Origin: Verrucomicrobiota bacterium
Lineage (GTDB): Bacteria > Verrucomicrobiota > Verrucomicrobiia > Verrucomicrobiales > DEV007
Length of the DNA stretch: 64,000 nucleotides
Direction of reading: 5' to 3'
Assembly (NCBI GenBank): GCA_030625775.1
Contig: DAOUQC010000001.1
Span: forward strand, 1 to 64,000
Shown here: one piece after another, positions 1 to 64,000 of the stretch
Layout of the letters: each line of letters starts with the position of its first letter
Position numbering within the stretch: the stretch's first letter is position 1
Translations under genes and position numbers: made by a program
The notes under the pieces: model-generated
Databases searched by the model: none
Told to the model about the DNA's origin: nothing
The model's input: the letters and a program-made list of their open reading frames with translations, nothing else

Positions 1-1649
1 TGTTGAAGGGGCGGCGGAATTATGTCTGCCCGACAAGATTGCGGCGGGCGCTTGCCGTTGGGGATGATCTGTTCACTTCTTCGGACCGTGACGATCTCAA
101 AGCAGTGGAAGAATGGTGCAAGACCACTTCCGACGGCAGTCGCAGTGATATGAATTTTTCTGTGCCGGAGCGGGTGTGGGCGCAGGTTTGCAGTGAGCCG
201 CATATCTGCACGCTGAAATCCTGCGGAGGCACGGGCCGCTGTTTTTATCAGGAGATACGCAAAAAAGTGGCGGGTGCTGATCTGGTGGTGATGAACCACA
301 CTTTATTTTTCACTTTGCTCGCCGCCCAACCTGAGCTGGTTGAAAAAGGGACGGGCACTTTGTTCCCCAATGATTTTGTAATTTTTGACGAAGCTCACAC
401 TTTGGAGTCCATCGCAGCCAAGCAGTTAGGATTGAATATCACCCAGGCGGGCTTGCGTTTTGAATTGCATCGTTTGTATAATCCAAGGAACCGCAAGGGC
501 TTGTTCAAGCTGGCGGGTGATATGCGGGGCATTGAGGAGACGGCGGCGGTATTGGAGGAGATGGACGATTTTTTCATGGGGGTTGAAAGTGTCTGTGGTT
601 TTCATAATAGCAAACCCTGGGAAAGGGAGTTCAGGGTCAGGAATCCGGAACTGGTGGAGAATACTTTGGCAGAGGGACTCAGAAAGGTGCGGGCTTGTGC
701 CTTGGAAGCGGCGGACCGGGATGAGCGGGAGTCGGCCAAGTTGGAGTTGGAAGACCTAGCCCGGCGGATGAGCGAAGCGCGTGAAGCGATCAGTGCTTTT
801 TTGGATCAGAGTGCTGAGGGGCATGTTTATTGGGTGGAGCAGGGCGGAGTGAACAAGGATTCGGTTTCTCTGAATGCGGCTCCGATCAATGTGGCGGAGC
901 GACTCCAGCCAATTTTTTTCGAGAATGGCAAAAGTTGTGTGGTGACCAGCGCCACATTGGGCGTGGGCAACAAGGAGTTGGAATATTTTCAGAAACGCGT
1001 GGGAGCGGAGGAGTGCACGGCAGTGCAGATAGGCAGCCCTTTTGATTATCAGAAACAGATGAAAATCCATCTGGTGAAGTCGATGCCGGCGCCGGGTGAA
1101 GAGGGGTATGATGAAGCTTTGATCAAATGGATTCGCCATTTTGTGCAGAAATCAGAGGGCCGGGCTTTCATTTTGTTCACCTCCTGGAAGCTGCTCAATA
1201 CGGTTGCCGAAAATTTGGAGAGTTATTTTTCCCGTCAGGGCTGGGAGATGATTGTACAGGGCCAGGGTGGTTCGCGGCGTCGTTTGCTGGAGAAATTTCG
1301 TGAGAACAAAAGCTCTGTGTTGTTGGGGACGGATAGTTTCTGGACCGGGGTTGATGTGCCAGGGGAAGCACTGAGCAATGTGATCATCACTCGATTGCCC
1401 TTCGCAGTGCCGAATCACCCTTTGACTGCGGCGCGGATGGAAGCGATTGAAGATGAGGGCGGCAATGCTTTTATGGAGTACTCATTGCCGGAAGCGATTT
1501 TGAAACTTCGTCAGGGAGCCGGGCGATTGATTCGCTCGCAGGACGATCGGGGCATGGTGGTGATTTTGGATAACCGAGTATTGAGCAAGAGGTATGGCAA
1601 TGCGTTCTTGAAGGCGCTGCCCGATGCGCCGGTGGAGGTGGAGGGGTGA
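1..1649 (+). CDS. DinG/XPD-type ATP-dependent DNA helicase, 5' truncated by window edge
   Basis: Superfamily 2 iron-sulfur helicase of the DinG/YoaA/XPD group, which unwinds DNA with 5'-3' polarity using ATP. The visible 548 residues start inside the protein: the reading frame is open to the window edge and the Walker A segment is missing, so it lies upstream. Numbering from position 3, cysteines at about 9, 69, 74 and 80 have the 4- and 5-residue spacings of the DinG iron-sulfur cluster. A DEAH box follows at about 129-132 and 'VVTSATLG' at about 311. The C-terminal helicase motifs include 'GTDSFWTGVDVPG' and 'QGAGRLIRS'. Family assignment is firm. DinG versus another family member cannot be separated without the N-terminus. 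Confidence 0.93.
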   Translation, partial: LKGRRNYVCPTRLRRALAVGDDLFTSSDRDDLKAVEEWCKTTSDGSRSDMNFSVPERVWAQVCSEPHICTLKSCGGTGRCFYQEIRKKVAGADLVVMNHTLFFTLLAAQPELVEKGTGTLFPNDFVIFDEAHTLESIAAKQLGLNITQAGLRFELHRLYNPRNRKGLFKLAGDMRGIEETAAVLEEMDDFFMGVESVCGFHNSKPWEREFRVRNPELVENTLAEGLRKVRACALEAADRDERESAKLELEDLARRMSEAREAISAFLDQSAEGHVYWVEQGGVNKDSVSLNAAPINVAERLQPIFFENGKSCVVTSATLGVGNKELEYFQKRVGAEECTAVQIGSPFDYQKQMKIHLVKSMPAPGEEGYDEALIKWIRHFVQKSEGRAFILFTSWKLLNTVAENLESYFSRQGWEMIVQGQGGSRRRLLEKFRENKSSVLLGTDSFWTGVDVPGEALSNVIITRLPFAVPNHPLTAARMEAIEDEGGNAFMEYSLPEAILKLRQGAGRLIRSQDDRGMVVILDNRVLSKRYGNAFLKALPDAPVEVEG

Positions 1650-1653
1650 GTGC

Positions 1654-1674
1654 TTTGTTCTTTGTTCTTTGTAT
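1654..1674. repeat. Heptanucleotide tandem repeat, TTTGTTC
   Basis: Two exact copies of TTTGTTC are followed by a third matching five of seven bases. They sit in the 27 bp between the stop codons of two convergent genes. See the other heptamer repeats at 33561, 42319 and 30128. Confidence 0.6.
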
Positions 1675-1676
1675 TT

Positions 1677-2246
1677 TCAATCTGCTGCGGACTTGTCGAA
1701 ACGTAGTTTCAACAGAGCAGTCACTGACATCACATCGACGATTTCGCCACGGTCGACCATGGTGAAGGCTTCAGTGAGCGGAAGTTTTCGAATTGTGATT
1801 TTTTCGGTGGGCTCGGGTTGGGCTTCCGTCATGGTGAGTTGGCGTGCGGTGAACAGGAAGGCACGTTCGTCGCTGACCGAATTGGACAGCTGTAAGTGGC
1901 TCAGGATGGGTTCGTAGCTATTGGCGATCAGCCCGGTTTCTTCGAGCAGTTCACGTCTGGCTGCTTCGAGCAGTTCTTCATCATCCGCACATCCGCCCTC
2001 GGGGATTTCCCACTCGTAGGTCCCGGTGGGGTAGCGGTATTGGCCGACCAACCAGGTGTTGCCTCCGTCATCGATCGGCACCACGCCGACGGCCCGGTTT
2101 TTGTAATGCACTACGCCGTAAATGCCTTCGCCTCCGCTGGGATTAGTGACTTGGTTTTCCTGAACGTGGATCCATGCATTGTCGTAGATGTCATGCGTGC
2201 TGTGGGTAAGCCAGGGATTCGAAGTGTCGGGGTCGGAGGACGGCAT
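1677..2246 (-). CDS. NUDIX hydrolase, ADP-ribose pyrophosphatase-like
   Basis: A NUDIX-fold pyrophosphohydrolase of about 189 residues. It probably cleaves ADP-ribose or a similar nucleoside diphosphate linked to another moiety. The Nudix box is complete: a GG pair, then E, then 'RRELLEETG', giving the metal-binding REXXEE core. The N-terminal 'NPWLTHSTHDIYDN' and 'GIYGVV' segments match the ADP-sugar pyrophosphatase subgroup. The open frame continues upstream to 2321. The ATG at 2246 was chosen because it starts directly before the conserved N-terminus; neither start has a clear ribosome-binding site. Substrate is inferred from family only. It converges with the helicase gene. Confidence 0.88.
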   Translation of the reverse strand: MPSSDPDTSNPWLTHSTHDIYDNAWIHVQENQVTNPSGGEGIYGVVHYKNRAVGVVPIDDGGNTWLVGQYRYPTGTYEWEIPEGGCADDEELLEAARRELLEETGLIANSYEPILSHLQLSNSVSDERAFLFTARQLTMTEAQPEPTEKITIRKLPLTEAFTMVDRGEIVDVMSVTALLKLRFDKSAAD

Positions 2247-2440
2247 GGTGAATAGTATTGGCTGCACCCATACTTTCATTCCTGTTTTTTTGCCAGAAAA
2301 ACCGACATGATTGCTATGCACTCTATAAATGTATAAGGAAGTTTCAACTTTGTTATACGGCGCTCAAGCACAGTGGTTTTCAATAAGCACAAAAGGTTTT
2401 TCGCGACAATTCGTCTGGCTCGTATTAGAATCTCACTCTT

Positions 2441-2917
2441 ATGAATCGGAAGATGATCAGCATGAGCCTTTGTGGAGCCTTGATGGGTTTATTGCTGATG
2501 ACGGGGTGCCAGAATGGGAGTGCGGGTAAGGGAGCGGGGGGTGGAAAAGGAAATAAGGGAGCGAGTGCTTCATTTTTAAAATCGGATCATGCGCCTTTGA
2601 ATGCCTGGCTGGACGAGTCCTTTGAGGTGGAGTATCGCAAAATGACCTTGGACATTGTTTTTGAACAGCAACCGATTGCAGGTATTCGCTACGAATTTCG
2701 TCATATCAGTAGGGAATCACCGCTATTCAGCTTGAAGCCGTCAAATATCTCCCGGCGTGAGATTTTAAGGCAGATCGCGCTTTTTTACCACCTCAGGATG
2801 AGTGTGGCCCAGATCAATGGCAAGCCTGCGTATGTGCTGGTGGAGGGCAGGGCAAAGACCTCGGAGTTTAATCCGAATGACACAGGAACAAGGAGTGTAC
2901 CGGTGTTGGAGTTGTGA
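2441..2917 (+). CDS. Small lipoprotein of unknown function
   Basis: A 158-residue predicted lipoprotein. The N-terminus has a short basic start, a hydrophobic stretch and a lipobox 'LMTGC', with the lipidated cysteine at about residue 23. A glycine/lysine-rich linker follows. The mature part has alternating strands ending in 'YHLRMSVAQINGKPAYVLVEG', loosely resembling the small secretin/TonB N-terminal (STN-like) fold. That resemblance is weak and only suggestive. It stands alone between a divergent NUDIX gene and a convergent AlgH gene. No function is assigned. Confidence 0.75.
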   Translation: MNRKMISMSLCGALMGLLLMTGCQNGSAGKGAGGGKGNKGASASFLKSDHAPLNAWLDESFEVEYRKMTLDIVFEQQPIAGIRYEFRHISRESPLFSLKPSNISRREILRQIALFYHLRMSVAQINGKPAYVLVEGRAKTSEFNPNDTGTRSVPVLEL

Positions 2918-2935
2918 AAGCAGCTTAAGTGCCGA

Positions 2936-3496
2936 TTAATTCAGCGAGACGTCGTCGGGCTCGTCGGCGAGCAGTGCGTGCCAGGGGCTCATTTTTTTGA
3001 GCAGGCGATTCCACAGGGTATCGAGTTCATCCAGATCGAGGATTTGTTTTTCGGGTTTGTGGGTGATCCAGGTGCGTTGCTGGAGTTCTGATTCAAGCTG
3101 TCCTTCACCCCACCCTGAATAACCGACAAAAGCGCGGATGGAAAAACCTTCAGTCTGGTGGCGCAGTGCTTGTTTGGCAGAAAGGTGGCTGGTGAACTGA
3201 AGGGTTTTCATTCCTTCCGACCAGGCGATGGAGCCAAAGGTGAGATGTTCCGTGCTGACGGGGCCACCAATGAATACAGGCACATCAGCTAATGATTCGA
3301 ATTCTTCCGCAGGCAGCAGTTCGCCGACAGATTTGCCAAGCGGACGGTTGAGGATGTAACCATGCGCCCCTTCCTCTTCGCTGTGCTCGGTTAGCAGGAG
3401 CACGCTGTGGCGGAAAGTGGGTTCCCGCAAACTCGGATCGGCTAGAATGATACTGCCTTTCAAAGAATTGGTGTTTTTTTCCTCGGTGGACGACAT
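2936..3496 (-). CDS. YqgE/AlgH family protein (UPF0301)
   Basis: Cytoplasmic protein of the YqgE/AlgH family, about 186 residues, the usual family length. The family is widespread, structurally known and still without an agreed biochemical role; in Pseudomonas, AlgH has been linked to alginate regulation. Visible signatures are 'GSIILADPSLREPTFRHSV', 'GYILNRPL', 'PVFIGGPV' and 'FVGYSGWGEGQLESEL', the most conserved blocks of the family. The frame extends upstream to 3547, but the ATG at 3496 fits the family N-terminus. It is transcribed away from trpD, with about 120 bp between the starts for divergent promoters. Confidence 0.92.
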   Translation of the reverse strand: MSSTEEKNTNSLKGSIILADPSLREPTFRHSVLLLTEHSEEEGAHGYILNRPLGKSVGELLPAEEFESLADVPVFIGGPVSTEHLTFGSIAWSEGMKTLQFTSHLSAKQALRHQTEGFSIRAFVGYSGWGEGQLESELQQRTWITHKPEKQILDLDELDTLWNRLLKKMSPWHALLADEPDDVSLN

Positions 3497-3617
3497 GATG
3501 ATAAATAGGTGATTGATTGAATCTAGCCACGCTGGGGAAATTCGCAATTATGGACTTGCGCGATGGCCAGCTTTGACGAGCATGAGAATTTGGTAAAAAC
3601 AACGAAGGGTGATCTTG

Positions 3618-4658
3618 ATGAGAGAATTAATACAGCATGTGAAAAACGGGTATGAGCTCAATGGAGATCAGGTAAGTACCGCGGGTGAGTTTCTATTGAA
3701 TGAAAAAACTTCCCCGGCAGATAAGGCGGATTTTTTGAGTGCGCTGGCGGTGAAGGGAGAGACCCCGGGGGAAATTGTCTCTTTTGTAGAGACTTTTCTC
3801 GATCGGGCGGTAGATCCGGGGCTTTCGCCGGAGCAATTGGATGGGCCGGTTCTTGATGTGTGCGGGACGGGAGGGGACAAGTTGGATTTGTTCAATATAT
3901 CAACAGCAACCATTTTTGTATTGGCCGCAGCGGGGGTGAAGGTGGTGAAACACGGCAATCGTGGCATCACTTCAAAAAGTGGTGGAGCGGACGTATTGGA
4001 GGCTTTGGGGATTCGAATTGATATGGCACCGGAAGAATTTGCCGAGTGTGTGAAACAGGTTGGGGTGGGCTTTTTGTTTGCTCCGATGTATCATCCGGCA
4101 TTTAAAGCGGTGGTTCCGGTGCGCAAGAGGCTGGCGGAGCGGGGACAGCGGACAATTTTTAATATTCTGGGGCCGCTGCTCAACCCAGTTCGGCCGGATT
4201 ACCAGGTAATCGGGGTTTTTGACGAGAATCTGGCACCGGTTTTTGCCGATATCCTTACTCGTTTGGGTAGGAAACAGGCTTGGGCTGTGCATGGGAAAAC
4301 GGCAGCGGGTGCGGGCATGGATGAAATGTCGGTTTGTGGGGCAACGGAAATTTGGAAAACCTGCGGTGGTGAAAAATCATCGCAAACGATTGAACCTTCG
4401 GACCTGGGTTTGGCGACCAGTGAAGTGGGGGATTTGAAGGGTGGCGATGCGACGGAGAATGCAGAACTGCTAAGGGGGATTTTGGCTGGGGAGTTGAGCG
4501 GAGCCAAGCGGGACATGGTGCTGCTGAATGCAGCGGCAGGATTGGTGGTGACGTGCAAGGCCCCGGATTTGAGCGAAGGCTTGGCCTTGGCTGCGGAGCA
4601 AGTGGATAGTGGGGCGGCGATGACGGTGCTGGAGAAGTGGCGGGATTTTGGTGTTTAG
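3618..4658 (+). CDS. trpD: Anthranilate phosphoribosyltransferase
   Basis: Catalyses transfer of phosphoribose from PRPP to anthranilate, the second committed step of tryptophan synthesis. The protein has 346 residues, the normal length. The PRPP-binding 'GTGGD' lies at about residues 83-87, 'KHGNRGITSKSGGADVLEALG' at 111-131, and 'RTIFNILGPLLNPVRP' follows. The ATG at 3618 was preferred to the GTG at 3609 because AAGGG sits about 8 bp before it. No other trp gene is next to it, so the pathway genes must lie elsewhere. A cluster of perfect palindromes begins just after the stop codon. Confidence 0.96.
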   Translation: MRELIQHVKNGYELNGDQVSTAGEFLLNEKTSPADKADFLSALAVKGETPGEIVSFVETFLDRAVDPGLSPEQLDGPVLDVCGTGGDKLDLFNISTATIFVLAAAGVKVVKHGNRGITSKSGGADVLEALGIRIDMAPEEFAECVKQVGVGFLFAPMYHPAFKAVVPVRKRLAERGQRTIFNILGPLLNPVRPDYQVIGVFDENLAPVFADILTRLGRKQAWAVHGKTAAGAGMDEMSVCGATEIWKTCGGEKSSQTIEPSDLGLATSEVGDLKGGDATENAELLRGILAGELSGAKRDMVLLNAAAGLVVTCKAPDLSEGLALAAEQVDSGAAMTVLEKWRDFGV

Positions 4659-4679
4659 AATAATGGGGGCATTCGATCA

Positions 4680-4807
4680 ATCACATGCCATGTGATGTGG
4701 AACGGATTGCCAATCCGTTTCCTGGCGCACTTGCTGTGAATTGCGTGAACAAGAGTAGTTACGTATGCATGCAATGGCATGGCGTTTTACCTGTCAATGG
4801 CACGCAA
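4680..4807. repeat. Cluster of perfect inverted repeats downstream of trpD
   Basis: Three inverted repeats lie in the 267 bp gap after trpD. At 4680-4696, arms ATCACATG and CATGTGAT flank one C. At 4701-4719, arms AACGGATTG and CAATCCGTT flank one C. TTGCGTG at 4741-4747 can pair with CACGCAA at 4801-4807, enclosing a region with ATGCATGC. No T-tract follows, so a simple terminator is unlikely. A 64-codon open frame crosses the element but has no protein-like features. The element could be a short dispersed palindrome or a structured RNA. Confidence 0.7.
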
Positions 4808-4925
4808 CACAAAAGCACGAAGAATAGGTTGACCGCGAATTTCGAGGATGGGCTCAGGGGGCTAAAAAGATCGGGGTGATTTTTTTCAGGATTGAGTTAT
4901 AGTGGAGGAGAATCAGGCAAGGGAA

Positions 4926-6362
4926 ATGGCAATAAAAAAGGGCATATTTTTGACCATGAGCAATCAGCTGCAGCCGGTACTTGTGGGCTCTCTGATATCA
5001 GTCTTGATGGCTTCCATTTCCTGCCAGAAAGTCAGTGAGTTTTCTAGCCGTATTGCAAAGCGGGTGGCTGAAGCTGAGAAATCCGGTGAGGCGATGGAAG
5101 TGGTCGAACCCACTTTAATGGATTTGCTCGCCGATGAGCCTTTCACCGTCATCCCGCCCCCGCCAAAAGAGGTGGTGAAAAAGACTGTGATCAACAAGGA
5201 CGCTCAGGTATCCATTCTCGGGTATCACGATTTCACCGAGGGGGTGTCGAGCAAGCAGATGGTTCTCAATATCGATAAGTTTCGTGAGCAGTTGCAGATG
5301 ATCAAAGATTCTGACCTGCCGGTGATCGGCATGCAGGATTTTCTCGCTTGGCGACGAGGTAAAAAAAACATCCCGGACCAGTGTGTGATGATCACCATTG
5401 ACGATGGTTGGAAGGCTACCCACACTTTGGCTTTGCCGGTATTGAAAGAATTCGGCTATCCCTTCACACTTTTTTTATACAAAAAATATGTAGGCATCGG
5501 AGGGCGCTCTTTGACTTATGAGCAAGTGAAAGAAATCATGGCGGCTGGCGGAGTGATCGGCAGTCATAGTGTAAGCCATCAGAGCATGTTGCAGGGAGAC
5601 CGCAGTGATGAGGATTATGCGGTCTGGCTCGATGTGGAATTCAAAGAGTCCTATGATTTTCTGATGGAAAATTTTGCTGAGCACGGCACGGTGATGAAGG
5701 TATTTGCCTACCCTTATGGGATCTACAGCAATCAGGTGGCTGAGAAAGGAAAAGCAGTGGGTTATGATTTGCTGTTCACGGTGAATCAGCAAAAAACCAA
5801 TTGGGATTCTCCGGCAGCTGAGCTTGGTCGTTATATGGCTTATGGCACAAGCAGTGCTAATTTCACCCAGGCATTGACTTTCAAGGGAGCGACGATGCTT
5901 GCTTCGGGACGGCGCCTGATGGTGGCTCCTGGAGGAAAGGAGAAGAATGGAAAAAAGGAGGCCCCTCTAGTGACGACCCGCCCGGCAGACGGGGCGAAAA
6001 TTGCTGCTCGTCTGCCATTAATCGAAATGAATGTGTCCAGATTAACAGGTGTGGATTCAGAAAGCATACGTATGCGGGTGTCCGGTCTCGGAGAGGTGCC
6101 GCATGAATATGACGCCGCTGCCGGCGTGATAAGATATCAGGTGCCGCAACGCTTGAGAAACAAAGATTGTTTGGTGCAAGTGGTGCTCAGTCATGAAGGC
6201 AGTGCGAAACCCGAGGTGATTGCGTGGAAGTTCCAGGTGGATCTGGCGGCTGATTATTTGCCGCAAAAGGAGTTGCAGCTGAAGGCAAAACCGGTAAGAG
6301 GCATTATTGAGCCGGAGGGTGTAGGGGCGAAGGGGGCAAAAACGGCAGCGGTGTCGAAATAG
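4926..6362 (+). CDS. Exported polysaccharide deacetylase (NodB domain)
   Basis: Carbohydrate esterase family 4 type enzyme, expected to remove N- or O-acetyl groups from a cell-surface or environmental polysaccharide. The N-terminus has a basic start, a hydrophobic segment and a cysteine at about 33 that may be lipidated ('MASISC', not an ideal lipobox). The NodB domain starts at about 95: metal/catalytic aspartates in 'TIDDGW' (about 159-160), 'HSVSH' histidines (about 214 and 218) and 'FAYPYG'. A C-terminal region of about 130 residues looks like a beta-sandwich accessory domain. The frame opens at a GTG at 4902; the ATG at 4926 gives a better signal peptide. Confidence 0.88.
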   Translation: MAIKKGIFLTMSNQLQPVLVGSLISVLMASISCQKVSEFSSRIAKRVAEAEKSGEAMEVVEPTLMDLLADEPFTVIPPPPKEVVKKTVINKDAQVSILGYHDFTEGVSSKQMVLNIDKFREQLQMIKDSDLPVIGMQDFLAWRRGKKNIPDQCVMITIDDGWKATHTLALPVLKEFGYPFTLFLYKKYVGIGGRSLTYEQVKEIMAAGGVIGSHSVSHQSMLQGDRSDEDYAVWLDVEFKESYDFLMENFAEHGTVMKVFAYPYGIYSNQVAEKGKAVGYDLLFTVNQQKTNWDSPAAELGRYMAYGTSSANFTQALTFKGATMLASGRRLMVAPGGKEKNGKKEAPLVTTRPADGAKIAARLPLIEMNVSRLTGVDSESIRMRVSGLGEVPHEYDAAAGVIRYQVPQRLRNKDCLVQVVLSHEGSAKPEVIAWKFQVDLAADYLPQKELQLKAKPVRGIIEPEGVGAKGAKTAAVSK

Positions 6363-6449
6363 CGTTGGAGTCAGTGTGTCTTCCCGGGATATAAAATTTA
6401 GTGAATAACTGACGTTTTTGCCTTAAAAGCAATGTAGGTAGAGTAGCTG

Positions 6450-6471
6450 GGTAGGGCGAGGTGACCCTGCC
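6450..6471 (+). terminator. Possible hairpin after the deacetylase gene
   Basis: GGTAGGG and CCCTGCC can form a 7-bp stem with one G-U pair and an 8-base loop, 87 bp past the stop and 43 bp before ffh. No T-tract follows, so it may instead belong to the ffh leader. Confidence 0.3.
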
Positions 6472-6513
6472 ATTTATCGTTTACGTCATCTTGTTTAGGA
6501 TTTATAGAATACC

Positions 6514-7866
6514 ATGTTTTCACAACTTTCAGACAGTTTACAGGATACCTTTAAAAAGCTGCGTGGTCACGGCAAGCTGAGTGAAAAAAATATCACGGAT
6601 GCTATGCGCGATGTGCGTCTGGCGTTGCTTGAGGCAGATGTGGAGTTTTCGGTGGCGAAAGAATTTATCGCCAGAGTGAAGGAAAAAGCTCTTGGGGAAA
6701 GCGTGCTGCGCAGCGTGACGCCGGGTCAGCAGATGGTGAAGGTTTTCCAGGATGAGCTGAGCGATTTGCTGGGTGGGGATGCGGCCCCCCTGAATCTGAA
6801 CCCGCCGGCGAGGATTTTGATGGTGGGTTTGAACGGGGCAGGTAAAACGACAACTTCAGCCAAGTTGGCTTTGCATTTGAAAAAACAGGGGCGGCGGCCT
6901 TTGCTGGTGGCCTGTGATTTGGCTCGTCCGGCGGCTATTGAGCAGTTGGCGACTCTTGGCCGGGAGATTGACGTGCCGGTATTTTGCCCCGAACCGGGTT
7001 CAAAGGATGTGGTGAAGGTTGCCAGGCAGGCCCTGGCCTGGGCAGAGGGGCAGAATGGCACAGCGCTGATTTTTGACACAGCAGGGCGGCAGGAAGTCGA
7101 AGCAGATCTGGTTGCTGAATTGAAAAGCTTACGTGATTTCCTCAATCCGGGGGAAGTGCTGTTTATTGCTGATTCGGCAACGGGGCAGCAGGCGGTTAAG
7201 GTTGCCGGCAGCTTTGATGAGGCGGTCGGGGTGACGGGCATTGTATTGACCAAGCTGGACGGGGATGCCCGGGGCGGAGCGGCCTTGTCGATGCGCTCAG
7301 TGACTCATCAGCCGATCAAGTTTGTCGGGGAAGGGGAAAAACTCGAGCAACTCGAGGTTTTTGTGCCGGATCGCATGGCCGGTCGGATTTTGGGAATGGG
7401 GGATGTGGTCGGCTTGGTGGAGAAAGCGGCGGAGGTGATTGATGAGGACGAGGCCAGGAAAATGGCTAAAAAGCTGCAGAAGGGCGGTTTTGATTTTAAT
7501 GATCTGCTTTCGCAGATGAAAATGATGAACAAAATGGGGGGGATGCAGGGTTTGATGGGCAAAATACCCGGCATGGGCAAAAAAATGGGCAACATGCAGG
7601 TCGATGAGCGACGTATGAAGCAGATGGAAGCCATTATTTTGTCAATGACGGCCAAAGAGCGCACCCGGCCGGAAATCATCAAGGGGCGGCGCCGACAGAG
7701 GATTGCACGCGGTAGCGGCACCTCGGTGAGCCAGGTCAACGGCTTGCTCAAACAGGTATCGATGATGCGCAAAATGATGAAAAGTAAGGGCAAAATGAAA
7801 GCTATGATGGCACAAATGGGTGGAACGGGAGGCGGCAAAGGCATACCTGGTGGATTTGGGATGTGA
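6514..7866 (+). CDS. ffh: Signal recognition particle protein Ffh (SRP54)
   Basis: GTPase that binds signal sequences of nascent membrane and secreted proteins and, with 4.5S RNA and FtsY, delivers ribosomes to the Sec translocon. It has 450 residues, standard length. The N domain covers about 1-95. The G domain has 'GLNGAGKTTT' (about 105-114), 'DLARPAA', 'DTAGR' and 'TKLDGDARGG'. A methionine-rich M domain runs from about 325 and contains the RNA-binding 'KGRRRQRIARGSGTS' segment. It is followed by rpsP and khpA on the same strand, a common arrangement linking protein targeting and ribosome genes. Confidence 0.98.
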   Translation: MFSQLSDSLQDTFKKLRGHGKLSEKNITDAMRDVRLALLEADVEFSVAKEFIARVKEKALGESVLRSVTPGQQMVKVFQDELSDLLGGDAAPLNLNPPARILMVGLNGAGKTTTSAKLALHLKKQGRRPLLVACDLARPAAIEQLATLGREIDVPVFCPEPGSKDVVKVARQALAWAEGQNGTALIFDTAGRQEVEADLVAELKSLRDFLNPGEVLFIADSATGQQAVKVAGSFDEAVGVTGIVLTKLDGDARGGAALSMRSVTHQPIKFVGEGEKLEQLEVFVPDRMAGRILGMGDVVGLVEKAAEVIDEDEARKMAKKLQKGGFDFNDLLSQMKMMNKMGGMQGLMGKIPGMGKKMGNMQVDERRMKQMEAIILSMTAKERTRPEIIKGRRRQRIARGSGTSVSQVNGLLKQVSMMRKMMKSKGKMKAMMAQMGGTGGGKGIPGGFGM

Positions 7867-7990
7867 GACGGGACGGGAGATACTTTTGGCAATCAGCCTA
7901 AGTTCTGCTTGATTTTATTGAATAGAGGCTTAAACGGTAGTCCCCAATTTTTGGAAAAGAGACAGGAACGATAGGTAAAGGACGCAAACG

Positions 7991-8248
7991 ATGGCTGTAA
8001 AAATTAGACTGAAACGTGAAGGGACCAAAGGTCGCGCACATTATCGAGTAGTGGTTGCGGATGGACGTGCTCCGAAAGAAGGCAAGATAATTGAAGCTGT
8101 AGGGATCTATGATCCGCTGGCAGAAGGGGATAATTTCAAGATTGACCTTGAGAAAACCGACAATTGGATTTCAAAAGGTGCCCAGCCTTCTGACACCGTG
8201 CGCAGCCTGATCAAAAAAGCCCGCAAAACTGCCGCTGCTGCAGAGTAG
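7991..8248 (+). CDS. rpsP: 30S ribosomal protein bS16
   Basis: Small-subunit ribosomal protein needed for 30S assembly. It has 85 residues, typical of the family, and starts with the characteristic '[31 protein letters not shown]'-like N-terminus (shown here only as the familiar pattern: KIRLKR near residue 4, 'YRVVVAD' near 19-25, 'GRAP' near 26), followed by 'IGIYDP'-type 'VGIYDPL'. It lies 124 bp after ffh. The usual partners rimM and trmD do not follow; khpA does. Confidence 0.97.
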
Positions 8249-8304
8249 CCGGACTCACACCCCTTTAGCCCCTCATGGGTAGTTTTTAGGGATGGTTACA
8301 ATCC

Positions 8305-8328
8305 CCGCCTCTTTTGTTTAGAGGGCGG
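8305..8328 (+). terminator. Weak hairpin between rpsP and khpA
   Basis: CCGCCTC and GAGGGCGG can pair with one bulged G around a 9-base loop, 57 bp past the rpsP stop. There is no adjacent T-tract. It may attenuate rather than stop transcription. Confidence 0.3.
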
Positions 8329-8438
8329 TAAGGGGAAGTTTTGGGGGAGTTTATTTTTTTGTTCCCTGTATTTCGTGCTTTCAAAAAAGGCCTCATCGTG
8401 ATTGGATGTCACGTCACGAGCCAAGCCTCGTTTGAAAT

Positions 8439-8693
8439 ATGGAAGCAACTTTAGGAATACAGGAATTTGTCGAATATGTCGTTCTCAAATTGATCGAGCA
8501 TCCGGAGGATGCCTCCGTGCTGCACGAGCAGAGAGGCGAGAGACATGAATTTCACATTCGGCTCAACCAGACGGATATTGGTCGGGTGATTGGCAGGAAT
8601 GGGCATACGATCGAGGCAATCCGCAATTTGGTGCGTGTGGCAGCTGAAAGATCCGGGCTGAATGTCTCGGTTGAAGTTGATGAGGTTGAGTAG
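8439..8693 (+). CDS. khpA: KH-domain RNA-binding protein KhpA
   Basis: Small single-KH protein of 84 residues (KhpA/YlqC family, DUF-type KH), which binds RNA and in Firmicutes partners with KhpB. The KH core is visible as 'GRVIGRNGHTIEAIRNLV', including the GXXG loop 'GRNG' near residues 50-53. Its place after rpsP matches the conserved rpsP-KH gene order seen across many phyla. The 190 bp spacer from rpsP suggests it may have its own promoter as well. Confidence 0.93.
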   Translation: MEATLGIQEFVEYVVLKLIEHPEDASVLHEQRGERHEFHIRLNQTDIGRVIGRNGHTIEAIRNLVRVAAERSGLNVSVEVDEVE

Positions 8694-8773
8694 ATGCTAG
8701 TCCTGGGAAATACAAATTTTATCCAAATCTATTAGCTCAATCCCTCCATATTTCCTTATTTTTTATACTCTCC

Positions 8774-8944
8774 CTATTTTGTTGTTGAGACAATTCTAAC
8801 GGCGGTCGTCACACTGCTGTAGTGTCCCATAGCCAATTTTCCTGCAAGCCATTCAGGGCTCACGTTGTATTTTTTCGCATCAGCCAGCCCAGATTTTTTT
8901 TCTATCTGCGATAAAGCGGATGGCTGTTCCAGGGATATTTCCAC
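8774..8944 (-). pseudogene. Antisense fragment resembling a C-terminus of a REP-associated (Y1-type) transposase
   Basis: The 382 bp gap between khpA and the next gene holds a minus-strand open frame of 56 codons from a GTG at 8944 to a TAG at 8774. Its translation includes 'LADAKKYNVSPEWLAGKLAM' followed directly by 'GHYSSVTTAVR'. The 'W-L-A-x-x-L-x-M-G-x-x-S-x-V' pattern resembles the C-terminal helix-turn-helix-like tail seen in some Y1 (IS200-like) REP-associated transposases. The catalytic HUH and tyrosine region is not present, so it would be a relic. Assignment rests on pattern memory only. The rest of the gap (8694-9075) is AT-rich and shows only a small ACACT/AGTGT inverted repeat at 8811-8825. 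Confidence 0.4.
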
Positions 8945-9075
8945 AAAAAAGGTGTTTTTTTTATAGCTTGTAACAAACAGACTTCCTAGGGTTATATATT
9001 GATGACGGAGAGCCTGTTCTGATGTTTTGGAGCGTTTTCCTGCCTGTTTTATTAATCTTCAAAACCTGTCTGCAT

Positions 9076-11139
9076 ATGAATTCTCGGTATTTCGGTAAAA
9101 TTGCCCGCTCTGGGCTGATGGTGGTTCTTTTAACGTGCGTGTTGTCTTCGCTTCAAGCCCGTGTTTGGACGAGTAAGGATGGGAAAAAACTGGATGCGGC
9201 TTTTGTTACTTTGGATGGTGATAAAGTGGAGTTGAGGTTGAATAACGGCAAAACGGTCAAAGTGCCTTTGGATCGTTTGGTCAAAGCGGATGCCGAGGCA
9301 GCAAGAAGATTTAACGGAGTGGGTGACAATTCGGCGACTAAAGCTTCGGCTCGCCAGATCGACGGGTTACTGGCCAAAAATTTAAAAAAGGCTGGTATCA
9401 AAGGATTTAACGAGGCCTTGCCGGATGATTTGTTTGTGCGCCGGGTTTATCTGGATATCATCGGGCGGATTCCGACCCGTGAGGAGTTCATGAAATTTGC
9501 GGAGAATTCCCGCCCCGACAAACGCGAAGGTTTGATTGATGAGTTGCTGACCCATCCGGGATACAGCTCGCATATGTTTAACTATTTTGCCGACATGTTT
9601 CGTCTGCGTGGCAAAATAGGTGAAGGTGGGGGCAAGCGGGCGGAGCCTTACATCAACTGGTGGCAGGATCAGTTGGAGAACAATACGCCTTATAACGAGA
9701 TCGTGAACAACATGATCACGGCCACAGGAAACCTCGGTCACAACCCTGCCTCGGGATTTCTTTTGAGGGATGCGGGCATGGAGTTTGATGCATTTGCCAA
9801 TTTTAGCCAAGTGTTTCTGGGGATTGATATCTCATGCGCCCAGTGTCATGACCATCCTTTCGCGGACTGGACCCAGATGGACTTTTATCGCATGGCGGCA
9901 TTTTTTGGTAATACCCAACGAATTGCCGGGCGCGGGATGATGGGGGGAATGATGGCAAAAAATGGAGGAAACAGAACCAAGGAGTTGGTGGCCTTTGCCA
10001 AAAAGAATGGGGTGCCAACGGATAATCCTCAAAGGGCTTACAATTTCTATCGCTACCTGGATTTTCTGGGCTGGGATGTCGAGGACCGGGAAAATCTGGA
10101 AACCCAGTTGCCCCATGATTTCCGTGGCAGCGGGGGAAAGCCAGGTGCTGTGGTGAAACCGCGAACCCTGTTGGGAGGTGCTGCGAAAAAAGGTGGCAAA
10201 ACCAGACGTGAAGCTTTGGCTGACTGGATGACCTCGCCCGACAATCCTCGTTTTGCGATGGTGATCGCCAATCGCATGTGGGATCGCGCTTTTGGCAAAC
10301 CTTTGATTGGGCCGGTAACTGATTTTGAAAAAGATTCCGTTTGTGGACAGCCCCAGGTATTGGCCTTCGTTACCAGTGAGATGAAACGGGTGAATTACGA
10401 TTTGCGCGAATTTATGCGTATTCTTTACAATACGCGTGCATACCAGGGACTGGCATCTGCAGAAGAGCCTGCTTCGACCAAGGCTTATTTGTTTGCCGGC
10501 CCGGTTTTACGTCGAATGAAACCTGAGCAGGCTTGGGATTCCCTGATGCTACTCGCATCCGGTCCGAAAATTGACGAAGTGAAGGGCCGCGACGGGTCAT
10601 TTCTTATGTCGGTATTGAATGTCGATTTCGAGAATGAAAGCATTGAGGATATTTTTGCGAAATACCAAGCTTGGGATACAAACTTCAGACGTTTGGGAGA
10701 CGTAGTGGTTTCGGAGCCAGGAGAGTTGCAGGGCTCGACTCCATCGGTTCCAAAAATGGGGCGCATCGAAATGATCCGGGCATCAGAAATGGCTCAACCG
10801 GCACCGGCCGCATCCTTGCTGGATACCTTTGGCCAATCGGATCGTCTGGTGACTGATGAACATTCGGTGGATGGTTCAGTGCCACAGGTGCTGGCCTTGA
10901 TGAATGGTGGGGTGACCGAGCGTTTGACAGGGGGCTCATCAAAAGTGGTGCAGGATCTGGAAGTGCTGGATGCACCGGACGACAAGGTGCGTGGTATTTT
11001 CTTCACCATGCTTTCGCGTTATCCAAGTGCTGACGAGATGAAACTTGGAATGAAAATGATGGAGGATTTTGGCGATGATGGCGTCAGCGATCTTGCCTGG
11101 GCACTTATGAATAGTCCGGAGTTTCTCTTTGTGCAGTAA
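9076..11139 (+). CDS. Secreted DUF1549/DUF1553 protein with N-terminal SHD1-like domain
   Basis: Exported protein of about 687 residues from a family almost confined to Planctomycetota and Verrucomicrobiota; its biochemical role is unknown. A signal peptide ends near 'SSLQA'. Residues about 28-80 resemble an SLA1-homology (SHD1) module ('WTSKDGKKLDAAFVTLDGD', then 'VPLDRLVKAD'). DUF1549 follows, with 'FVRRVYLDIIGRIPTREEF' and the haem-type motif 'CAQCHDHPF'. DUF1553 has 'ADWMTSPDNPRFA' and ends at 'NSPEFLFVQ'. The frame is open upstream to 9022; the ATG at 9076 gives a cleaner signal peptide. It forms a pair with the DUF1501 gene 40 bp downstream. Confidence 0.9.
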   Translation: MNSRYFGKIARSGLMVVLLTCVLSSLQARVWTSKDGKKLDAAFVTLDGDKVELRLNNGKTVKVPLDRLVKADAEAARRFNGVGDNSATKASARQIDGLLAKNLKKAGIKGFNEALPDDLFVRRVYLDIIGRIPTREEFMKFAENSRPDKREGLIDELLTHPGYSSHMFNYFADMFRLRGKIGEGGGKRAEPYINWWQDQLENNTPYNEIVNNMITATGNLGHNPASGFLLRDAGMEFDAFANFSQVFLGIDISCAQCHDHPFADWTQMDFYRMAAFFGNTQRIAGRGMMGGMMAKNGGNRTKELVAFAKKNGVPTDNPQRAYNFYRYLDFLGWDVEDRENLETQLPHDFRGSGGKPGAVVKPRTLLGGAAKKGGKTRREALADWMTSPDNPRFAMVIANRMWDRAFGKPLIGPVTDFEKDSVCGQPQVLAFVTSEMKRVNYDLREFMRILYNTRAYQGLASAEEPASTKAYLFAGPVLRRMKPEQAWDSLMLLASGPKIDEVKGRDGSFLMSVLNVDFENESIEDIFAKYQAWDTNFRRLGDVVVSEPGELQGSTPSVPKMGRIEMIRASEMAQPAPAASLLDTFGQSDRLVTDEHSVDGSVPQVLALMNGGVTERLTGGSSKVVQDLEVLDAPDDKVRGIFFTMLSRYPSADEMKLGMKMMEDFGDDGVSDLAWALMNSPEFLFVQ

Positions 11140-11179
11140 GAGACAAGGGGTTTTTAACACAATTAATTTATATATAATC

Positions 11180-12454
11180 ATGAATGATATCTTTAACTTA
11201 GCAGGTAAGAATCAATTAGGACGCCGCACTTTCATCGAAAGAGCCGCCCAACTCAGTCTGGGGGTCGGTGTGTCCGGCATGTTGCCGACGGTGGTCAATG
11301 CCAAGGCGGAAAAAGCAGGAACAGGTAAAGCGAAGAGTTTGATTTACATCTACTTGTCCGGGGGGATGACTCATCTTGATACCTTTGATCCAAAGGATAA
11401 CAGCACGGTGATGGGGCCGAGTGAGGCGATCTCGACCAATGTCGATGGCATGCGCCTGGGAAACCATTTCACCGGTTTGGCAAAACACGCAGACAAGCTG
11501 GCGGTCATCAATAGCATGACCTCAACCAACGGGGCGCATGAAGTGGCCCAGTACATGAACCGTACCGGTTATTCCAAGCGGGCAACGATCGTTCACCCTA
11601 CCTTAGGGCCCTTTGCCGAGGAGTTGCTGGGAAAACGGGGTAAAATCCTGCCAGACAGTGTGGTGGTAGGTCAGAGCACTTCCAATGCGGGTTACCTCGA
11701 CCCGTCCAGAAGCCCGTTGCCGATTGCAGATCCAACTGGAGGAGTGCCAAATTCCATTATTCAAACAGATGAAGACCGGTTTGAGCGTCGAATGGAGATG
11801 GCACAAGGCCTGGGTAAAAAATTCATCGATAAATACAAATACGCCAGTGCCCAGTCCTATGTCGAATATTACAAACAGGCCAACAAATTGTTAAAAAGTG
11901 ATGAGTTGGATGCCTTTGATATTTCCCAGGAAGCGAATGCTGAAAAGTATGGCTCAGGCCGTTTGGGGCAGGGTTGTTTGTTGGCCAAGCGATTGGTCGA
12001 AAATGGAGTTCGGGTGGTAGAAGTTGTGGCAGGCGGTTGGGATATGCACATTGGTATTGAAAATGCCATGCAGAGCAGGATGCCTGAATTAGACAAAGCT
12101 TTGACGGCCTTGATTGAGGAGCTGGATGCCAAAGGGCTGTTGGAAAGCACCTTGATTGCAGTGAACACCGATTTCGGCAGGACGCCGACGATTAACATGA
12201 ATACGGGAAGGGACCACTACCCCGTTGCTTATTCCACCCTGTTGGCAGGTGGGGGAACCGTAGGTGGTCAGACTTATGGATCCACAGACAAGATGGGCAA
12301 AAAAGTTAAGAGTAACCCGGTAGAGCCTGCGGATTTCATTGCTACGATTGGATATGCGATGGGAATTGATTTGGATGAAATCATCTATTCGCCGACTCGC
12401 CGTCCATTTACCTTTGCCAACAAAGGAAAACCGGTGATGAAATTGGTGGGTTAA
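11180..12454 (+). CDS. DUF1501 protein, Tat-exported, partner of DUF1549/DUF1553
   Basis: A 424-residue DUF1501 protein, a member of the alkaline-phosphatase/sulfatase-like fold superfamily of unknown activity. The N-terminus has a twin-arginine type signal, 'GRRTFIERAAQLSLG'. Family blocks are 'IYIYLSGGMTHLDTFDPK', 'NGVRVVEVVAGGWDMH', 'NTDFGRTPTIN' and 'GRDHYP'. The open frame reaches back to 11129, overlapping the previous gene by 11 bp, but the ATG at 11180 aligns with the Tat signal. The DUF1549/1553-DUF1501 pairing is conserved in PVC bacteria, so the two products probably act together outside the cytoplasm. Confidence 0.9.
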   Translation: MNDIFNLAGKNQLGRRTFIERAAQLSLGVGVSGMLPTVVNAKAEKAGTGKAKSLIYIYLSGGMTHLDTFDPKDNSTVMGPSEAISTNVDGMRLGNHFTGLAKHADKLAVINSMTSTNGAHEVAQYMNRTGYSKRATIVHPTLGPFAEELLGKRGKILPDSVVVGQSTSNAGYLDPSRSPLPIADPTGGVPNSIIQTDEDRFERRMEMAQGLGKKFIDKYKYASAQSYVEYYKQANKLLKSDELDAFDISQEANAEKYGSGRLGQGCLLAKRLVENGVRVVEVVAGGWDMHIGIENAMQSRMPELDKALTALIEELDAKGLLESTLIAVNTDFGRTPTINMNTGRDHYPVAYSTLLAGGGTVGGQTYGSTDKMGKKVKSNPVEPADFIATIGYAMGIDLDEIIYSPTRRPFTFANKGKPVMKLVG

Positions 12455-12484
12455 TCTGGTTTCTTATTTATTAACAAGCTCAAA

Positions 12485-12513
12485 AGCCTCCTGCGGGTGG
12501 TTCTTTTTGTTTT
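12485..12513 (+). terminator. Probable terminator after the first DUF1501 gene
   Basis: AGCCTCC and GGTGGTT-side bases can form an imperfect stem around TGC, followed by a T-rich run. It lies 31 bp past the stop and just before the convergent kinase gene. Confidence 0.4.
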
Positions 12514-12516
12514 CAC

Positions 12517-14685
12517 TCATTCATCCATTTCCAGGATCTGGGTGATTTTTTCACGGTAGTCAGCGAGTCGGGCACGTATGCTTTCGTCTTTTTTCATCGC
12601 AGAAGGAAGGCGTTCCAATGTGCGGATGGCGTCCTGGTAACTGTTGAGCGCCACTGTCCGGGCTTCCGGCAGATCAAGATCTTTGCTGGCAGCAAGGAGG
12701 GTCAGGGATTCAGCCAGTTGGAGTTTGTACTCAGGTTCCATTGGGACTAAGTCTGAGCTGATGTTTTCCCGGATGGGGATTTCTAGTTTGAAAAATGTCA
12801 GTGCAGTTTGTTTGTCATTCAGTCCAAGATAAATTTTCCCTAAAAAGCGGTTGGCGCCTGCTTTTGCCAGTTGGCTGTCCAGCAAATGATCGGGACCCAG
12901 GGCATCAAGTTGATTGGCATAGGTGAACAGAGTACGGATAGTCTCCCGGGCATCGTCGACGTTCTTTTCTTCAAGCTGGAGAGCGGCCAGTGAATTGATG
13001 ATTGTAAGCAAGTTGGTCAGCAGCACGGCCTGGGTAGTTTCCGAGGCTTCCTTGAGAGCGTCGTCATAGAGTTCGATGGCTTGCTGGTATGTTTTGAGTG
13101 CCTCCTTGGGATCCCCCTTGCGTTTTTGTATGTCGGCGATACGAGACAGGCATTTGGTTGCCCGGGGGATGAGCTGGGGATTCTCGGTGGTGCTGTTTTG
13201 CAGATTGCTGCTACGCAGTTCATAGGCCTGCTGACAATGCTCGATGGCTTCGTCGAACTTTTGTTGTTGGTCGAGGACGTTGGCTATTCCCATCAAATCG
13301 TTGGACGTCAGGTCAACAAGGCTGCTGTCATCAGGGTTTTCTTCCAACAGTTTCGAGTGGATCTCGTAAGCGCTCTGGAGATGTTGATAGGCAAAATCCA
13401 GTTCACCTTTGCGCAGGGCAGCTTCACCTTTCATTGCTGCGGTATTTGCCGAAAGGCGCAGCAGGGTCTGCCCGGTGCGCTGATCGGTGGACAGATTTTC
13501 AAGATAAGTTTCGGCGTTATGGCCGATATGTTCGAGCAGTTCCAATTGGCCGGTCCGGGAAAGTTCGGAGTTGAGATTGTTGATAATAAAAAGCACCAGT
13601 TCTTCCGCTTGGTCACGATTTGTGCGGCTTTCTTCGATGGCTTCTTTGGCGCGTTTGGCTTGGACAAAGGCAAAACCAGTCGCCCAGATTGCGGCAAACA
13701 GGAGTACTGCAAAAAGGAAGCTGAGTCGCCGGGCTCGATTGACGATTCTTTGCTGGTCGATGTGTTTGATGAGGTTCCATACCTCACGCATATCAGCAAA
13801 GCGCTTTTTGGGATCAGTGTTGAGGCAGCGTTCGATCAGCTCCCGGCGGTCGGGATGCAGGCGAATCCGCTCGGGCCAGATGATTTCCTCTTCATTTTCG
13901 ATTAAATGGGCAAGTGTCTCTCCATTGATGCCACTGCCATCGGTGATGGTATCATCAAGATCAGATTCGGCTATGGTTGCCTCGAGATCAAAGCTGGAAA
14001 CATCGGGTGCGGAAACCTTTTCCAGACGGGGGAGTTGACCCGTCAGGAGCTTGTAGGCGACAACTCCGAAGCTGTAAACATCCCAACGGAAACCTTTGCC
14101 GTCGGCGGAATCGCGCGGGTCACGCAGCTGTTCCGGACTGGCATAAAGAGGGGTGCCGGCAGGGTCGACATTTTCAACCGCTTCATTCCGGCTTTGTCCG
14201 AAATCGCATAATTTGATTTGAGCGGGATTTTCGTCAGTCAGTAGAATGTTGCTGGGCTTGACGTCGCAATGTATGATCTGGTGGCGGTGTAGATAAGCCA
14301 GGGCGTCAGCGATTTCCCTGATCAGTCGCCATGATTCACGAGGATCGGTATTGCTTTCAATGCCTTCGAGAGTGCGGGTTTTCCAGGATCCATCGGCCTG
14401 GGAGTCTGCATGCAGGCCCATGGCGTAATAGGGCGAGTCTGATAATAGATCAAAATCGTGCAAGGTGACAATTCCATGGTGCTCGGCCACGCTGGAGAGT
14501 TTCTCCAGCTCCCGTGCCATGGTGGAGAGGTCCACTGCGTCAGGGCGGAATATCTTGAGCGCTCGGTCACTGATGCCGCGGTAGGTAGCTCGGTAGACAG
14601 TACCAAAAGCCCCTTCACCCAGGGCAGGCAAGTGGATCTGGTAATCGCTGATGGTAAACTCTTCTTTCACGTAAGCGATGAACAA
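12517..14685 (-). CDS. Transmembrane Ser/Thr protein kinase with TPR-type C-terminal region
   Basis: Hanks-type protein kinase of 722 residues. The kinase domain (about 15-305) has 'GEGAFGTVY' (P-loop), the ATP-binding lysine in 'ALKIF' (about 44), 'HCDVKPSN' with catalytic Asp about 141, 'DFG' about 161-163 and 'SPEQL'. The residue before the catalytic Asp is Cys instead of Arg, so it is a non-RD kinase. One membrane helix spans about 321-341. The remaining part, about 375-715, is helical with repeated TPR-like spacing ('ALRKGELDFAYQHLQSAYEI', 'AIEHCQQAYEL', 'ALKTYQQAIELY'). It starts 27 bp after the cyclase gene stop, so the two are almost surely co-transcribed. Confidence 0.93.
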   Translation of the reverse strand: MFIAYVKEEFTISDYQIHLPALGEGAFGTVYRATYRGISDRALKIFRPDAVDLSTMARELEKLSSVAEHHGIVTLHDFDLLSDSPYYAMGLHADSQADGSWKTRTLEGIESNTDPRESWRLIREIADALAYLHRHQIIHCDVKPSNILLTDENPAQIKLCDFGQSRNEAVENVDPAGTPLYASPEQLRDPRDSADGKGFRWDVYSFGVVAYKLLTGQLPRLEKVSAPDVSSFDLEATIAESDLDDTITDGSGINGETLAHLIENEEEIIWPERIRLHPDRRELIERCLNTDPKKRFADMREVWNLIKHIDQQRIVNRARRLSFLFAVLLFAAIWATGFAFVQAKRAKEAIEESRTNRDQAEELVLFIINNLNSELSRTGQLELLEHIGHNAETYLENLSTDQRTGQTLLRLSANTAAMKGEAALRKGELDFAYQHLQSAYEIHSKLLEENPDDSSLVDLTSNDLMGIANVLDQQQKFDEAIEHCQQAYELRSSNLQNSTTENPQLIPRATKCLSRIADIQKRKGDPKEALKTYQQAIELYDDALKEASETTQAVLLTNLLTIINSLAALQLEEKNVDDARETIRTLFTYANQLDALGPDHLLDSQLAKAGANRFLGKIYLGLNDKQTALTFFKLEIPIRENISSDLVPMEPEYKLQLAESLTLLAASKDLDLPEARTVALNSYQDAIRTLERLPSAMKKDESIRARLADYREKITQILEMDE

Positions 14686-14712
14686 GATGTCCGGGTATTC
14701 AGCGGGAAAGCA

Positions 14713-16611
14713 CTACTTTGCCAGGCTGCTGATGGAGCCATCCCAGTTTTCGTCCAGATCTCTGTTACTGTATTTTTTGGTTTTTGCATGCAGCCAACTG
14801 GCAGGTTGATCGTCACGGGGGAGGTTCTCCAATAGTTGACGGCACTCCTTCCACTTCCTTTCGACAAATAACTGCAGAGCTCGTTCATATATCTCTATAT
14901 GAGTATCGTCCGCACCGCTGCCTCCCAGTTCTTTAGGTAGGACTAATTCGAAAATCGGGTATGATTGTAAAAAACCTGCCGGCTTCATATAACATAATTT
15001 TCGGAAGCGGTGGGAAGTTTCTGGCATTTGCCAGATAGTTTCTCTCGATACCAAAACGGGGATTCCAAATTCTTTGGCAATGCTTTCGAGCCGGGCACCA
15101 AAATTCACCTGTCGTCCAAACACGCTGATGTGCATTTGCTGCGCAGGTCCGGTTTTGCCCACAGCAATACGGCCCGTGCTTACACCGATTCTGACAGGCG
15201 AAATGTACTGTCGTCGTTTTTTATTGTATTCGACCCGGGAAGCAAAGTGTTTGGCAATGGCAAGGGCGGTATCGACAGCTCGGAGGGCGTGTTGCTCACT
15301 GGAACTAAGGTGAGAAGGCCACCCCCAGAGGGCTAGGACACCGTCTCCGGCAAAGTCGGTGATCACTCCGTCGTGATTGAATACATTTTGAATAATTTCC
15401 CCAACTACGTTTTGATTGTCTTCAAGCTGGATAAGGATTTCCTCATCGGTTCTAGCTTTCTCCATGATGCGGGAGGAACCCCGGCGGTCACAGAACAGCA
15501 CCGTGCATTCGGTCATGGCGGGTTCGAGTTGTTCTTCATTGCCATCTTGCAGAAGGCGCCGCAAAGCAGGCGAGAAATAGGAAGACATTTGATCCTGAAC
15601 CCGTTGTTTTTCGCGTGCTGAGAGCAGACTTGCTATGAGAGAGGCGATGAGGCGTAGGAAGGGGATGAATGATTTTGCGGCAGTTGCAGTGGCTTGCCGT
15701 GTCTCGATATAAAGGTAGATCGGACGATTTTGTCGGTCGCGCAACACAGCGGAACCTTCGTCCAGTACGGAGACCGGCAAGATGGCTACCCAATCAACTT
15801 GTGAACCAAGGCTGCGATTGGCAAAAATGGCATCTTCTTCTTTCGAGGTCCAGACATGAATGTCTCCGGGGGAAGGGTCGGCGATGTTCAGTTCGCTGAG
15901 TAGGGTGCTGCTGGGGTGGAAGTTGGCAGGAATGTTAGGGTCAGGGTTGAGTAGCTCATATTTTCCCGGTTCCAGTGCAAGGAAGGCGGCGGTCACTCCT
16001 TTTTGTCCAGGGAGTGCATTTTGAAGGAATGTGGCAGCCCGGGTGAAGAGTTCAGCACTTGAGGTCCATCCGCTGAGTACCTGTTCCGGCAATTCACGTT
16101 GCAGTAGTTTGAGTTGCAAACGCAAGCTGTATTCGTCCAAAGCTTCTACTTCATCGTGGGGGACGCTGTTTGTGGGGGCAGCTTCATGAGAGGGTTTTGT
16201 TGTTGTAGCTTGCTGATCGTATTTTGAGAGGGCTTCGTCGAGATCATCTTCTGATTCCAGCCAGTAAAATGATGAATGGCCGTTTTTTCCGATGCAGAAA
16301 GATTCACCTGTTTTGAGCCGTAGAGGATCTGGTAAGGCTTTGCGCTGGCCAAAAGGGGCATTGGTGTGGAATTCGTTTGGGGGGGGGTGGCCGGGAAGGG
16401 CAGGTAGCCTTTCAACTACCAAGTCATTGCCGTCCAGGGAAGCGGTAAAATGATTGCGGCTGATCAGGCGATCATTCCAGGGGATCCGCAGCAGGACAAC
16501 ATTTTCCGAGAGGACAGGCTGTGGACTGCGACCAATTTTCAGTGGGGTCGCATCCATTGGGATGAGGACTCGTCGACCATGGTCCTCTTGGAATACAGCG
16601 GCCAATATCAT
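14713..16611 (-). CDS. FHA domain - class III nucleotide cyclase protein
   Basis: A 632-residue soluble signalling protein. An N-terminal FHA (phosphothreonine-binding) domain is marked by 'KIGRS' (about 25-29) and 'SRNH' (51-54). A central region (about 180-330) looks GAF-like. A class III cyclase domain follows: 'VLFCDRRGSS' (metal Asp about 375), 'DFAGDGVLALWG' (second metal Asp about 423) and 'FGRQVNFGARLE'. The position that is usually the base-selecting Lys (K-F-x-G-D) is Asp here. The last 70 residues resemble a TPR helix pair. A TTG at 16680 also opens the frame; the ATG at 16611 is more likely. The FHA could read phosphorylation by the adjacent kinase. Confidence 0.9.
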   Translation of the reverse strand: MILAAVFQEDHGRRVLIPMDATPLKIGRSPQPVLSENVVLLRIPWNDRLISRNHFTASLDGNDLVVERLPALPGHPPPNEFHTNAPFGQRKALPDPLRLKTGESFCIGKNGHSSFYWLESEDDLDEALSKYDQQATTTKPSHEAAPTNSVPHDEVEALDEYSLRLQLKLLQRELPEQVLSGWTSSAELFTRAATFLQNALPGQKGVTAAFLALEPGKYELLNPDPNIPANFHPSSTLLSELNIADPSPGDIHVWTSKEEDAIFANRSLGSQVDWVAILPVSVLDEGSAVLRDRQNRPIYLYIETRQATATAAKSFIPFLRLIASLIASLLSAREKQRVQDQMSSYFSPALRRLLQDGNEEQLEPAMTECTVLFCDRRGSSRIMEKARTDEEILIQLEDNQNVVGEIIQNVFNHDGVITDFAGDGVLALWGWPSHLSSSEQHALRAVDTALAIAKHFASRVEYNKKRRQYISPVRIGVSTGRIAVGKTGPAQQMHISVFGRQVNFGARLESIAKEFGIPVLVSRETIWQMPETSHRFRKLCYMKPAGFLQSYPIFELVLPKELGGSGADDTHIEIYERALQLFVERKWKECRQLLENLPRDDQPASWLHAKTKKYSNRDLDENWDGSISSLAK

Positions 16612-16705
16612 GATAGGAAAAAATTGCTCAGACTGGGTATCATTGCTCAAAGCTTGATGCGCGGCAATCGTTTCCTGCAACTATTCAGAAGGAAGAAGAA
16701 TCGAA

Positions 16706-17221
16706 CTATATGGGTTCGGCTTGGTTTGAAAGCGGCCGGCTCGAATCGATGGCATAAAAATGGGCAATTCCTATGGCCAGGGCATCTGCTTCATCAGGCC
16801 CTGGAGTTTCAGTTAGCTTCAATAAGGCCCGGATCATGAAAGCAACCTGCTGTTTGTCTGCGGCACCACGTCCAACGATGGCCTGTTTGACCCGGCGTGG
16901 GGCGTATTCGTATATTTCAAGACCGTGATCGGCAGCAGCTATCATCGAAGCTGCCCTGGCAGCACCGAGGGTGATTGCCGTTTTGTAACTTTGCACATAG
17001 ATGACCGCTTCGATGGCACACTGTTCGGGACTGTGCTCCCGAATCAAATCGGCGATCTGTTCGCGGATGGCAACCAGGCAGCCGGATTGGCGGAGTTTCC
17101 TAGAGTTTTTGACCACTCCGTAGGTGATAGTTTGGTATTCCGGGCTGCGTTTTCCCTCTATGCGTTCGATGATCGCATAACCGGTATTGCGGAGCGCGGG
17201 ATCGATGGAAAGGACGCGCAT
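16706..17221 (-). CDS. ruvC: Holliday junction endonuclease RuvC
   Basis: Resolves four-way recombination junctions by symmetrical cleavage with the RuvAB branch-migration motor. It has 171 residues, the normal length. The RNase H-fold acidic residues are visible: Asp7 in 'SIDPAL', Glu71 in 'CAIEAV', and Asp143/Asp146 in 'GPDEADALAIG'. It starts 24 bp after the DEAD-box helicase gene and ends 94 bp before the cyclase gene on the same strand, suggesting one operon. No ruvA or ruvB is nearby. Confidence 0.95.
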   Translation of the reverse strand: MRVLSIDPALRNTGYAIIERIEGKRSPEYQTITYGVVKNSRKLRQSGCLVAIREQIADLIREHSPEQCAIEAVIYVQSYKTAITLGAARAASMIAAADHGLEIYEYAPRRVKQAIVGRGAADKQQVAFMIRALLKLTETPGPDEADALAIGIAHFYAIDSSRPLSNQAEPI

Positions 17222-17245
17222 AAGGTCAGTCGGAGGAAATCGTGC

Positions 17246-18445
17246 TCAACGACGCCGTCTTGGTGCTGGAGGGCGGCGTTTACGCACAGGTTTGGGAGGT
17301 TGTTCATCCAGCAGTGCCGTATAAATATAGTCAAAACCTTCGAGTTTCCGCCGCTCGATTTTTTTATCGATGAAGACTTCGACTGCTTTTGCGTTGTCGA
17401 GTTCGTCGCCTGAAAGAAGGGTAAAAGCATCTCCCTCCTTTTCGGCACGGCCGGTCCGTCCGATACGATGGACGTAGTCTTCGGCATTTTCCGGTACGCG
17501 GTAGTTGATCACGTGTGTAACACCGGTCACATCGAGTCCACGGGCAGCCAGATCGGTGGCGATAATGATGTCAAAGTCACCATTGCGGAAGCCTTGCAGG
17601 GCTTTGGTCCGGTCGCTTTGTTTGATATCCGAATGCAGCACCGCTACTTTGGCTTCGGATTTTGTTTTGAGCATGAAATGCAGAGTGTCCGCTTCCTTTT
17701 TGGTGCGGGTGAAAATCATCAAGCTATTGAAGTCAGTTGATTTCACCAAGGCGAGCAACAACTCATCCCTCTGGTCCATGGCGACCGGGTAGAAAGCATG
17801 TTTGACGGTCTCTGCTGGCGAGCGACGTTCTCCAATCTCAATTTCCAAGGGATCCTTGAGGGCCCATTCCGCAAAGGTCTGGATGGCGGGTGGCATGGTA
17901 GCCGAGAAAAACAGGGTCTGGCGTTCTGCCGCACATTGATTGACAATTTTCCGCACGTCTGGAAGAAAGCCCATATCCAGCATACGGTCGACCTCGTCGA
18001 GAACCAGGTATTTGACATTGGACAGGGACATATGCCCTTTTTCAATGTGATCGAGAAGGCGTCCGGGAGTAGCCAGGATGATGTCAGGGTTGTTTTCCAG
18101 CCCGTCGAGTTGATCGCCGTAGCCAACCCCACCGTGAAGCAGCACGCTGTTGAGCGGACGGTAATAACTAAAGCGTTTTACTTCCGCTTCCACCTGGGCA
18201 GCTAGTTCGCGGGTAGGTTCCAGTACCAGGAACTGGGGGCTCAGCCCTGGGGTCATTTTAGAAATGATGGGCAGCGCAAAGGCAGCCGTTTTGCCAGTGC
18301 CTGTCTGCGATGCTCCAATGATGTCCCGACCCTCCAGTGCCACGGGAATGGATTGCGCTTGGATAGGCGTAGGTGTTTCGTAGCCGGATTTTTCTACGGC
18401 ACGAAGGACAGGTTTTGATAATCCGAGTTCCTCAAATTGAGACAT
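17246..18445 (-). CDS. DEAD-box family RNA helicase with a DEVD box
   Basis: ATP-dependent RNA helicase of 399 residues, closest in layout to the RhlE/DbpA group, acting in RNA remodelling. The Q motif is 'FEELGLSKPVLRAVEKSGYETPTPIQ'-like at the N-terminus (key residues F4, PTPIQ near 27-31). Motif I is 'ASQTGTGKT', motif II reads 'VLDEVD' instead of DEAD, motif III 'SAT', and motif VI 'HRIGRTGR'. The C-terminus is short and very basic (rich in Arg and Pro), as in RhlE. The open frame begins at a TTG at 18481; the ATG at 18445 fits the family. First gene of the probable helicase-ruvC-cyclase-kinase operon. Confidence 0.95.
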   Translation of the reverse strand: MSQFEELGLSKPVLRAVEKSGYETPTPIQAQSIPVALEGRDIIGASQTGTGKTAAFALPIISKMTPGLSPQFLVLEPTRELAAQVEAEVKRFSYYRPLNSVLLHGGVGYGDQLDGLENNPDIILATPGRLLDHIEKGHMSLSNVKYLVLDEVDRMLDMGFLPDVRKIVNQCAAERQTLFFSATMPPAIQTFAEWALKDPLEIEIGERRSPAETVKHAFYPVAMDQRDELLLALVKSTDFNSLMIFTRTKKEADTLHFMLKTKSEAKVAVLHSDIKQSDRTKALQGFRNGDFDIIIATDLAARGLDVTGVTHVINYRVPENAEDYVHRIGRTGRAEKEGDAFTLLSGDELDNAKAVEVFIDKKIERRKLEGFDYIYTALLDEQPPKPVRKRRPPAPRRRR

Positions 18446-18543
18446 GGCGTGCAACAGGGCGGTGTTCGGCCCATCTTGCAAGGGATTTTCGGACTTGAGG
18501 CAAATTAAAACCAGCCGTTTTTTGCCGACTAAAGAGCGGATGA

Positions 18544-19002
18544 TTAGCGTTTTCCTCTGGTCAGCAGGTGATCGAGGGAAATTCGGCCCCCTCCACTAAA
18601 TGCCAGGGCAAAAGACATGCCCGCATAGAGAAGCAGGGTTTGAGCGTTGAGGGTGCCTGATAATTCCACGGGTACTATCAGGATGAAGATGATTAAAACC
18701 AGCATGAGAAGAGCACAGATACGGGTGTAAACACCAGTGATCACTCCCAGGGATAGCACGGTACAAAGAACAATTAAAGCCGTGGCGAAGAGTCCGGGCA
18801 GGTTGAATCCCAACTCGCTGAACTGATCCACCAGGCTCCAACTCTTTTTTTCCCAAACGAATGCCCAGGCCCTGAAGGATTGATAGCAGCCCTGAAAATA
18901 GAGCATAGGAATCCCGACAGCAAAACGCAGTATCAGCAGTGCGAGGTCGTTGAGAATGGCCCCGGCAGGTGAATGGGAGGAGGGGTCGGAGTGATATTCC
19001 AT
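18544..19002 (-). CDS. DoxX family membrane protein
   Basis: Inner-membrane protein of 152 residues with about four hydrophobic helices. It shows the DoxX pattern: 'LALLILRFAVGIPMLYFQG' near the N-terminus, 'SELGFNLPGLFATALIV' in the middle, and 'TLLLYAGMSFALAFSGGGRISLDHLL' at the end. DoxX proteins are linked in some bacteria to quinone or thiosulfate metabolism and to oxidative-stress complexes; no specific role is visible here. It lies upstream of the helicase operon on the same strand with about 100 bp between. Confidence 0.87.
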   Translation of the reverse strand: MEYHSDPSSHSPAGAILNDLALLILRFAVGIPMLYFQGCYQSFRAWAFVWEKKSWSLVDQFSELGFNLPGLFATALIVLCTVLSLGVITGVYTRICALLMLVLIIFILIVPVELSGTLNAQTLLLYAGMSFALAFSGGGRISLDHLLTRGKR

Positions 19003-19051
19003 TGTGGGAACTCAAGCATGATTGCCGTTAATCCGCAACATAGACTTGAGC

Positions 19052-19480
19052 TCAGTTTTCGTTTTGGCGATTGATGGGGGGGCGTGCATCCAGTTTGCAA
19101 AATCTTTTTTCATTGTCCTGGAGGCTGTGTTGGGGGCGGACTTTTTCTGCTGCGATTCGGTCGATCGCTTCGGAAATTTTCAAGGTGAGTTGGTTGAGCG
19201 CTTTTTTACGCTCGTGATCGCCTTGTTGCCATTCCTGGCGAAGTTGTGCGGTCTCGTGATGGCAGAGATCCTCCAATTGATCCAGTCGGTCGGCGACCTT
19301 GTCTTTCAGCGTCATCGCACAATCGAAGAGAAGTTCTTCAAACAAAGCGAGACGTTTTTCTACATCACCCAAGCGTTCAGCAGCTATGCTTGAATCACTG
19401 GAGTCTTGAGCAATGGGTGCGAGATCATCCAACTTTTCCGTGGCAGCGGCAGGGATCCGAAAGTGAGTTTTATCAATCAT
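19052..19480 (-). CDS. Small charged coiled-coil protein, unknown function
   Basis: A 142-residue soluble protein with no recognised domain. From about residue 35 to 115 it is helical with heptad-like spacing ('RLGDVEKRLALFEELL', 'LKDKVADRLDQLEDL', 'KKALNQLTLKISEAIDRI'), so a coiled coil is likely. No signal peptide or membrane segment is seen. It is on the same strand as serA upstream and doxX downstream, 230 bp and 49 bp away. Translation as a real gene is supported by the regular heptads and an ATG start. Confidence 0.7.
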   Translation of the reverse strand: MIDKTHFRIPAAATEKLDDLAPIAQDSSDSSIAAERLGDVEKRLALFEELLFDCAMTLKDKVADRLDQLEDLCHHETAQLRQEWQQGDHERKKALNQLTLKISEAIDRIAAEKVRPQHSLQDNEKRFCKLDARPPINRQNEN

Positions 19481-19566
19481 GACTGGAGAACGGCTGGTTG
19501 TTTATAACGGCCTTCAAAACCGAAGGGGTGTATAATTTACATAATTTCTAGAATAAAGCAAGATAT

Positions 19567-19639
19567 TTTTATAGAAGTTATAATTACTATAAAAGCAGGC
19601 CGCTTTGATACTGTTAGAGGGAGGCAGCAGGTATGCTGC
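19567..19639. other. AT-rich spacer with two inverted repeats between serA and the coiled-coil gene
   Basis: TTTTATAG (19567-19574) pairs with CTATAAAA (19587-19594) around a 12-base loop. GCAGCA (19624-19629) pairs with TGCTGC (19634-19639) around GGTA. The second lies 74 bp beyond the serA stop on the minus strand. Neither has a following T-tract in that direction. The AT-rich first element could include the promoter of the minus-strand coiled-coil gene. Confidence 0.4.
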
Positions 19640-19712
19640 TACTTTCTTGCCTGGCTTTAGGAAAAAGGCAGCAAGCCGTACCAGCCCATACCAGATGCTT
19701 CGCCAGAGGGTT

Positions 19713-21308
19713 TTAGAGTGAAATCGAGAGAGCTTCGTAGATGCCTTCGTGGGCTTCCAGATCGGCGAGCAGCTCGGCTCCTGGTGAGGAGTCCAGATTG
19801 AGCACACTGAGGGCACGGCCTCCTACTTTGTTACGGCTGAGTGACATGCTGGCGATGTTGACTCCGTGTTTGGCGAGTGTTTTGCCTACATGGCCGACAA
19901 CACCGGGGGAGTCGAGGTTCTCGAGTACCAGCAAATGGCCTTCCGGAGTTGCTTCGACCGAGCGTTCACGAAGTTTGACGATACGTGGCTGGTTGCCGAA
20001 AAATGTTCCGGCCACCGTAGTGCTTTCGTTGTCATTGCCGACCTCCACTTCAATCAGGTCGGTAAATTCACAAGGAGTGGGTATCCGGGATTCGGTTACA
20101 CGGATGCCTCGATTTTCCGCAAAACCAGGAGCATTAAGTGTATTGACGGCTGCTTTTCCAGAACTCAACTCAAGAAAGCCTTTCAGCGCGGAGCGGGTGA
20201 TGAGTGTGGTATCGACATCACTGACCTTGCCGCTGTAGTTGATACGAAAAAAATCAGGCTGTTGGGGGGCGATGTGGGAAATGAGTTTGCCCAGCACTTC
20301 TGCCAGGTTCAAATAAGGGCCGATTTCTTCGATCGTTTTTTCGTCGATGTTCGGAGTGTTGATTGAGTTGACGACAGTGCCGTTGAGTACAGCGTCTCGA
20401 ACGGTACGGGCGATTTCGATGCCAACATTCTCCTGGGCTTCCTGGGTTGAAGCGCCCAGGTGGGGGGTGAGAACTACATTTTCGTTTTTCAGCAGGGGAT
20501 TGTCGGCCGCCGGAGGCTCGCACTCATAAACGTCGAAGGCAGCCCCCGCTATTTGGCCGCTTTCGAGCCCTTCGAGCAGGGCGGCTTCGTCGATCAAACC
20601 GCCACGGGCGCAGTTGACGATGCGCACTCCGGGCTTCATGAGGGCGATACGTTCCCGGTTGATCATGTGATGGGTTTCATCATTTTTAGGCATGTGCATA
20701 GTGATGAAATCAGCCTGTGATATGGCGTCTTCGATACTTTCGCACAGCTCAACCCGCAAAATTTTGGCCTGGCTGGCAGCCAGATAGGGGTCGTAGGCAA
20801 CAACACGCATGCCAAAAGAAAGCGCCCGTTTCGCAAATTCACTGCCAATCCTGCCCATGCCGAGGATGGCCAGAGTCTTTTTGTATAGCTCGACCCCTTC
20901 GAATTTTTTGCGCTCCCACTTGCCGGCGATGACGCTGGCATGAGCCTGGGGAATCGTTCGTGCCAGGGAAGTCATCAGGCTGAAGGCGTGTTCTGCGGTT
21001 GAAATGGTATTGCCCGCCGGTGTGTTCATCACGATCACGCCATGATTGGTGGCGGTGGGAATGTCGATGTTGTCCACGCCCACCCCGGCTCGCCCCACGG
21101 CTTTCAGCTTGGTGGCGGCTTCAAGAACGCGTCCCGTGATCTTGGTGGCGCTGCGAACTATGATCCCGGAATATTCGGCAGCGCAGGCGACCAGTTCATC
21201 TTCACTTAGCCCGAATTTCACATCGACCTCGAGTTCGGGATCGTTCTTGAGATCATCGATTCCCTTTTCTGAAATCGAATCGGCGACGAGTATTTTGTGC
21301 TTGGCCAT
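19713..21308 (-). CDS. serA: D-3-phosphoglycerate dehydrogenase, long form
   Basis: Oxidises 3-phosphoglycerate to 3-phosphohydroxypyruvate with NAD+, the first step of serine synthesis. With 531 residues it is the long type, carrying catalytic, NAD-binding, intervening (ASB) and C-terminal ACT domains. The Rossmann motif 'GMGRIG' lies near 148-153. Catalytic Arg in 'NCARGG', Glu in 'ECEPP' and His in 'LTPHLGAST' are present. The ACT domain spans about the last 75 residues ('LVLENLDSPGVVGHVGKTLA'), suggesting feedback control by serine. The frame extends to 21380, but the ATG at 21308 matches the family start. Divergent from ilvD. Confidence 0.97.
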   Translation of the reverse strand: MAKHKILVADSISEKGIDDLKNDPELEVDVKFGLSEDELVACAAEYSGIIVRSATKITGRVLEAATKLKAVGRAGVGVDNIDIPTATNHGVIVMNTPAGNTISTAEHAFSLMTSLARTIPQAHASVIAGKWERKKFEGVELYKKTLAILGMGRIGSEFAKRALSFGMRVVAYDPYLAASQAKILRVELCESIEDAISQADFITMHMPKNDETHHMINRERIALMKPGVRIVNCARGGLIDEAALLEGLESGQIAGAAFDVYECEPPAADNPLLKNENVVLTPHLGASTQEAQENVGIEIARTVRDAVLNGTVVNSINTPNIDEKTIEEIGPYLNLAEVLGKLISHIAPQQPDFFRINYSGKVSDVDTTLITRSALKGFLELSSGKAAVNTLNAPGFAENRGIRVTESRIPTPCEFTDLIEVEVGNDNESTTVAGTFFGNQPRIVKLRERSVEATPEGHLLVLENLDSPGVVGHVGKTLAKHGVNIASMSLSRNKVGGRALSVLNLDSSPGAELLADLEAHEGIYEALSISL

Positions 21309-21460
21309 GAGGTCGCTAATTAGGGATGCATTCCGCTGCTTCGCAAGAGCTTTCCGAATCAAAGTCAGCGGGGAGCGCATTTGTTCCGGGTATGGGAAAA
21401 AATGACTGAGTGCTTGACGGGGAAGGTCACTTAAAGAACGGTCAGTATTATATTAATATC

Positions 21461-23191
21461 ATGAAAGCTTCATCAAAGAAAACAACCCGTCGCAAAAAAG
21501 TGATCACTCCAGCGCATCGTCAATTTTCTGGGCCAATGGTGGATGGGCCGAGCCGCGCTGGCAGCCGTTCGATGCTTTATGCAGTTGGGTTTGAACGTGA
21601 GGATTTTAAAAAATCGCAGGTAGGGATTGCTTCGACTTGGAGCATGGTGACTCCGTGTAACATGCACATTAATAAGCTGGCGGATGAATCTTTGAAAGGT
21701 GTGGACGCAGCTGGTGGCAAGGGAGTGGTTTTTAATACCATCACAGTGTCCGATGGAATTTCGATGGGAACCGAGGGCATGAAATACTCCCTGGCTTCAC
21801 GTGAGGTGATTGCGGATTCGATCGAGACGGTGGTCGGCTGTGAAGGGCTTGATGGCATTGTTGCGATTGGCGGTTGTGATAAAAACATGCCGGGCTGCAT
21901 GATTGCTTTGGCGCGTCTGAATCGTCCTGCGGTTTTTGTTTATGGAGGTACGATCAAAGCGGGTTGCATGGGGGGTAAGGATGTGGATATCGTTACCGTT
22001 TATGAAGCGGTCGGTCAGGAGTCTGCCGGGGCGATTTCCAATGATGAGTTGGAAGCGGTGAGTGAAGTGGCTATTCCGGGCGCGGGCTCCTGTGGTGGTA
22101 TGTATACCGCCAATACCATGGCTTGCGCGATTGAGGCATTGGGAATGAGTTTGCCAAATAGTTCAGCTCAAGCGGCGGTATCTAATGATAAGTTAATGGA
22201 TTGTTTTGATGCCGGCGTCGCAGTGGTGAACTTGCTGGATAAGAATATTCGTCCGCGTGACATCATGACTCGTAAAGCTTTTGAGAATGCGATCACGCTA
22301 GTGACAGCTCTTGGCGGATCGACCAATGCGGTATTGCACCTATTGGCGATGGCTTCTTCTATGGGGGTGAAGTTGTCGATTGACGATTTCACTAAGATTG
22401 GCAAGAAAGTTCCTGTCTTGGCCGACTTGAAACCCAGTGGTCAGCACATGATGGAAAAGTTGGTTGAGATCGGTGGCACCTTGCCGTTGATGAAGATGCT
22501 TTTAAACAAAGGCCTGTTGCATGGGGATTGCCTGACGGTGACCGGGCGCACCTTGAAACAGAATTTGGCTAAAGTGAAAGCGTCTTATCCAAAAGGGCAG
22601 ACGGTGATTCGCCCGTTTAGCAATCCAATTAAACCCGAGGGGCATCTAACCATTCTTTATGGTAATTTAGCACCGACTGGAGCGGTGGCGAAGATCAGTG
22701 GTAAGGAAGGCGATTTTTTCAAAGGTATCGCACGTCCGTTTAATTCGGAAGAAGCGGCGATGAAAGCGATCCTGAGCGGTCGAATCAAAAAGGGTGATGT
22801 GATTGTCATTCGCATGGAGGGACCGAAGGGAGGACCCGGTATGCGTGAAATGCTCGGGCCGACAGCGGCGATCATGGGAAGGGGATTGGGTAAAGACGTG
22901 GCTTTGATCACCGACGGACGTTTTTCCGGTGGCAGTCACGGTTTTGTGGTCGGTCACGTGACTCCTGAAGCTTTCCTCGGTGGTCCACTGGCGATTGTGG
23001 AGAATGGCGACAAGATTTCCGTCGATACGGTGAAACGCAAGATGACGCTGCACGTTACCAAAAAAGAAATGGCGTTGCGTTCGAAGAAGTGGAAACAGCC
23101 CAAGCCGCGTTACCGTCGTGGTGTGCTGGCGAAATACGCCAAGCTCGTCAACTGTGCTTCACAGGGTGCGGTGACGGATGAGGATTTGTAG
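21461..23191 (+). CDS. ilvD: Dihydroxy-acid dehydratase
   Basis: Iron-sulfur enzyme that dehydrates 2,3-dihydroxy-isovalerate and -methylvalerate in valine and isoleucine synthesis. It has 576 residues, typical length. Cluster cysteines are visible in 'TPCNMHIN', '[10 protein letters not shown]' and '[20 protein letters not shown]'. Other family blocks are '[16 protein letters not shown]' and '[22 protein letters not shown]'. The open frame starts at 21410; the ATG at 21461 fits the family. It is transcribed divergently from serA with 152 bp between starts, so both amino-acid genes probably have promoters in that space. Confidence 0.97.
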
Positions 23192-23205
23192 GGGAGGGGA
23201 ACCGC

Positions 23206-23232
23206 AGCCGAGGGTAGTGAGACAGCCGCAGG
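23206..23232. repeat. Dispersed repeat, copy 1 (AGCCGAG ... TGAGACAGCCG)
   Basis: AGCCGAGGG then TAGTGAGACAGCCGCAGG lies just after ilvD. The same left end and the TGAGACAGCCG right end recur at 30143-30180. Confidence 0.5.
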
Positions 23233-23284
23233 CAAATGGCACGGATAAATAATTTTGGGGTTGGTTATTTCAATTTTATTCACC

Positions 23285-23310
23285 ATCCGTGAAATCTGTG
23301 TAATCCGTGG
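23285..23310. repeat. Short 'ATCCGTG' word repeat
   Basis: ATCCGTG, ATCTGTG and ATCCGTGG occur in a row with 3-4 base spacers, 23 bp upstream of the next start. Similar ATCCGTG strings are a familiar intergenic repeat in many environmental genomes. Confidence 0.5.
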
Positions 23311-23332
23311 TTGAATTATCGGTAGGTATGGG

Positions 23333-24004
23333 ATGGCTGATATGAAGTTTACCCTGCGTGCCGTTGACGTTTCATATTTGGGGGGCATTTTTATATTTGT
23401 GCCATGGCTTGGGACACAAATTCTGGAGCATAACAATTTTGCTTTTTGGTTTATCACTCCGGGATTTTTAATCATCCTTATTGGGATCCTGGCGATTCGA
23501 AGCCTGCCAACGTATGATAAGGCTTTAGATATTGTGGGGATGTTAGGCAGTTTTTTCTTTACGATTGTTTTTTTAATGCTGTTTGGCTATGCCGCTAACG
23601 ACAGCGGGAAAGCTAGTGATGTTGAAGGTTATGCTGTACTCGGTTTTTTCATCTATTTCCCTTTTGTGTTCGTTGCCTTTTCCGTCTCGGTTGAAAAATA
23701 TAGGGAGAAGGCAAAAGCAGGCCCCACTGCTTCGGTCATTGCTTTGCTCTGCGTCCACTATTTGACCATTCTCGGAGCTGCGGTTTGGGAAGCTTTCACG
23801 TTATTGCCCTCTTCTCCCGACCCGGTCTACGCGACGGGTTTTCCGTTTTTAATGCTCTTTCTTATTCTTTGCGTTCTTTTCATGGTCTTTTTTGGCTTGC
23901 CAAGAATTTTCCTAATGCTTGCCTACAAAGATTATGTCGGTTTTTTGATCTACCTGCTCGGCTTGGGGATTTATCTCTGGGATAAGGTTCCTCCGGTGAA
24001 TTGA
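23333..24004 (+). CDS. Multi-spanning membrane protein, unknown function
   Basis: A 223-residue protein with about six hydrophobic helices: near 15-32, 38-55, 66-84, 101-118, 132-150 and 167-213 (the last two close together). No charged signature motif or known transporter motif was recognised. It is followed within 31 bp by a secreted esterase gene on the same strand, so the two may be co-transcribed. Codon use and GC look like the neighbouring genes. Function is not assigned. Confidence 0.8.
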   Translation: MADMKFTLRAVDVSYLGGIFIFVPWLGTQILEHNNFAFWFITPGFLIILIGILAIRSLPTYDKALDIVGMLGSFFFTIVFLMLFGYAANDSGKASDVEGYAVLGFFIYFPFVFVAFSVSVEKYREKAKAGPTASVIALLCVHYLTILGAAVWEAFTLLPSSPDPVYATGFPFLMLFLILCVLFMVFFGLPRIFLMLAYKDYVGFLIYLLGLGIYLWDKVPPVN

Positions 24005-24034
24005 AAATTCCTGCTTCGTCCTTGCCTCATCTCC

Positions 24035-24994
24035 ATGCGGTCGCGATACTTTGTTCACATGACTGCCATTGTTAAATTCGCTGACGCTTTCTTTTCAAAA
24101 ATTCATCTAATCTCCGCATTGCTTCTAATTTACGGAGCAACCTTTGCCGCGGATGAGAAGCCCAAGGAATATGCTTTTGGCCCTGATTCAGTGCAAAAGG
24201 AAGGGGTTCCGAAAGGAAGGGTGATTACCAACACATGGAAAAGCAAGGTGTTCCCCGACACGATTCGTGAATATGCGGTCTATGTGCCGGCTCAATACAA
24301 AGCGGACGGTAAGGAAAAGGCGGCGGTGATGGTTTTTCAGGATGGACATGCCTATGTTGATGAAAAGGGCCAGGTGCGTGTGCCGATCGTTTTTGACAAC
24401 CTCATCGCCGCCGGAGACATGCCGGTAACGATTGGGGTTTTTATCAATCCGGGTTGGTTTGCCGATAAACTGGAGGCTCCGCAGAAATGGAAAGCTCCGA
24501 AGGGTGTGCGCAGCAACCGCTCCTTTGAATACGATACGTTGAGTGCGGATTTTGCAAAATTTCTGGAGACGGAAATTCTTCCCGAAGTCGGTAAAAGCTA
24601 TCGGCTCACGGACGATCCCGAAAAACGTGCGATTTGTGGAATGAGCTCCGGCGGGATCTGCGCTTTCACTGTGGCTTGGGAACGGCCGGATCTGTTTCGC
24701 AAGGTTCTGAGCCAGATAGGAAGCTTCACCAACATTCGCGGCGGACATGTTTATCCGTCCCTGATTCGAAAGACGGAAAAAAAGCCACTGCGGGTTTTTC
24801 TCCAGGACGGTTCCAACGATGTGGATAACCAGCATGGCAACTGGCCGCTATCCAACCGGCAAATGGCCGCGGCGCTTAAATTTGCCAAGTACAATTCTAA
24901 ATTTGTCTATGGTGAAGGTGCCCACAATGGCAACCATGGAGGTGCGATTTTTCCGGAGTCGTTGAGGTGGTTGTGGAGGGCGGAGGCGGAGTAA
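24035..24994 (+). CDS. Secreted esterase of the enterochelin esterase/esterase D-like family
   Basis: Alpha/beta hydrolase of about 319 residues with a signal peptide ending near 'ATFAADEK'. The nucleophile elbow is 'GMSSGG' (Ser near 205), the acid is probably in 'QDGSNDVDN', and the histidine in 'GAHNGNHGG'. The block 'FPDTIREYAVYVPAQY' is typical of the putative esterase family (PF00756), often seen in planctomycete and verrucomicrobial secreted esterases. Substrate is unknown; a plant or algal polysaccharide ester or a siderophore are both possible. A second ATG at 24059 would also give a good signal peptide. Confidence 0.87.
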   Translation: MRSRYFVHMTAIVKFADAFFSKIHLISALLLIYGATFAADEKPKEYAFGPDSVQKEGVPKGRVITNTWKSKVFPDTIREYAVYVPAQYKADGKEKAAVMVFQDGHAYVDEKGQVRVPIVFDNLIAAGDMPVTIGVFINPGWFADKLEAPQKWKAPKGVRSNRSFEYDTLSADFAKFLETEILPEVGKSYRLTDDPEKRAICGMSSGGICAFTVAWERPDLFRKVLSQIGSFTNIRGGHVYPSLIRKTEKKPLRVFLQDGSNDVDNQHGNWPLSNRQMAAALKFAKYNSKFVYGEGAHNGNHGGAIFPESLRWLWRAEAE

Positions 24995-25046
24995 GTTAGG
25001 GCGGATTGCAATAATGTTCTCACTCCATTACTTTTCTTATTGTGAA

Positions 25047-25952
25047 ATGATATTTAGAAAATCAAGCATTCCAAAAAGGCAGCCCTTTACGGCTAAGCTA
25101 AGCGAAGAACAGTTGGAGCAATACCACAGTGATGGCTTTCTTGTATTACGGGGTTTTCTGAATCGCCGCATTGTCAAGCAGGGAAAACAGGCTCTGAGCG
25201 ATGTGATTCGCCGACACATAGAATCATCTGAAGTTTGCTGCTATGAGGCACTTGGATCAGAAGAGGGGAAACTTACGGCGGCTCGATACTGCAATCGGCA
25301 TAGTCCATTTTTTTTCCAACTTGAACCAGGTTGGGATCCAGAAGGTAAGTCGAGCAAGGAGATCGAGTTGGCGGTCAGCAAGCTGATGAATCATCATACC
25401 GAGCATCAGGTATTTCATCAGATCGGGCCGGGAAATGTAGATTTGTTGAGACTCATCGGGCAAATTTTTGAAGACTATGCAGTTCTTTATCAAAGCGTGG
25501 CTTTCGTTAAACCGGCGCTTATTGGAAGCGAAAAGCCCTGGCATCAAGACAATGCGTATTTCCGTATGCAGGATTTGGAAAAAGTTATCGGGGTTTGGAT
25601 TGCTCTGGATCGTGCCACTAAGGAGAACGCTTGTATGCATGTCTTAAAGGGGGGGCATCGATTGGGGCCGTTGCGCCACCAAATCGCCGATGAATGCGAA
25701 ATAAAGAAGGATCGTTTTGACCGGGCAAAAGCGATTCCAGTAGAAATGGAGCCGGGGGATATCCTGATTTTTCATAGTAATCTTCCTCATATGACACCTG
25801 CTAACAACAGCCCCTATCGGCGGCGATCGGTACAGTATCATTTTCGGGCTGAAGGCAATACGATGCTGAGTTATTTGGATTACGAGAAGGTGTTCAAAGA
25901 GGCGGATGGAACACCCGCCAGTTGTGCGGCGGCTCAAGCCCGCGGTCTCTAA
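25047..25952 (+). CDS. Phytanoyl-CoA dioxygenase (PhyH) family oxygenase
   Basis: Fe(II)/2-oxoglutarate-dependent oxygenase of about 301 residues. Metal ligands are visible as the HxD in 'WHQDNAYF' and the distal His in 'HSNLPHMTPAN', with the 2-oxoglutarate-binding Arg in 'YRRRSVQYHF'. The N-terminal 'LSEEQLEQYHSDGFLVLRGFL' is the standard opening of the family. The family hydroxylates diverse small molecules, so the substrate cannot be told. The open frame starts at 25014; the ATG at 25047 puts the conserved opening at a normal distance. Confidence 0.9.
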   Translation: MIFRKSSIPKRQPFTAKLSEEQLEQYHSDGFLVLRGFLNRRIVKQGKQALSDVIRRHIESSEVCCYEALGSEEGKLTAARYCNRHSPFFFQLEPGWDPEGKSSKEIELAVSKLMNHHTEHQVFHQIGPGNVDLLRLIGQIFEDYAVLYQSVAFVKPALIGSEKPWHQDNAYFRMQDLEKVIGVWIALDRATKENACMHVLKGGHRLGPLRHQIADECEIKKDRFDRAKAIPVEMEPGDILIFHSNLPHMTPANNSPYRRRSVQYHFRAEGNTMLSYLDYEKVFKEADGTPASCAAAQARGL

Positions 25953-25998
25953 AAGAAGGAGATGGAAGGCCGGAGAATTTTTCCTTACAGATTTTCTT

Positions 25999-27558
25999 TC
26001 ACAGCAACCATTCAATCGGTAGTAATCCCATCAAGCGGGGAGTCAATCGCTGGAAGAAGGAGGTGTGGGGATCCCTGGTGTATATTTTTATTTTGCCGTT
26101 TTCGAAATGGTGCCAGCGCAATTTCCCTTTTTCCAGTTCCAAGCGGTAGACGGCCTTGTTGAGACGCTTGTCAAAAATGGAAGCGAGCTCAGTTGCGATC
26201 ACCGGTGAATTCACCACGATGCCGACTTCGGTGTTTTCAAAGGCCGAGCGGGGATCAAAATTGTAGGAGCCGATGAAAGCCTGCTGGCGGTCAAAGACAA
26301 AGGACTTTGCATGCAGGCTGGTTTTTGAAGAGCCCCCCAACCACTTCACATCCCGCCCGGCGAGTTTTTTTGTTGTAGAGTCGACCTCGTAGAGTTCGAC
26401 TCCGGAGGTGACCAGGGCCTTGCGGTATTTGCGGTAGCCTGCGTGGACGGCTGGTACATCGGTGGATGCCAGGGAGTTGGTGAGAATACGAACCTTTATC
26501 CCGCGCCGGGCTAGGTCACCGAGGTAAGCCGCACCCTTTTTTCCCGGAACAAAATAGGGAGAAACAATGACGAGTTCATTTTTTGTTTGGTCGAAATAAG
26601 GCTTCAGTTTGGTGGTGAGATGCAGTTCCGTGGCAGCTCGTGAGCTGCCTATTTTTTCCGGAGTATCACCGATGATGCGGGCCTGGGCCCACTCGAAGTT
26701 AAGCCCACCCTCTTCCAGATTCCGGGCCAGATGAGAACTCGCCAGTGCCTTTCGATAAAGATTGGCTTCAGGGGTGGAAATCAATTTGGAGAGTTCCTTT
26801 CTACCTTCTTTCACATCAGTTTCATCAGGGTATTTTTTGTGCAGCGTGGTGATTGGGTAGGCGAAGGAGCTGTTCCAGTATTGGTCAAATGAGGTTTCCA
26901 TTTCTTTCACCGCCGGACCGACTACGAGGGCATCGAGATCTCCGTAGTCCAGTTTGTCGTTCGCACCGAAATATTCATCCCCGACATTGCGTCCACCTAG
27001 AATGCTGACGTGACCATCCACCGTGAATGACTTGTTGTGCATGCGTCGAGTAATTGTCCTGAGTTGTCCGAGCATCTGCAATGTACGTGAGGAATTGCGG
27101 CTGAAAGGATTGAAGATACGTAACTCGATGTTCGGGTGTGAGTCGAGTATCGCTCCACCTGTGTCACGATCGATCAGCACCATGTCGTCGACCAGAAGAC
27201 GCACGCGGACGCCGCGATCGGCGGCCTCAAGCAGTTGATTTGTGAAGAGCCTGCCGGTGAGATCTTTGTTCCAGATGTAGTACTGGAGGTCGATGCCTTT
27301 CTGCGCACTTTTCGTCAGCTCCATTCGGGCCAGAAAAGCATCCTGCCCGCTGATCAATAAACGCACACCGGATTCCCCGGGGTTTGCATGTCTAGTCACT
27401 TTCTTTTTCGTAGCTCGAGCCAATGAGGTGTTGTCCGTGTCAGAGCTGCTGAAAGCATGGGATGCCGTCTTGTTAGTATTGGGTGGAGCTGTCGCGCAGG
27501 ATGCAAGGCCGAACGCGAGCAGGGTGAGGAAGCTGTAAAGAAGAAGTGTATGGCGCAT
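25999..27558 (-). CDS. Phospholipase D-family lipoprotein (cardiolipin synthase-like)
   Basis: A 519-residue exported lipoprotein with two PLD phosphodiesterase motifs, as in ClsC/YmdC-type cardiolipin synthases and related transphosphatidylases. The lipobox is 'GLASC' (Cys about 21). HKD motif 1 is 'HNKSFTVDGHVSILGGRN' and motif 2 is 'HAKSFVFDRQQAFIGSYNFD'. The C-terminal 'RLTPRLMGLLPIEWLL' is the typical end of the ClsC group. It is expected to act on phospholipids in the envelope. It converges with the PhyH gene. Confidence 0.92.
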   Translation of the reverse strand: MRHTLLLYSFLTLLAFGLASCATAPPNTNKTASHAFSSSDTDNTSLARATKKKVTRHANPGESGVRLLISGQDAFLARMELTKSAQKGIDLQYYIWNKDLTGRLFTNQLLEAADRGVRVRLLVDDMVLIDRDTGGAILDSHPNIELRIFNPFSRNSSRTLQMLGQLRTITRRMHNKSFTVDGHVSILGGRNVGDEYFGANDKLDYGDLDALVVGPAVKEMETSFDQYWNSSFAYPITTLHKKYPDETDVKEGRKELSKLISTPEANLYRKALASSHLARNLEEGGLNFEWAQARIIGDTPEKIGSSRAATELHLTTKLKPYFDQTKNELVIVSPYFVPGKKGAAYLGDLARRGIKVRILTNSLASTDVPAVHAGYRKYRKALVTSGVELYEVDSTTKKLAGRDVKWLGGSSKTSLHAKSFVFDRQQAFIGSYNFDPRSAFENTEVGIVVNSPVIATELASIFDKRLNKAVYRLELEKGKLRWHHFENGKIKIYTRDPHTSFFQRLTPRLMGLLPIEWLL

Positions 27559-27620
27559 TTAGATAAATAAGAGGAAAGAGGTAGTAACCTGTTTTTTCAA
27601 CCATTTAAATCCCCGTTTTT

Positions 27621-28409
27621 TCAAGGCAGTTGATCGAGGGTATAAAAGGGGAGTTGCAGTTTTTTGGCTGTATTGAAAATATGCTCAAGGGCTGCGGGGC
27701 TGATATGATGCCCTTTTCCGGCGGTGGCAATGCGATGGGCGTAAAGAACGATGATTTCGTTTTTCCGGGTGGCGCGGGCAAGGGCCTCATCGATCTGCTC
27801 ATAGCTGCGGTCTTCTTTATCCGGAGCATAATCGATGCCCTTGCCGTAGAGACAGCCGTGAGCGGCGATTTGATCAGTGGCGATAAAAAAAGCATTTTTC
27901 CCGCTGATACGTTTACCGGGGGTGATACCCGCTCCGGTTCGGACATGGCGGAAAATTTTCAGCAGGACGGCATCGGTGGCTGTGTTATTACTACTCATGG
28001 GATAAGCAAAGGAAGTCGGGACGATTCCCGCAGCTTTGAATGCGGTCAACTGCGGCAGGATTTCCTTTTGAAGGTAGTCTTCGGCCGAGTGTTGGCTGGA
28101 GTATTTAACCGCGCTGAGATGATGGATGCTGTGACAGCCTATGGCGTGGCCGTGTTTTTTTAATTCCAGTGCGGCATCCAGGGCGGGTTGATCGATGTGG
28201 CCACTGATGAAAAAAGTGGCTTTGACTCCATACTGATCGAATAGCGGAAGCGCTGCGAGCCACTCGCTGAAATTACGATCATCAAAAGTCAGTATTATGC
28301 CACCTTTGTCCGGAAGGGGATGAGCTGGTGGGGATAAGGGGGAACCTGCACGGGATATGGTCAGGGTGGTCAGTACGACAAAAACCAGGCCGGCGGGGAA
28401 TGCTCTCAT
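27621..28409 (-). CDS. Secreted polysaccharide deacetylase (NodB domain)
   Basis: A 262-residue enzyme of carbohydrate esterase family 4. A signal peptide precedes 'GIILTFDDRNFSEW', which holds the catalytic and metal-binding aspartates; the usual following Gly is Arg. Metal histidines are in 'GCHSIHHL', and 'FAYPMSSNN' forms the next motif. A late His is in 'LYAHRI'. It differs from the first deacetylase (4926-6362) in size and lack of a C-terminal extension. The frame is open to 28463; the ATG at 28409 gives the signal peptide. It lies downstream of the sulfatase on the same strand, so both may act on a sulfated, acetylated glycan. Confidence 0.88.
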   Translation of the reverse strand: MRAFPAGLVFVVLTTLTISRAGSPLSPPAHPLPDKGGIILTFDDRNFSEWLAALPLFDQYGVKATFFISGHIDQPALDAALELKKHGHAIGCHSIHHLSAVKYSSQHSAEDYLQKEILPQLTAFKAAGIVPTSFAYPMSSNNTATDAVLLKIFRHVRTGAGITPGKRISGKNAFFIATDQIAAHGCLYGKGIDYAPDKEDRSYEQIDEALARATRKNEIIVLYAHRIATAGKGHHISPAALEHIFNTAKKLQLPFYTLDQLP

Positions 28410-28454
28410 ACAGATGTATAGACGGCCTTCCCCGGAGTGGCTAATGGGAATGCA

Positions 28455-28471
28455 GAATAGCAATGCTATTC
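28455..28471. repeat. Perfect 17-bp odd palindrome
   Basis: Arms GAATAGCA and TGCTATTC flank a single A, in the 80 bp spacer between the sulfatase stop and the deacetylase start. Its form (perfect arms, one-base centre) matches the two palindromes after trpD. Confidence 0.65.
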
Positions 28472-28489
28472 AGTGGCTTTCCAGAATCC

Positions 28490-30055
28490 TCAAGCCGCCT
28501 TTTTTTTGACTGGCTTTTTCTTTTTCCGTGGTTTGCGGAAGGATTCCTTCGGATCCTTGGCGGGAAGTTTGTAAAAGGTTCGAAGACGTATGAGTTCGGC
28601 TTCGAGGTTTTTCTGGGTCTCGGCTGCTTCGGGTTTGCCGTAGATGCTTTCGAGTTCATTGGGGTCTTTTTCGAGGTCGAACAGTTCCCACTCGTCGAGT
28701 TCGTAGTAGTGGATGAGTTTTTGTTTGCCGCTGGTCACTCCGTAGTGACGGGCGACGGCGTGGGCACCGGGGAATTCGTAGTAGTGATAATAAAAGCTCT
28801 GTCGCCAGTCTTTTGGTGTATTGCCTTTGAAAATGGGGACTAGTGATTTTCCCTGCATGTCACCGGGGATAGAAGCTCCGGCTATGTCGAGAAAAGTTTC
28901 GGCAAAATCAAGGTTGGATACGATGTCATTATTGATCGATCCGGGTTTGATGACTCCGGGCCAACGGGCCAGTAGCGGCGTTTTGAGTGACTCTTCATAC
29001 ATCCAGCGTTTGTCGAACCAGCCGTGTTCTCCCAGATACCAACCTTGATCCGAGGAATAGATCACGATGGTATTTTTTGCCAGTCCTGATTCGTCTAGAT
29101 AGTCGAGTATGCGACCGATACCGTCATCGACAGATTTCACGCAGCGCAGGTAATCTTTGACGTAACGCTGGTATTTCCATTTCACCAGATCACGGCCCTT
29201 CAGATTGGCTTTACGAAAAGCCTCGTTCTTAGGGTCATAAGCAGCCTTCCAGGTGGTAAGTTGTGCAGGGGTGAGGTTTTTTGGATCCTCGAATTTCAGA
29301 TCTTTACTGGTGAGGTGCTCTTCGATGGTCATTTCCTGGTTCGAAGCGGGTGAAGCGCGGTGGGAATAATCGTCAAAGAGGGTTTCCGGTTCAGCGATGG
29401 TCTTGTCATCAAGCCAGTTGAGGTATTTGGGGCCGGGTTGCCAGTTGCGATGCGGTGCCTTGTGCTGGTACATCACCATGAAGGGTTTGGTTTTGTCTGC
29501 TTGTTTGAGCCAGGCCAAGGCCTTGTCGGTAATGATATCGGTAGTGTAGCCGGTGTGGGGAACTCTTTTGGGTTCCCCGCTGATCCCTCCAGTTAGCATG
29601 GGCGGGTTGTAGTAGGGGCCCTGACCGACAAGCACGTCATAGTAGTCAAAACCCTGTGGAGTGGTCTTGAGATGCCATTTGCCGATCACTGCTGTCTGGT
29701 AACCGTTTTTGCGCAGGATTTTGGGGAAGGTTTGTTGATCTCCGTTGAAACTCTGGTTGTTGGTCATGAAGCCATTGATGTGGCTGTGTTTTCCGGTCTG
29801 GATGACCGCACGGCTGGGCCCGCAAATGGCGTTGGTGACGTAACAACGGTTGAAGCGCATGCCTTCATTGGCGATGCGATCCATGTTCGGTGTGCTGATG
29901 CGCAGCGGGTCGTAAGCGCTGAGCGCTTGCTCGCAGTGATCATCGGTGAAAATGAAAACGATGTTAGGGGGGGAGTCGGCTGCCGAGGCTTGAGGTAGGT
30001 CGGAAAGGGTGATTGCGGCCAGAGCGGAGGAAAGGAAGAAGGTCAGCTTTTTCAT
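28490..30055 (-). CDS. Secreted sulfatase (type I, Cys-type)
   Basis: A 521-residue exported sulfatase hydrolysing sulfate esters, probably from a polysaccharide or glycosaminoglycan. A signal peptide ends near 'QASAADS'. The formylglycine motif is '[12 protein letters not shown]' with Cys78 to be oxidised. Metal ligands are Asp38/Asp39 in 'FTDDH' and '[13 protein letters not shown]'; 'GKWHLK' is also typical. The C-terminus is lysine-rich. No formylglycine-generating enzyme or anSME is in the window, so maturation must come from elsewhere. Most similar in layout to iduronate/N-acetylglucosamine sulfatase-type members; exact substrate unknown. Confidence 0.94.
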
Positions 30056-30127
30056 AGAGATGAATATTGTCGGATAGATAGCAGAGCGAGCAAAGCCAAT
30101 TTTTGGCGCGTTTGCGTGAGGGGAGAT

Positions 30128-30180
30128 GAATTATGAATTGGGAGCCGAGTCCCGCAGTCGCGGGATGAGACAGCCGGAGA
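30128..30180. repeat. Heptamer GAATTAT start plus dispersed repeat copy 2
   Basis: GAATTAT then GAATTGG at 30128-30141 begin a heptamer run, followed from 30143 by AGCCGAG, a hairpin (TCCCGC / GCGGGA around AGTC), and TGAGACAGCCGGAGA. The flanks match copy 1 at 23206-23232; the hairpin is an insertion relative to it. Confidence 0.55.
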
Positions 30181-30254
30181 TTACTGAACAAAGGCAATGT
30201 GAAAAAATGTGGAATTGGATTGTCGAAATCCGTATGGATCGATAGGGTTCAGCC

Positions 30255-30878
30255 ATGAACGAACAAGCGAGTGAGCAGGCACCGGTTTCTCGCAATCCGG
30301 TGGTAAAAACAACTTGGCCCAAAACGATTGGGATCGTTACGCTGCTTTTTGGTGTACTTGGGGGATTGAAAGGGGTTGGATCGATTCTCTCGAGTTTTTT
30401 TAGTGAAATGCTTGCTAAAGCATCCAACCTGCCACCCGAGTTTTATGACAAATGGAGGCCGTTCATGTTGGGAAGCGGGGCAGGGGAGATATGTTTGGGG
30501 ATATTTTTGTTCCTTGGTGGTTTTATGCTGCTTTACCGGAAGCGTTTTGCTGTAGTCATACTGGTGCTTTGGGCCTTGATGAAAATGTTGTTTGGAGTCG
30601 TCGGGGCTTTTTTTAATTATTTGATGCAGAAAGAGCAATTACCTTTGATGTTGGAGCAGCAGCGGAAGGTGATGGAAAAGGCGGGTGGTGCCGGAGGAGG
30701 CGCAGGCACCGAGCAAGTGGCTGAAATGGTGACCAATATGACCGAAGTTATATCAACTGTGATGCTGTTTGCGGGTTTGATCTGGGTGATGGTGCTGCCT
30801 CTGTTTATCCTGATTTGGTTCATCCGTCCTAAAATCAGGAGGGAAGTAGCTACATGGGGGCAAGGGACAGCCGACTGA
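30255..30878 (+). CDS. Membrane protein with four predicted helices, unknown function
   Basis: A 207-residue protein with hydrophobic segments near 24-48, 74-96, 101-124 and 170-192 and a glycine-rich cytoplasmic-looking loop near 140-150 ('GGAGGGAG'). No domain was recognised. It is divergent from the sulfatase with a 199 bp repeat-containing spacer. An ATG start and consistent hydrophobic pattern support it as real. Confidence 0.75.
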   Translation: MNEQASEQAPVSRNPVVKTTWPKTIGIVTLLFGVLGGLKGVGSILSSFFSEMLAKASNLPPEFYDKWRPFMLGSGAGEICLGIFLFLGGFMLLYRKRFAVVILVLWALMKMLFGVVGAFFNYLMQKEQLPLMLEQQRKVMEKAGGAGGGAGTEQVAEMVTNMTEVISTVMLFAGLIWVMVLPLFILIWFIRPKIRREVATWGQGTAD

Positions 30879-30908
30879 AAGGCAGGCAGGTGATCTGAAA
30901 GATCAAAC

Positions 30909-30944
30909 GAGCCGAAATGAAATGGAAGATAGCCGGAGGCTAGC
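30909..30944. repeat. Possible third, degenerate copy of the dispersed repeat
   Basis: AGCCG is followed 21 bases later by AGCCGGAGGCTAGC, resembling the two-AGCCG layout of copies 1 and 2. TAGCC and GGCTA can pair around GGA. Confidence 0.3.
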
Positions 30945-31053
30945 ATTCAATGGGTAATGCCCCTTTGGCTTCAAAAATGAAAAAAGACACACCACTTTCG
31001 TGGGTGCCTTCAAAGGATGCGCGGATTTACGGTATAGGTAAATTCTTACGAAA

Positions 31054-31287
31054 TTAATTCCTGCCGTGAACGGGGTTGGACACATTGGCATCGCCCAGAC
31101 TCAACAACAACTGGGTGAGGCTTGGGTGACAGCGAACGATTTCCTCGGCGAGCTCACGCAGCTCGGTATCAAAAGCCTCGCGAACAGCTGAATTGGATTC
31201 ATATGCCTTGTCTGGAGCCAAGGTGGCGGTGGTCAGAACTCTGAGGTTCTGTTGATCTTGTGAGGCATCTGGTTTGTGGTGGTGCAT
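31054..31287 (-). CDS. Small protein downstream of an RHH-like gene, unknown function
   Basis: A 77-residue protein with no recognised domain. The N-terminal 35 residues are polar and probably loose; residues about 36-65 ('AFDTELRELAEEIVRCHPSL') look helical. It begins 52 bp after the stop of the 65-residue ribbon-helix-helix-like gene on the same strand, so the two form a probable two-gene unit. No toxin motif is visible. It may be a partner of the regulator or only a neighbour. Confidence 0.55.
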   Translation of the reverse strand: MHHHKPDASQDQQNLRVLTTATLAPDKAYESNSAVREAFDTELRELAEEIVRCHPSLTQLLLSLGDANVSNPVHGRN

Positions 31288-31339
31288 GGCTGGTTGTGTT
31301 GATTCAGGGCTTCGGGTCGTGGGGCTTTCTTCGGGGCTA

Positions 31340-31537
31340 CTATTTTGCAGTCAGACTTGGCACTTGACCCTGTTGCATGAGCTCGCGGATGCGCTCTTTG
31401 AGAAGAGCATTAGCCGTGTCTGCAGCGTTCTTGCCATAAAAACCGGTCTCAGTCAGCTGTTGAAGGGAATCCTTCACCTGCTGAGTGGTCGAGATCGTAA
31501 TCTGGATGGTTTCCAGGGTATTTTTGGGTCGCGCCAT
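31340..31537 (-). CDS. Small ribbon-helix-helix-like protein
   Basis: A 65-residue protein with a beta strand 'IQITISTTQQVKDSLQQLTE' followed by two helices and the phrase 'GFYGKNAADTANALLKERI'. The 'ITISTTxQVKxxLxxLxxTGxYGKNxAExA' pattern is seen in small CopG/Arc-type (ribbon-helix-helix) proteins of many bacteria. These dimerise and bind palindromic DNA. A 29-bp imperfect palindrome lies 19 bp upstream of its start codon and is a plausible target. Function as a regulator is inferred. Confidence 0.72.
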   Translation of the reverse strand: MARPKNTLETIQITISTTQQVKDSLQQLTETGFYGKNAADTANALLKERIRELMQQGQVPSLTAK

Positions 31538-31555
31538 AGATAAAACTCAATAACT

Positions 31556-31584
31556 ATGGCATTCTTATTCGATAAATGTGCCAT
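31556..31584. promoter_or_regulatory. 29-bp imperfect palindrome, candidate operator
   Basis: Outer arms ATGGCA and TGCCAT and inner arms TTAT and ATAA are symmetric around TCG; 10 of 13 positions per arm match. It lies between the divergent RHH-like gene and msrA, close to the RHH-like start. Confidence 0.55.
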
Positions 31585-31720
31585 GAGTCAAGGATATTGA
31601 TGTTTTTTTTAATTTTTTTTGATCTTTTGGCTTGGTTGATTTTTTATTATATCAGTTTTTTAAACTGGGATCTGGCCGGATAGGATGGGCCTGACAAGTA
31701 GATGAAAAGAGATTAAATTG

Positions 31721-32332
31721 ATGAACAGCTTGAGATTGATCTTAACAATAGGGATGATGGCTTGCCTATTGTCTTGTTCAGAGTCCAACATGAATGACTA
31801 TTCCAATAATCCGAATCTGGAGCTTGCTGTTTTTGGTGGTGGGTGTTTCTGGTGCACGGAGGCTGTGATGGAGCGCATGTCCGGGGTTTTGGATGTGAAG
31901 TCGGGTTACATGGGGGGGGACTTGGAAAGTCCGACATATGAGCAGATATCCGGGGGTAAGACTGGCCATGCCGAGGTGATTCAAGTGGCCTTTGATTCCG
32001 GGAAGATTTCTTACGCAGAACTGTTGGATGTGTTTTGGCAGGCACACGACCCGACCACTTTGAATCAACAGGGGGCTGATCGAGGGCCGCAATACCGGTC
32101 AGCAATTTTTCACCTTTCGCCAGAACAGCGGGCTACGGCGGAAAAATCAAAAGAGATGTTGAATGAATCCGGCCGCTACGCAGATCAGGCAGTGACAGAA
32201 ATTGCCCGGGCGGGGATATTCTGGGAGGCTGAAAAACAGCATCAGGATTTTTACAGCAACAACCCAGGCAACACTTACTGCAGGATAGTGATTCATCCCA
32301 AACTGAAAAAAATGGGACTGGAGAAGGAGTAG
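31721..32332 (+). CDS. msrA: Peptide methionine-S-sulfoxide reductase, lipoprotein
   Basis: Repairs oxidised methionine (S-epimer) in proteins. It has 203 residues. The lipobox 'CLLSC' (Cys about 19) predicts export and membrane attachment, so it would protect envelope proteins. The MsrA active site 'GGGCFWC' has catalytic Cys42; 'GYMGG', 'GHAEVIQVAFD' and 'QYRSAIF' are further family blocks. No MsrB domain is fused. The ATG at 31721 was chosen over a TTG one codon earlier. A perfect hairpin directly follows the stop codon. Confidence 0.95.
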   Translation: MNSLRLILTIGMMACLLSCSESNMNDYSNNPNLELAVFGGGCFWCTEAVMERMSGVLDVKSGYMGGDLESPTYEQISGGKTGHAEVIQVAFDSGKISYAELLDVFWQAHDPTTLNQQGADRGPQYRSAIFHLSPEQRATAEKSKEMLNESGRYADQAVTEIARAGIFWEAEKQHQDFYSNNPGNTYCRIVIHPKLKKMGLEKE

Positions 32333-32333
32333 C

Positions 32334-32350
32334 TTTCCGCTGCGCGGAAG
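32334..32350 (+). terminator. Hairpin at the end of msrA
   Basis: TTCCGC and GCGGAA form a perfect stem around TGC, extendable by one T-A/T-G pair, 2 bp after the stop. The following bases are not T-rich. Confidence 0.45.
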
Positions 32351-32356
32351 GAGTTA

Positions 32357-32549
32357 GGAGTTCCTTTCGACCCTATAAGTGGGCTAAGCGGGGATCTACT
32401 TGCTAAGCCGGAAGTTGCTTGTAGGGTGAGGAACTCCCGATAGAAATATGTTGTATTCACCGATCAGTCTAAAGACAAGCCTGCCCATTGCCGCATCTGC
32501 GGTGACGGGGCGAGTGCGACTGTGGCTGCTCATTGGCTAATTCACAGTC
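32357..32549. other. Structured intergenic region upstream of an EamA transporter
   Basis: The 319 bp between msrA and the next gene holds three nested or serial hairpins. GGAGTTCC (32357) pairs with GGAACTCC (32430), extended inward by ACCCTATAAG (32370) with CTTGTAGGGT (32418). CCGCA (32491) pairs with TGCGG (32498). GACTGTG (32518) pairs with CACAGTC (32543). No known riboswitch consensus was recognised. From 32550 to 32651 nothing clear is seen. Confidence 0.5.
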
Positions 32550-32651
32550 TCGGGGTGATTTCAGAACTTAGGTTTTCTCTACCAACTATTCAGGTAAAAA
32601 CGCATAAGGATCTTTTCTAAATCAACTCCGCAGCGATTTCCGGATTGATTC

Positions 32652-33578
32652 ATGAATGATCAAAACCAAGCGAGTTCGAAAATAGACGATACCAGACAGC
32701 CTAGGCAGAATTTTTTGCGGGGAGCGTGGTTCATGGTGTTGTCGCTATTGTGCTTTACGGCCAATGTTTTGATCCTGAAATACACAGGGGATAATCGGCA
32801 GGTGAGCCCGTGGTTGGCTTTGTATGTGAGATCGGTGCTTGGTTTTTTTGTGGTCATCGCTTTGTTCAGGGGGCGGGGTTTGATTCATTTGCGTCCGATG
32901 TTTACCGAACGGTTGATGATCTGGAGAGGGCTGACCGGCATTGTGGGAACCGCATGTTTTTACTGGACGGTACCCATTCTCGGAGCAGGCAAATCCACGT
33001 TGATAGGAAGCACTTACATTTTGTTTGCGGCCTTGATGGCTGTCTTTTTTTTGAAGGAGCGTCTGGGGTCGCGGAAGATCTTGTGGATTGTTGTGGCCTT
33101 GTTTGGGGTGTTGTTATTAACAGGTAAAGGTAATGGAGGATTTACTATTTCCCCGGTAGATTTGCTGGCACTTACTGGTGCGGTTAGTGCTGCCGGGGCA
33201 GTGATTGTGATCAGACAGCTCACCCGGACCTACCATTCGGGAGCTATCTACCTCTGCCAGTGTCTGTATCTAGTACTGGCAATTACGCCTTTTGTGCTGC
33301 TTTCGTTCGAGTGGCCAGGAGGAGTGGAATTTTTATTGATCTCTGCAGCAGCTGTAGCAGCCAGTTTTGGCCAAATTGCGATGAATGAAGGTTACCGCTA
33401 TCTTCCGGTTGCCACGGGAGCATCGATTCAGATGGCTTTGCCTGTCACCGCATCGATTGGTGGAATGTTGTTGTTTGAGGAGGCTTTCAGGGCCTTGCAG
33501 GTGCTTGGGGCAGCCTTGATCCTTATTGGTTGTTATCGGGTAGTTGCGGGGGGAGGAAGAGTGAGGAGTGAGGAGTGA
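32652..33578 (+). CDS. EamA/DMT superfamily transporter
   Basis: Inner-membrane protein of 308 residues with about ten helices in two EamA repeats (about 22-145 and 165-295), the usual form of drug/metabolite transporters. 'GSTYILFAALMAVFFLKERLGSRKILWIVVALFGVLLL' and 'FEEAFRALQVLGAALILIG' are the repeat ends. Substrate is unknown; members export amino acids or carry S-adenosylmethionine or nucleotide sugars. The last codons ('RVRSEE') and the stop fall inside a heptanucleotide repeat, so the C-terminus can vary in length between strains. Confidence 0.9.
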   Translation: MNDQNQASSKIDDTRQPRQNFLRGAWFMVLSLLCFTANVLILKYTGDNRQVSPWLALYVRSVLGFFVVIALFRGRGLIHLRPMFTERLMIWRGLTGIVGTACFYWTVPILGAGKSTLIGSTYILFAALMAVFFLKERLGSRKILWIVVALFGVLLLTGKGNGGFTISPVDLLALTGAVSAAGAVIVIRQLTRTYHSGAIYLCQCLYLVLAITPFVLLSFEWPGGVEFLLISAAAVAASFGQIAMNEGYRYLPVATGASIQMALPVTASIGGMLLFEEAFRALQVLGAALILIGCYRVVAGGGRVRSEE

Positions 33579-33595
33579 GGAGTGAGGAGTGAAGA
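33561..33595. repeat. Five tandem copies of heptamer GTGAGGA
   Basis: Four exact copies and a fifth with one change (GTGAAGA) run from 33561 to 33595. They overlap the last codons and stop of the transporter gene and end just before the convergent aminopeptidase stop. Confidence 0.9.
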
Positions 33596-33596
33596 A

Positions 33597-36266
33597 TTAT
33601 TTTTTGCTTTTCACTTTCTTGGCGGTGGTGCGCTTTTTTTCTGTTTCCTGTTGGTTCTTGATCTCTTTCAGTGATTTCTGGATCCTGATGATTTCCTGGC
33701 GAAGAGACTGGACCTCATCAGCTTGTTTCTTTTCTGAGTTCAGCTTTTTGATGGCATTTTGTGCAGTTTTGTATTCGTCGGATTTTTCATTGCCACTGTC
33801 GATGAAGGTCTGTAGGGCAGGTAGGGAGCGCTGGTCTTTGAGTGTGGCGAGCGCTCGCATAGATGCGGTGCGCAGGGGGCGTTTGGAATCAGTGAGGTGC
33901 CGGGTGATATAAGTCCGGACTTTTTCGTGAATGCCACTGTCGGATTTCTCATCCTGCACGAGAGAAGCCAGACTGTTCAATGCCCTGCCAAAATCGCGGG
34001 AGGTGAAGAGCGGTTTGTTGTCTTGAAGTGTCTGCAATACTTTCTCCGCATCAGCAGCATTGCCCTGAACTTGAATGGCGCGTATCGCTGCGCTTGAGAG
34101 GGCATTTCGGTAAGATTGTGCTGCCAATGCAGTGGCAAGGCTTGTTTTGATTTGGTCACCGGGGAATTTACCCAGAGCGTCAATCGCGACAGATGCGATG
34201 ATGGGGTTTTTTTCTTTTGCAACGATTTGTTTCAAACTTGCCAGGGCCTTGTCGTCGTAGAACTTTGCCAGCGAACGCACCACTTCCTGCCTGGCGCGCG
34301 CATCTTTTTGATCAAGTGACAGGGAGAGGGCTTCGAGTGCTTCGGGAGTGTGGGTTTTGGCCAGCGCTTTGGCGGCTTCGATTCGCACACCGTAAAAGGA
34401 ATCGTTGTTCAGGGTATGGTTGAGCTTTTCGATGCTCTTGCTGTCGCGTTTGCCTCCCAGCTGTTGGGCGGCAAACAGGCGTCCCATCATATCATCTTCG
34501 TTATTTAATTGGGCGGTCAGCAAGTCAGTAGGCGGTTTGAAATCAATGCTCGCCAGAACGGTGTAATCGGGATCAATGCGCACGATGCCGGGTTTCTTGG
34601 GTAGATCAAAATAGAAGTCTTCCGAGTTTTCCGTGATATTGAGGGTAAAGTCATGGGCTTTGCCGTCAACGATCAAACAGACGGGCAGAGGCAGAACAAA
34701 TAACATCACTTTGTCGCTCACTTTTTGAGTTTGCGAAATGCTGAGCTTGGCCTGCTTGCGTTTTTCATCCCAGCTGTAAGCAACTTTCAGTTTAGGTGTG
34801 CCACCGTGATGAACCCATTGGTCAAAAAAACGATCCCATGATTGACCGGAGAGTTCCTCGATCACTTTTCGTAGGTCCGCTGTCTCAACCGTTTTTCCGC
34901 GATTGCGCTCGAGGTAGGTCTGGATGCATTTCTGATAGAGCTTCGGTCCCAGCTGTGACCTCAGCATGTGCAGAACCCAGCCGCCTTTTGGATAGACACG
35001 GTAGTCGAACTGTTGCTGAGGCGCTTCATATCCGCGCCAGGTGATAGGCTTTTCGTCTTTGGTATTCAATACCCGTAAGGCGTCTGAATACTGGCCGTAG
35101 TGCATGGCGTCCGTGCCGTTTTTGGATTGCTCGTAAAGGTGGGTGTAGTAGGTGGCGAATCCTTCATTCAGCCACAGTTGGCTCCAGTCTTTGCTAGTCA
35201 CGAGATCACCGAACCACTGATGGGCCATTTCGTGGGCGTCCAGAGGATGACTGGTGCGGATGTTTTCCGAGCTTTCGGAAAACAGGGTGTTGGTGGTCAG
35301 GGTTGTGAGGCTGGTATTTTCCATCCCGCCGGCAATAAAGTCGTGCACGCAAACACTGTAGTATTTGTGCCAGGGATAAGGTACGCCTATTTCTTTTTCG
35401 AAAAAGGCCATGATGTTTTTTGTGTCACGGAAGGAATTTGCAGCGACATCGAACTCCGAGGGAGGAGTGTAAAAAGCGAGTGGGGTGTCTTCGTGTTGGC
35501 CTTCCAGTTTTTTGAAATAACCGGCAACTACCGAGATCAAATAATTGGCGTGGGGTTTTTCCTGTGACCAGTGAAAGGTGGTGTATCCATCTGCGGATTT
35601 TTCGCTGAGCAATTTGCCGTTGGAAAGCACTGCCATTCCCTTGGGAACTTTGCAGATCACTTCAGAGGTGAAACGTTCGTTGGGGTAATCGTAACCGGGG
35701 AACCAGTAGCGATGCCGTTCCGGTTCACCCTGAGTCCAGAGTTGGTCATCGCCTTTGGGGTAGCCCATGGCTTCGGTGCGGAAGTAGAGGCCGCGCTCAG
35801 GTTTTTCAACAGAGAAGGTGAGCTTCACCCAGGCTTCTTTATTTACAGGAACAGCTTGTTTGAAAGTCAGGATGATCTGCTTGTCAGTGTTTTCCCAGGC
35901 TTCCAGAGGAACGGAAGATTCGACTTTCTGGATGGACAGTTTGAGAGCATCCAACTGCAATTGGTCCAGTGGTTTGGCGATCGGAGAAAAAGTAAGGGTA
36001 GCAGTACCGGACATGGCTTGTTTTTTAAAATCCGGCAACAGATCCAGCTTCAGATGTTTCACATCGATGCGACGATCACGTTCGTAGTGGCGTCCACCCA
36101 CGCCCGGCTTGGATTCGTAGGCTGCATTCAGATAGTGACCTTTTGAGTGGCAGGTTTCCCAGCCCTGTTCAGCGGCAGGGGCAGATGGCACCAGCAGTGC
36201 AAAGAGGGGCAAGACCAGGAGAGCGTGACAGATTCGCTTGAGGGGGTGGGGCAACAGATTTTGCAT
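33597..36266 (-). CDS. Exported M1-family aminopeptidase with C-terminal HEAT-like repeats
   Basis: Zinc metallopeptidase of 889 residues removing N-terminal residues from peptides. A signal peptide ends near 'APAAEQ'. The exopeptidase motif is 'GGMEN' (about 313-317) and the zinc site is 'HEMAHQWFGD' (His345, His349) with Glu368 in 'NEGFATYY'. After the M1 core, about 575-840 carries HEAT-like helical repeats ('GVRIEAAKALAKTHTPEAL', 'RQEVVRSLAKF'). A lysine-rich coiled tail ends the protein. It is expected outside the cytoplasm. Divergent from the haem/propeller protein, 53 bp away. Confidence 0.93.
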   Translation of the reverse strand: MQNLLPHPLKRICHALLVLPLFALLVPSAPAAEQGWETCHSKGHYLNAAYESKPGVGGRHYERDRRIDVKHLKLDLLPDFKKQAMSGTATLTFSPIAKPLDQLQLDALKLSIQKVESSVPLEAWENTDKQIILTFKQAVPVNKEAWVKLTFSVEKPERGLYFRTEAMGYPKGDDQLWTQGEPERHRYWFPGYDYPNERFTSEVICKVPKGMAVLSNGKLLSEKSADGYTTFHWSQEKPHANYLISVVAGYFKKLEGQHEDTPLAFYTPPSEFDVAANSFRDTKNIMAFFEKEIGVPYPWHKYYSVCVHDFIAGGMENTSLTTLTTNTLFSESSENIRTSHPLDAHEMAHQWFGDLVTSKDWSQLWLNEGFATYYTHLYEQSKNGTDAMHYGQYSDALRVLNTKDEKPITWRGYEAPQQQFDYRVYPKGGWVLHMLRSQLGPKLYQKCIQTYLERNRGKTVETADLRKVIEELSGQSWDRFFDQWVHHGGTPKLKVAYSWDEKRKQAKLSISQTQKVSDKVMLFVLPLPVCLIVDGKAHDFTLNITENSEDFYFDLPKKPGIVRIDPDYTVLASIDFKPPTDLLTAQLNNEDDMMGRLFAAQQLGGKRDSKSIEKLNHTLNNDSFYGVRIEAAKALAKTHTPEALEALSLSLDQKDARARQEVVRSLAKFYDDKALASLKQIVAKEKNPIIASVAIDALGKFPGDQIKTSLATALAAQSYRNALSSAAIRAIQVQGNAADAEKVLQTLQDNKPLFTSRDFGRALNSLASLVQDEKSDSGIHEKVRTYITRHLTDSKRPLRTASMRALATLKDQRSLPALQTFIDSGNEKSDEYKTAQNAIKKLNSEKKQADEVQSLRQEIIRIQKSLKEIKNQQETEKKRTTAKKVKSKK

Positions 36267-36319
36267 AGCTCTTTGAAATAGTGCAAATCATCGCTACTGT
36301 CTTGCATAATCTTGTAATT

Positions 36320-39274
36320 ATGAATCTCCGTCACTTCTCCATTCACTCCCTTTTCGGCTTATTTTTATTCTCAGCAGCAGGCGCAGACGACTACCGGCCC
36401 CGCAACACCCAGAAAGCGGGGGAAGAACCGATCACGCCCCAGGAGGCCGCAGCGGCGATCACTTTGCCCGAGGGTTTCAAGGCAACTTTATATGCAGGTG
36501 AGCCGGATGTGCGACAGCCGGTGGCCATGGCGCTTGATGATCGCGGGCGGATCTGGGTAGCGGAATCCTATTCCTATCATGAGTGGGAGAAAAAGGGAGA
36601 GGACCGCATTGTGGTCTTCGAGGACACGAATAATGACGGGCGTCATGACAAGCGCACGGTTTTCTGGACGGGTGGTAATCACGTTTCGGCGATGACTGTT
36701 GGCTGGGGTGGTGTGTGGGTGGGGGATGCACCCAATTTGTTATTTATCCCCGATCGCAATCGTGACGACGTGCCGGATGGAGAACCTGAAGTGGTGCTGG
36801 ATGGCTGGACGACCAAAGCGAAGCATAATTTTTTCAGCGGACTGACCTGGGGGATAGATGGTTGGATGTATGGACGACATGGGATCACCGCACCGTCCTT
36901 GGTGGGAGTGCCGGGCACACCTGAAGAGGAGCGTGTTGAACTGGATTGTTCTATCTGGCGTTTCCATCCGGTGACAAAAAAGTTCGAGGTGGTCTGTCAT
37001 GGCACGACCAATCCCTGGGGGCTGGACTGGAATGATGTCGGGGAGTTGTTCTTTTCAAACAACGTCAATGGTCATCTCTGGCACGCGATTCCCGGAGCTT
37101 ATTTTCCGCGCATGAATAATCATGGTGAGGGAATGGGCAAAAATGTATATGAGCGCATCCAGATGTGCACTGACCATTTGCACCACGCAGGCAGCACGGA
37201 TGACTGGACCAAGACTCGGGATGGAAAGGGTGTGCATGGAAAACTGGGAGGAGGGCACACCCATTGCGGTGCGATGATTTATCTCGGAGGCAAGTGGCCC
37301 GGGAAATATAAAAATACTATTTTCATGTCCAACACCCACGGGCGCCGTTTGAATAATGACAGCCTGGCGCGCAAAGGCTCGGGTTATGTGGGCAAACATG
37401 AAGAGGACTTCATGTTTGCGAACAACCAATGGTATCGCGGAGTCACACAGCTCTACGGACCAGACGGTAATGTCTATGTGTCCGATTGGTGTGATGACGG
37501 TGAGTGCCACGATCATGACGGAGTCCACCGGACATCGGGTCGTATTTATAAGATCTCGTATGGGGATATTACCAAGACGGAGCCGGTCAATTTGTGGACG
37601 GCATCTGATGAACGTCTGGTGGCTTACCAACTGGACAAAAATGAGTGGTTTGCCCGCAAGGCACGCAGCATTCTGCAACAGCGGGCGGTTGCCGGCAAGC
37701 TTGATGCTAAAATGGTTGATGCTGCGCTGAAAGATATTTTCATTGGGGACTCAACGGTACCTCAACGGATCCGCGCATTCCTGACTCTGAAGGTTACCAA
37801 CCTTTTGTCCGACCAGGATATCAAATCAGCACTGGATGATGAAAGCGAATACCTAAGGGCCTGGGGGGTGCGTCTGGCAGCTGAATCAGATGGTGCTGTC
37901 TGGGCAAAGCGTTTGCAGGACCTGGCAAAATCGGATCCCTCCGCCCTGGTGCGCGTGTATATCGCTTCATCGATGGCGGGGCTGCCCGCTGAAGACCGTT
38001 GGCCAATTGCCCAGGCACTGGCGCAACATGTGGAGGATCGTGGTGATCATAATATTCCACTGATGTTGTGGTATGGAATCAATGATATCACCGCCGACCA
38101 TCCTGTTGAGGCCGTGGCCTTGTTGCAGCAGGCGAAGTTTCCGGTGATTCCACAATCCATTGCCCGTTGTCTGGCGGCGGCAGGTCAGTTGGATCCGTTG
38201 ATGCAGGTATTCGGAAAGTTGAAAGATGAACAAACTCGTCTCGGGGTTCTCACTGGTATGTCGGCGGCTCTGAAAGGACGGCGGGATATCAAAGCTCCTG
38301 TCGCTTGGGCATCGGTGATGAAGGAGAGTCGTTCATCCGAAGATTTATTCCCTGTGGCACTGCGCTTGAATTTTATTTTTGACGAAGCGGGAACACTGAC
38401 TGAACTGGAGCAGACTCTGGCCGATGTCAAAGCCAGCGTAGATGCCAGGCGGCTCGCTCTCGACTTAATCGGCGAATCGGGCAAGCCGGAATCGGTGCCG
38501 GCGATCCTCTCTTTGCTGGGAGCTGAAGAACTCCGCCTCGATGCAATCAAAGCTCTCGCTGCATTCAAACAGCCTGGGATCGCTGCTGCTCTCATCGAAC
38601 AGTATAAGGGGTATTCGGCGACTGACCAGTTGGCGGCGATCAACACTCTGACGACCAATCCGAAGTTTGCCAATCAACTGCTCGACGCAATTGCAGCGAA
38701 GACGGTGCCCAGTCAGGCGGTTACCGCTTATCACGCTCGTCAGATTCAGACTTTTAGAAACAAAGAGCTCAACAAGCAGCTGGCAAAGGTGTGGGGAAAA
38801 CTGGGAGGGTCTTCTGCGGAGAAAAAAGCTTTGATCAAAAAATGGCAGGACCAATTGACGCCGGATGTCCTGGCAAAAGCGGATGTTAAAAACGGTCAGC
38901 TGAAATACCAGATGCTCTGTATGGCTTGTCACAGCCTGAAAGGAGAAGGAGGCAACATCGGCCCTGACCTGACCGGAGCGAATCGTGGAGACATAGCCTA
39001 TATGCTCGAAAACATCATCGACCCGTCGGCGACTTTGCCACAGGATTTCAAGCTGACGATTATCACCCGGAAAGATGGTGCGGTGGTGAGTGGAAATGTT
39101 TCTTCAGAAAATGAATACACAGTCACTCTGCGCACTCCGGCGGGTGAGATGTCGGTAGCGACCAAGGACGTGGCCAAACGTGAAATGCTCGATCAATCGA
39201 TTATGCCCGAAGGTTTGCTGGGGACGTTGAAACCTGATGAAGTTCGCGACCTGCTTGGTTTTCTGGGGCGGTGA
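36320..39274 (+). CDS. Secreted PVC-type beta-propeller/HEAT/cytochrome c protein
   Basis: Exported protein of 984 residues combining three parts. Residues about 45-420 form a sorbosone/glucose dehydrogenase-like beta-propeller ('LPEGFKATLYAGEPDVRQPV', 'MALDDRGRIWVAESYSY', 'YGPDGNVYVSDWCDDG'). Residues about 430-850 are HEAT-like repeats. The end is a monohaem cytochrome c domain with 'CMACHS' and 'GPDLTG', then 'ENIIDPSATLPQDF'. This architecture ('PVC-type heme-binding CxxCH protein') is common in Planctomycetota and Verrucomicrobiota; an oxidation role with electron transfer is likely but the substrate is unknown. The ATG at 36320 gives a signal peptide; the frame opens at 36281. Confidence 0.92.
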   Translation: MNLRHFSIHSLFGLFLFSAAGADDYRPRNTQKAGEEPITPQEAAAAITLPEGFKATLYAGEPDVRQPVAMALDDRGRIWVAESYSYHEWEKKGEDRIVVFEDTNNDGRHDKRTVFWTGGNHVSAMTVGWGGVWVGDAPNLLFIPDRNRDDVPDGEPEVVLDGWTTKAKHNFFSGLTWGIDGWMYGRHGITAPSLVGVPGTPEEERVELDCSIWRFHPVTKKFEVVCHGTTNPWGLDWNDVGELFFSNNVNGHLWHAIPGAYFPRMNNHGEGMGKNVYERIQMCTDHLHHAGSTDDWTKTRDGKGVHGKLGGGHTHCGAMIYLGGKWPGKYKNTIFMSNTHGRRLNNDSLARKGSGYVGKHEEDFMFANNQWYRGVTQLYGPDGNVYVSDWCDDGECHDHDGVHRTSGRIYKISYGDITKTEPVNLWTASDERLVAYQLDKNEWFARKARSILQQRAVAGKLDAKMVDAALKDIFIGDSTVPQRIRAFLTLKVTNLLSDQDIKSALDDESEYLRAWGVRLAAESDGAVWAKRLQDLAKSDPSALVRVYIASSMAGLPAEDRWPIAQALAQHVEDRGDHNIPLMLWYGINDITADHPVEAVALLQQAKFPVIPQSIARCLAAAGQLDPLMQVFGKLKDEQTRLGVLTGMSAALKGRRDIKAPVAWASVMKESRSSEDLFPVALRLNFIFDEAGTLTELEQTLADVKASVDARRLALDLIGESGKPESVPAILSLLGAEELRLDAIKALAAFKQPGIAAALIEQYKGYSATDQLAAINTLTTNPKFANQLLDAIAAKTVPSQAVTAYHARQIQTFRNKELNKQLAKVWGKLGGSSAEKKALIKKWQDQLTPDVLAKADVKNGQLKYQMLCMACHSLKGEGGNIGPDLTGANRGDIAYMLENIIDPSATLPQDFKLTIITRKDGAVVSGNVSSENEYTVTLRTPAGEMSVATKDVAKREMLDQSIMPEGLLGTLKPDEVRDLLGFLGR

Positions 39275-39462
39275 TAGTGTTATTGTAATGTTGTTCTCAG
39301 GTCCCGCATGGTACTTCATTATGTAAAATGCTCCCAGCCCATGAGTCAGGTAAGGCGCTCGTGCCAAACATCCCGAACGCGGCTAATTAAAACGCCATTC
39401 TTTTCTGCCCCCTTTTCTCGGGATTTATGCCAGTTTCATGCAAACCAGTATTTGAACTAGTC

Positions 39463-40887
39463 TTAGTTTACCGGCAGAGCTTCAGCAGCGGCGTCCTTGG
39501 AGGCTTCGATGCCGAGCAGTTTGCATACGGTGGGGTGCAGTTGCAGGCTGCTGACTTCTCCCAGATCGCCGCTGGCAGGTGACCCATTGGGGAATCCCCA
39601 GACAATGCCCTGGCCATTCATACGTGATGAATCTTCAACCGGGTAACCCCATGAGCCGAAAAATCCCGGGCCGGCAGAGGGTTCAAATACGGGTTCCCCA
39701 TCATCTGGTTTGGCTTCAGTGAAAGCAAAACCACTTTTAGCTACCAATACCCGGTCACCGATGCGATCAGCGGCATTGAATTTCCATTCGGCGGGCAAGT
39801 CATCGCGTTTGTAAGAGCGCCAGAATATTTTTGATTTCAATTCACGGTCAAAGGCATCGTAAAATTTATTTTTGGCGGCATCTGTGTCCGGCAGATCTTT
39901 GAAATAAACATGGGCGATGGCTTCGTTCACCAGGTAGTCGGCACGCTTGCTCATGTCTTCACCCATTAAGGCAGCAAGATTGATGTTTTTCTGCAATTCA
40001 CCCATGCCGTGATCGGTGGTAATGAGGACTACCAGGTTGTCGCCGGGATTGCTGAGATCCTTCCATTTTTCCTGGAGTTTGCCAAGAAAACCTTCGAGGG
40101 TTTTGTCCAGTGCACTCACAGCAGCGAGTGTTTCTTCGGCTCGTGGGCCGTTTTTATGTCCGGCATCGTTGATAGAATTCAGTCTAGCCATTACCAGGCG
40201 GATTTTTTTCTCGTCCTTGTCTGCCAACCAGACTTCCATGATTTTGTCGAGGCGTTGCTGATCGCTGAGCGAGGCATCGTATTCGGTGAGGAAATGGGTG
40301 GCGGCATTATCACCACTCTGGTTTTGCGACAGTGGCCAATCGTGAACAATGACCCGGCGATCCTGACGGGCGGCGGTGGCCCAGATGGGCTCGGCCAATA
40401 ACAAAGTGGCATCCATGGGGTCTTTAAGGGTCTTCCCATCCTTACGGAAACTGTTGGCGGGAATGCCGTGTTTTTCGACGGGTGCTCCGGTGGCCAGAGT
40501 GGCGTGACTGGGATAGGTCAGGCAGGGGAACATGGGCTTCAGCTTTTTCGTTTCCGCTCCTTCGCCAATAATTTTATCAAAAAACGGGGTGTCTGCTTTT
40601 TTGACGTAGTCGGTTCGGAAGCCGGGGATGCTGAGCCAGAGAACGGTATTGACGTTGCTGGCTGCGGCAGCTTCGGTGGGTTTGTCGGACATCGGTTCAT
40701 CTTTGACCTCTTTGGCCTGTGAGTCCCGCCGTTGGATGTCGGCGAACTCCGCCAGAGTACGGTCACCTTCTAACCCATTACGTTGAAAGGTGATCGCTTC
40801 GCTCCCGGTCCATATGAACAGGAGCAGTGCGCCGGATAGAAGGACGATGAAAAGACTGATTAACGAGCTGCCGAAGGACTTGAACAT
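39463..40887 (-). CDS. Type I phosphodiesterase/nucleotide pyrophosphatase-like membrane-anchored protein
   Basis: Alkaline-phosphatase superfamily protein of about 474 residues with one N-terminal membrane helix (about 8-28). The nucleophile region is 'FPCLTYPSHATLATG' (Thr124), and further metal ligands appear in 'NDAGHKNGP' and 'TTDHGMGE'. The first metal-binding aspartate, usually in an 'S-x-D-G-x-R' string, is Pro88 in 'LSIPGFRTDY'. The enzyme may therefore be altered or inactive. The open frame reaches 40926; the ATG at 40887 starts the helix neatly. It is followed at 77 bp (upstream on this strand) by the dipeptidase gene and may share its promoter. Confidence 0.85.
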   Translation of the reverse strand: MFKSFGSSLISLFIVLLSGALLLFIWTGSEAITFQRNGLEGDRTLAEFADIQRRDSQAKEVKDEPMSDKPTEAAAASNVNTVLWLSIPGFRTDYVKKADTPFFDKIIGEGAETKKLKPMFPCLTYPSHATLATGAPVEKHGIPANSFRKDGKTLKDPMDATLLLAEPIWATAARQDRRVIVHDWPLSQNQSGDNAATHFLTEYDASLSDQQRLDKIMEVWLADKDEKKIRLVMARLNSINDAGHKNGPRAEETLAAVSALDKTLEGFLGKLQEKWKDLSNPGDNLVVLITTDHGMGELQKNINLAALMGEDMSKRADYLVNEAIAHVYFKDLPDTDAAKNKFYDAFDRELKSKIFWRSYKRDDLPAEWKFNAADRIGDRVLVAKSGFAFTEAKPDDGEPVFEPSAGPGFFGSWGYPVEDSSRMNGQGIVWGFPNGSPASGDLGEVSSLQLHPTVCKLLGIEASKDAAAEALPVN

Positions 40888-40963
40888 GATAGCGGCAAAA
40901 TAACACCGCTCTGCATGGCCTTTCAATGCTTATCCACGGAAAGTTTGACGTTTGCCCGGGTCA

Positions 40964-42316
40964 TCACTTGATGGTTCTGTTTTTTAATACGGCTCTTGAA
41001 ACCCGCATCACGTTCCCTGCGAGGATTTTTTGGATATCCTCATCGGAATAACCTCGTTGCACCATGCCAACGGTGAACAGGGGCCAATTGGTCCAAGCCA
41101 TGGTTTGGGAGGCTTTGGCGTCAGATCCCAGCGAACCTTCCGGCCACAGGCTGCGCCAGGGCTTGCTGGTTCGGGGTGAAGCCCCCGCTTTTTTTCTTTC
41201 TGCTTTGCTGTTGCGGGAGACATAGGCCACGTCCGTTCCGATAGTGACATGATCCACCCCAAATTTTTTCCTGACATAATCGATGTTATTCAGCATGGCA
41301 CTGATATCGCCATCGCGTTTGGGGGCAAGAAAGGAAGGGATGCAACATATGCCAATGTAGCCACCAGTGTCGGCAATGGCCTTGATGACGGCATCGGGTT
41401 TGCTGCGGATGTGTTCATTGATGCTTTTGCAGGTGGTGTGACTGGCCACCATGGGCTGTTCGGAAATCTGGGCGGTTTCCAGGCTGGTCTGCCAGCCCGA
41501 GTGGGCCACGTCAGCGATCACGCCGATGCGGTTGAGCTCTTTGACTGCACTGCGACCGAAGTCACTGAGCCCACCGTTGGCGGGTTCTGCGCAGCCGTCA
41601 CCGATCATATTTCGGCGATTGTAGGTGATGTGCATCATACGGATGCCCAGCTCAAAAAAGACACGGATGTAGCGGAGTTCGTCCGGCACGCTGACCCAGG
41701 CCTGAGTGATGGGGACGCCGTTGCCGGTGAGGTAAAGGCTGCGTTTGCCAGCTTTCCACGCGGCTTCGATGTCGTCGGGGGTAGCGGCTTTGACGATGAA
41801 GTCCTTCATCATGTCAGTGAGGTAAGTGAAATTTGCCAGACGCTTGATGAGTATCATCGGATCCTGCCCTTCTTCACCCGCATTCTGGAAAATACAGGAA
41901 ACGCCAGCTGCTTCCCAGGCTTGCTGGAATTCCTTTCGCTCGATGGGATCCGTGGCGCATCGTGTCATGCCCATGTCTTCGCGCATGTCTTTTAGCTCGA
42001 TGGCAGAAGCGCGGGCTTCGATGGCTTTTTTCATGCGCTCGCCATTGATGGCGCAACGTGGTGAAAATCCGTAACCATCAAATACCAGGGATTGGCGGTG
42101 CAGTTCGAGGCCATGTTCCAGATCTTTTTTTGATGGTTTTAAAATGTTGAGAGCTGCCTGTCGTGCATTTTCGATAACTTCATTGGGCTCTGCTGTGGGC
42201 TGGGCGGCTTGTTGGGCAATCGAGCGGTTCTGACTGCCTAGTATGGTGAGCCCACTGCCGACGGCAGCAGCCAGGCTTTGGGTAAGGAAATGACGGCGAG
42301 CAAGGGGGGATGGCAT
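40964..42316 (-). CDS. Membrane dipeptidase family M19 (renal dipeptidase-like), Tat-exported
   Basis: Zinc dipeptidase-fold protein of 450 residues. The N-terminus carries a twin-arginine signal 'ARRHFLTQSLAAAVG'. Conserved M19 blocks include 'VFDGYG', 'GIRMMHITYNRRN', 'ADVAHSG', 'PMVASHTTCKSI', 'GGYIGICCIP' and 'DHVTIGTDV'. The first metal motif, usually 'DGHND', reads 'DGYGFS', which departs from the canonical form. Substrates in the family include dipeptides and dehydropeptides. Lies upstream of the phosphodiesterase-like gene on the same strand. Confidence 0.88.
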   Translation of the reverse strand: MPSPLARRHFLTQSLAAAVGSGLTILGSQNRSIAQQAAQPTAEPNEVIENARQAALNILKPSKKDLEHGLELHRQSLVFDGYGFSPRCAINGERMKKAIEARASAIELKDMREDMGMTRCATDPIERKEFQQAWEAAGVSCIFQNAGEEGQDPMILIKRLANFTYLTDMMKDFIVKAATPDDIEAAWKAGKRSLYLTGNGVPITQAWVSVPDELRYIRVFFELGIRMMHITYNRRNMIGDGCAEPANGGLSDFGRSAVKELNRIGVIADVAHSGWQTSLETAQISEQPMVASHTTCKSINEHIRSKPDAVIKAIADTGGYIGICCIPSFLAPKRDGDISAMLNNIDYVRKKFGVDHVTIGTDVAYVSRNSKAERKKAGASPRTSKPWRSLWPEGSLGSDAKASQTMAWTNWPLFTVGMVQRGYSDEDIQKILAGNVMRVSRAVLKNRTIK

Positions 42317-42318
42317 GG

Positions 42319-42332
42319 GAATTATGAATTAT
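42319..42332. repeat. Two tandem copies of heptamer GAATTAT
   Basis: GAATTAT occurs twice directly before the dipeptidase start (minus strand), followed by GAGTTGG. The same GAATTAT-GAATTGG string occurs at 30128. Confidence 0.5.
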
Positions 42333-42493
42333 GAGTTGGAAATTAAGAATGAATGTGGGATGCATTCAAGCTTTAGAGAACAATTACCCATAGTGTCCCG
42401 AATAATGCAAAAATTGTTGAAAGTTTTTGCTGAGGGGGTCGTATTGATGGGTATCGGTGCTAATGTATTGTGAGTGATCCAACTTTACGATTT

Positions 42494-43390
42494 ATGGACA
42501 ACAAGGAAGTAACAACAGATTTTGAGACTCGGCGGCAGCGCCAGAGCAGCGCCCCTTTCATCGTCACGCTGATCCTTCTGGTTCTGGCCCTGGCCGGAGG
42601 TGGAGTGTTGGCTTATTTCTGGTCACAGGCTCAAGCTGAAACAGGGAAACTTGATGCCCGGTTGGTGGAGCAGCTTGCAGCAGTGAAGGAGCTTGAGCAG
42701 CAGAAAGCAGACCTGGGTACGGCTCTCGATGAGCAGCGGAACGAGATTGACAGGATTAAGAAGGAGTGGTCGGACCAGATCGCAAAACTTAAGCAGGAGC
42801 AGCAGTCTCGTATGGAGCAAACTTACGCAAAAATGAACGGCATTGTTCACGATAGCCGCAAGACATTGGAGTACATTGGCTTGCTTGAGGACAAATTGAA
42901 GGCGGGTGAGTCCTTGAATGAAAAAGAAGCAAAAAACCTGGATGCGATCATCAGCGGATTGGTGGTGCTGCATAAGCAATATCAAAAGCCGATTCATGAA
43001 TTTCACGAGTTGGAAACTTTTCTCTCAGACCAATTGCAATTACAGGGTGTTGTTCCACCAGATCGGAAGGGGGCCTTTTTCAAGCGGATCTTCAACAAGG
43101 ATTACCGCAAAGCCGAGGAATCCTATTTTCGAGACCAGGGACGCCGTGAAGCGTTTGAGAGCGCACGAGTTAAGGTGGTAGAAGCCTACTCGCGAGCACA
43201 GGCGGAGATGGACAAGGTATCTCTCGATGCCGGACAATTTCTGGATCAGTTGGATCAAATTGTGAGCTCCAACAAAGCGGCTTCGTCCGAAGTGGCGGAG
43301 TTTTTTGAGAAATCAAAAGAGATCCTCAAAATCCACGATAAAATCATGAGCATCGAGCCGGAGAAGGAAGTCAAGGCGGTGAAGCCGTGA
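42494..43390 (+). CDS. Single-pass membrane protein with long coiled coil, unknown function
   Basis: About 298 residues. A polar N-terminus is followed by one membrane helix (about 24-46, 'PFIVTLILLVLALAGGGVLAYF') and a long coiled coil (about 50-125, 'LVEQLAAVKELEQQKADLG'). A second helical part contains 'DYRKAEESYFRDQGRREAFESAR'. No domain was recognised; the layout fits a periplasmic or cytoplasmic scaffold. The open frame begins at a GTG at 42470, eight codons earlier, so the start is uncertain. Confidence 0.8.
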   Translation: MDNKEVTTDFETRRQRQSSAPFIVTLILLVLALAGGGVLAYFWSQAQAETGKLDARLVEQLAAVKELEQQKADLGTALDEQRNEIDRIKKEWSDQIAKLKQEQQSRMEQTYAKMNGIVHDSRKTLEYIGLLEDKLKAGESLNEKEAKNLDAIISGLVVLHKQYQKPIHEFHELETFLSDQLQLQGVVPPDRKGAFFKRIFNKDYRKAEESYFRDQGRREAFESARVKVVEAYSRAQAEMDKVSLDAGQFLDQLDQIVSSNKAASSEVAEFFEKSKEILKIHDKIMSIEPEKEVKAVKP

Positions 43391-43450
43391 TGACTCGAGT
43401 GTTGAGGGATCCACTAATCTTTACCTGCTCAGCTCACAGTTTTTGCGCAA

Positions 43451-44611
43451 CTATTTTACCGTGCCCTTGCTATCAGGAAGGCGTGCTCCGTAGTAAACCG
43501 CTTGATGACGATTATCATCAAAGGCAAAGTGAAGGAACTTGCCGTCAGCGCTGACAAAACCATCGGGATAATTTAACCGCCCCCCTTTATCAATTGACTC
43601 AGCCACGAGAACTCGGCGGTATGGCCAGGTCTTAAGCCCGTCGTGGCTCACCCAGAGCGAGAGAGGGCTGCGATGCTTGGGATTGGGATTGTGTAGCAAA
43701 GCCACCGAATCGCCCCCCAGACTATATAGCGTGGCTTTTGAACCAGGATTGGGAATATCAGTTTTTTGCGCCAGCTTTGGCCAGGTAATCCCTCCGTCAT
43801 TGGATTCCGCATAATAAAGCACACCGCCCAGACCATCCGCACGGATGATCATGGCAATTTTCCCATCTGCAAGCTCAACGATATTATTCTCCGCCCAGCC
43901 ATGGTAATTGTCATCCTTGCTGAGTCTTATGTCTCCATAAACGGCCCAGGTCATTCCGCCATCTTCACTGATAATGACCCCGTTACGTGGGTTGCGCGGA
44001 GTGTGAAACATCCGGCCCTTGGAGATCGCCCGCGCCTTCACATCGGTTCTCATATAATACTGGTAAGGCATCATCAATCGCCCGTCCCGAGTGACAATAC
44101 GGTTGCGAATAAAAGTGCGCTCTGCTGTCCGGCCTGGCGCGGGAACCAGTCCGGACCAGGACTGCCCCGAATCATCGCTGTGGGTAAAAAAAGTTTTCCA
44201 GTCGCCAAAGCCTCCATTGTGGGTGGACACCACCAAGGTGCAACGATCACCATTAACCATCAATTCACTGGGCACCAGCGCACGCTTGAGGTCTTTAGTT
44301 TTAACCCCCAGATCTATCGGCACAACCTCAGACCAGGTTCGCCCTTCATCATTGCTGCGCGAAATGCCAATACGGTTGGCTGGCAAGGGTTCAGTATGCC
44401 CAAAACACAACATGATCATGGCCCAGGAACCATCAGGCATTTTCCTCAGAGTGGTATCACAAGCCAGACGGTCGTCGCCATCTCCAGCAAAGATGATTTC
44501 AGTCCGGTCCTCTTTTGCCTCCTCTGCTGATCCGGCCTGAGTGACTGTATTGGTGCTCGTTCCGAATAAAACAAGTAAGGCGAGCCGTCCCATCACGATT
44601 TGTTTTTTCAT
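43451..44611 (-). CDS. Exported BNR-repeat protein, sialidase/neuraminidase-like
   Basis: A 386-residue secreted six-bladed beta-propeller protein. A signal peptide precedes residue about 27. Five Asp-box repeats are clear: 'SNDEGRTW', 'SDDSGQSW', 'SEDGGMTW', 'SNDGGITW' and 'SHDGLKTW'. The start of the fold, '[20 protein letters not shown]', matches the BNR_2 group. A canonical 'RIP' catalytic arginine motif is not seen, so true sialidase activity is doubtful; it may bind or cleave another glycan. Confidence 0.85.
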
Positions 44612-44940
44612 CAGTCAGGGTAACACAAGAGCTGCCGGAATGCATCACAACTATACTGTGTGATATTCCTTTATTTCCAGAGTGTAGTCTCCAGTTACAA
44701 GGCATTTAGACTTAAATGGAATTTCATCGATGCCTCACCATTGCTACCTCCAACCACGGGCAGCGGGAGAGGAGCGGTCGGTAGGATGGAAAAGTAGCTT
44801 GCTAACACTTAGTCATCATCAATCCCTTCGTGAAGTTAGGGATAGGCTTCGGGCGGTCCGGCGGTGAAACAGGCATGCTGGAAAAGATGCATTTTGGGAT
44901 TGTTCTGCAATAATATTCCCTGGCTTTTTTCACAGTTTTT
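44612..44940. other. Gene-free spacer, one weak inverted repeat
   Basis: No convincing gene is present on either strand. ATCACA (44644) and TGTGAT (44659) form an inverted repeat around 9 bases, just upstream of the sialidase-like start, and could include a minus-strand promoter. Otherwise nothing clear is seen. Confidence 0.5.
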
Positions 44941-45954
44941 TTATTGGTCAGAGGGAATTCTCAAAATCCGGTCATTCCAGCTGTCGGCGATGTAAAGCCA
45001 GCCGTCGTGGATAGTGACCCCATGGGGGCGGTTGAGTTTTGTCTCATGACCGAGTAAGGTTTTCAGGGAGTCGTCCATTGGATCGTAGAGGCGGATGAGG
45101 TGGTTTTCCGCATCGGCAATGATGACCCGGTCATGTTCATCGATGCAGAGGTGTTTCGGGCCGTTCAAGCTGGCTTTCAATCCGGGGCCATCCGCCGATC
45201 CCTTTTTTCCAGTACCGGCAACGGTGAGGATTTTCCCATCGCTTTTGACGACTCGAAGGGCGTGGCCACCTCGTTCGAGGATGTAGAGATTGCCCTTGGA
45301 ATCCATAGCACATCCACGGGGGTCAAAGAGGGGAGCTTTGCTGGCCAGAGTGCCGTCTTCCGGTACGCCTTTTTCACCATTGCCAGCTAAGGTTTTTATT
45401 TTACCGTTCTTGAGATCGATGGCGCGGATGCGGCGGTTGTTGATGTCGGAAATGAGTAGTAGGTCCGCATTTTTGCTCAGTGAGATCGAGATGGGATCAC
45501 TGAGCAATGCGGACGAGGCAGGACCTCCGTCACCGCTGAATCCGGCTTTCCCCTTTCCGGCTACCGTGGTGATGATCCCGGTAGTGAGATCAATTTTACG
45601 AATCCGGTTGCCGCGGGTGTCGGAGATGTAAAGTTGATCGTCAGGCGTACATACGGCATTGTGCATGCCGTTGAATACGGCATCACGGGCGGGGCCGTTA
45701 TCACCGGCAAAACCTTTCTCAGGTTTTCCGGAGAAGTATTTTAATTTGTCGTTCGGTGCAATGCGGAAAATGCGGCCGCCAAGGTATTCGACGATGTAGG
45801 TGTTTTGTTTCGAGTCAAAGGTGATACCGAAAGGATTGTTCAGGCCGTCAGAGGCTTGGGCGATAATCTCAGGTTTAGGTTCGGCAAATGAAGAGGCAAG
45901 GGAGAGAAACAAGGTCAGGAGGCTTGTCAAAATGTGGGGGGTGCGGATAAGCAT
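44941..45954 (-). CDS. Secreted NHL-repeat beta-propeller protein
   Basis: A 337-residue exported protein with a signal peptide ending near 'SSFAEP'. It contains at least five NHL-type repeats with 'GNGEKG', 'GKGKAGFSGDGGPA' and 'GTGKKGSADGPG' turns, and 'ISDTRGNRIRKID', 'ISDINNRRIRAID' blades. NHL propellers bind ligands or partners; no catalytic site is implied. It is divergent from a small secreted protein at 46042. Confidence 0.88.
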   Translation of the reverse strand: MLIRTPHILTSLLTLFLSLASSFAEPKPEIIAQASDGLNNPFGITFDSKQNTYIVEYLGGRIFRIAPNDKLKYFSGKPEKGFAGDNGPARDAVFNGMHNAVCTPDDQLYISDTRGNRIRKIDLTTGIITTVAGKGKAGFSGDGGPASSALLSDPISISLSKNADLLLISDINNRRIRAIDLKNGKIKTLAGNGEKGVPEDGTLASKAPLFDPRGCAMDSKGNLYILERGGHALRVVKSDGKILTVAGTGKKGSADGPGLKASLNGPKHLCIDEHDRVIIADAENHLIRLYDPMDDSLKTLLGHETKLNRPHGVTIHDGWLYIADSWNDRILRIPSDQ

Positions 45955-46041
45955 ATTTTGTTTTTGTTGGAAAAGTAATGATGGGAATTGCTTTTTAGGT
46001 CTGGACAGCTCAGACAGGGATAGTATTCAGTAAAACCTACT

Positions 46042-46539
46042 ATGATTTCTAGATTTTTTCTATCACTGTGTGTGTTTTCTTTTTTAGTATCGACATCTTT
46101 AGCTGAACCGGAAGCGAAAGTGGCGAGTGTGAATTTACGCGATTTGCAGCCGCTATTATTGGATTTGGCTTTTGCTGATGAAAAGAACGAGGAACTGCAG
46201 AAAAAATATTTGGCGAGTAAAGCAAGTCAGGAGAAAATGCAGAAAGCTATGCAGAAGCTAATGTTGTCTGGAGAGGGGGAGGGGGCAAAATCCGCCAAGT
46301 GGTCTGATATCATGCAAGATGAGGGTGGCATGGAAAGAATGGGGATGGATAAACAAATTGCTAATGTAGTCAGGGCGGAATTAATTGGAATCATAGAAGA
46401 TATTTTTGAAAAAAAGTATGTGTTGGTGATCGATATTAATTATGCCGACCCTATTCTATACACGGAAATTGTGATTCCAGATGTCACGGCCAATGTCCGG
46501 CAGTATTTGCTCAAGCAAGCTGCGGGCAAGGAAAAGTAA
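46042..46539 (+). CDS. Small secreted helical protein, possibly OmpH/Skp-like
   Basis: A 165-residue protein with a signal peptide ending near 'TSLAEP'. The mature N-terminus, 'KVASVNLRDLQPLLLD', followed by a charged helical stretch 'NEELQKKYLASKASQEKMQKA' (split here: NEELQKKYLAS and KASQEKMQKAM), recalls the Skp/OmpH periplasmic chaperone pattern, and the end returns to a beta strand-like 'KYVLVIDINYADPILYTE'. The similarity is weak and no bamA is next to it, so it is recorded as a hypothetical with a possible chaperone-like fold. Confidence 0.65.
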   Translation: MISRFFLSLCVFSFLVSTSLAEPEAKVASVNLRDLQPLLLDLAFADEKNEELQKKYLASKASQEKMQKAMQKLMLSGEGEGAKSAKWSDIMQDEGGMERMGMDKQIANVVRAELIGIIEDIFEKKYVLVIDINYADPILYTEIVIPDVTANVRQYLLKQAAGKEK

Positions 46540-46556
46540 TAGGAAGATTCGAGAAC

Positions 46557-46574
46557 AGGGTGAGCTTTCACCCT
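46557..46574 (+). terminator. Perfect 7-bp hairpin after the small secreted gene
   Basis: AGGGTGA and TCACCCT pair around GCTT, 18 bp past the stop. The following bases are only mildly T-rich, so it is a likely but not ideal terminator. Confidence 0.5.
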
Positions 46575-46618
46575 TCTCAAAGGGGCTATTTGTGGTCACT
46601 TGTTAGCACTCTATTTTT

Positions 46619-47764
46619 ATGAAAACTCTCAACGTAATTTTATTAGTGGGGATTTTATTGTTCTCACCATGCAGCCTTTCCGTGGCTGAAAACACGATAA
46701 ACACTTCGGTTCATTTGACCTTGCCTCCTGCTTTGTATGCTGTGCCGGGGGTGCCGATGAATATTGATTTCCGCAATACGATTCTGGCAGAGCCGGAGCA
46801 GGGCTATCAGTTCAAGGTCGATTGTGACCTGGGCATTGTTGATGGAAACCAGCATTGGACGGTAATTGCTGCGGAGGGCGAGGTGGGGGAACATGTGCTG
46901 AAAATGCAATTGAGTGACGCGAACGGGAAACTGGTGGACGAGGCTTCGACAGTGATTCGAGTGGTGCCACGTGATGCGGGCCAAGGGCGGAAGATGGCAT
47001 TGTTGATTGTTGGTGACAGTTTGACGGCGGCGACTCATTATTCGAATGAAGTGGGGCGTTTGTTATCCGAACCGGAAAACCCCCGGTGGACAATGCTGGG
47101 AACGGCCTTGGCTCGTTCAGGGAAGCCGGGCGTGTCGCATGAAGGTTACGGCGGCTGGACCTGGAGCAGTTTTAATACCCGCTACGGGCCTGAAGAATGG
47201 GTGATGAAGAATGGCAGGAAGCGGAAAGACCAAAGCCCCTTTTTGTTTGTCGATGGAAAGAAGGGGGTAGCGAAGCTGGATATCGAACGATATGTTCGTG
47301 AGAAGTGTGATGGTCAAAATCCGGACTACGTGACTTTTTTGCTGGGTATAAACGATTGTTTTCATGCCAAGGCAAATGACGCGGCTGCGGTGGAAGCGAA
47401 ATTCGAGGCAATGATCAAACAGGCGGAGATTTTGCTGGCAGCTTTTCGCAAAGCATTGCCAAATGCAGATCTGGGGGTGTGCCTGACGACTCCGCCGAAC
47501 GCCAGGGAATCTGCGTTTACCACCAACTACAAAGGAAAATACACCCGTGTGAATTGGCGTAGTATTCAGTATCGACTGGTGGAGCGTCAGCTGCAGCATT
47601 TTGGAGGACGGGAGAAGGAACACATTTACATTGTGCCGACGGCATTTGATCTGGATCCACTTACAGGTTACCCGAAAGACAACGGGGTGCATCCGAATGA
47701 AAGTGGCTACGCCCGTATCGGGACGAGTATCTACGAGTGGCTGAAGTGGCGGATGAGTGAGTAG
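46619..47764 (+). CDS. Secreted SGNH/GDSL hydrolase
   Basis: Exported esterase or acetylhydrolase of 381 residues. A signal peptide ends near 'SVAEN'. An N-terminal beta-sandwich (about 28-118) precedes the SGNH domain: 'VGDSLT' (Ser134), 'GYGGWTW', 'LLGINDCF' with Asn, and a terminal 'KDNGVHPNESGY' holding the His. This set is typical of carbohydrate esterases acting on acetylated polysaccharides. The stop lies 35 bp before the aminotransferase start. Confidence 0.9.
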   Translation: MKTLNVILLVGILLFSPCSLSVAENTINTSVHLTLPPALYAVPGVPMNIDFRNTILAEPEQGYQFKVDCDLGIVDGNQHWTVIAAEGEVGEHVLKMQLSDANGKLVDEASTVIRVVPRDAGQGRKMALLIVGDSLTAATHYSNEVGRLLSEPENPRWTMLGTALARSGKPGVSHEGYGGWTWSSFNTRYGPEEWVMKNGRKRKDQSPFLFVDGKKGVAKLDIERYVREKCDGQNPDYVTFLLGINDCFHAKANDAAAVEAKFEAMIKQAEILLAAFRKALPNADLGVCLTTPPNARESAFTTNYKGKYTRVNWRSIQYRLVERQLQHFGGREKEHIYIVPTAFDLDPLTGYPKDNGVHPNESGYARIGTSIYEWLKWRMSE

Positions 47765-47799
47765 AAGGCTGTAGGTGATTGGACTGTAGCAAACGGATT

Positions 47800-48927
47800 A
47801 TGTTGGACGAACAAAGCAGACTTGTAGATTTCCCTTCTTTGGAGGGCAGGCATTATTTGAACTCTGCGGCTGAAAGTATTCCGCCGCAGACAGTGCATGA
47901 GGCAGCTAAAACTTATTGGCAACACAAGTCGATGGGGATGGCGGGGCGTGAGTATCACAATGCTGAAATGGAAGCCTGCCGGGAATCAGCCGCGAGAATG
48001 CTGGATAAAAAAACGAGTGAGATTTCGTTCTGCTCATGCAGCTCGGAGGCTTACAACTTGCTTGCCTCGGCTTTGGCTTTAGGTGCGGGCGATGAAGTGG
48101 TGGTCAGCGATTTGGATTTTCCAGCAGGTGCCACGCCCTGGTTGACAGCCACCGCCCGGCCCGAGGTGAAGCTTTGGGAAAATCGCAATGGGGCGCTGGA
48201 ACTGGAGGATCTGGAAGGACTGCTGACGGAACGCACGCAACTGGTTCAGGTGTCACTGGTGAGTTTCTTGAATGGCTATCGGCTGCCCTGGGCACCGTTT
48301 CGGGATCTGGTGAAAAAGCTCGCCCCCAATGCTGTTTTGAGTGTCGATATCACCCAGGCTTTTGGCCGGGTGGAATTAGATTGCCTCGATGCGGATTGTA
48401 TCATTTCCAGCACACACAAATGGATATTGGGTTCGCATGGAGGTTGTGTGGTGGCGATTCCGGAATCAAAAACCGAACGCCTGACAACTCATGCGGGTGG
48501 CTGGTTCCATATTGACAACCCTTTTGGAGCTGATCGTTTTGTGCAGGCAGAAATCAAACAAGGTGCGGCAAGTTTTGCCGTGGGCATGCCAAACTATCCG
48601 GCAATTTACGCTTTGCGTGCGGGCATGGATTATATTCAGTCCGTCGGCGTGACCAAAATCGCCCAGCATGCCGATCCGCTGGCGCTGCAGGTTCATGAAG
48701 GCTTGGCAGTATTGGGTATTAAACCTATGGCACCCTACTCATCTGACTGCCGCTCAGGCATTGTCGCGTTCATGCATGAAAAAGTGGAGGCGGTGAATGA
48801 AATCTTATTGAAGGATAATATCCACGTTATGCATCACGCCGGGCGTATTCGGGTTGCTGTGCATGGTTACAATCAACAGGAGGATGTGGATTGCCTTTTG
48901 GCAGGGTTGAGGGCGGCGCTAGCTTAG
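47800..48927 (+). CDS. Class V aminotransferase-fold PLP enzyme
   Basis: PLP-dependent protein of 375 residues of the cysteine desulfurase/selenocysteine lyase group. PLP contacts are Asp183 in 'SVDITQAFGR' and Lys207 in 'SSTHKWILGSHGG'. The N-terminal 'GRHYLNSAAESIPP' is a normal opening. Substrate could be an amino acid or kynurenine-like compound and cannot be fixed from sequence. A TTG at 47779 also opens the frame; the ATG at 47800 is preferred. Confidence 0.88.
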   Translation: MLDEQSRLVDFPSLEGRHYLNSAAESIPPQTVHEAAKTYWQHKSMGMAGREYHNAEMEACRESAARMLDKKTSEISFCSCSSEAYNLLASALALGAGDEVVVSDLDFPAGATPWLTATARPEVKLWENRNGALELEDLEGLLTERTQLVQVSLVSFLNGYRLPWAPFRDLVKKLAPNAVLSVDITQAFGRVELDCLDADCIISSTHKWILGSHGGCVVAIPESKTERLTTHAGGWFHIDNPFGADRFVQAEIKQGAASFAVGMPNYPAIYALRAGMDYIQSVGVTKIAQHADPLALQVHEGLAVLGIKPMAPYSSDCRSGIVAFMHEKVEAVNEILLKDNIHVMHHAGRIRVAVHGYNQQEDVDCLLAGLRAALA

Positions 48928-48949
48928 GGAGGTTTTCCTTAATACCTCC
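48928..48949. terminator. Probable bidirectional terminator hairpin
   Basis: GGAGGT and ACCTCC flank a 10-base loop between the convergent aminotransferase and ThuA genes, overlapping the ThuA stop. Confidence 0.4.
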
Positions 48950-49985
48950 ACTTAGGCGACTTGGCGGGATTATCTGCTTTGGGAGATTTGCCCAGGCCAA
49001 AATCTGCCGGGCGCAAGGCGCGTTTGGGCCAGTGACCTTCAGTGCGGATGAAGCCGTAAAAGCTGGGATCGTATGGGTCGACGGGAGTGACATCAGCCTT
49101 GGCGGGAACTTCGAGGCCGGTCAGGGAATAGGCGGCATTCACCACCAGTCGGCGCAAGTCGGTATTGACGAGGTCGGCAGCGGCACCTGAGGTGGTGCAG
49201 AAAGATTGACCCTTGGTGCTGTCATTGGGAGCGGTGTATTCATGCAGCCAAGCCAGCGGCATCATGGGATTGTTTTTCTCTCCATCGATGGCCTTGGAGC
49301 TTGGATCAAGGGATTCGGTCACCGCTCCGCGCAGCAGAATTTTGTCGTTAGCAGTCAAGTTGACGACACCGTAAACATCGGATACGGCGAAGGCGTGTTT
49401 CACTCCATGCAGGATCGGATTACTGGCGTTGGCTGGTTCGGGAACACCCAGACAGCCTTGCACTTTGTGTTTGCCGTGGTGGCTGATCCATTTTTCGCCG
49501 AGGATTTTTAATCCAAATTCCCCCCATTTGAGATTTTCAAATTTAGCTTTGCCCGTGAAGGCATGGGTGGCGGTGCGCAGACCAATCACCGGTTTGCCAG
49601 CATTGAGGAATTTTCCAATGTGGGTGAGCTGGTCGTCGGGCAGTTGGCGGAAGCGGGTAGCGATGATCATCAGGTCAGCCGAGTCGAGAGCTTCGAGGCC
49701 AGGAATGTTGTTCTGGTTGTTTGGATTGATGGTGCCCGTTTCAGCATCGATAGAAAACAGCACGGTGCAATCGAAACCGTGGCGCTGGCTGAGCAGCTTG
49801 CCAAGCATCGGCAGGGATTCCTCTGAGCGGTATTCTTCGTCCCCACCAATGAGGACAATTTTTTTACCTTTGCCGGGTCCGTCTTTGCCAGAAAGGTGAA
49901 GAAAGAGGGCTGGGTCTGTCGCGGATGCGATGTGGGTTGAAAAAAGGAGGCTGAGGCAGGAGAGGAGAGTGAGGATGGTTTTCAT
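48939..49985 (-). CDS. Secreted ThuA-like domain protein
   Basis: A 348-residue exported protein with a signal peptide ending near 'ASATDP'. The fold is that of the ThuA (trehalose utilisation, glutamine amidotransferase-like) family: 'KKIVLIGGDEEYRSEESLPMLG', 'ALDSADLMIIATRFRQLPDDQL' and 'AGKPVIGLRTATHAF'. PVC bacteria have many secreted ThuA proteins of unknown activity. The C-terminal 'FYGFIRTEGHWPKRALRP' resembles tails seen in such proteins. It is on the same strand as the WD40/cytochrome gene, separated by a terminator. Confidence 0.87.
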   Translation of the reverse strand: MKTILTLLSCLSLLFSTHIASATDPALFLHLSGKDGPGKGKKIVLIGGDEEYRSEESLPMLGKLLSQRHGFDCTVLFSIDAETGTINPNNQNNIPGLEALDSADLMIIATRFRQLPDDQLTHIGKFLNAGKPVIGLRTATHAFTGKAKFENLKWGEFGLKILGEKWISHHGKHKVQGCLGVPEPANASNPILHGVKHAFAVSDVYGVVNLTANDKILLRGAVTESLDPSSKAIDGEKNNPMMPLAWLHEYTAPNDSTKGQSFCTTSGAAADLVNTDLRRLVVNAAYSLTGLEVPAKADVTPVDPYDPSFYGFIRTEGHWPKRALRPADFGLGKSPKADNPAKSPKWRY

Positions 49986-50033
49986 GGCTTGCTAGTGTGG
50001 GTGCTAAGCTCATGGAGAATCCGCTGATTTCAA

Positions 50034-50079
50034 AAGAAAAAATCCGCGTGATCCGTCTGGTGAGATAGATCGCGCGGAT
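50034..50079 (-). terminator. Strong rho-independent terminator (minus strand) of the WD40/cytochrome gene
   Basis: On the minus strand, ATCCGCGCGATC and GATCACGCGGAT form a 12-bp stem (one G-U pair) around a 14-base loop, followed by TTTTTTCTTTTG, 36 bp past the stop of the 50115-53330 gene. Confidence 0.75.
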
Positions 50080-50114
50080 GAGGAAAAAGAACAAACTTGC
50101 TCATTCAGAGCATG

Positions 50115-53100
50115 CTATTTTTCTTTGGGCACCATTTTCAGGTATTTAGCACGTAGCTCTTCGATGGTTTTTTGCTGTGCGGCGATTTTTGCGGCTTGCG
50201 CCTCTTTTTCTGCGAGGGCTGTTTTTAGAGCAGAATCTGTGGAGGCCTGTTGCTTTGATCTTTCAGCGATAAGTGCTGGGGTCTTGGATGCGATGGCACT
50301 GGCGGCATCGATTTCCTTCTGCGTTTTGCCTACATCTGCGTAAGCGCCTTGAATGAAATTTTCCAGTTTGGCAAGGCGGTCGTGCAGGGTGGCGAGTTCC
50401 GATTTCATGGCTTCCGGGGATTTTGCATTTGCCGTGTTGCCGGGTTTGGCATTCGCCTTGGCATTGGCTTGTTCGTTACCAGGTTTTGGTAATGTTGCTG
50501 CTTTGGGGCTTGAAGCGGCAACCATGGCTTTGGCTGCAGCCAACTGGAGGGCTGTTTCCAGAACCGAAGTCGATTTTTCAGCCAGGGTTTTGCGGCCTTT
50601 TTCGATGGTCATTTTTGCTTCGTTCAAGGTTTTTTTTGCGGCCGTTAGCGAAGCAGAAGCTTTTTTGTTTTCCGCAGTGGAGTCGGCGACATCTTCCATC
50701 ATGTCATCGAGTTCCTCGGTCATGTCGTCGAGCTTATCACTCGCTTTGTGAACTTTCAGGTTCACGGCGGCGGCTTGCCATTTTTTGACGAGGTACTGAT
50801 TGGAAGTCAGTTTCAGGTTGGCCATTTCAAGAGTTTTCTTGGCTGTGCTAGCTTGTTTGGCAGTGGCCTGATAGCTTTTCTCCTTGGCGACTTTTTGTTT
50901 TTCCATTGCGTCGGCATTAGTGGTGGCCTGTTGAATTGCCTTTTGAGCAGTAGCCATTTTGGGTTTCATGTCGGCAGCGGCCTTGCTGCTGGAGGCGATC
51001 AATGTTTGAGCCTTTGTTACCTCAGCTTTCGCTGCGGCATCGGCTTGTTGGGAGGCTTTGAGTTTGGCGGCCACTGCCGTGACATTTTTGGTGGCTGCTG
51101 CTAATTTGCCCTGAGCTTCCTGAAGGGATTTAGTTGCAGCGGCTTGAGCAGCGGCTTGTTTTGCCAGTGCGTCAGCGCTTTGTTTTTGCTTGGCTGTGGC
51201 TGTCGCGTGAGAGGCTTGCAGGGGTTTGAGCTGGGCTTCGACTTCACCAAGACGTTTTTGGGTGGCGGCTACCTGAGCTTTCGATTGATTCAATTGATTG
51301 ACTGAATCCTGGTGTGCTTTGACCAGCTCCGGAGGAGCGGGTTTGGGAGCGGCTTTTAATTTGGCATCGAGGTCCTGGAATTCCTTGGTCAGGGCAACGA
51401 CTTGGTTCTGCTGATCCTGCCGGGCTTTAGCAACACTTTTTTGAGCTGCCGTGGCATCTGCCAGCGACTTGCTCATTTTGGGATCAACTTTCGACTGATC
51501 TGCAGTGGCTTTGGCTTTTTGAACGGCCGCCGCCATAGCGGTTACAGCTTGCTGACGTTTGGGAGTTTCTGCCGTCCATTTTTTCTGCTCGGCATTGGCC
51601 GAAGTAACTTCACCGGTGACTTTCTGAACTGCGGCAGTGAGTTTGGCGGATTCCCCTTGTTTGGCGGCAATAGTTTGCTGAGCCTTTTTCAGATTGGCTG
51701 CCATTTGCACGTTCTGGGCTTCCATGGCTTTGGCCTGTTTTTCCATTTCCGCTTTGCGAGCGATTGCAGCGGCTACGGCTGCTTTGGCAGCGTTAAGCTG
51801 CTTTCCAATAGCGGCTGTCTGGGCAGCGGTGGCTTTCACTCCCTCCTGCAGTTTTGGCATGGTGCTGGTTATCTCCTTGATGGTCTTTTCACTTTCCTGA
51901 AGTTGACCTTCGATCGAAGGTGGATTGGAAATGATTGAGGCAACTTCGGTTCCATTCGAGGCATCCCAAATCTTGATGTTGCCTTTCCAGTCACCACTGA
52001 CAACACGTTTGCTGTCGTTGGTAAACACCGAGCTCATGACGATGGCGTCGGAAGCAGTGATGGCTCTTTCCAGTTTGCCGTCGGCTTTCCAAATCTTGAT
52101 TGTTTTGTCACGTCCGGCAGTTACCAGGCGTCCGTCGGGAGCAAAATTCACTGACAACACCCCACCACTGTGGGCATTCCATTTTTTGACCTGTTTGCCT
52201 TCATTCATCTCCCACAGGATGATAGTTCCATCTTCACTGGCAGAAGCGAGCACGTTGGCATCCGAGCGCCAGCTCAGGGACGTCACGGCATTGGAATGGC
52301 CATTGAGAGTATAAAATTCGATTGCGGTATCGGCTTCCCAGACAAACAAATCGCCACCACGACCTCCAGAGGCGAGCAAAACGCCGTCGGGGCTGTAGGC
52401 CAGTGTCATCAACCAGTCGGAGTGTTTTTTGATAGAGTGAAGTTGTTCACCGGTGACGGTATCAAAAATTTTCATGTTTCGACCGGGGCCGCCGAGGGCG
52501 ACGCGCCGGTTATCCGGGCTGATGTCAGCACCGAGCACGATGTCAAATTCCCTGCCGACCTCAATGACGCGGTTGCCGTTTTTGACATCCCACACCACCA
52601 CGCCGCCTTTTTTGCCGCCCCGGCCTCCGCCGCATAGCAGCAAACTACCGTTCTGACTGAAGGACAGAGCCTGGGGGTAACCTTCTGGATATGGAAGCAC
52701 ACCAAGCAATTCAGCTTTTTCGCTCTGGTAGAGAAGGACTTGTTTTTGTCCGGCAATAGCGACAATGGGAGCCCAGGGGCTGCGCGCCAAGTCGGGCACT
52801 GCATTGGGACGCTCCGTAACTACAGCTGGTTCGAGGATCAGGTGCTGGGGCATGGGTGGCGGGCCTTTGGGCTTGGCGCCAACGGTGCCTACCAAGTTCA
52901 GATCAAGTTTAGGCTTGGTACTTTTTTTTGCGACAGAGCCAGAAGTTTCGAGCAGGCCACCGTCGATCCATTTTTTAATAAGTTCAATTTCCGGATCGGG
53001 AGCTTTGGGCTTTTTGGGCGGCATGTAGGGTTCTTCGCTATGTGCCATGAGAGTGAACAGGCGGGACGAAGCAGAATTTTCCGTCTCGGCAATGCTGCCG

Positions 53101-53330
53101 CCACTTCCGCCGGCCATGGTGGCCCCGTAGTTACTCAGATCCAAGCCGCCCTTGGCTTCGTCCGGGTTGTGGCAGTTCATGCACTTGTCCTCGAACAGTG
53201 GAAAAATGTGTTCCTGATAGGTGATTTTTTCTTCTTTGCCCTTTTTAGCGTCAGCACTAAAAATATTGGGTGTCAGGGAAAAGGCAAAAGCAGCAATCCA
53301 TGTGGACGGGGCTAGAATGAGTTTCTTCAT
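50115..53330 (-). CDS. Secreted cytochrome c - WD40 propeller - long coiled-coil protein
   Basis: Exported protein of 1071 residues. A signal peptide ends near 'IFSADA'. A monohaem domain has 'CMNCH' (Cys50, Cys53, His54) and a likely Met ligand in 'PYMPPK' (Met103), the Planctomycete cytochrome C type. Residues about 170-470 hold six or seven WD40 repeats ('GHSNAVTSLSWRSDANVLAS', 'DGTIILWEM', 'GGVLSVNFAPDGRLVTAG', 'DKTIKIW'). From about 480 to the end is an Ala/Lys/Gln-rich helical region of almost 590 residues with heptad character. It may form a long rod. It faces away from the cytochrome-DUF1501-PPC-DUF1549 genes. Confidence 0.92.
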   Translation of the reverse strand: MKKLILAPSTWIAAFAFSLTPNIFSADAKKGKEEKITYQEHIFPLFEDKCMNCHNPDEAKGGLDLSNYGATMAGGSGGSIAETENSASSRLFTLMAHSEEPYMPPKKPKAPDPEIELIKKWIDGGLLETSGSVAKKSTKPKLDLNLVGTVGAKPKGPPPMPQHLILEPAVVTERPNAVPDLARSPWAPIVAIAGQKQVLLYQSEKAELLGVLPYPEGYPQALSFSQNGSLLLCGGGRGGKKGGVVVWDVKNGNRVIEVGREFDIVLGADISPDNRRVALGGPGRNMKIFDTVTGEQLHSIKKHSDWLMTLAYSPDGVLLASGGRGGDLFVWEADTAIEFYTLNGHSNAVTSLSWRSDANVLASASEDGTIILWEMNEGKQVKKWNAHSGGVLSVNFAPDGRLVTAGRDKTIKIWKADGKLERAITASDAIVMSSVFTNDSKRVVSGDWKGNIKIWDASNGTEVASIISNPPSIEGQLQESEKTIKEITSTMPKLQEGVKATAAQTAAIGKQLNAAKAAVAAAIARKAEMEKQAKAMEAQNVQMAANLKKAQQTIAAKQGESAKLTAAVQKVTGEVTSANAEQKKWTAETPKRQQAVTAMAAAVQKAKATADQSKVDPKMSKSLADATAAQKSVAKARQDQQNQVVALTKEFQDLDAKLKAAPKPAPPELVKAHQDSVNQLNQSKAQVAATQKRLGEVEAQLKPLQASHATATAKQKQSADALAKQAAAQAAATKSLQEAQGKLAAATKNVTAVAAKLKASQQADAAAKAEVTKAQTLIASSSKAAADMKPKMATAQKAIQQATTNADAMEKQKVAKEKSYQATAKQASTAKKTLEMANLKLTSNQYLVKKWQAAAVNLKVHKASDKLDDMTEELDDMMEDVADSTAENKKASASLTAAKKTLNEAKMTIEKGRKTLAEKSTSVLETALQLAAAKAMVAASSPKAATLPKPGNEQANAKANAKPGNTANAKSPEAMKSELATLHDRLAKLENFIQGAYADVGKTQKEIDAASAIASKTPALIAERSKQQASTDSALKTALAEKEAQAAKIAAQQKTIEELRAKYLKMVPKEK

Positions 53331-53782
53331 AATATTTTTGGTATACAGGGAAGGGTGGCAGACAGAAATTGTAGTTTGGTGGATTTAGCCGGGAAGCTGT
53401 ACTGGTTCTATCACAACAGAAACAGATTCCGATGGGAACGAGGTTTCTGAGAATAGTCCGGGAGGCAGGGAGGCCCGGTATTCACGTTTGGGTTCAAATA
53501 CTATTATATGACAAAAATCAGCAGGTTCAACCGCTTGAACAACGGTCTCATTTTTTCACAGGATCTTTGACTTCATTGGTGGATATGTGTTCAAATTATC
53601 TGCCCTGTAAAAAAGAAGAGTTTATAAGATAATGAAAATTGATTTCCTGGCAGTTCCTTTTTTCCAGATGAAAGGGGCTCACGGTAAAGTCTGGAGATGA
53701 CTGCGGTATTTAACAAATTAGTATTTGTTTGGTAGTTGATTTATGGGCAAGCCTCTGCAAATTCCTGTATATTTGTAGCGTT
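53331..53782. other. Divergent regulatory spacer, two inverted repeats, no gene
   Basis: GTTCAA (53525) and TTGAAC (53535) flank CCGC; AACAAAT (53712) and ATTTGTT (53723) flank TAGT, 54 bp before the cytochrome start. A 66-codon frame at 53432-53632 lacks protein character. The spacer probably holds the divergent promoters of both flanking genes. Confidence 0.5.
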
Positions 53783-54589
53783 ATGGATGTAAACAAAAGA
53801 AAATTTGACCGCAAATTCTACTCTTTCCATCCGAGGTGGCTCTGGTTAGGAGCCGCTGCGGCGCTTAGTTTTATCGTAAGCAGTGATGGGGTAGCTCAAG
53901 AAGAGAAAAAAGAAGAGGCAACCGTGATCAAGGCGATTGCCGATGCGGCGGCAAAAGCTGTAAAAGCGGCAAAGTCCGGGTCAGGGCAGAGCGGGACGGG
54001 AGCGAATGTTTACCAGAGAATTTGTTTGAACTGCCATGGAGACAAGGGGCAGGGGAATCTGCAATTGAGGACACCATCGATAGCCGGTTTGCCTGGTTGG
54101 TATGTGATGGCCCAGCTGACAAAATTTAAAACCCGTTTGCGGGGAGCGCATGAAAAAGATCTGACCGGGGCCCAGATGCACGCCATCGCATTGAGCTTGA
54201 ATGAAGAGCAGATGAAGGAAGCGGCGGCCGTGATTGCAAAAATGCCGCTGCACGCGACTCAAAACACTCTGAAGGGAGATGCGGCCAAGGGGATGTATGT
54301 TTACATGGATCAATGCATGGAATGTCATCGTTACAATGGCTCCGGAGAGGTGGCTTTTCGCAGTGGCCAGCTGGTAGGCTTGCAGGATTGGTATATGCTG
54401 GGGCAGTTAGAAAAATTTCGGGCAGGTATTCGTGGAACGGATCGCAAAGATGAAGACGGGCTCCGAATGCGCGAGATTGCCAGCCGGCTCAGGGATCAGG
54501 ATTTAGCGAATGTATTGGCCTATGTGGCCCAGTTGGCAGAGCAATATGTAGGAGAATTGAATGCTGCGGCAGACAAGGGAGGTAAATAG
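53783..54589 (+). CDS. Membrane-anchored di-haem c-type cytochrome
   Basis: A 268-residue protein with two cytochrome c domains. An N-terminal hydrophobic segment (about 17-38) is an anchor or signal. Haem sites are 'CLNCHG' and 'CMECHR', each followed by a methionine-bearing region ('IAKMPL', 'GLRMREIA'). A lysine/alanine-rich linker precedes the first haem. Layout is similar to cytochrome c4/c553-like small electron carriers. The open frame begins at 53729, but the ATG at 53783 gives the natural signal. It probably feeds electrons to or from the neighbouring cytochrome-domain proteins. Confidence 0.9.
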   Translation: MDVNKRKFDRKFYSFHPRWLWLGAAAALSFIVSSDGVAQEEKKEEATVIKAIADAAAKAVKAAKSGSGQSGTGANVYQRICLNCHGDKGQGNLQLRTPSIAGLPGWYVMAQLTKFKTRLRGAHEKDLTGAQMHAIALSLNEEQMKEAAAVIAKMPLHATQNTLKGDAAKGMYVYMDQCMECHRYNGSGEVAFRSGQLVGLQDWYMLGQLEKFRAGIRGTDRKDEDGLRMREIASRLRDQDLANVLAYVAQLAEQYVGELNAAADKGGK

Positions 54590-54681
54590 CCTTGAAAGTT
54601 TTGAACACATGGCGGGGCAATGAGTCAAATAAGCCGGAAGCATCGTCTGCGTTTGCTTCTTTCTGAAAAAATATTTATTGT

Positions 54682-54704
54682 AACTATCTAGTAGCTAGAT
54701 AGTT
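54682..54704. promoter_or_regulatory. Perfect 23-bp palindrome upstream of the second DUF1501 gene
   Basis: AACTATCTAG and CTAGATAGTT form perfect 10-base arms around TAG, preceded by an AT-rich stretch and lying 26 bp before the ATG. It could be an operator or a small attenuator. Confidence 0.6.
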
Positions 54705-54729
54705 GCGTCTGAAACCCTGAAATAAGAAT

Positions 54730-56061
54730 ATGATGAATAAGGAAACAAGCAACATAGGCATGCTGTCGGCAGGATTTAGCTCCCGGCGGGACTTTATGCG
54801 GGTTGGAATGGCGGGTGGGCTTGGGATTACTTTGCCGCACTTGTTGAAAAGTGAAGCTGGTGCTGCTGCAAAATTTTACGAATCCAAGGAAGGGGCAGCC
54901 AAATCCCTGATTCATATTTTCCTGCCTGGCGGAATGGCTCATCAAGAGGGGTGGGATCCACATCCGGGGGCTCCCAGTGAATACCGTGGCCCATATTCTG
55001 CGATCAATACCAATGTGGATGGAATCCAGTTCGGGCAATATTTCAAAGACCTGGCGAAGGTGGCTGACAAAATGACCGTGATTCGTTCCATGACCCACGG
55101 TGAGGCAGCTCACGAGCGTGGGGTTCACAATATGTTCACTGGCTACCGTCCGAGTCCGGCTACTACTTTTCCAAGTTTTGGCTCAGTGGTTTCTCATGAG
55201 TTTGGACCACGCAAAAATTTACCGCCTTATGTATGTGTTCCAAACCAGCCAAATGTCTATGCGGGTACGGGTTACTTGAGTTCTATGTACGGGGCTTTCA
55301 GCTTGGGCAGTGATCCGGCGTCAGGAGGATACAAGGTGCGTGATTTACTGCCGCCCAAAGGCATCGATGAAGAGCGCTTCAATCGTCGTCGCAGTCTTTT
55401 GGAAATGGTGGACGGCCATTTCCGCCAGAAAGAAAAAGCAGATGAAATCGATGCGATGGATTCTTTTTATTCCAAGGCTTACAGCCTGATCAGCTCGAAG
55501 GAAGCACGCGAGGCTTTTGATATCAGCAAAGAGCCCGACAAGCTGAGAACGGAGTATGGTAAAAATACAGCGGGAGCGAGAATGTTGCTGGCACGTCGCC
55601 TGGTTGAATCCGGGGTTCGCCTGGTGAACATGACTTACGGCAGCTGGGACAACCACGATAACATCAAGACAGGCTTTGCTCGTCAGGCTCCGGATTTTGA
55701 CCGGGCCTTGGCTCGCTTGTTGCGCGACTTGGATGATCGTGGACTACTCGATGAAACCTTGGTGATGGTTTCTTCAGAATTTGGACGGACACCAAAAATT
55801 AACAAGACCAATGGCCGAGATCACTGGCCGAAAGTGTTCTCAGTGATGTTGGCTGGCGGTGGAATCAAACGTGGTCTGGCATACGGAACATCTGATTCTC
55901 TTGGAGCTGAACCTGATCAAAACCCGGTTCACGTGCCCGATTTGGCAAAAACGGTGTATCATCAATTGGGGATCAATTCTGATAAAGAATTGGTCGCACC
56001 TGGACCGCGTCCTATTGAAATTGTGAATGGTGGTAATTTACTTACCGACATTATCGCCTGA
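54730..56061 (+). CDS. DUF1501 protein, Tat-exported (second copy)
   Basis: A 443-residue DUF1501 family protein, alkaline-phosphatase-like fold, function unknown. The twin-arginine signal is 'SSRRDFMRVGMAGG' at about 17-30. Family blocks are 'IHIFLPGGMAHQEGWDPHPG', 'INTNVDGIQFGQYFKDLAK', 'GVRLVNMTYGSWDNH', 'SSEFGRTPKINK' and 'GRDHWPKVFSVMLAGGG'. It is not a simple duplicate of the 11180 copy, as spacing and several blocks differ. It sits first in a plus-strand cluster with the PPC and DUF1549/DUF1553 genes. Confidence 0.9.
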   Translation: MMNKETSNIGMLSAGFSSRRDFMRVGMAGGLGITLPHLLKSEAGAAAKFYESKEGAAKSLIHIFLPGGMAHQEGWDPHPGAPSEYRGPYSAINTNVDGIQFGQYFKDLAKVADKMTVIRSMTHGEAAHERGVHNMFTGYRPSPATTFPSFGSVVSHEFGPRKNLPPYVCVPNQPNVYAGTGYLSSMYGAFSLGSDPASGGYKVRDLLPPKGIDEERFNRRRSLLEMVDGHFRQKEKADEIDAMDSFYSKAYSLISSKEAREAFDISKEPDKLRTEYGKNTAGARMLLARRLVESGVRLVNMTYGSWDNHDNIKTGFARQAPDFDRALARLLRDLDDRGLLDETLVMVSSEFGRTPKINKTNGRDHWPKVFSVMLAGGGIKRGLAYGTSDSLGAEPDQNPVHVPDLAKTVYHQLGINSDKELVAPGPRPIEIVNGGNLLTDIIA

Positions 56062-56184
56062 TTTAATAAAACTAAACTGCTGTCTGAAGAAGATGGAGCA
56101 GCCTGCGTGATGTGGGTTCGCTCTTATCTTTGCTAGGATGGATCCCGGTATTTTCCACCCCTGAAATCGTTTGAATAAGTTGTC

Positions 56185-59001
56185 ATGAAGCATCATCCCG
56201 CTGAATCTGAAAATCTGAAATGTTCGTACCGAGGAGGACTTGCGAGTCTTTTTACTGTATTGGCAGCCTTGTTGTTTGTATCAACAACCTTGCAAGCGGC
56301 ATCGCCTGACTTGCGGACAACCGTGCCGCGAGGTGGTCAACGGGGCAAGGAAGTCAAGGTGACCTTCACGGGGAACCGTCTGGATGGTGCCCAGGAAGTT
56401 TTGTTCCATCAAAAAGGGATGAACTTCAAGGATCTGGTAGTGGTTGCCGCGGCTGACAGGGTCAAGGCGCAAGCAGCTTTTGATCTAGCTAATAAGAATG
56501 CCGTCGCTGCTGCTGTCGCTACAAAGGCGGACCAGACAAAAAAAATTGCCGCAGCTAAGACGGCTCTGGATGCCGCTATTAAAAACAATGCCACTTCCAC
56601 ACCCCAAACCGCTGCAGCTAAAGTCAAAGCACAAGCGGCTTTTGATCTAGCCAAGAAGAACGCAGTCGCTGCTGAGGCTGCCACAAAGGCTGCCCAGGTA
56701 AAAAAGGTTGCCGCAGCTAAGGCGGCTCTGGATAAGGCTAATAAGGCTCCCGCAAATAAAGTAGAAGCCACTCTGGTGATCACAGCGGATTGTGAGCTAG
56801 GTGAACATCACATTCGCCTGAGAACAACGAGTGGAGCCACGTATGCGCGGACATTCTGGGTCTCTCAATTTCCGACAGTGGATGAGGTAGAGCCGAATGA
56901 TGATTTTGATAAACCTCAGGAGCTTGCCATGAATGTTACCGTTGAAGGGGCGGCAAAACCCGAGGAAGTGGATTATTATAGAATCAAAGCCAAAAAAGGG
57001 CAGCGCATCAGTGTGGAGGTCGAGGGTATGCGGATTAACGATTCGAAGTCAGGGAATATCCTGATCGACCCGTATGTGGCGATCCTCGATGAAAAGCGTT
57101 TTGAACTGGCTGTATCAGACGATTCCGCTTTGTTGAAACAAGACTCCGTGACCTCGATCATTGCACCGGAAGATGGTGAATACACTATCGAAGTTCGCGA
57201 CAGCGCGTATCAGGGGCGGGGTAAGTATCGAGTTCACATCGGGACTTTTCCACGCCCCATGGGAGTATACCCAGCAGGTGGTAAAGCGGGTTCCGAGGTG
57301 GAAGTGACGCTTATTGGTGATCAGAAAGGCGACTACAAAACCAAGATCAAATTGCCGGTTGACGGCTCGGACACAGTTAATGTTTTTGGTATTCATGAAG
57401 GGCAATTGCCGCCTTCGGGAAATGAGATGCGGGTGTCAAAATATGATAACATTTTGGAAAAAGAGCCAAACAACTCCAGCAAGGAGGCGACACCGGGGGC
57501 AGCATTGCCACTGGCGTTCAACGGAGTTTTACAGGAACCCGGAGACACGGACTATTTCAAATTTACGGCCAAAAAAGGGCAGAAATACAGGTTCCGTTCC
57601 TATGCAAATAAAATTGGTACCGCGGTTGATACCGTGATTTACATCTACGACGCCAAGGGCAAGCAAGTGGGTTCCAATGATGATGCGGACGGATCGAGTG
57701 ACAGTCGTCTGGACTTTACCGCTGCGGCTGACGGGGAATACACGGTCAGGGTGCGGGACATGCTGGATCGGGGAGGCAAGGATTATGTTTATCGTATCGA
57801 AACGGAGGCACCTGTTCCCAATGTGGTGGTGACGATGCCCGAGCAGATCCGTAGGGATATTCAGTTTCGCAAGCAGTTTGATGTGCCAAAGGGGAATCAT
57901 TTTGCCATGGTGGTGAATGTCAGTCGCCAGAATTACTCTGGCGAGTTGCAGTTTGATCTGCCCAATTTGCCCAAAGGAGTGACTATGGAAGCGGATAAAA
58001 TCCCGGCGAATTTAAGCCAGTTTCCAATTATTTTGCATGCCGCGGCGGATGCCCCGATTGCAGGAGGCTTGCGTAAGCTTTATGTGAAAAATGTCGATCC
58101 CAAAAAACCGGTTCAAGGAACTTACAAGCAGGATCTCGATATCATTCGAGGGAATCCGAACAATGTGACTTATTATTCCAGCCCGAGCAATTGGTTGGAG
58201 GTTGGTGTTGTCGAGGAAGCTCCATTCAGCATATCGATCGATCAGTCGGCGGTGCCGATTGTAAGAAATGGCACGCTGAAACTGAAAATCCGGGCCAAAC
58301 GCAAAGAGGGTTTTGATAAGGCAATTTTATTGCGCATGCTGTGGCGCCCTCCGGGAATTGGCTGTCCGAGTACGATGACGATTCCGGCAAAAAAGAATGA
58401 AGTGGAATATGAACTGAATGCCAATGCCAATGCTGAATTGAGAACTTGGAAAATGACGGTGCTTGGCGAAGCTGATGCCGGCAAGGGTTTGGTGACCATT
58501 GCCGCCCCTTTCACTAATCTGACGGTCGAAGAGCCATATGCGACGATGAAGATCAATCTTGCTACAGTGAAGCAGGGGGGGGAAGCCGAAGTGATTTGTG
58601 ATTTGGCTCAACTGCGGCCGTTCGAAGGAAAAGCGGAGCTTAAGTTGTTTGGTTTGCCGGCGAACACTGAGTTCAAACCGATTGAGATCACCAAGGATTC
58701 CAAGCAGGTGGTATTTCCTGTGGGAACCAATGAAAAGACGCCGGTCGGCAAACATAAAAACATTTATGGCAACCTGATTGTGATGAAGAACAAACAGCCA
58801 ATCTTGCACAAAGTGGGGATGGGAGGTGTGTTCCGGGTGGATCCGGCTCCGAAGAAAGCCGTAGCCAAGCCCGCACCGGTAAAAAAAGTAGCTCCGGCTA
58901 AAAAGAAGGTTGTTGCCAAAGCGGCCCCGGAAAAACCTCTTTCCCGTCTGGAACAACTCAGGCTTGAAGCGAAAAAGAAATTGGAAGCAGCGAATAAATA
59001 A
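56185..59001 (+). CDS. Large secreted protein with PPC domains and an Ala/Lys-rich repeat insertion
   Basis: A 938-residue exported protein. After a signal peptide, residues about 40-90 form a TIG-like fold ('GGQRGKEVKVTFTGNRLDGA'). A helical A/K-rich insertion (about 93-190) holds two near-identical copies of 'VKAQAAFDLA'-'KKNAVAA' at about 93 and 147. The fold resumes with 'CELGEHHIRLRTTSG'. Two PPC (pre-peptidase C-terminal) domains follow near 235-355 ('VEPNDDFDKPQELAM') and 425-525 ('EKEPNNSSKEATPGAA', 'FTAAADGEYTVRVRD'). The C-terminus is Ala/Lys/Pro-rich. Stands 9 bp before the DUF1549/1553 gene. Confidence 0.88.
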   Translation: MKHHPAESENLKCSYRGGLASLFTVLAALLFVSTTLQAASPDLRTTVPRGGQRGKEVKVTFTGNRLDGAQEVLFHQKGMNFKDLVVVAAADRVKAQAAFDLANKNAVAAAVATKADQTKKIAAAKTALDAAIKNNATSTPQTAAAKVKAQAAFDLAKKNAVAAEAATKAAQVKKVAAAKAALDKANKAPANKVEATLVITADCELGEHHIRLRTTSGATYARTFWVSQFPTVDEVEPNDDFDKPQELAMNVTVEGAAKPEEVDYYRIKAKKGQRISVEVEGMRINDSKSGNILIDPYVAILDEKRFELAVSDDSALLKQDSVTSIIAPEDGEYTIEVRDSAYQGRGKYRVHIGTFPRPMGVYPAGGKAGSEVEVTLIGDQKGDYKTKIKLPVDGSDTVNVFGIHEGQLPPSGNEMRVSKYDNILEKEPNNSSKEATPGAALPLAFNGVLQEPGDTDYFKFTAKKGQKYRFRSYANKIGTAVDTVIYIYDAKGKQVGSNDDADGSSDSRLDFTAAADGEYTVRVRDMLDRGGKDYVYRIETEAPVPNVVVTMPEQIRRDIQFRKQFDVPKGNHFAMVVNVSRQNYSGELQFDLPNLPKGVTMEADKIPANLSQFPIILHAAADAPIAGGLRKLYVKNVDPKKPVQGTYKQDLDIIRGNPNNVTYYSSPSNWLEVGVVEEAPFSISIDQSAVPIVRNGTLKLKIRAKRKEGFDKAILLRMLWRPPGIGCPSTMTIPAKKNEVEYELNANANAELRTWKMTVLGEADAGKGLVTIAAPFTNLTVEEPYATMKINLATVKQGGEAEVICDLAQLRPFEGKAELKLFGLPANTEFKPIEITKDSKQVVFPVGTNEKTPVGKHKNIYGNLIVMKNKQPILHKVGMGGVFRVDPAPKKAVAKPAPVKKVAPAKKKVVAKAAPEKPLSRLEQLRLEAKKKLEAANK

Positions 59002-59010
59002 CAGACCAAA

Positions 59011-61965
59011 ATGAATATGAAAAGACTCATTGTCATCGTTAATTTGCTGATCAGCAGCAGCATGATCGGGCAGGCAGCGGCCCCGGCCAAAGCGGCAGCA
59101 GCTCCAGCTAAAGTGGCGGCTAAAGCACCTGCTCCTGCGGTCAAGCCTGTTGCTAAAGCACCTGCCAAGCCAGCAGCAACCTCCGCGAAACCAGCGGCAG
59201 CCAAGTCCGTTCCGGCTACTGTGGATTTTGTGCGGGATATCAAACCGATTCTCGAATTCAATTGTGTGGGTTGTCACCGGGAGGGCAAGATCAAGGGGGA
59301 GTTGCGTTATGATCGCCATGATCTTTTTTTAGAGGGTGGCGAAAACGGGCCTACTTTTGTTGCCGGTAAGCCGGATGAGAGTTCGATGATCGACTTGGTG
59401 TCGTTGCCGGAGGATGATGATGATGTGATGCCTTCCAAAGGCAGGGTTTTGACCAAGGCCGAGATCGACAAACTTCGCAAGTGGGTCGTGGCAGGGGCTC
59501 CGTGGCCAAAGGGAATCAATCTTGTCGAAAAGAAAGAGGCTGATTTTAAAGTGAAACCTTTGCCCAAGCGTGCAGGGAAGATTGTATCAGTGAAGGTGTA
59601 TCCCCCGGATGTTAATTTGCAGACCAATAAGGACAAACAAGCGCTGGTTGTGATGGCAACCTACGATGACGATACCACTGCCGATGTTACCAGTAGTTCT
59701 ACATACACTCTGGCGGACGCGAGTTTGGTGGAAAAACAGAAACCTTATCTTTATTTGCCGAGGAAGGAAGGTAAAACCGAGTTGAGTGTGAAAGTTGCCG
59801 GCTACGAGGTGAAGGTGCCGGTGGAGGTGAAGGAGCCAGCCAAGGATCGTGAAATCAGTTTTCGTTTGGATATCATGCCGATCTTTCTAAAAGAAGGCTG
59901 TAATACAGGATCCTGCCACGGAACCTCACGAGGACAGGACGGCTTTAACCTTTCTATTTTTGGCTTTGATCCGGATGGTGATCACCATCGTATTACCCAG
60001 CAGATGGCAGGACGGCGTATTAACTTCGCTATCCCGGAAGAAAGCCTGATGGTGGAAAAAGCTACTGAAGCGGTGCCTCATAGTGGAGGCAAAAATTTTG
60101 ATAAAGACAGTGACAGTTTCCGAAACTTTGTCGAATGGGTGAAACAGGGAGCGGAAAAAGATGATCCTAAAACACTGCCCGAAGTGGTTGGCGTGGATGT
60201 TTATCCCTTGACCATCGTGTTGAGGGGAGCGGATTCGATTCAGCAAATGTCGGTGCGGGCTCGCTACTCGGATGGCACGGATCGCGATGTGACGGAATTA
60301 GCTGTGTTTGGCAGCACCAATGAACCCACGGCGACGATCACCGATATTGGATTGGTGACTGCAGTCAAACGGGGGGAAGGTTATATCATGGCACGTTACG
60401 AAGACTACAATGTAGCCGCCCAGGTGATTGTGATTCCCGAAGGGCTCAAATATACCAAGCCGACGGTCAAGGAAACCAACTACATTGACAAGTTGGTCAA
60501 CCAGAAGCTCAATCGATTGCGAATCGTTCCTTCGGGAGTGTGTACGGATGAGGAGTACCTTCGCAGGGTCTACCTCGATATTGTCGGGATTTTGCCAACG
60601 GTGGAAGAGTACCAGACATTCATTGCGGATAAGGCTGGTGATAAACGGGCCAAGTTGGTTACCCAACTACTGGAGCGAAAGGAGTTCACGGAAATATGGG
60701 TGATGAAGTGGTCGGAATTGTTGCAGATCCGATCAAGTCGGAATGTGAATCTTGGAATGAGCTACAAGTCGGCTTTGCTCTATAGCAACTGGCTGAAGGA
60801 GCGCATTGCGGCGAACAAACCGATGAACGAAATTGTGATTGAGTTGTTATCAGCAAGTGGTGGTACTTTTGATAATCCGGCGACCAACTACTATCAAATT
60901 GAGCGCGATACCAATAAGCTGATGGAAAATTGCGCCCAGGTTTTCATGGGTATGCGGATGCAGTGTGCCCAGTGTCACAACCACCCTTTTGATCGCTGGA
61001 CGATGGATGATTATTACGGATTTTCGGCTTTCTTTGCTCAGATCGGACGGAAAAATGCCGATGACCCGCGGGAGAAAGTGATCTACAACCGGGGCAGCGG
61101 TGAGATGAAACACAAGGTAGGTGGTCGGGTGATGCCGCCGAAATTCCTTGGGGGAGAAACGCCTGACGTGAAAGGGAAAGATCGCCGTGTGGTATTGGCT
61201 GAATGGATGGCTTCACCAGAGAATCCTTATTTTGCACGGAACGTTGTCAATATTGTCTGGGCCCAGTTTTTTGGTATTGGGATCGTCGAACCTGTGGATG
61301 ATGTGCGGGTGAGTAACCCTCCTTCCAACCCGGAACTGCTGGATGAGTTGGCAGCAAAATTCCAAGGTGAATACAAATATGACATGAAAAAATTGGTGGC
61401 TGATATTTGTGCCTCACAAGCATATCAACGGTCGACCAAGGCCAACCTGACCAATGAGTTGGATAGTCGGAATTTTGCCAAAGGCCGCATTCGTCGTCAA
61501 CGGGCCGAGGTGATGTTGGATAATTTAAGTCAGTTGACTGATACGAAAAACAAATTCAAAGGGTTGCCTTTGGGGGCGCGGGCGGTTCAGATTGCTGACG
61601 GGGGTACCACAAATTATTTTCTCACCACCTTTGGGCGTGCTACACGCGAGACGGTGTGCTCCTGTGAAGTAAAAATGGAGCCGACCCTTTCCCAGGCTCT
61701 GCATTTGATGAACGGAGAAAATGTGACTCAGAAAATTGATCAGGGCACAGTAGTGAAAAAGGCCCTGGCTGCGGGCAAAAAACCCGGACAGGTTATTGAT
61801 GATATTTACATTGGCAGTTATTCGAGAAAACCTACTGCTAAGGAAAAGAAAGCCCTGATTGCCCAGGTGGCGAAAGCTGGCGAGGACAAGGTGAAACAGG
61901 AGCAAGTGTTGAATGATATATTCTGGGCGATTCTGAACAGTAAAGAGTTCATGTTCAATCATTGA
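59011..61965 (+). CDS. Secreted cytochrome c - BIG2 - DUF1549/DUF1553 protein
   Basis: A 984-residue exported protein. A signal peptide is followed by an Ala/Pro/Lys-rich linker (about 22-70). A monohaem domain has 'CVGCHR' (Cys85, Cys88, His89). Beta-sandwich (BIG2-like) parts are near 205-275 and 400-475. A second site, 'GCNTGSCHG' near 300, is typical of this family. DUF1549 has 'YLRRVYLDIVGILPTVEEY' and 'CAQCHNHPFDRW'; DUF1553 has 'LAEWMASPENPYFARNVVN' and ends at 'NSKEFMFNH'. Starting 9 bp after the PPC gene, it is clearly co-transcribed with it. Role unknown, presumably redox-linked. Confidence 0.93.
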   Translation: MNMKRLIVIVNLLISSSMIGQAAAPAKAAAAPAKVAAKAPAPAVKPVAKAPAKPAATSAKPAAAKSVPATVDFVRDIKPILEFNCVGCHREGKIKGELRYDRHDLFLEGGENGPTFVAGKPDESSMIDLVSLPEDDDDVMPSKGRVLTKAEIDKLRKWVVAGAPWPKGINLVEKKEADFKVKPLPKRAGKIVSVKVYPPDVNLQTNKDKQALVVMATYDDDTTADVTSSSTYTLADASLVEKQKPYLYLPRKEGKTELSVKVAGYEVKVPVEVKEPAKDREISFRLDIMPIFLKEGCNTGSCHGTSRGQDGFNLSIFGFDPDGDHHRITQQMAGRRINFAIPEESLMVEKATEAVPHSGGKNFDKDSDSFRNFVEWVKQGAEKDDPKTLPEVVGVDVYPLTIVLRGADSIQQMSVRARYSDGTDRDVTELAVFGSTNEPTATITDIGLVTAVKRGEGYIMARYEDYNVAAQVIVIPEGLKYTKPTVKETNYIDKLVNQKLNRLRIVPSGVCTDEEYLRRVYLDIVGILPTVEEYQTFIADKAGDKRAKLVTQLLERKEFTEIWVMKWSELLQIRSSRNVNLGMSYKSALLYSNWLKERIAANKPMNEIVIELLSASGGTFDNPATNYYQIERDTNKLMENCAQVFMGMRMQCAQCHNHPFDRWTMDDYYGFSAFFAQIGRKNADDPREKVIYNRGSGEMKHKVGGRVMPPKFLGGETPDVKGKDRRVVLAEWMASPENPYFARNVVNIVWAQFFGIGIVEPVDDVRVSNPPSNPELLDELAAKFQGEYKYDMKKLVADICASQAYQRSTKANLTNELDSRNFAKGRIRRQRAEVMLDNLSQLTDTKNKFKGLPLGARAVQIADGGTTNYFLTTFGRATRETVCSCEVKMEPTLSQALHLMNGENVTQKIDQGTVVKKALAAGKKPGQVIDDIYIGSYSRKPTAKEKKALIAQVAKAGEDKVKQEQVLNDIFWAILNSKEFMFNH

Positions 61966-61987
61966 GCATTCGAGCAGGTTTTGAGAA

Positions 61988-62016
61988 ACGGAACCTCTCC
62001 GGGGTTCCGTTTTTTT
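61988..62016 (+). terminator. Strong rho-independent terminator closing the DUF1549/1553 operon
   Basis: ACGGAACC and GGTTCCGT form an 8-bp stem around TCTCCGG, followed by seven T residues, 22 bp past the stop codon. Confidence 0.9.
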
Positions 62017-62126
62017 GTGGAGAGATCATTCCCGCGCTGCTGGGCGATAAAATTGCATAAAGAAATGCAGGCTTGAGGAATAAATGCTTGAACCGCTGTG
62101 CTGCTGTAGGTCAGAATCATAGGAAT

Positions 62127-63398
62127 ATGAAAACTTTGATGAGCTCTGCATTGTTACTGATATTATTCGTAGGCTTCGCGGTGCCTACGGCTTCTGGAAT
62201 TCCGATCACCAGCTCCAAAGGGAAAACCGTGGATTTTGCTGGAGTGAAATCGGCAAGTCCCGCTGGTCTGGAAGTGCAATTCAAGAAAGACGGCCCGCTC
62301 ATGACGCTTCCATGGGGGCGCCTGGATTTACGGAAACTGGAAACTGAGAATCCAAAAATCCATGTAGCTAGGAAAAAAACCCTGGGTGGGGAAAAAGTGG
62401 AACTTAATATGGGTTCTTTTGTTCCTGAGAAAGTAATGGAAGAGAAACCTTCAGGTCGACCGGGAAAGCTGGAGGCACAGGGGATTTATGAAACTACTAT
62501 AAAGGGGAAGTCCTCCGAAAATTTCTCAACGATGGAGGTAGCAATCAAATTGCCCGGGGGTAAAACAAGAGGGGTGTTTGTCTACCTTACCGGAGCTGCG
62601 GTACCGGCACCCGAAGGTGAAAAATATTTTAGGGCAGGTCTTTTTGATACGACATCCACTCCGATTGCGACAAGCGGGCCATGGTTTAATTTTGCCACTC
62701 AGCATGGACTGGCAATTCTGGGGCTCGTAGTTGACGAAGCAAGCGGGATGAAAAAAGGAGCCGCTCCGTATTATGAAGTTTCAAAGGGAACAGGTGATGC
62801 TTTGTACCGCGCGATTGATGTAATCGCAGGTTCCTCCAAACGGGCAGAATTAAAAACAGTGCCTATATTGTTGTATGGCCGTGATGTGGGGGGGGGAGCC
62901 TTTGCATATAATCTATCCCAGTGGAAACCTGAGCGTATTGCTGCCGTGGTTGCATCAAAAGGAGCCTTTTATGATGCTGAGCCAACGGAAGCATCGGCCA
63001 AAGTGCCGCTCATGTTTATTCAGGGGGAGTATGACAATGACTGGGAATCCTATAATGGCAAAAATCTTGGTAATGAGGTGTTTGGGAAGCATGTCAAGCT
63101 GACTCCCAACTGGGTTTATGCGCTTGAACCTCGCGGGACGTCTGGGGATTCGTTGCAGGTTTTTACTCTTACCCAGGCATTTTTCAATGCTGTGACACCG
63201 ATGCGAATCGGGGGTGGAGAATTAAAGAATATAGATAAATCGTCTTCATGGGTAGGAGGATTTGAGCCGAAAAAAATTACCAAAGCAGGTAGCGGCACAG
63301 AGTGGACTGCTGAAAAATGTTGGTTGCCGGATGCCCGGTTTGCAAAAGCATGGTTGGCATTTATTTCAGGTACTCTGCAGGGAACCGTGCCTGAGTAG
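62127..63398 (+). CDS. Secreted alpha/beta-hydrolase-fold protein, catalytic serine not visible
   Basis: A 423-residue exported protein. A signal peptide ends near 'ASGIPIT'. Residues about 22-75 resemble an SHD1-type module ('FAGVKSASPAGLEVQF'). The main part has alpha/beta-hydrolase-like strands: 'GVFVYLTGAAV', 'ILLYGRDVGGGAFAYNLS' and 'VPLMFIQGEYDNDW'. Where the nucleophile elbow should be G-x-S-x-G, it reads G-R-D-V-G, and no clear catalytic His is found. It is probably a pseudoenzyme or binding protein. The open frame starts at 62073; the ATG at 62127 starts the signal peptide. Confidence 0.8.
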   Translation: MKTLMSSALLLILFVGFAVPTASGIPITSSKGKTVDFAGVKSASPAGLEVQFKKDGPLMTLPWGRLDLRKLETENPKIHVARKKTLGGEKVELNMGSFVPEKVMEEKPSGRPGKLEAQGIYETTIKGKSSENFSTMEVAIKLPGGKTRGVFVYLTGAAVPAPEGEKYFRAGLFDTTSTPIATSGPWFNFATQHGLAILGLVVDEASGMKKGAAPYYEVSKGTGDALYRAIDVIAGSSKRAELKTVPILLYGRDVGGGAFAYNLSQWKPERIAAVVASKGAFYDAEPTEASAKVPLMFIQGEYDNDWESYNGKNLGNEVFGKHVKLTPNWVYALEPRGTSGDSLQVFTLTQAFFNAVTPMRIGGGELKNIDKSSSWVGGFEPKKITKAGSGTEWTAEKCWLPDARFAKAWLAFISGTLQGTVPE

Positions 63399-63452
63399 TG
63401 CATGAGGTTTTTTCATATAGACGGTCTGTACATACTCCAGAAGGCTTGATTG

Positions 63453-64000
63453 ATGTTGGAGCGATTCTTTCAACTGGAGAAGAATGGAACGACTTTGTCC
63501 CGCGAGGTGATCGGGGGGGTGACCACTTTTGCCGCGATGGCATATATTCTGGCGGTAAACCCAGCTATTTTGAAAGATACCGGCATGGAGCATGCTGCTC
63601 TGGTGACGGCAACGGCGTTGGCTGCGGCATTGGGAACTGCTCTGATGGCTTTGATGAGCAACTATCCGATCGCTCAGGCCCCGGGGATGGGGATTAATGT
63701 GTTTTTCACCTATGAAATCTGTTTGCGCATGGGTGTTCCCTGGCAGGGAGCTCTGGGAATGGTTTTTTGGAATGGTATCTTGTTTTTGATCCTTACTACG
63801 ACTGGCTTGAGGACGCAGGTCATTAAGGCCATTCCTGAAGCCTTGAAAATTGGAATTCAAGTAGGGATCGGATTGTTTATAGCTTTTGTTGGATTAAAAA
63901 ATTGTGGAGTGATCATGGGCGATGAAGCGACCCTTCTGCGGCTCGGGCCGATTTCGGATGGCTGGGTGCCAAATACGGCGACATTGGCGTCGCTGGGTTT
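63453..64000 (+). CDS. AzgA-type NCS2 purine permease, 3' truncated by window edge
   Basis: The first 182 residues of an inner-membrane nucleobase transporter of the AzgA/GhxP group (NCS2 family), which takes up hypoxanthine, guanine or adenine with protons. The frame is open to the window edge. The start 'MLERFFQLEKNGTTLSREV' and blocks 'GGVTTFAAMAYILAVNPAIL', 'LGTALMALMSNYPIAQAPGM' and 'AIPEALKIGIQVGIGLFIAF' match the family. At least four hydrophobic helices are visible. Substrate needs the missing part. Confidence 0.88.
   Translation, partial: MLERFFQLEKNGTTLSREVIGGVTTFAAMAYILAVNPAILKDTGMEHAALVTATALAAALGTALMALMSNYPIAQAPGMGINVFFTYEICLRMGVPWQGALGMVFWNGILFLILTTTGLRTQVIKAIPEALKIGIQVGIGLFIAFVGLKNCGVIMGDEATLLRLGPISDGWVPNTATLASLG

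Follow-up and report, generated by a model that had tools for sequence, protein, structure and literature searches.

The window, by which we mean the whole stretch of 64,000 nucleotides analysed here, carries a predicted trpD gene followed by a cluster of inverted repeats and then by an open reading frame that probably encodes a polysaccharide deacetylase (Table 1). The nearest records to TrpD come from Verrucomicrobiota MAGs, at 83% and 81% identity, and most others are from Verrucomicrobiales at no more than 61%. A sequence-only reading of this DNA had described behind trpD two perfect palindromes of 17 and 19 bp with single C centres, 4 bp apart, and a third, longer-range pair. We verified the two perfect palindromes at 4680-4696 and 4701-4719, the gap between them being GTGG (4697-4700). 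The third pair does not hold up: its end at 4807 points to TTGCGTG (4741-4747) and CACGCAA (4801-4807), a weak 7-bp match across a 53-bp gap that falls below the 8-bp limit of our dyad search in the window. The true third dyad is a decayed inverted REP at 4769-4790, which takes in part of ATGCATGC (4765-4772), a word that had already been noticed. The three palindromes do not represent a single repeated unit: one of them is a well-formed REP, another is single-copy, and the third had been misplaced.

Table 1. Coordinates of the features at and around the repeat cluster behind trpD
Feature	Position	Strand	Remarks
Predicted trpD (anthranilate phosphoribosyltransferase)	3609-4658	+	Upstream of the element; gene name taken over from the earlier reading; relatives by tblastn
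First palindrome, ATCACATG-C-CATGTGAT	4680-4696	.	Perfect, 17 bp, single C centre; abuts the dimer
REP dimer (REPIN-like), two inverted REPs, heads outward (HH)	4697-4790	+	Stem centres 4710 and 4777, 67 bp apart
Head tetranucleotide GTGG (GTAG-type tag) of first REP	4697-4700	+	Same position as GTAG/GTAA/GTGG in other copies
Second palindrome, AACGGATTG-C-CAATCCGTT, = first REP stem-loop	4701-4719	+	Perfect, 19 bp, single C centre
Second REP, inverted, decayed; stem AACGCCATG-C-CATTGCAT	4769-4790	-	GTAA head (TTAC at 4787-4790); found by motif scan
ORF, probably polysaccharide deacetylase	4902-6362	+	3' of the element; assignment read from the sequence

Perfect palindromes with a one-base centre and arms of at least 8 number 4 in 184 kb of the window's contig, where five Markov-1 copies have 2-5, and 4 in 120 kb of contig C77, where such copies have 1-3. 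A single palindrome of such size is therefore ordinary, since the Markov copies have about one per 55-57 kb and the real sequence is similar; two of them within 22 bp would, at that Markov rate, be unexpected. The earlier statement that the arrangement exceeds chance is borne out for the second palindrome as a repeat, because its 17-bp core occurs at 93 sites within 3 mismatches in the 4.88-Mb genome (8 of them exact) against 6 for the reversed control, but it fails for either palindrome taken alone, each being at the chance rate.

With the flank TCTAC attached, the core has 53 matches (23 forward and 30 reverse, some sites on both strands) compared with 0 in the control. Copies share a layout of a one-sided 4-base head and, after it, a 9-bp stem whose centre is a single base, and 7 of the 8 exact core copies, which were found without any head requirement, have GTAG, GTAA or GTGG on one side. 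We collected 57 REP-like centres, dropped 5 that were headless and kept 3 weak-headed ones by hand. The heads among the 52 copies kept are GTAA (23), GTAG (21), GTGG (3) and others (5), and the resulting share of 47/52 with one of the three is partly the product of selection, a head score of at least 3 having been one of two ways to be kept. A head score of at least 3 was likewise found in 23 of 26 perfect TGNCA-core palindromes listed without a head filter, although part of the sequence searched had been chosen by patterns that include a head. None of the REP-like centres collected has GTAG, GTAA or GTGG on both sides.

There are two dominant stem classes, AACGGATTG and AACGCAATG. The letters of the stem vary in a coordinated way at pairs 5 and 7: of 39 distinct copies, 20 have A-T and 19 T-A at pair 7, and 20 have G-C and 15 C-G at pair 5. 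Stem positions are paired in 89% of cases, whereas 1000 shuffles average 74% and reach at most 79%. The 89% is inflated and no independent test because copies with more than 2 mismatches were left uncollected; the collection of centres required a TGNCA core and tolerated no more than 2 stem mismatches, a restriction that pushes up the pairing and head figures alike. Independent compensating events are few, since such changes mostly separate the two stem classes.

A scan with a general REP motif, GTRRNACGSAWTGNCAWTSCGT, allowing up to 3 mismatches, returned 73 REPs from 493 kb, where a Markov copy gave 1; the 493 kb are a non-random sample: 304 kb of it are 184 of the 188 kb of C91 and 120 of the 132 kb of C77, where the scan gives 5 REPs, and the remainder was chosen around matches, some of them found by head-bearing patterns. 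Neighbouring REPs within 110 bp of each other are arranged as 24 HH pairs (heads outward), 8 TT pairs (heads inward) and 0 HT pairs (tandem), so that HH makes up 24/32. Seventeen of the HH pairs have their stem centres 29-48 bp apart, 6 have them 65-71 bp apart, and in 1 the distance is 100 bp. Forty-nine of the 52 REPs fall outside ORFs of at least 120 aa, compared with 87% of random positions in the same sequence that fall inside.

The motif has 3 matches in the window where 0.11 are expected. One is at 4697-4718 on the plus strand with 0 mismatches and one at 4769-4790 on the minus strand with 2; the other, at 4702-4723 on the minus strand with 2, is the palindrome of the first REP read on the opposite strand. 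The core search also places the second REP at 4770-4790, with 3 mismatches. As single-stranded DNA the stem-loop of the first REP folds at -6.8 kcal/mol, and 0 of 200 shuffles are as stable, whereas the second REP must be considered degenerate because its fold is no better than that of shuffles (30/200 as good). Set beside a REPIN, the window copy has the two inverted REPs with their heads outward, but its two REPs are not both intact, and with its second REP decayed it is probably inactive. Its 67-bp centre spacing lies outside the commoner 29-48 bp class and groups with the 68-71 bp of four dimers around a transposase gene and the 65 bp of a dimer on contig C19. Compared by eye, its spacer and that of the array beside this transposase gene are not conserved beyond the first bases, and no target-site duplication was noticed at the one site inspected, also by eye.

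Taken together, we put the probability at roughly 0.9 that positions 4697-4790 are a non-autonomous, probably mobile element of the studied REP/RAYT kind, made of two inverted REPs with GTGG and GTAA heads outward. The earlier suggestion of a dispersed palindromic element is correct for this dimer, which has dozens of relatives in the genome, and incorrect for 4680-4696, which is single-copy. Single occurrence without covariation, which had been named as grounds for giving up that suggestion, likewise applies to the first palindrome, with its one copy, and not to the second, which has many copies and stem variants that keep the pairing. The odd triple dyad is explained as a REP dimer and a neighbour.

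The nature of that neighbour deserves separate consideration. Searching for the first palindrome in its own genome returns the palindrome itself and one site with 2 mismatches, and other copies with fewer than 2 mismatches are absent from the window's genome (G000) and from G001, G002 and G007, four genomes that represent the genus and the family. We think that it is most likely a chance neighbour of the dimer; it is possibly a diverged REP. It abuts the dimer head exactly and has the TGCCA core in common with the REP stems, and REP dimers of some genomes are described as lying within palindromes in the accessible text of PMC3733652, points that would suit a reading of the first palindrome as a diverged third REP, or as a site at which the dimer prefers to land, such that the triple dyad forms one unit. 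This reading is nevertheless improbable, because the first palindrome has no GTAG-like head on either side, is single-copy in the four genomes apart from 2-mismatch sites, and is an exception among the 24 HH dimers: a palindrome (arm at least 6) in the 30 bases beyond the left head is seen for the window dimer alone, and on the right for one other dimer. Palindromes as general landing sites of dimers were also considered and set aside, as a scan of the flanks of these 24 gave no pattern.

The position of the dimer, which starts 38 bases past the trpD stop, and the ability of the first REP and the first palindrome to fold (with DNA parameters) might instead indicate a transcription terminator or mRNA-end hairpin of trpD, conserved for that function. 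We regard this as very improbable. A scan for terminator-like sites (GC-rich stem and T run) at 4500-5000 found 0, with 0.4 in shuffles, and the earlier remark that this is not a normal terminator was sound. At locus C20 a T-run hairpin that is kept in a sister genome adjoins a REP but is, by eye, separate from it, and trpD of two relatives from the same genus (L132 and L133) is followed, over 420 bases, by neither a REP, at up to 5 mismatches, nor a palindrome with arms of at least 7. A structured RNA, which had been offered as the other possible explanation, was rejected: positions 4000-5500 match no Rfam family at E values up to 1, and folding the whole region 4655-4910 as RNA gives a z of 0.10, with 107 of 200 shuffles as good.

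Near-perfect, mostly intergenic palindromes with one-base centres could also be expected of a two-fold symmetric site for a DNA-binding protein, repeated as a regulon. We find this hardly credible, given that the head is one-sided, that copies occur as HH pairs and as a tandem array beside a transposase gene, that stem letters vary while the pairing stays, where constant letters would be expected of a protein site, and that convergent gene ends hold 17 of 48 scored copies, which is unexpected for promoter control. Under the preferred reading of a REP dimer, trpD mRNA, if affected at all, would be so only incidentally.

Seven Y1-transposase matches are present in the genome. One is a RAYT-type gene at C10:2750-3451 (minus strand, 234 aa), which lies between REPs, among them a tandem array (131 bp, 3.3 units), and thus has the structure of a REPtron, a RAYT gene flanked by REPs. 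Its own locus is the only match to its sequence in the genome. The protein matches NCBIfam NF047646 (REP-associated tyrosine transposase) with an E of 4e-18 and 65.7 bits, below the cut-off of 80. The six further Y1-transposase-domain genes (on C37, C110, C61, C35, C82 and C77) have open frames of 344-381 aa; two of them were scanned, and both match the same model below its cut-off, at 50.8 and 61.3 bits. Because these two match nearly as well, it is by position that the REPs are linked to the C10 RAYT. REPs of the window family, at up to 3 mismatches, are absent from the 1.8 to 3.3 kb scanned around each of the six other Y1 genes.

The C10 protein contains NHVH and YIGRNP, corresponding to the HUH motif and Y---NP of class-2 TnpAREP (signature from the accessible text of PMC6006769), and a W...DR..R pattern at positions reported there as conserved in GTAG-reading RAYTs. 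It resembles subclass 2.7 of TnpAREP/RAYT, as far as this is described in that text, in NHVH, in the W94-D100-R101-R104 spacing, in Y---NP, in its length of 234 aa and in the REPs on both sides, its residues having been placed by our own reading without alignment to the E. coli protein. It differs in having R, not Q, after the tryptophan and YIGRNP in place of the published YI[LR][NQ]NP; moreover, subclass 2.7 is said there to go with long canonical REPs, whereas the stems here are short and perfect. We had considered that the C10 RAYT might lack a catalytic tyrosine (ESFD versus ESYD in some relatives), an idea that was dropped because the tyrosine, according to PMC6006769, is the one in Y---NP, a motif that this protein has. 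Searching PDB sequences with the C10 RAYT returned one weak match (E 0.39) to a TPR-region protein, which we take to be unrelated.

REPs are reported to be processed as a single strand by TnpAREP, with which they co-evolve (Corneloup et al. 2021, PMC8266576, accessible text). By analogy, the family described here was probably spread by the C10 RAYT transposase, and the window copy may have arrived by the same route. When a strand is single, for example during replication, the RAYT, with its HUH motif and tyrosine, would read head and hairpin, cut beside them and join the strand elsewhere, leaving inverted pairs in intergenic DNA; both the catalysis and the cutting site are what we infer for this protein from such systems.

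GTAG REPs have been defined by head, stem, dimers and RAYT linkage, and the available text reports them from Opitutus terrae (Verrucomicrobia) and states that most heads of one family are GTGG (Di Nocera et al. 2013, PMC3733652). The repeats described here agree with that account in their one-sided GTAG/GTGG-type head, a stem within the reported 5-13 bp, complementary substitutions and a short loop, and also in the predominance of HH dimers with partners mostly 20-100 bp apart, an intergenic location and a RAYT nearby. Head and stem together come to 23 bp, within the 20-40 bp of a GTAG-type palindrome present in many copies; the head is at one end only (GTGG in the window copy), and most copies are extragenic. 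GTAA heads are common here, by contrast, where the accessible part of PMC3733652 names other head variants. The likeness is one of description, drawn from the features listed above. An inverted REP doublet, the REPIN, has been proposed as the spreading unit (Bertels and Rainey 2011, PMC3116915), and inverted REP doublets are present here too; in contrast to the REPINs of the accessible text, there are here two spacer classes and tens of copies only, and the window copy is decayed on one side. These findings fit published REP/RAYT systems, and the window element is a decayed member of such a REP family. They add a REP/RAYT family to the Verrucomicrobiota, where the full-text literature on the REP-associated tyrosine transposase is sparse, although the family may still have been published.

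Among 57 genomes, our own included, core sites with at most 1 mismatch number 29 in G000, 26 in G002 of the same genus and 2 in G001, which is also of the same genus and is 73% complete. The other 54 genomes have 0-4 sites each, and any site at all is found in 11/57. Relatives of the C10 RAYT protein occur in 37/57, again including our own. The RAYT protein is widespread, and high copy numbers of the window REP stem are confined to one genus. In another family of the same order, five genomes (G043, G047, G049, G052 and G055, genus g19) have 1-4 palindromes within 1 mismatch of the core, and 0 in controls, mostly with other centres such as ACGGATTGTAAATCCGT; these are perhaps a distant REP family.

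The heads differ between the two REP-rich genomes. In G000, GTAA heads all ten REPs listed around the C10 RAYT. In G002, a RAYT fragment at C64:6262-6657 (L202), 69% identical, has REPs close behind it; those readable next to it have, by eye, GTGG heads, as do 22 of the 30 REPs listed for that genome, a listing that required a head score of at least 3. The residue after the conserved tryptophan is arginine (W-R) in the G000 RAYT and the usual glutamine (W-Q) in the G002 RAYT, and residue 95 (Q) is among those contacting the head in E. coli, according to the accessible text of PMC8266576. That the head tetranucleotide switched between the sister species together with the transposase is a tentative idea and on balance unlikely: only two genes are compared, the G002 one is cut by a contig end and has one internal TAA stop, and elsewhere in G000 GTAG is as common as GTAA (21 and 23 of 52). 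The species difference in head and transposase residue would be a small case of recognition change and, if the idea were true, the G000/G002 pair could show a natural change of the head-reading code.

Three orthologous sites were compared in G001 and G002, and at one of them, in G002, the REP is clearly absent: at C42 the two genes that flank the G000 REP are contiguous in G002. At C20, G002 keeps both genes and the terminator-like hairpin, and where the REP would be it has a REP-like remnant that lacks a head and has 5 mismatches, so the C20 REP may be old and decaying and not newly inserted; in G001 the flanks of this site are on different contigs. At C91:66802 the G002 flanks are on different contigs, and in G001 the left flank alone was found, with a possible remnant by eye. 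Such differences between sister species could be gains or losses. The trpD locus itself is no clean empty site, since the sequence behind trpD in both same-genus relatives differs too.

Other repeats were encountered along the way. Just after trpD, L132 and L133 have words like ACGGATTTCACGGATGAA and CGCGGATGAACGCGGATAA, perhaps another dispersed repeat. Site C42 in G001 (L226, C235) has, by eye, a different GTAG-headed, GC-rich palindrome, GTAG GGATGTGCGG...CGCACGTCC, with the inner perfect dyad GTGCGGCCCGCAC. In G000, the 21 bp at C77:70977-70997 form a perfect palindrome, GGGCCTGCGA-G-TCGCAGGCCC, with CTAC behind it (a GTAG head when read on the opposite strand); this may represent a second REP family of the genome, one rich in GC.
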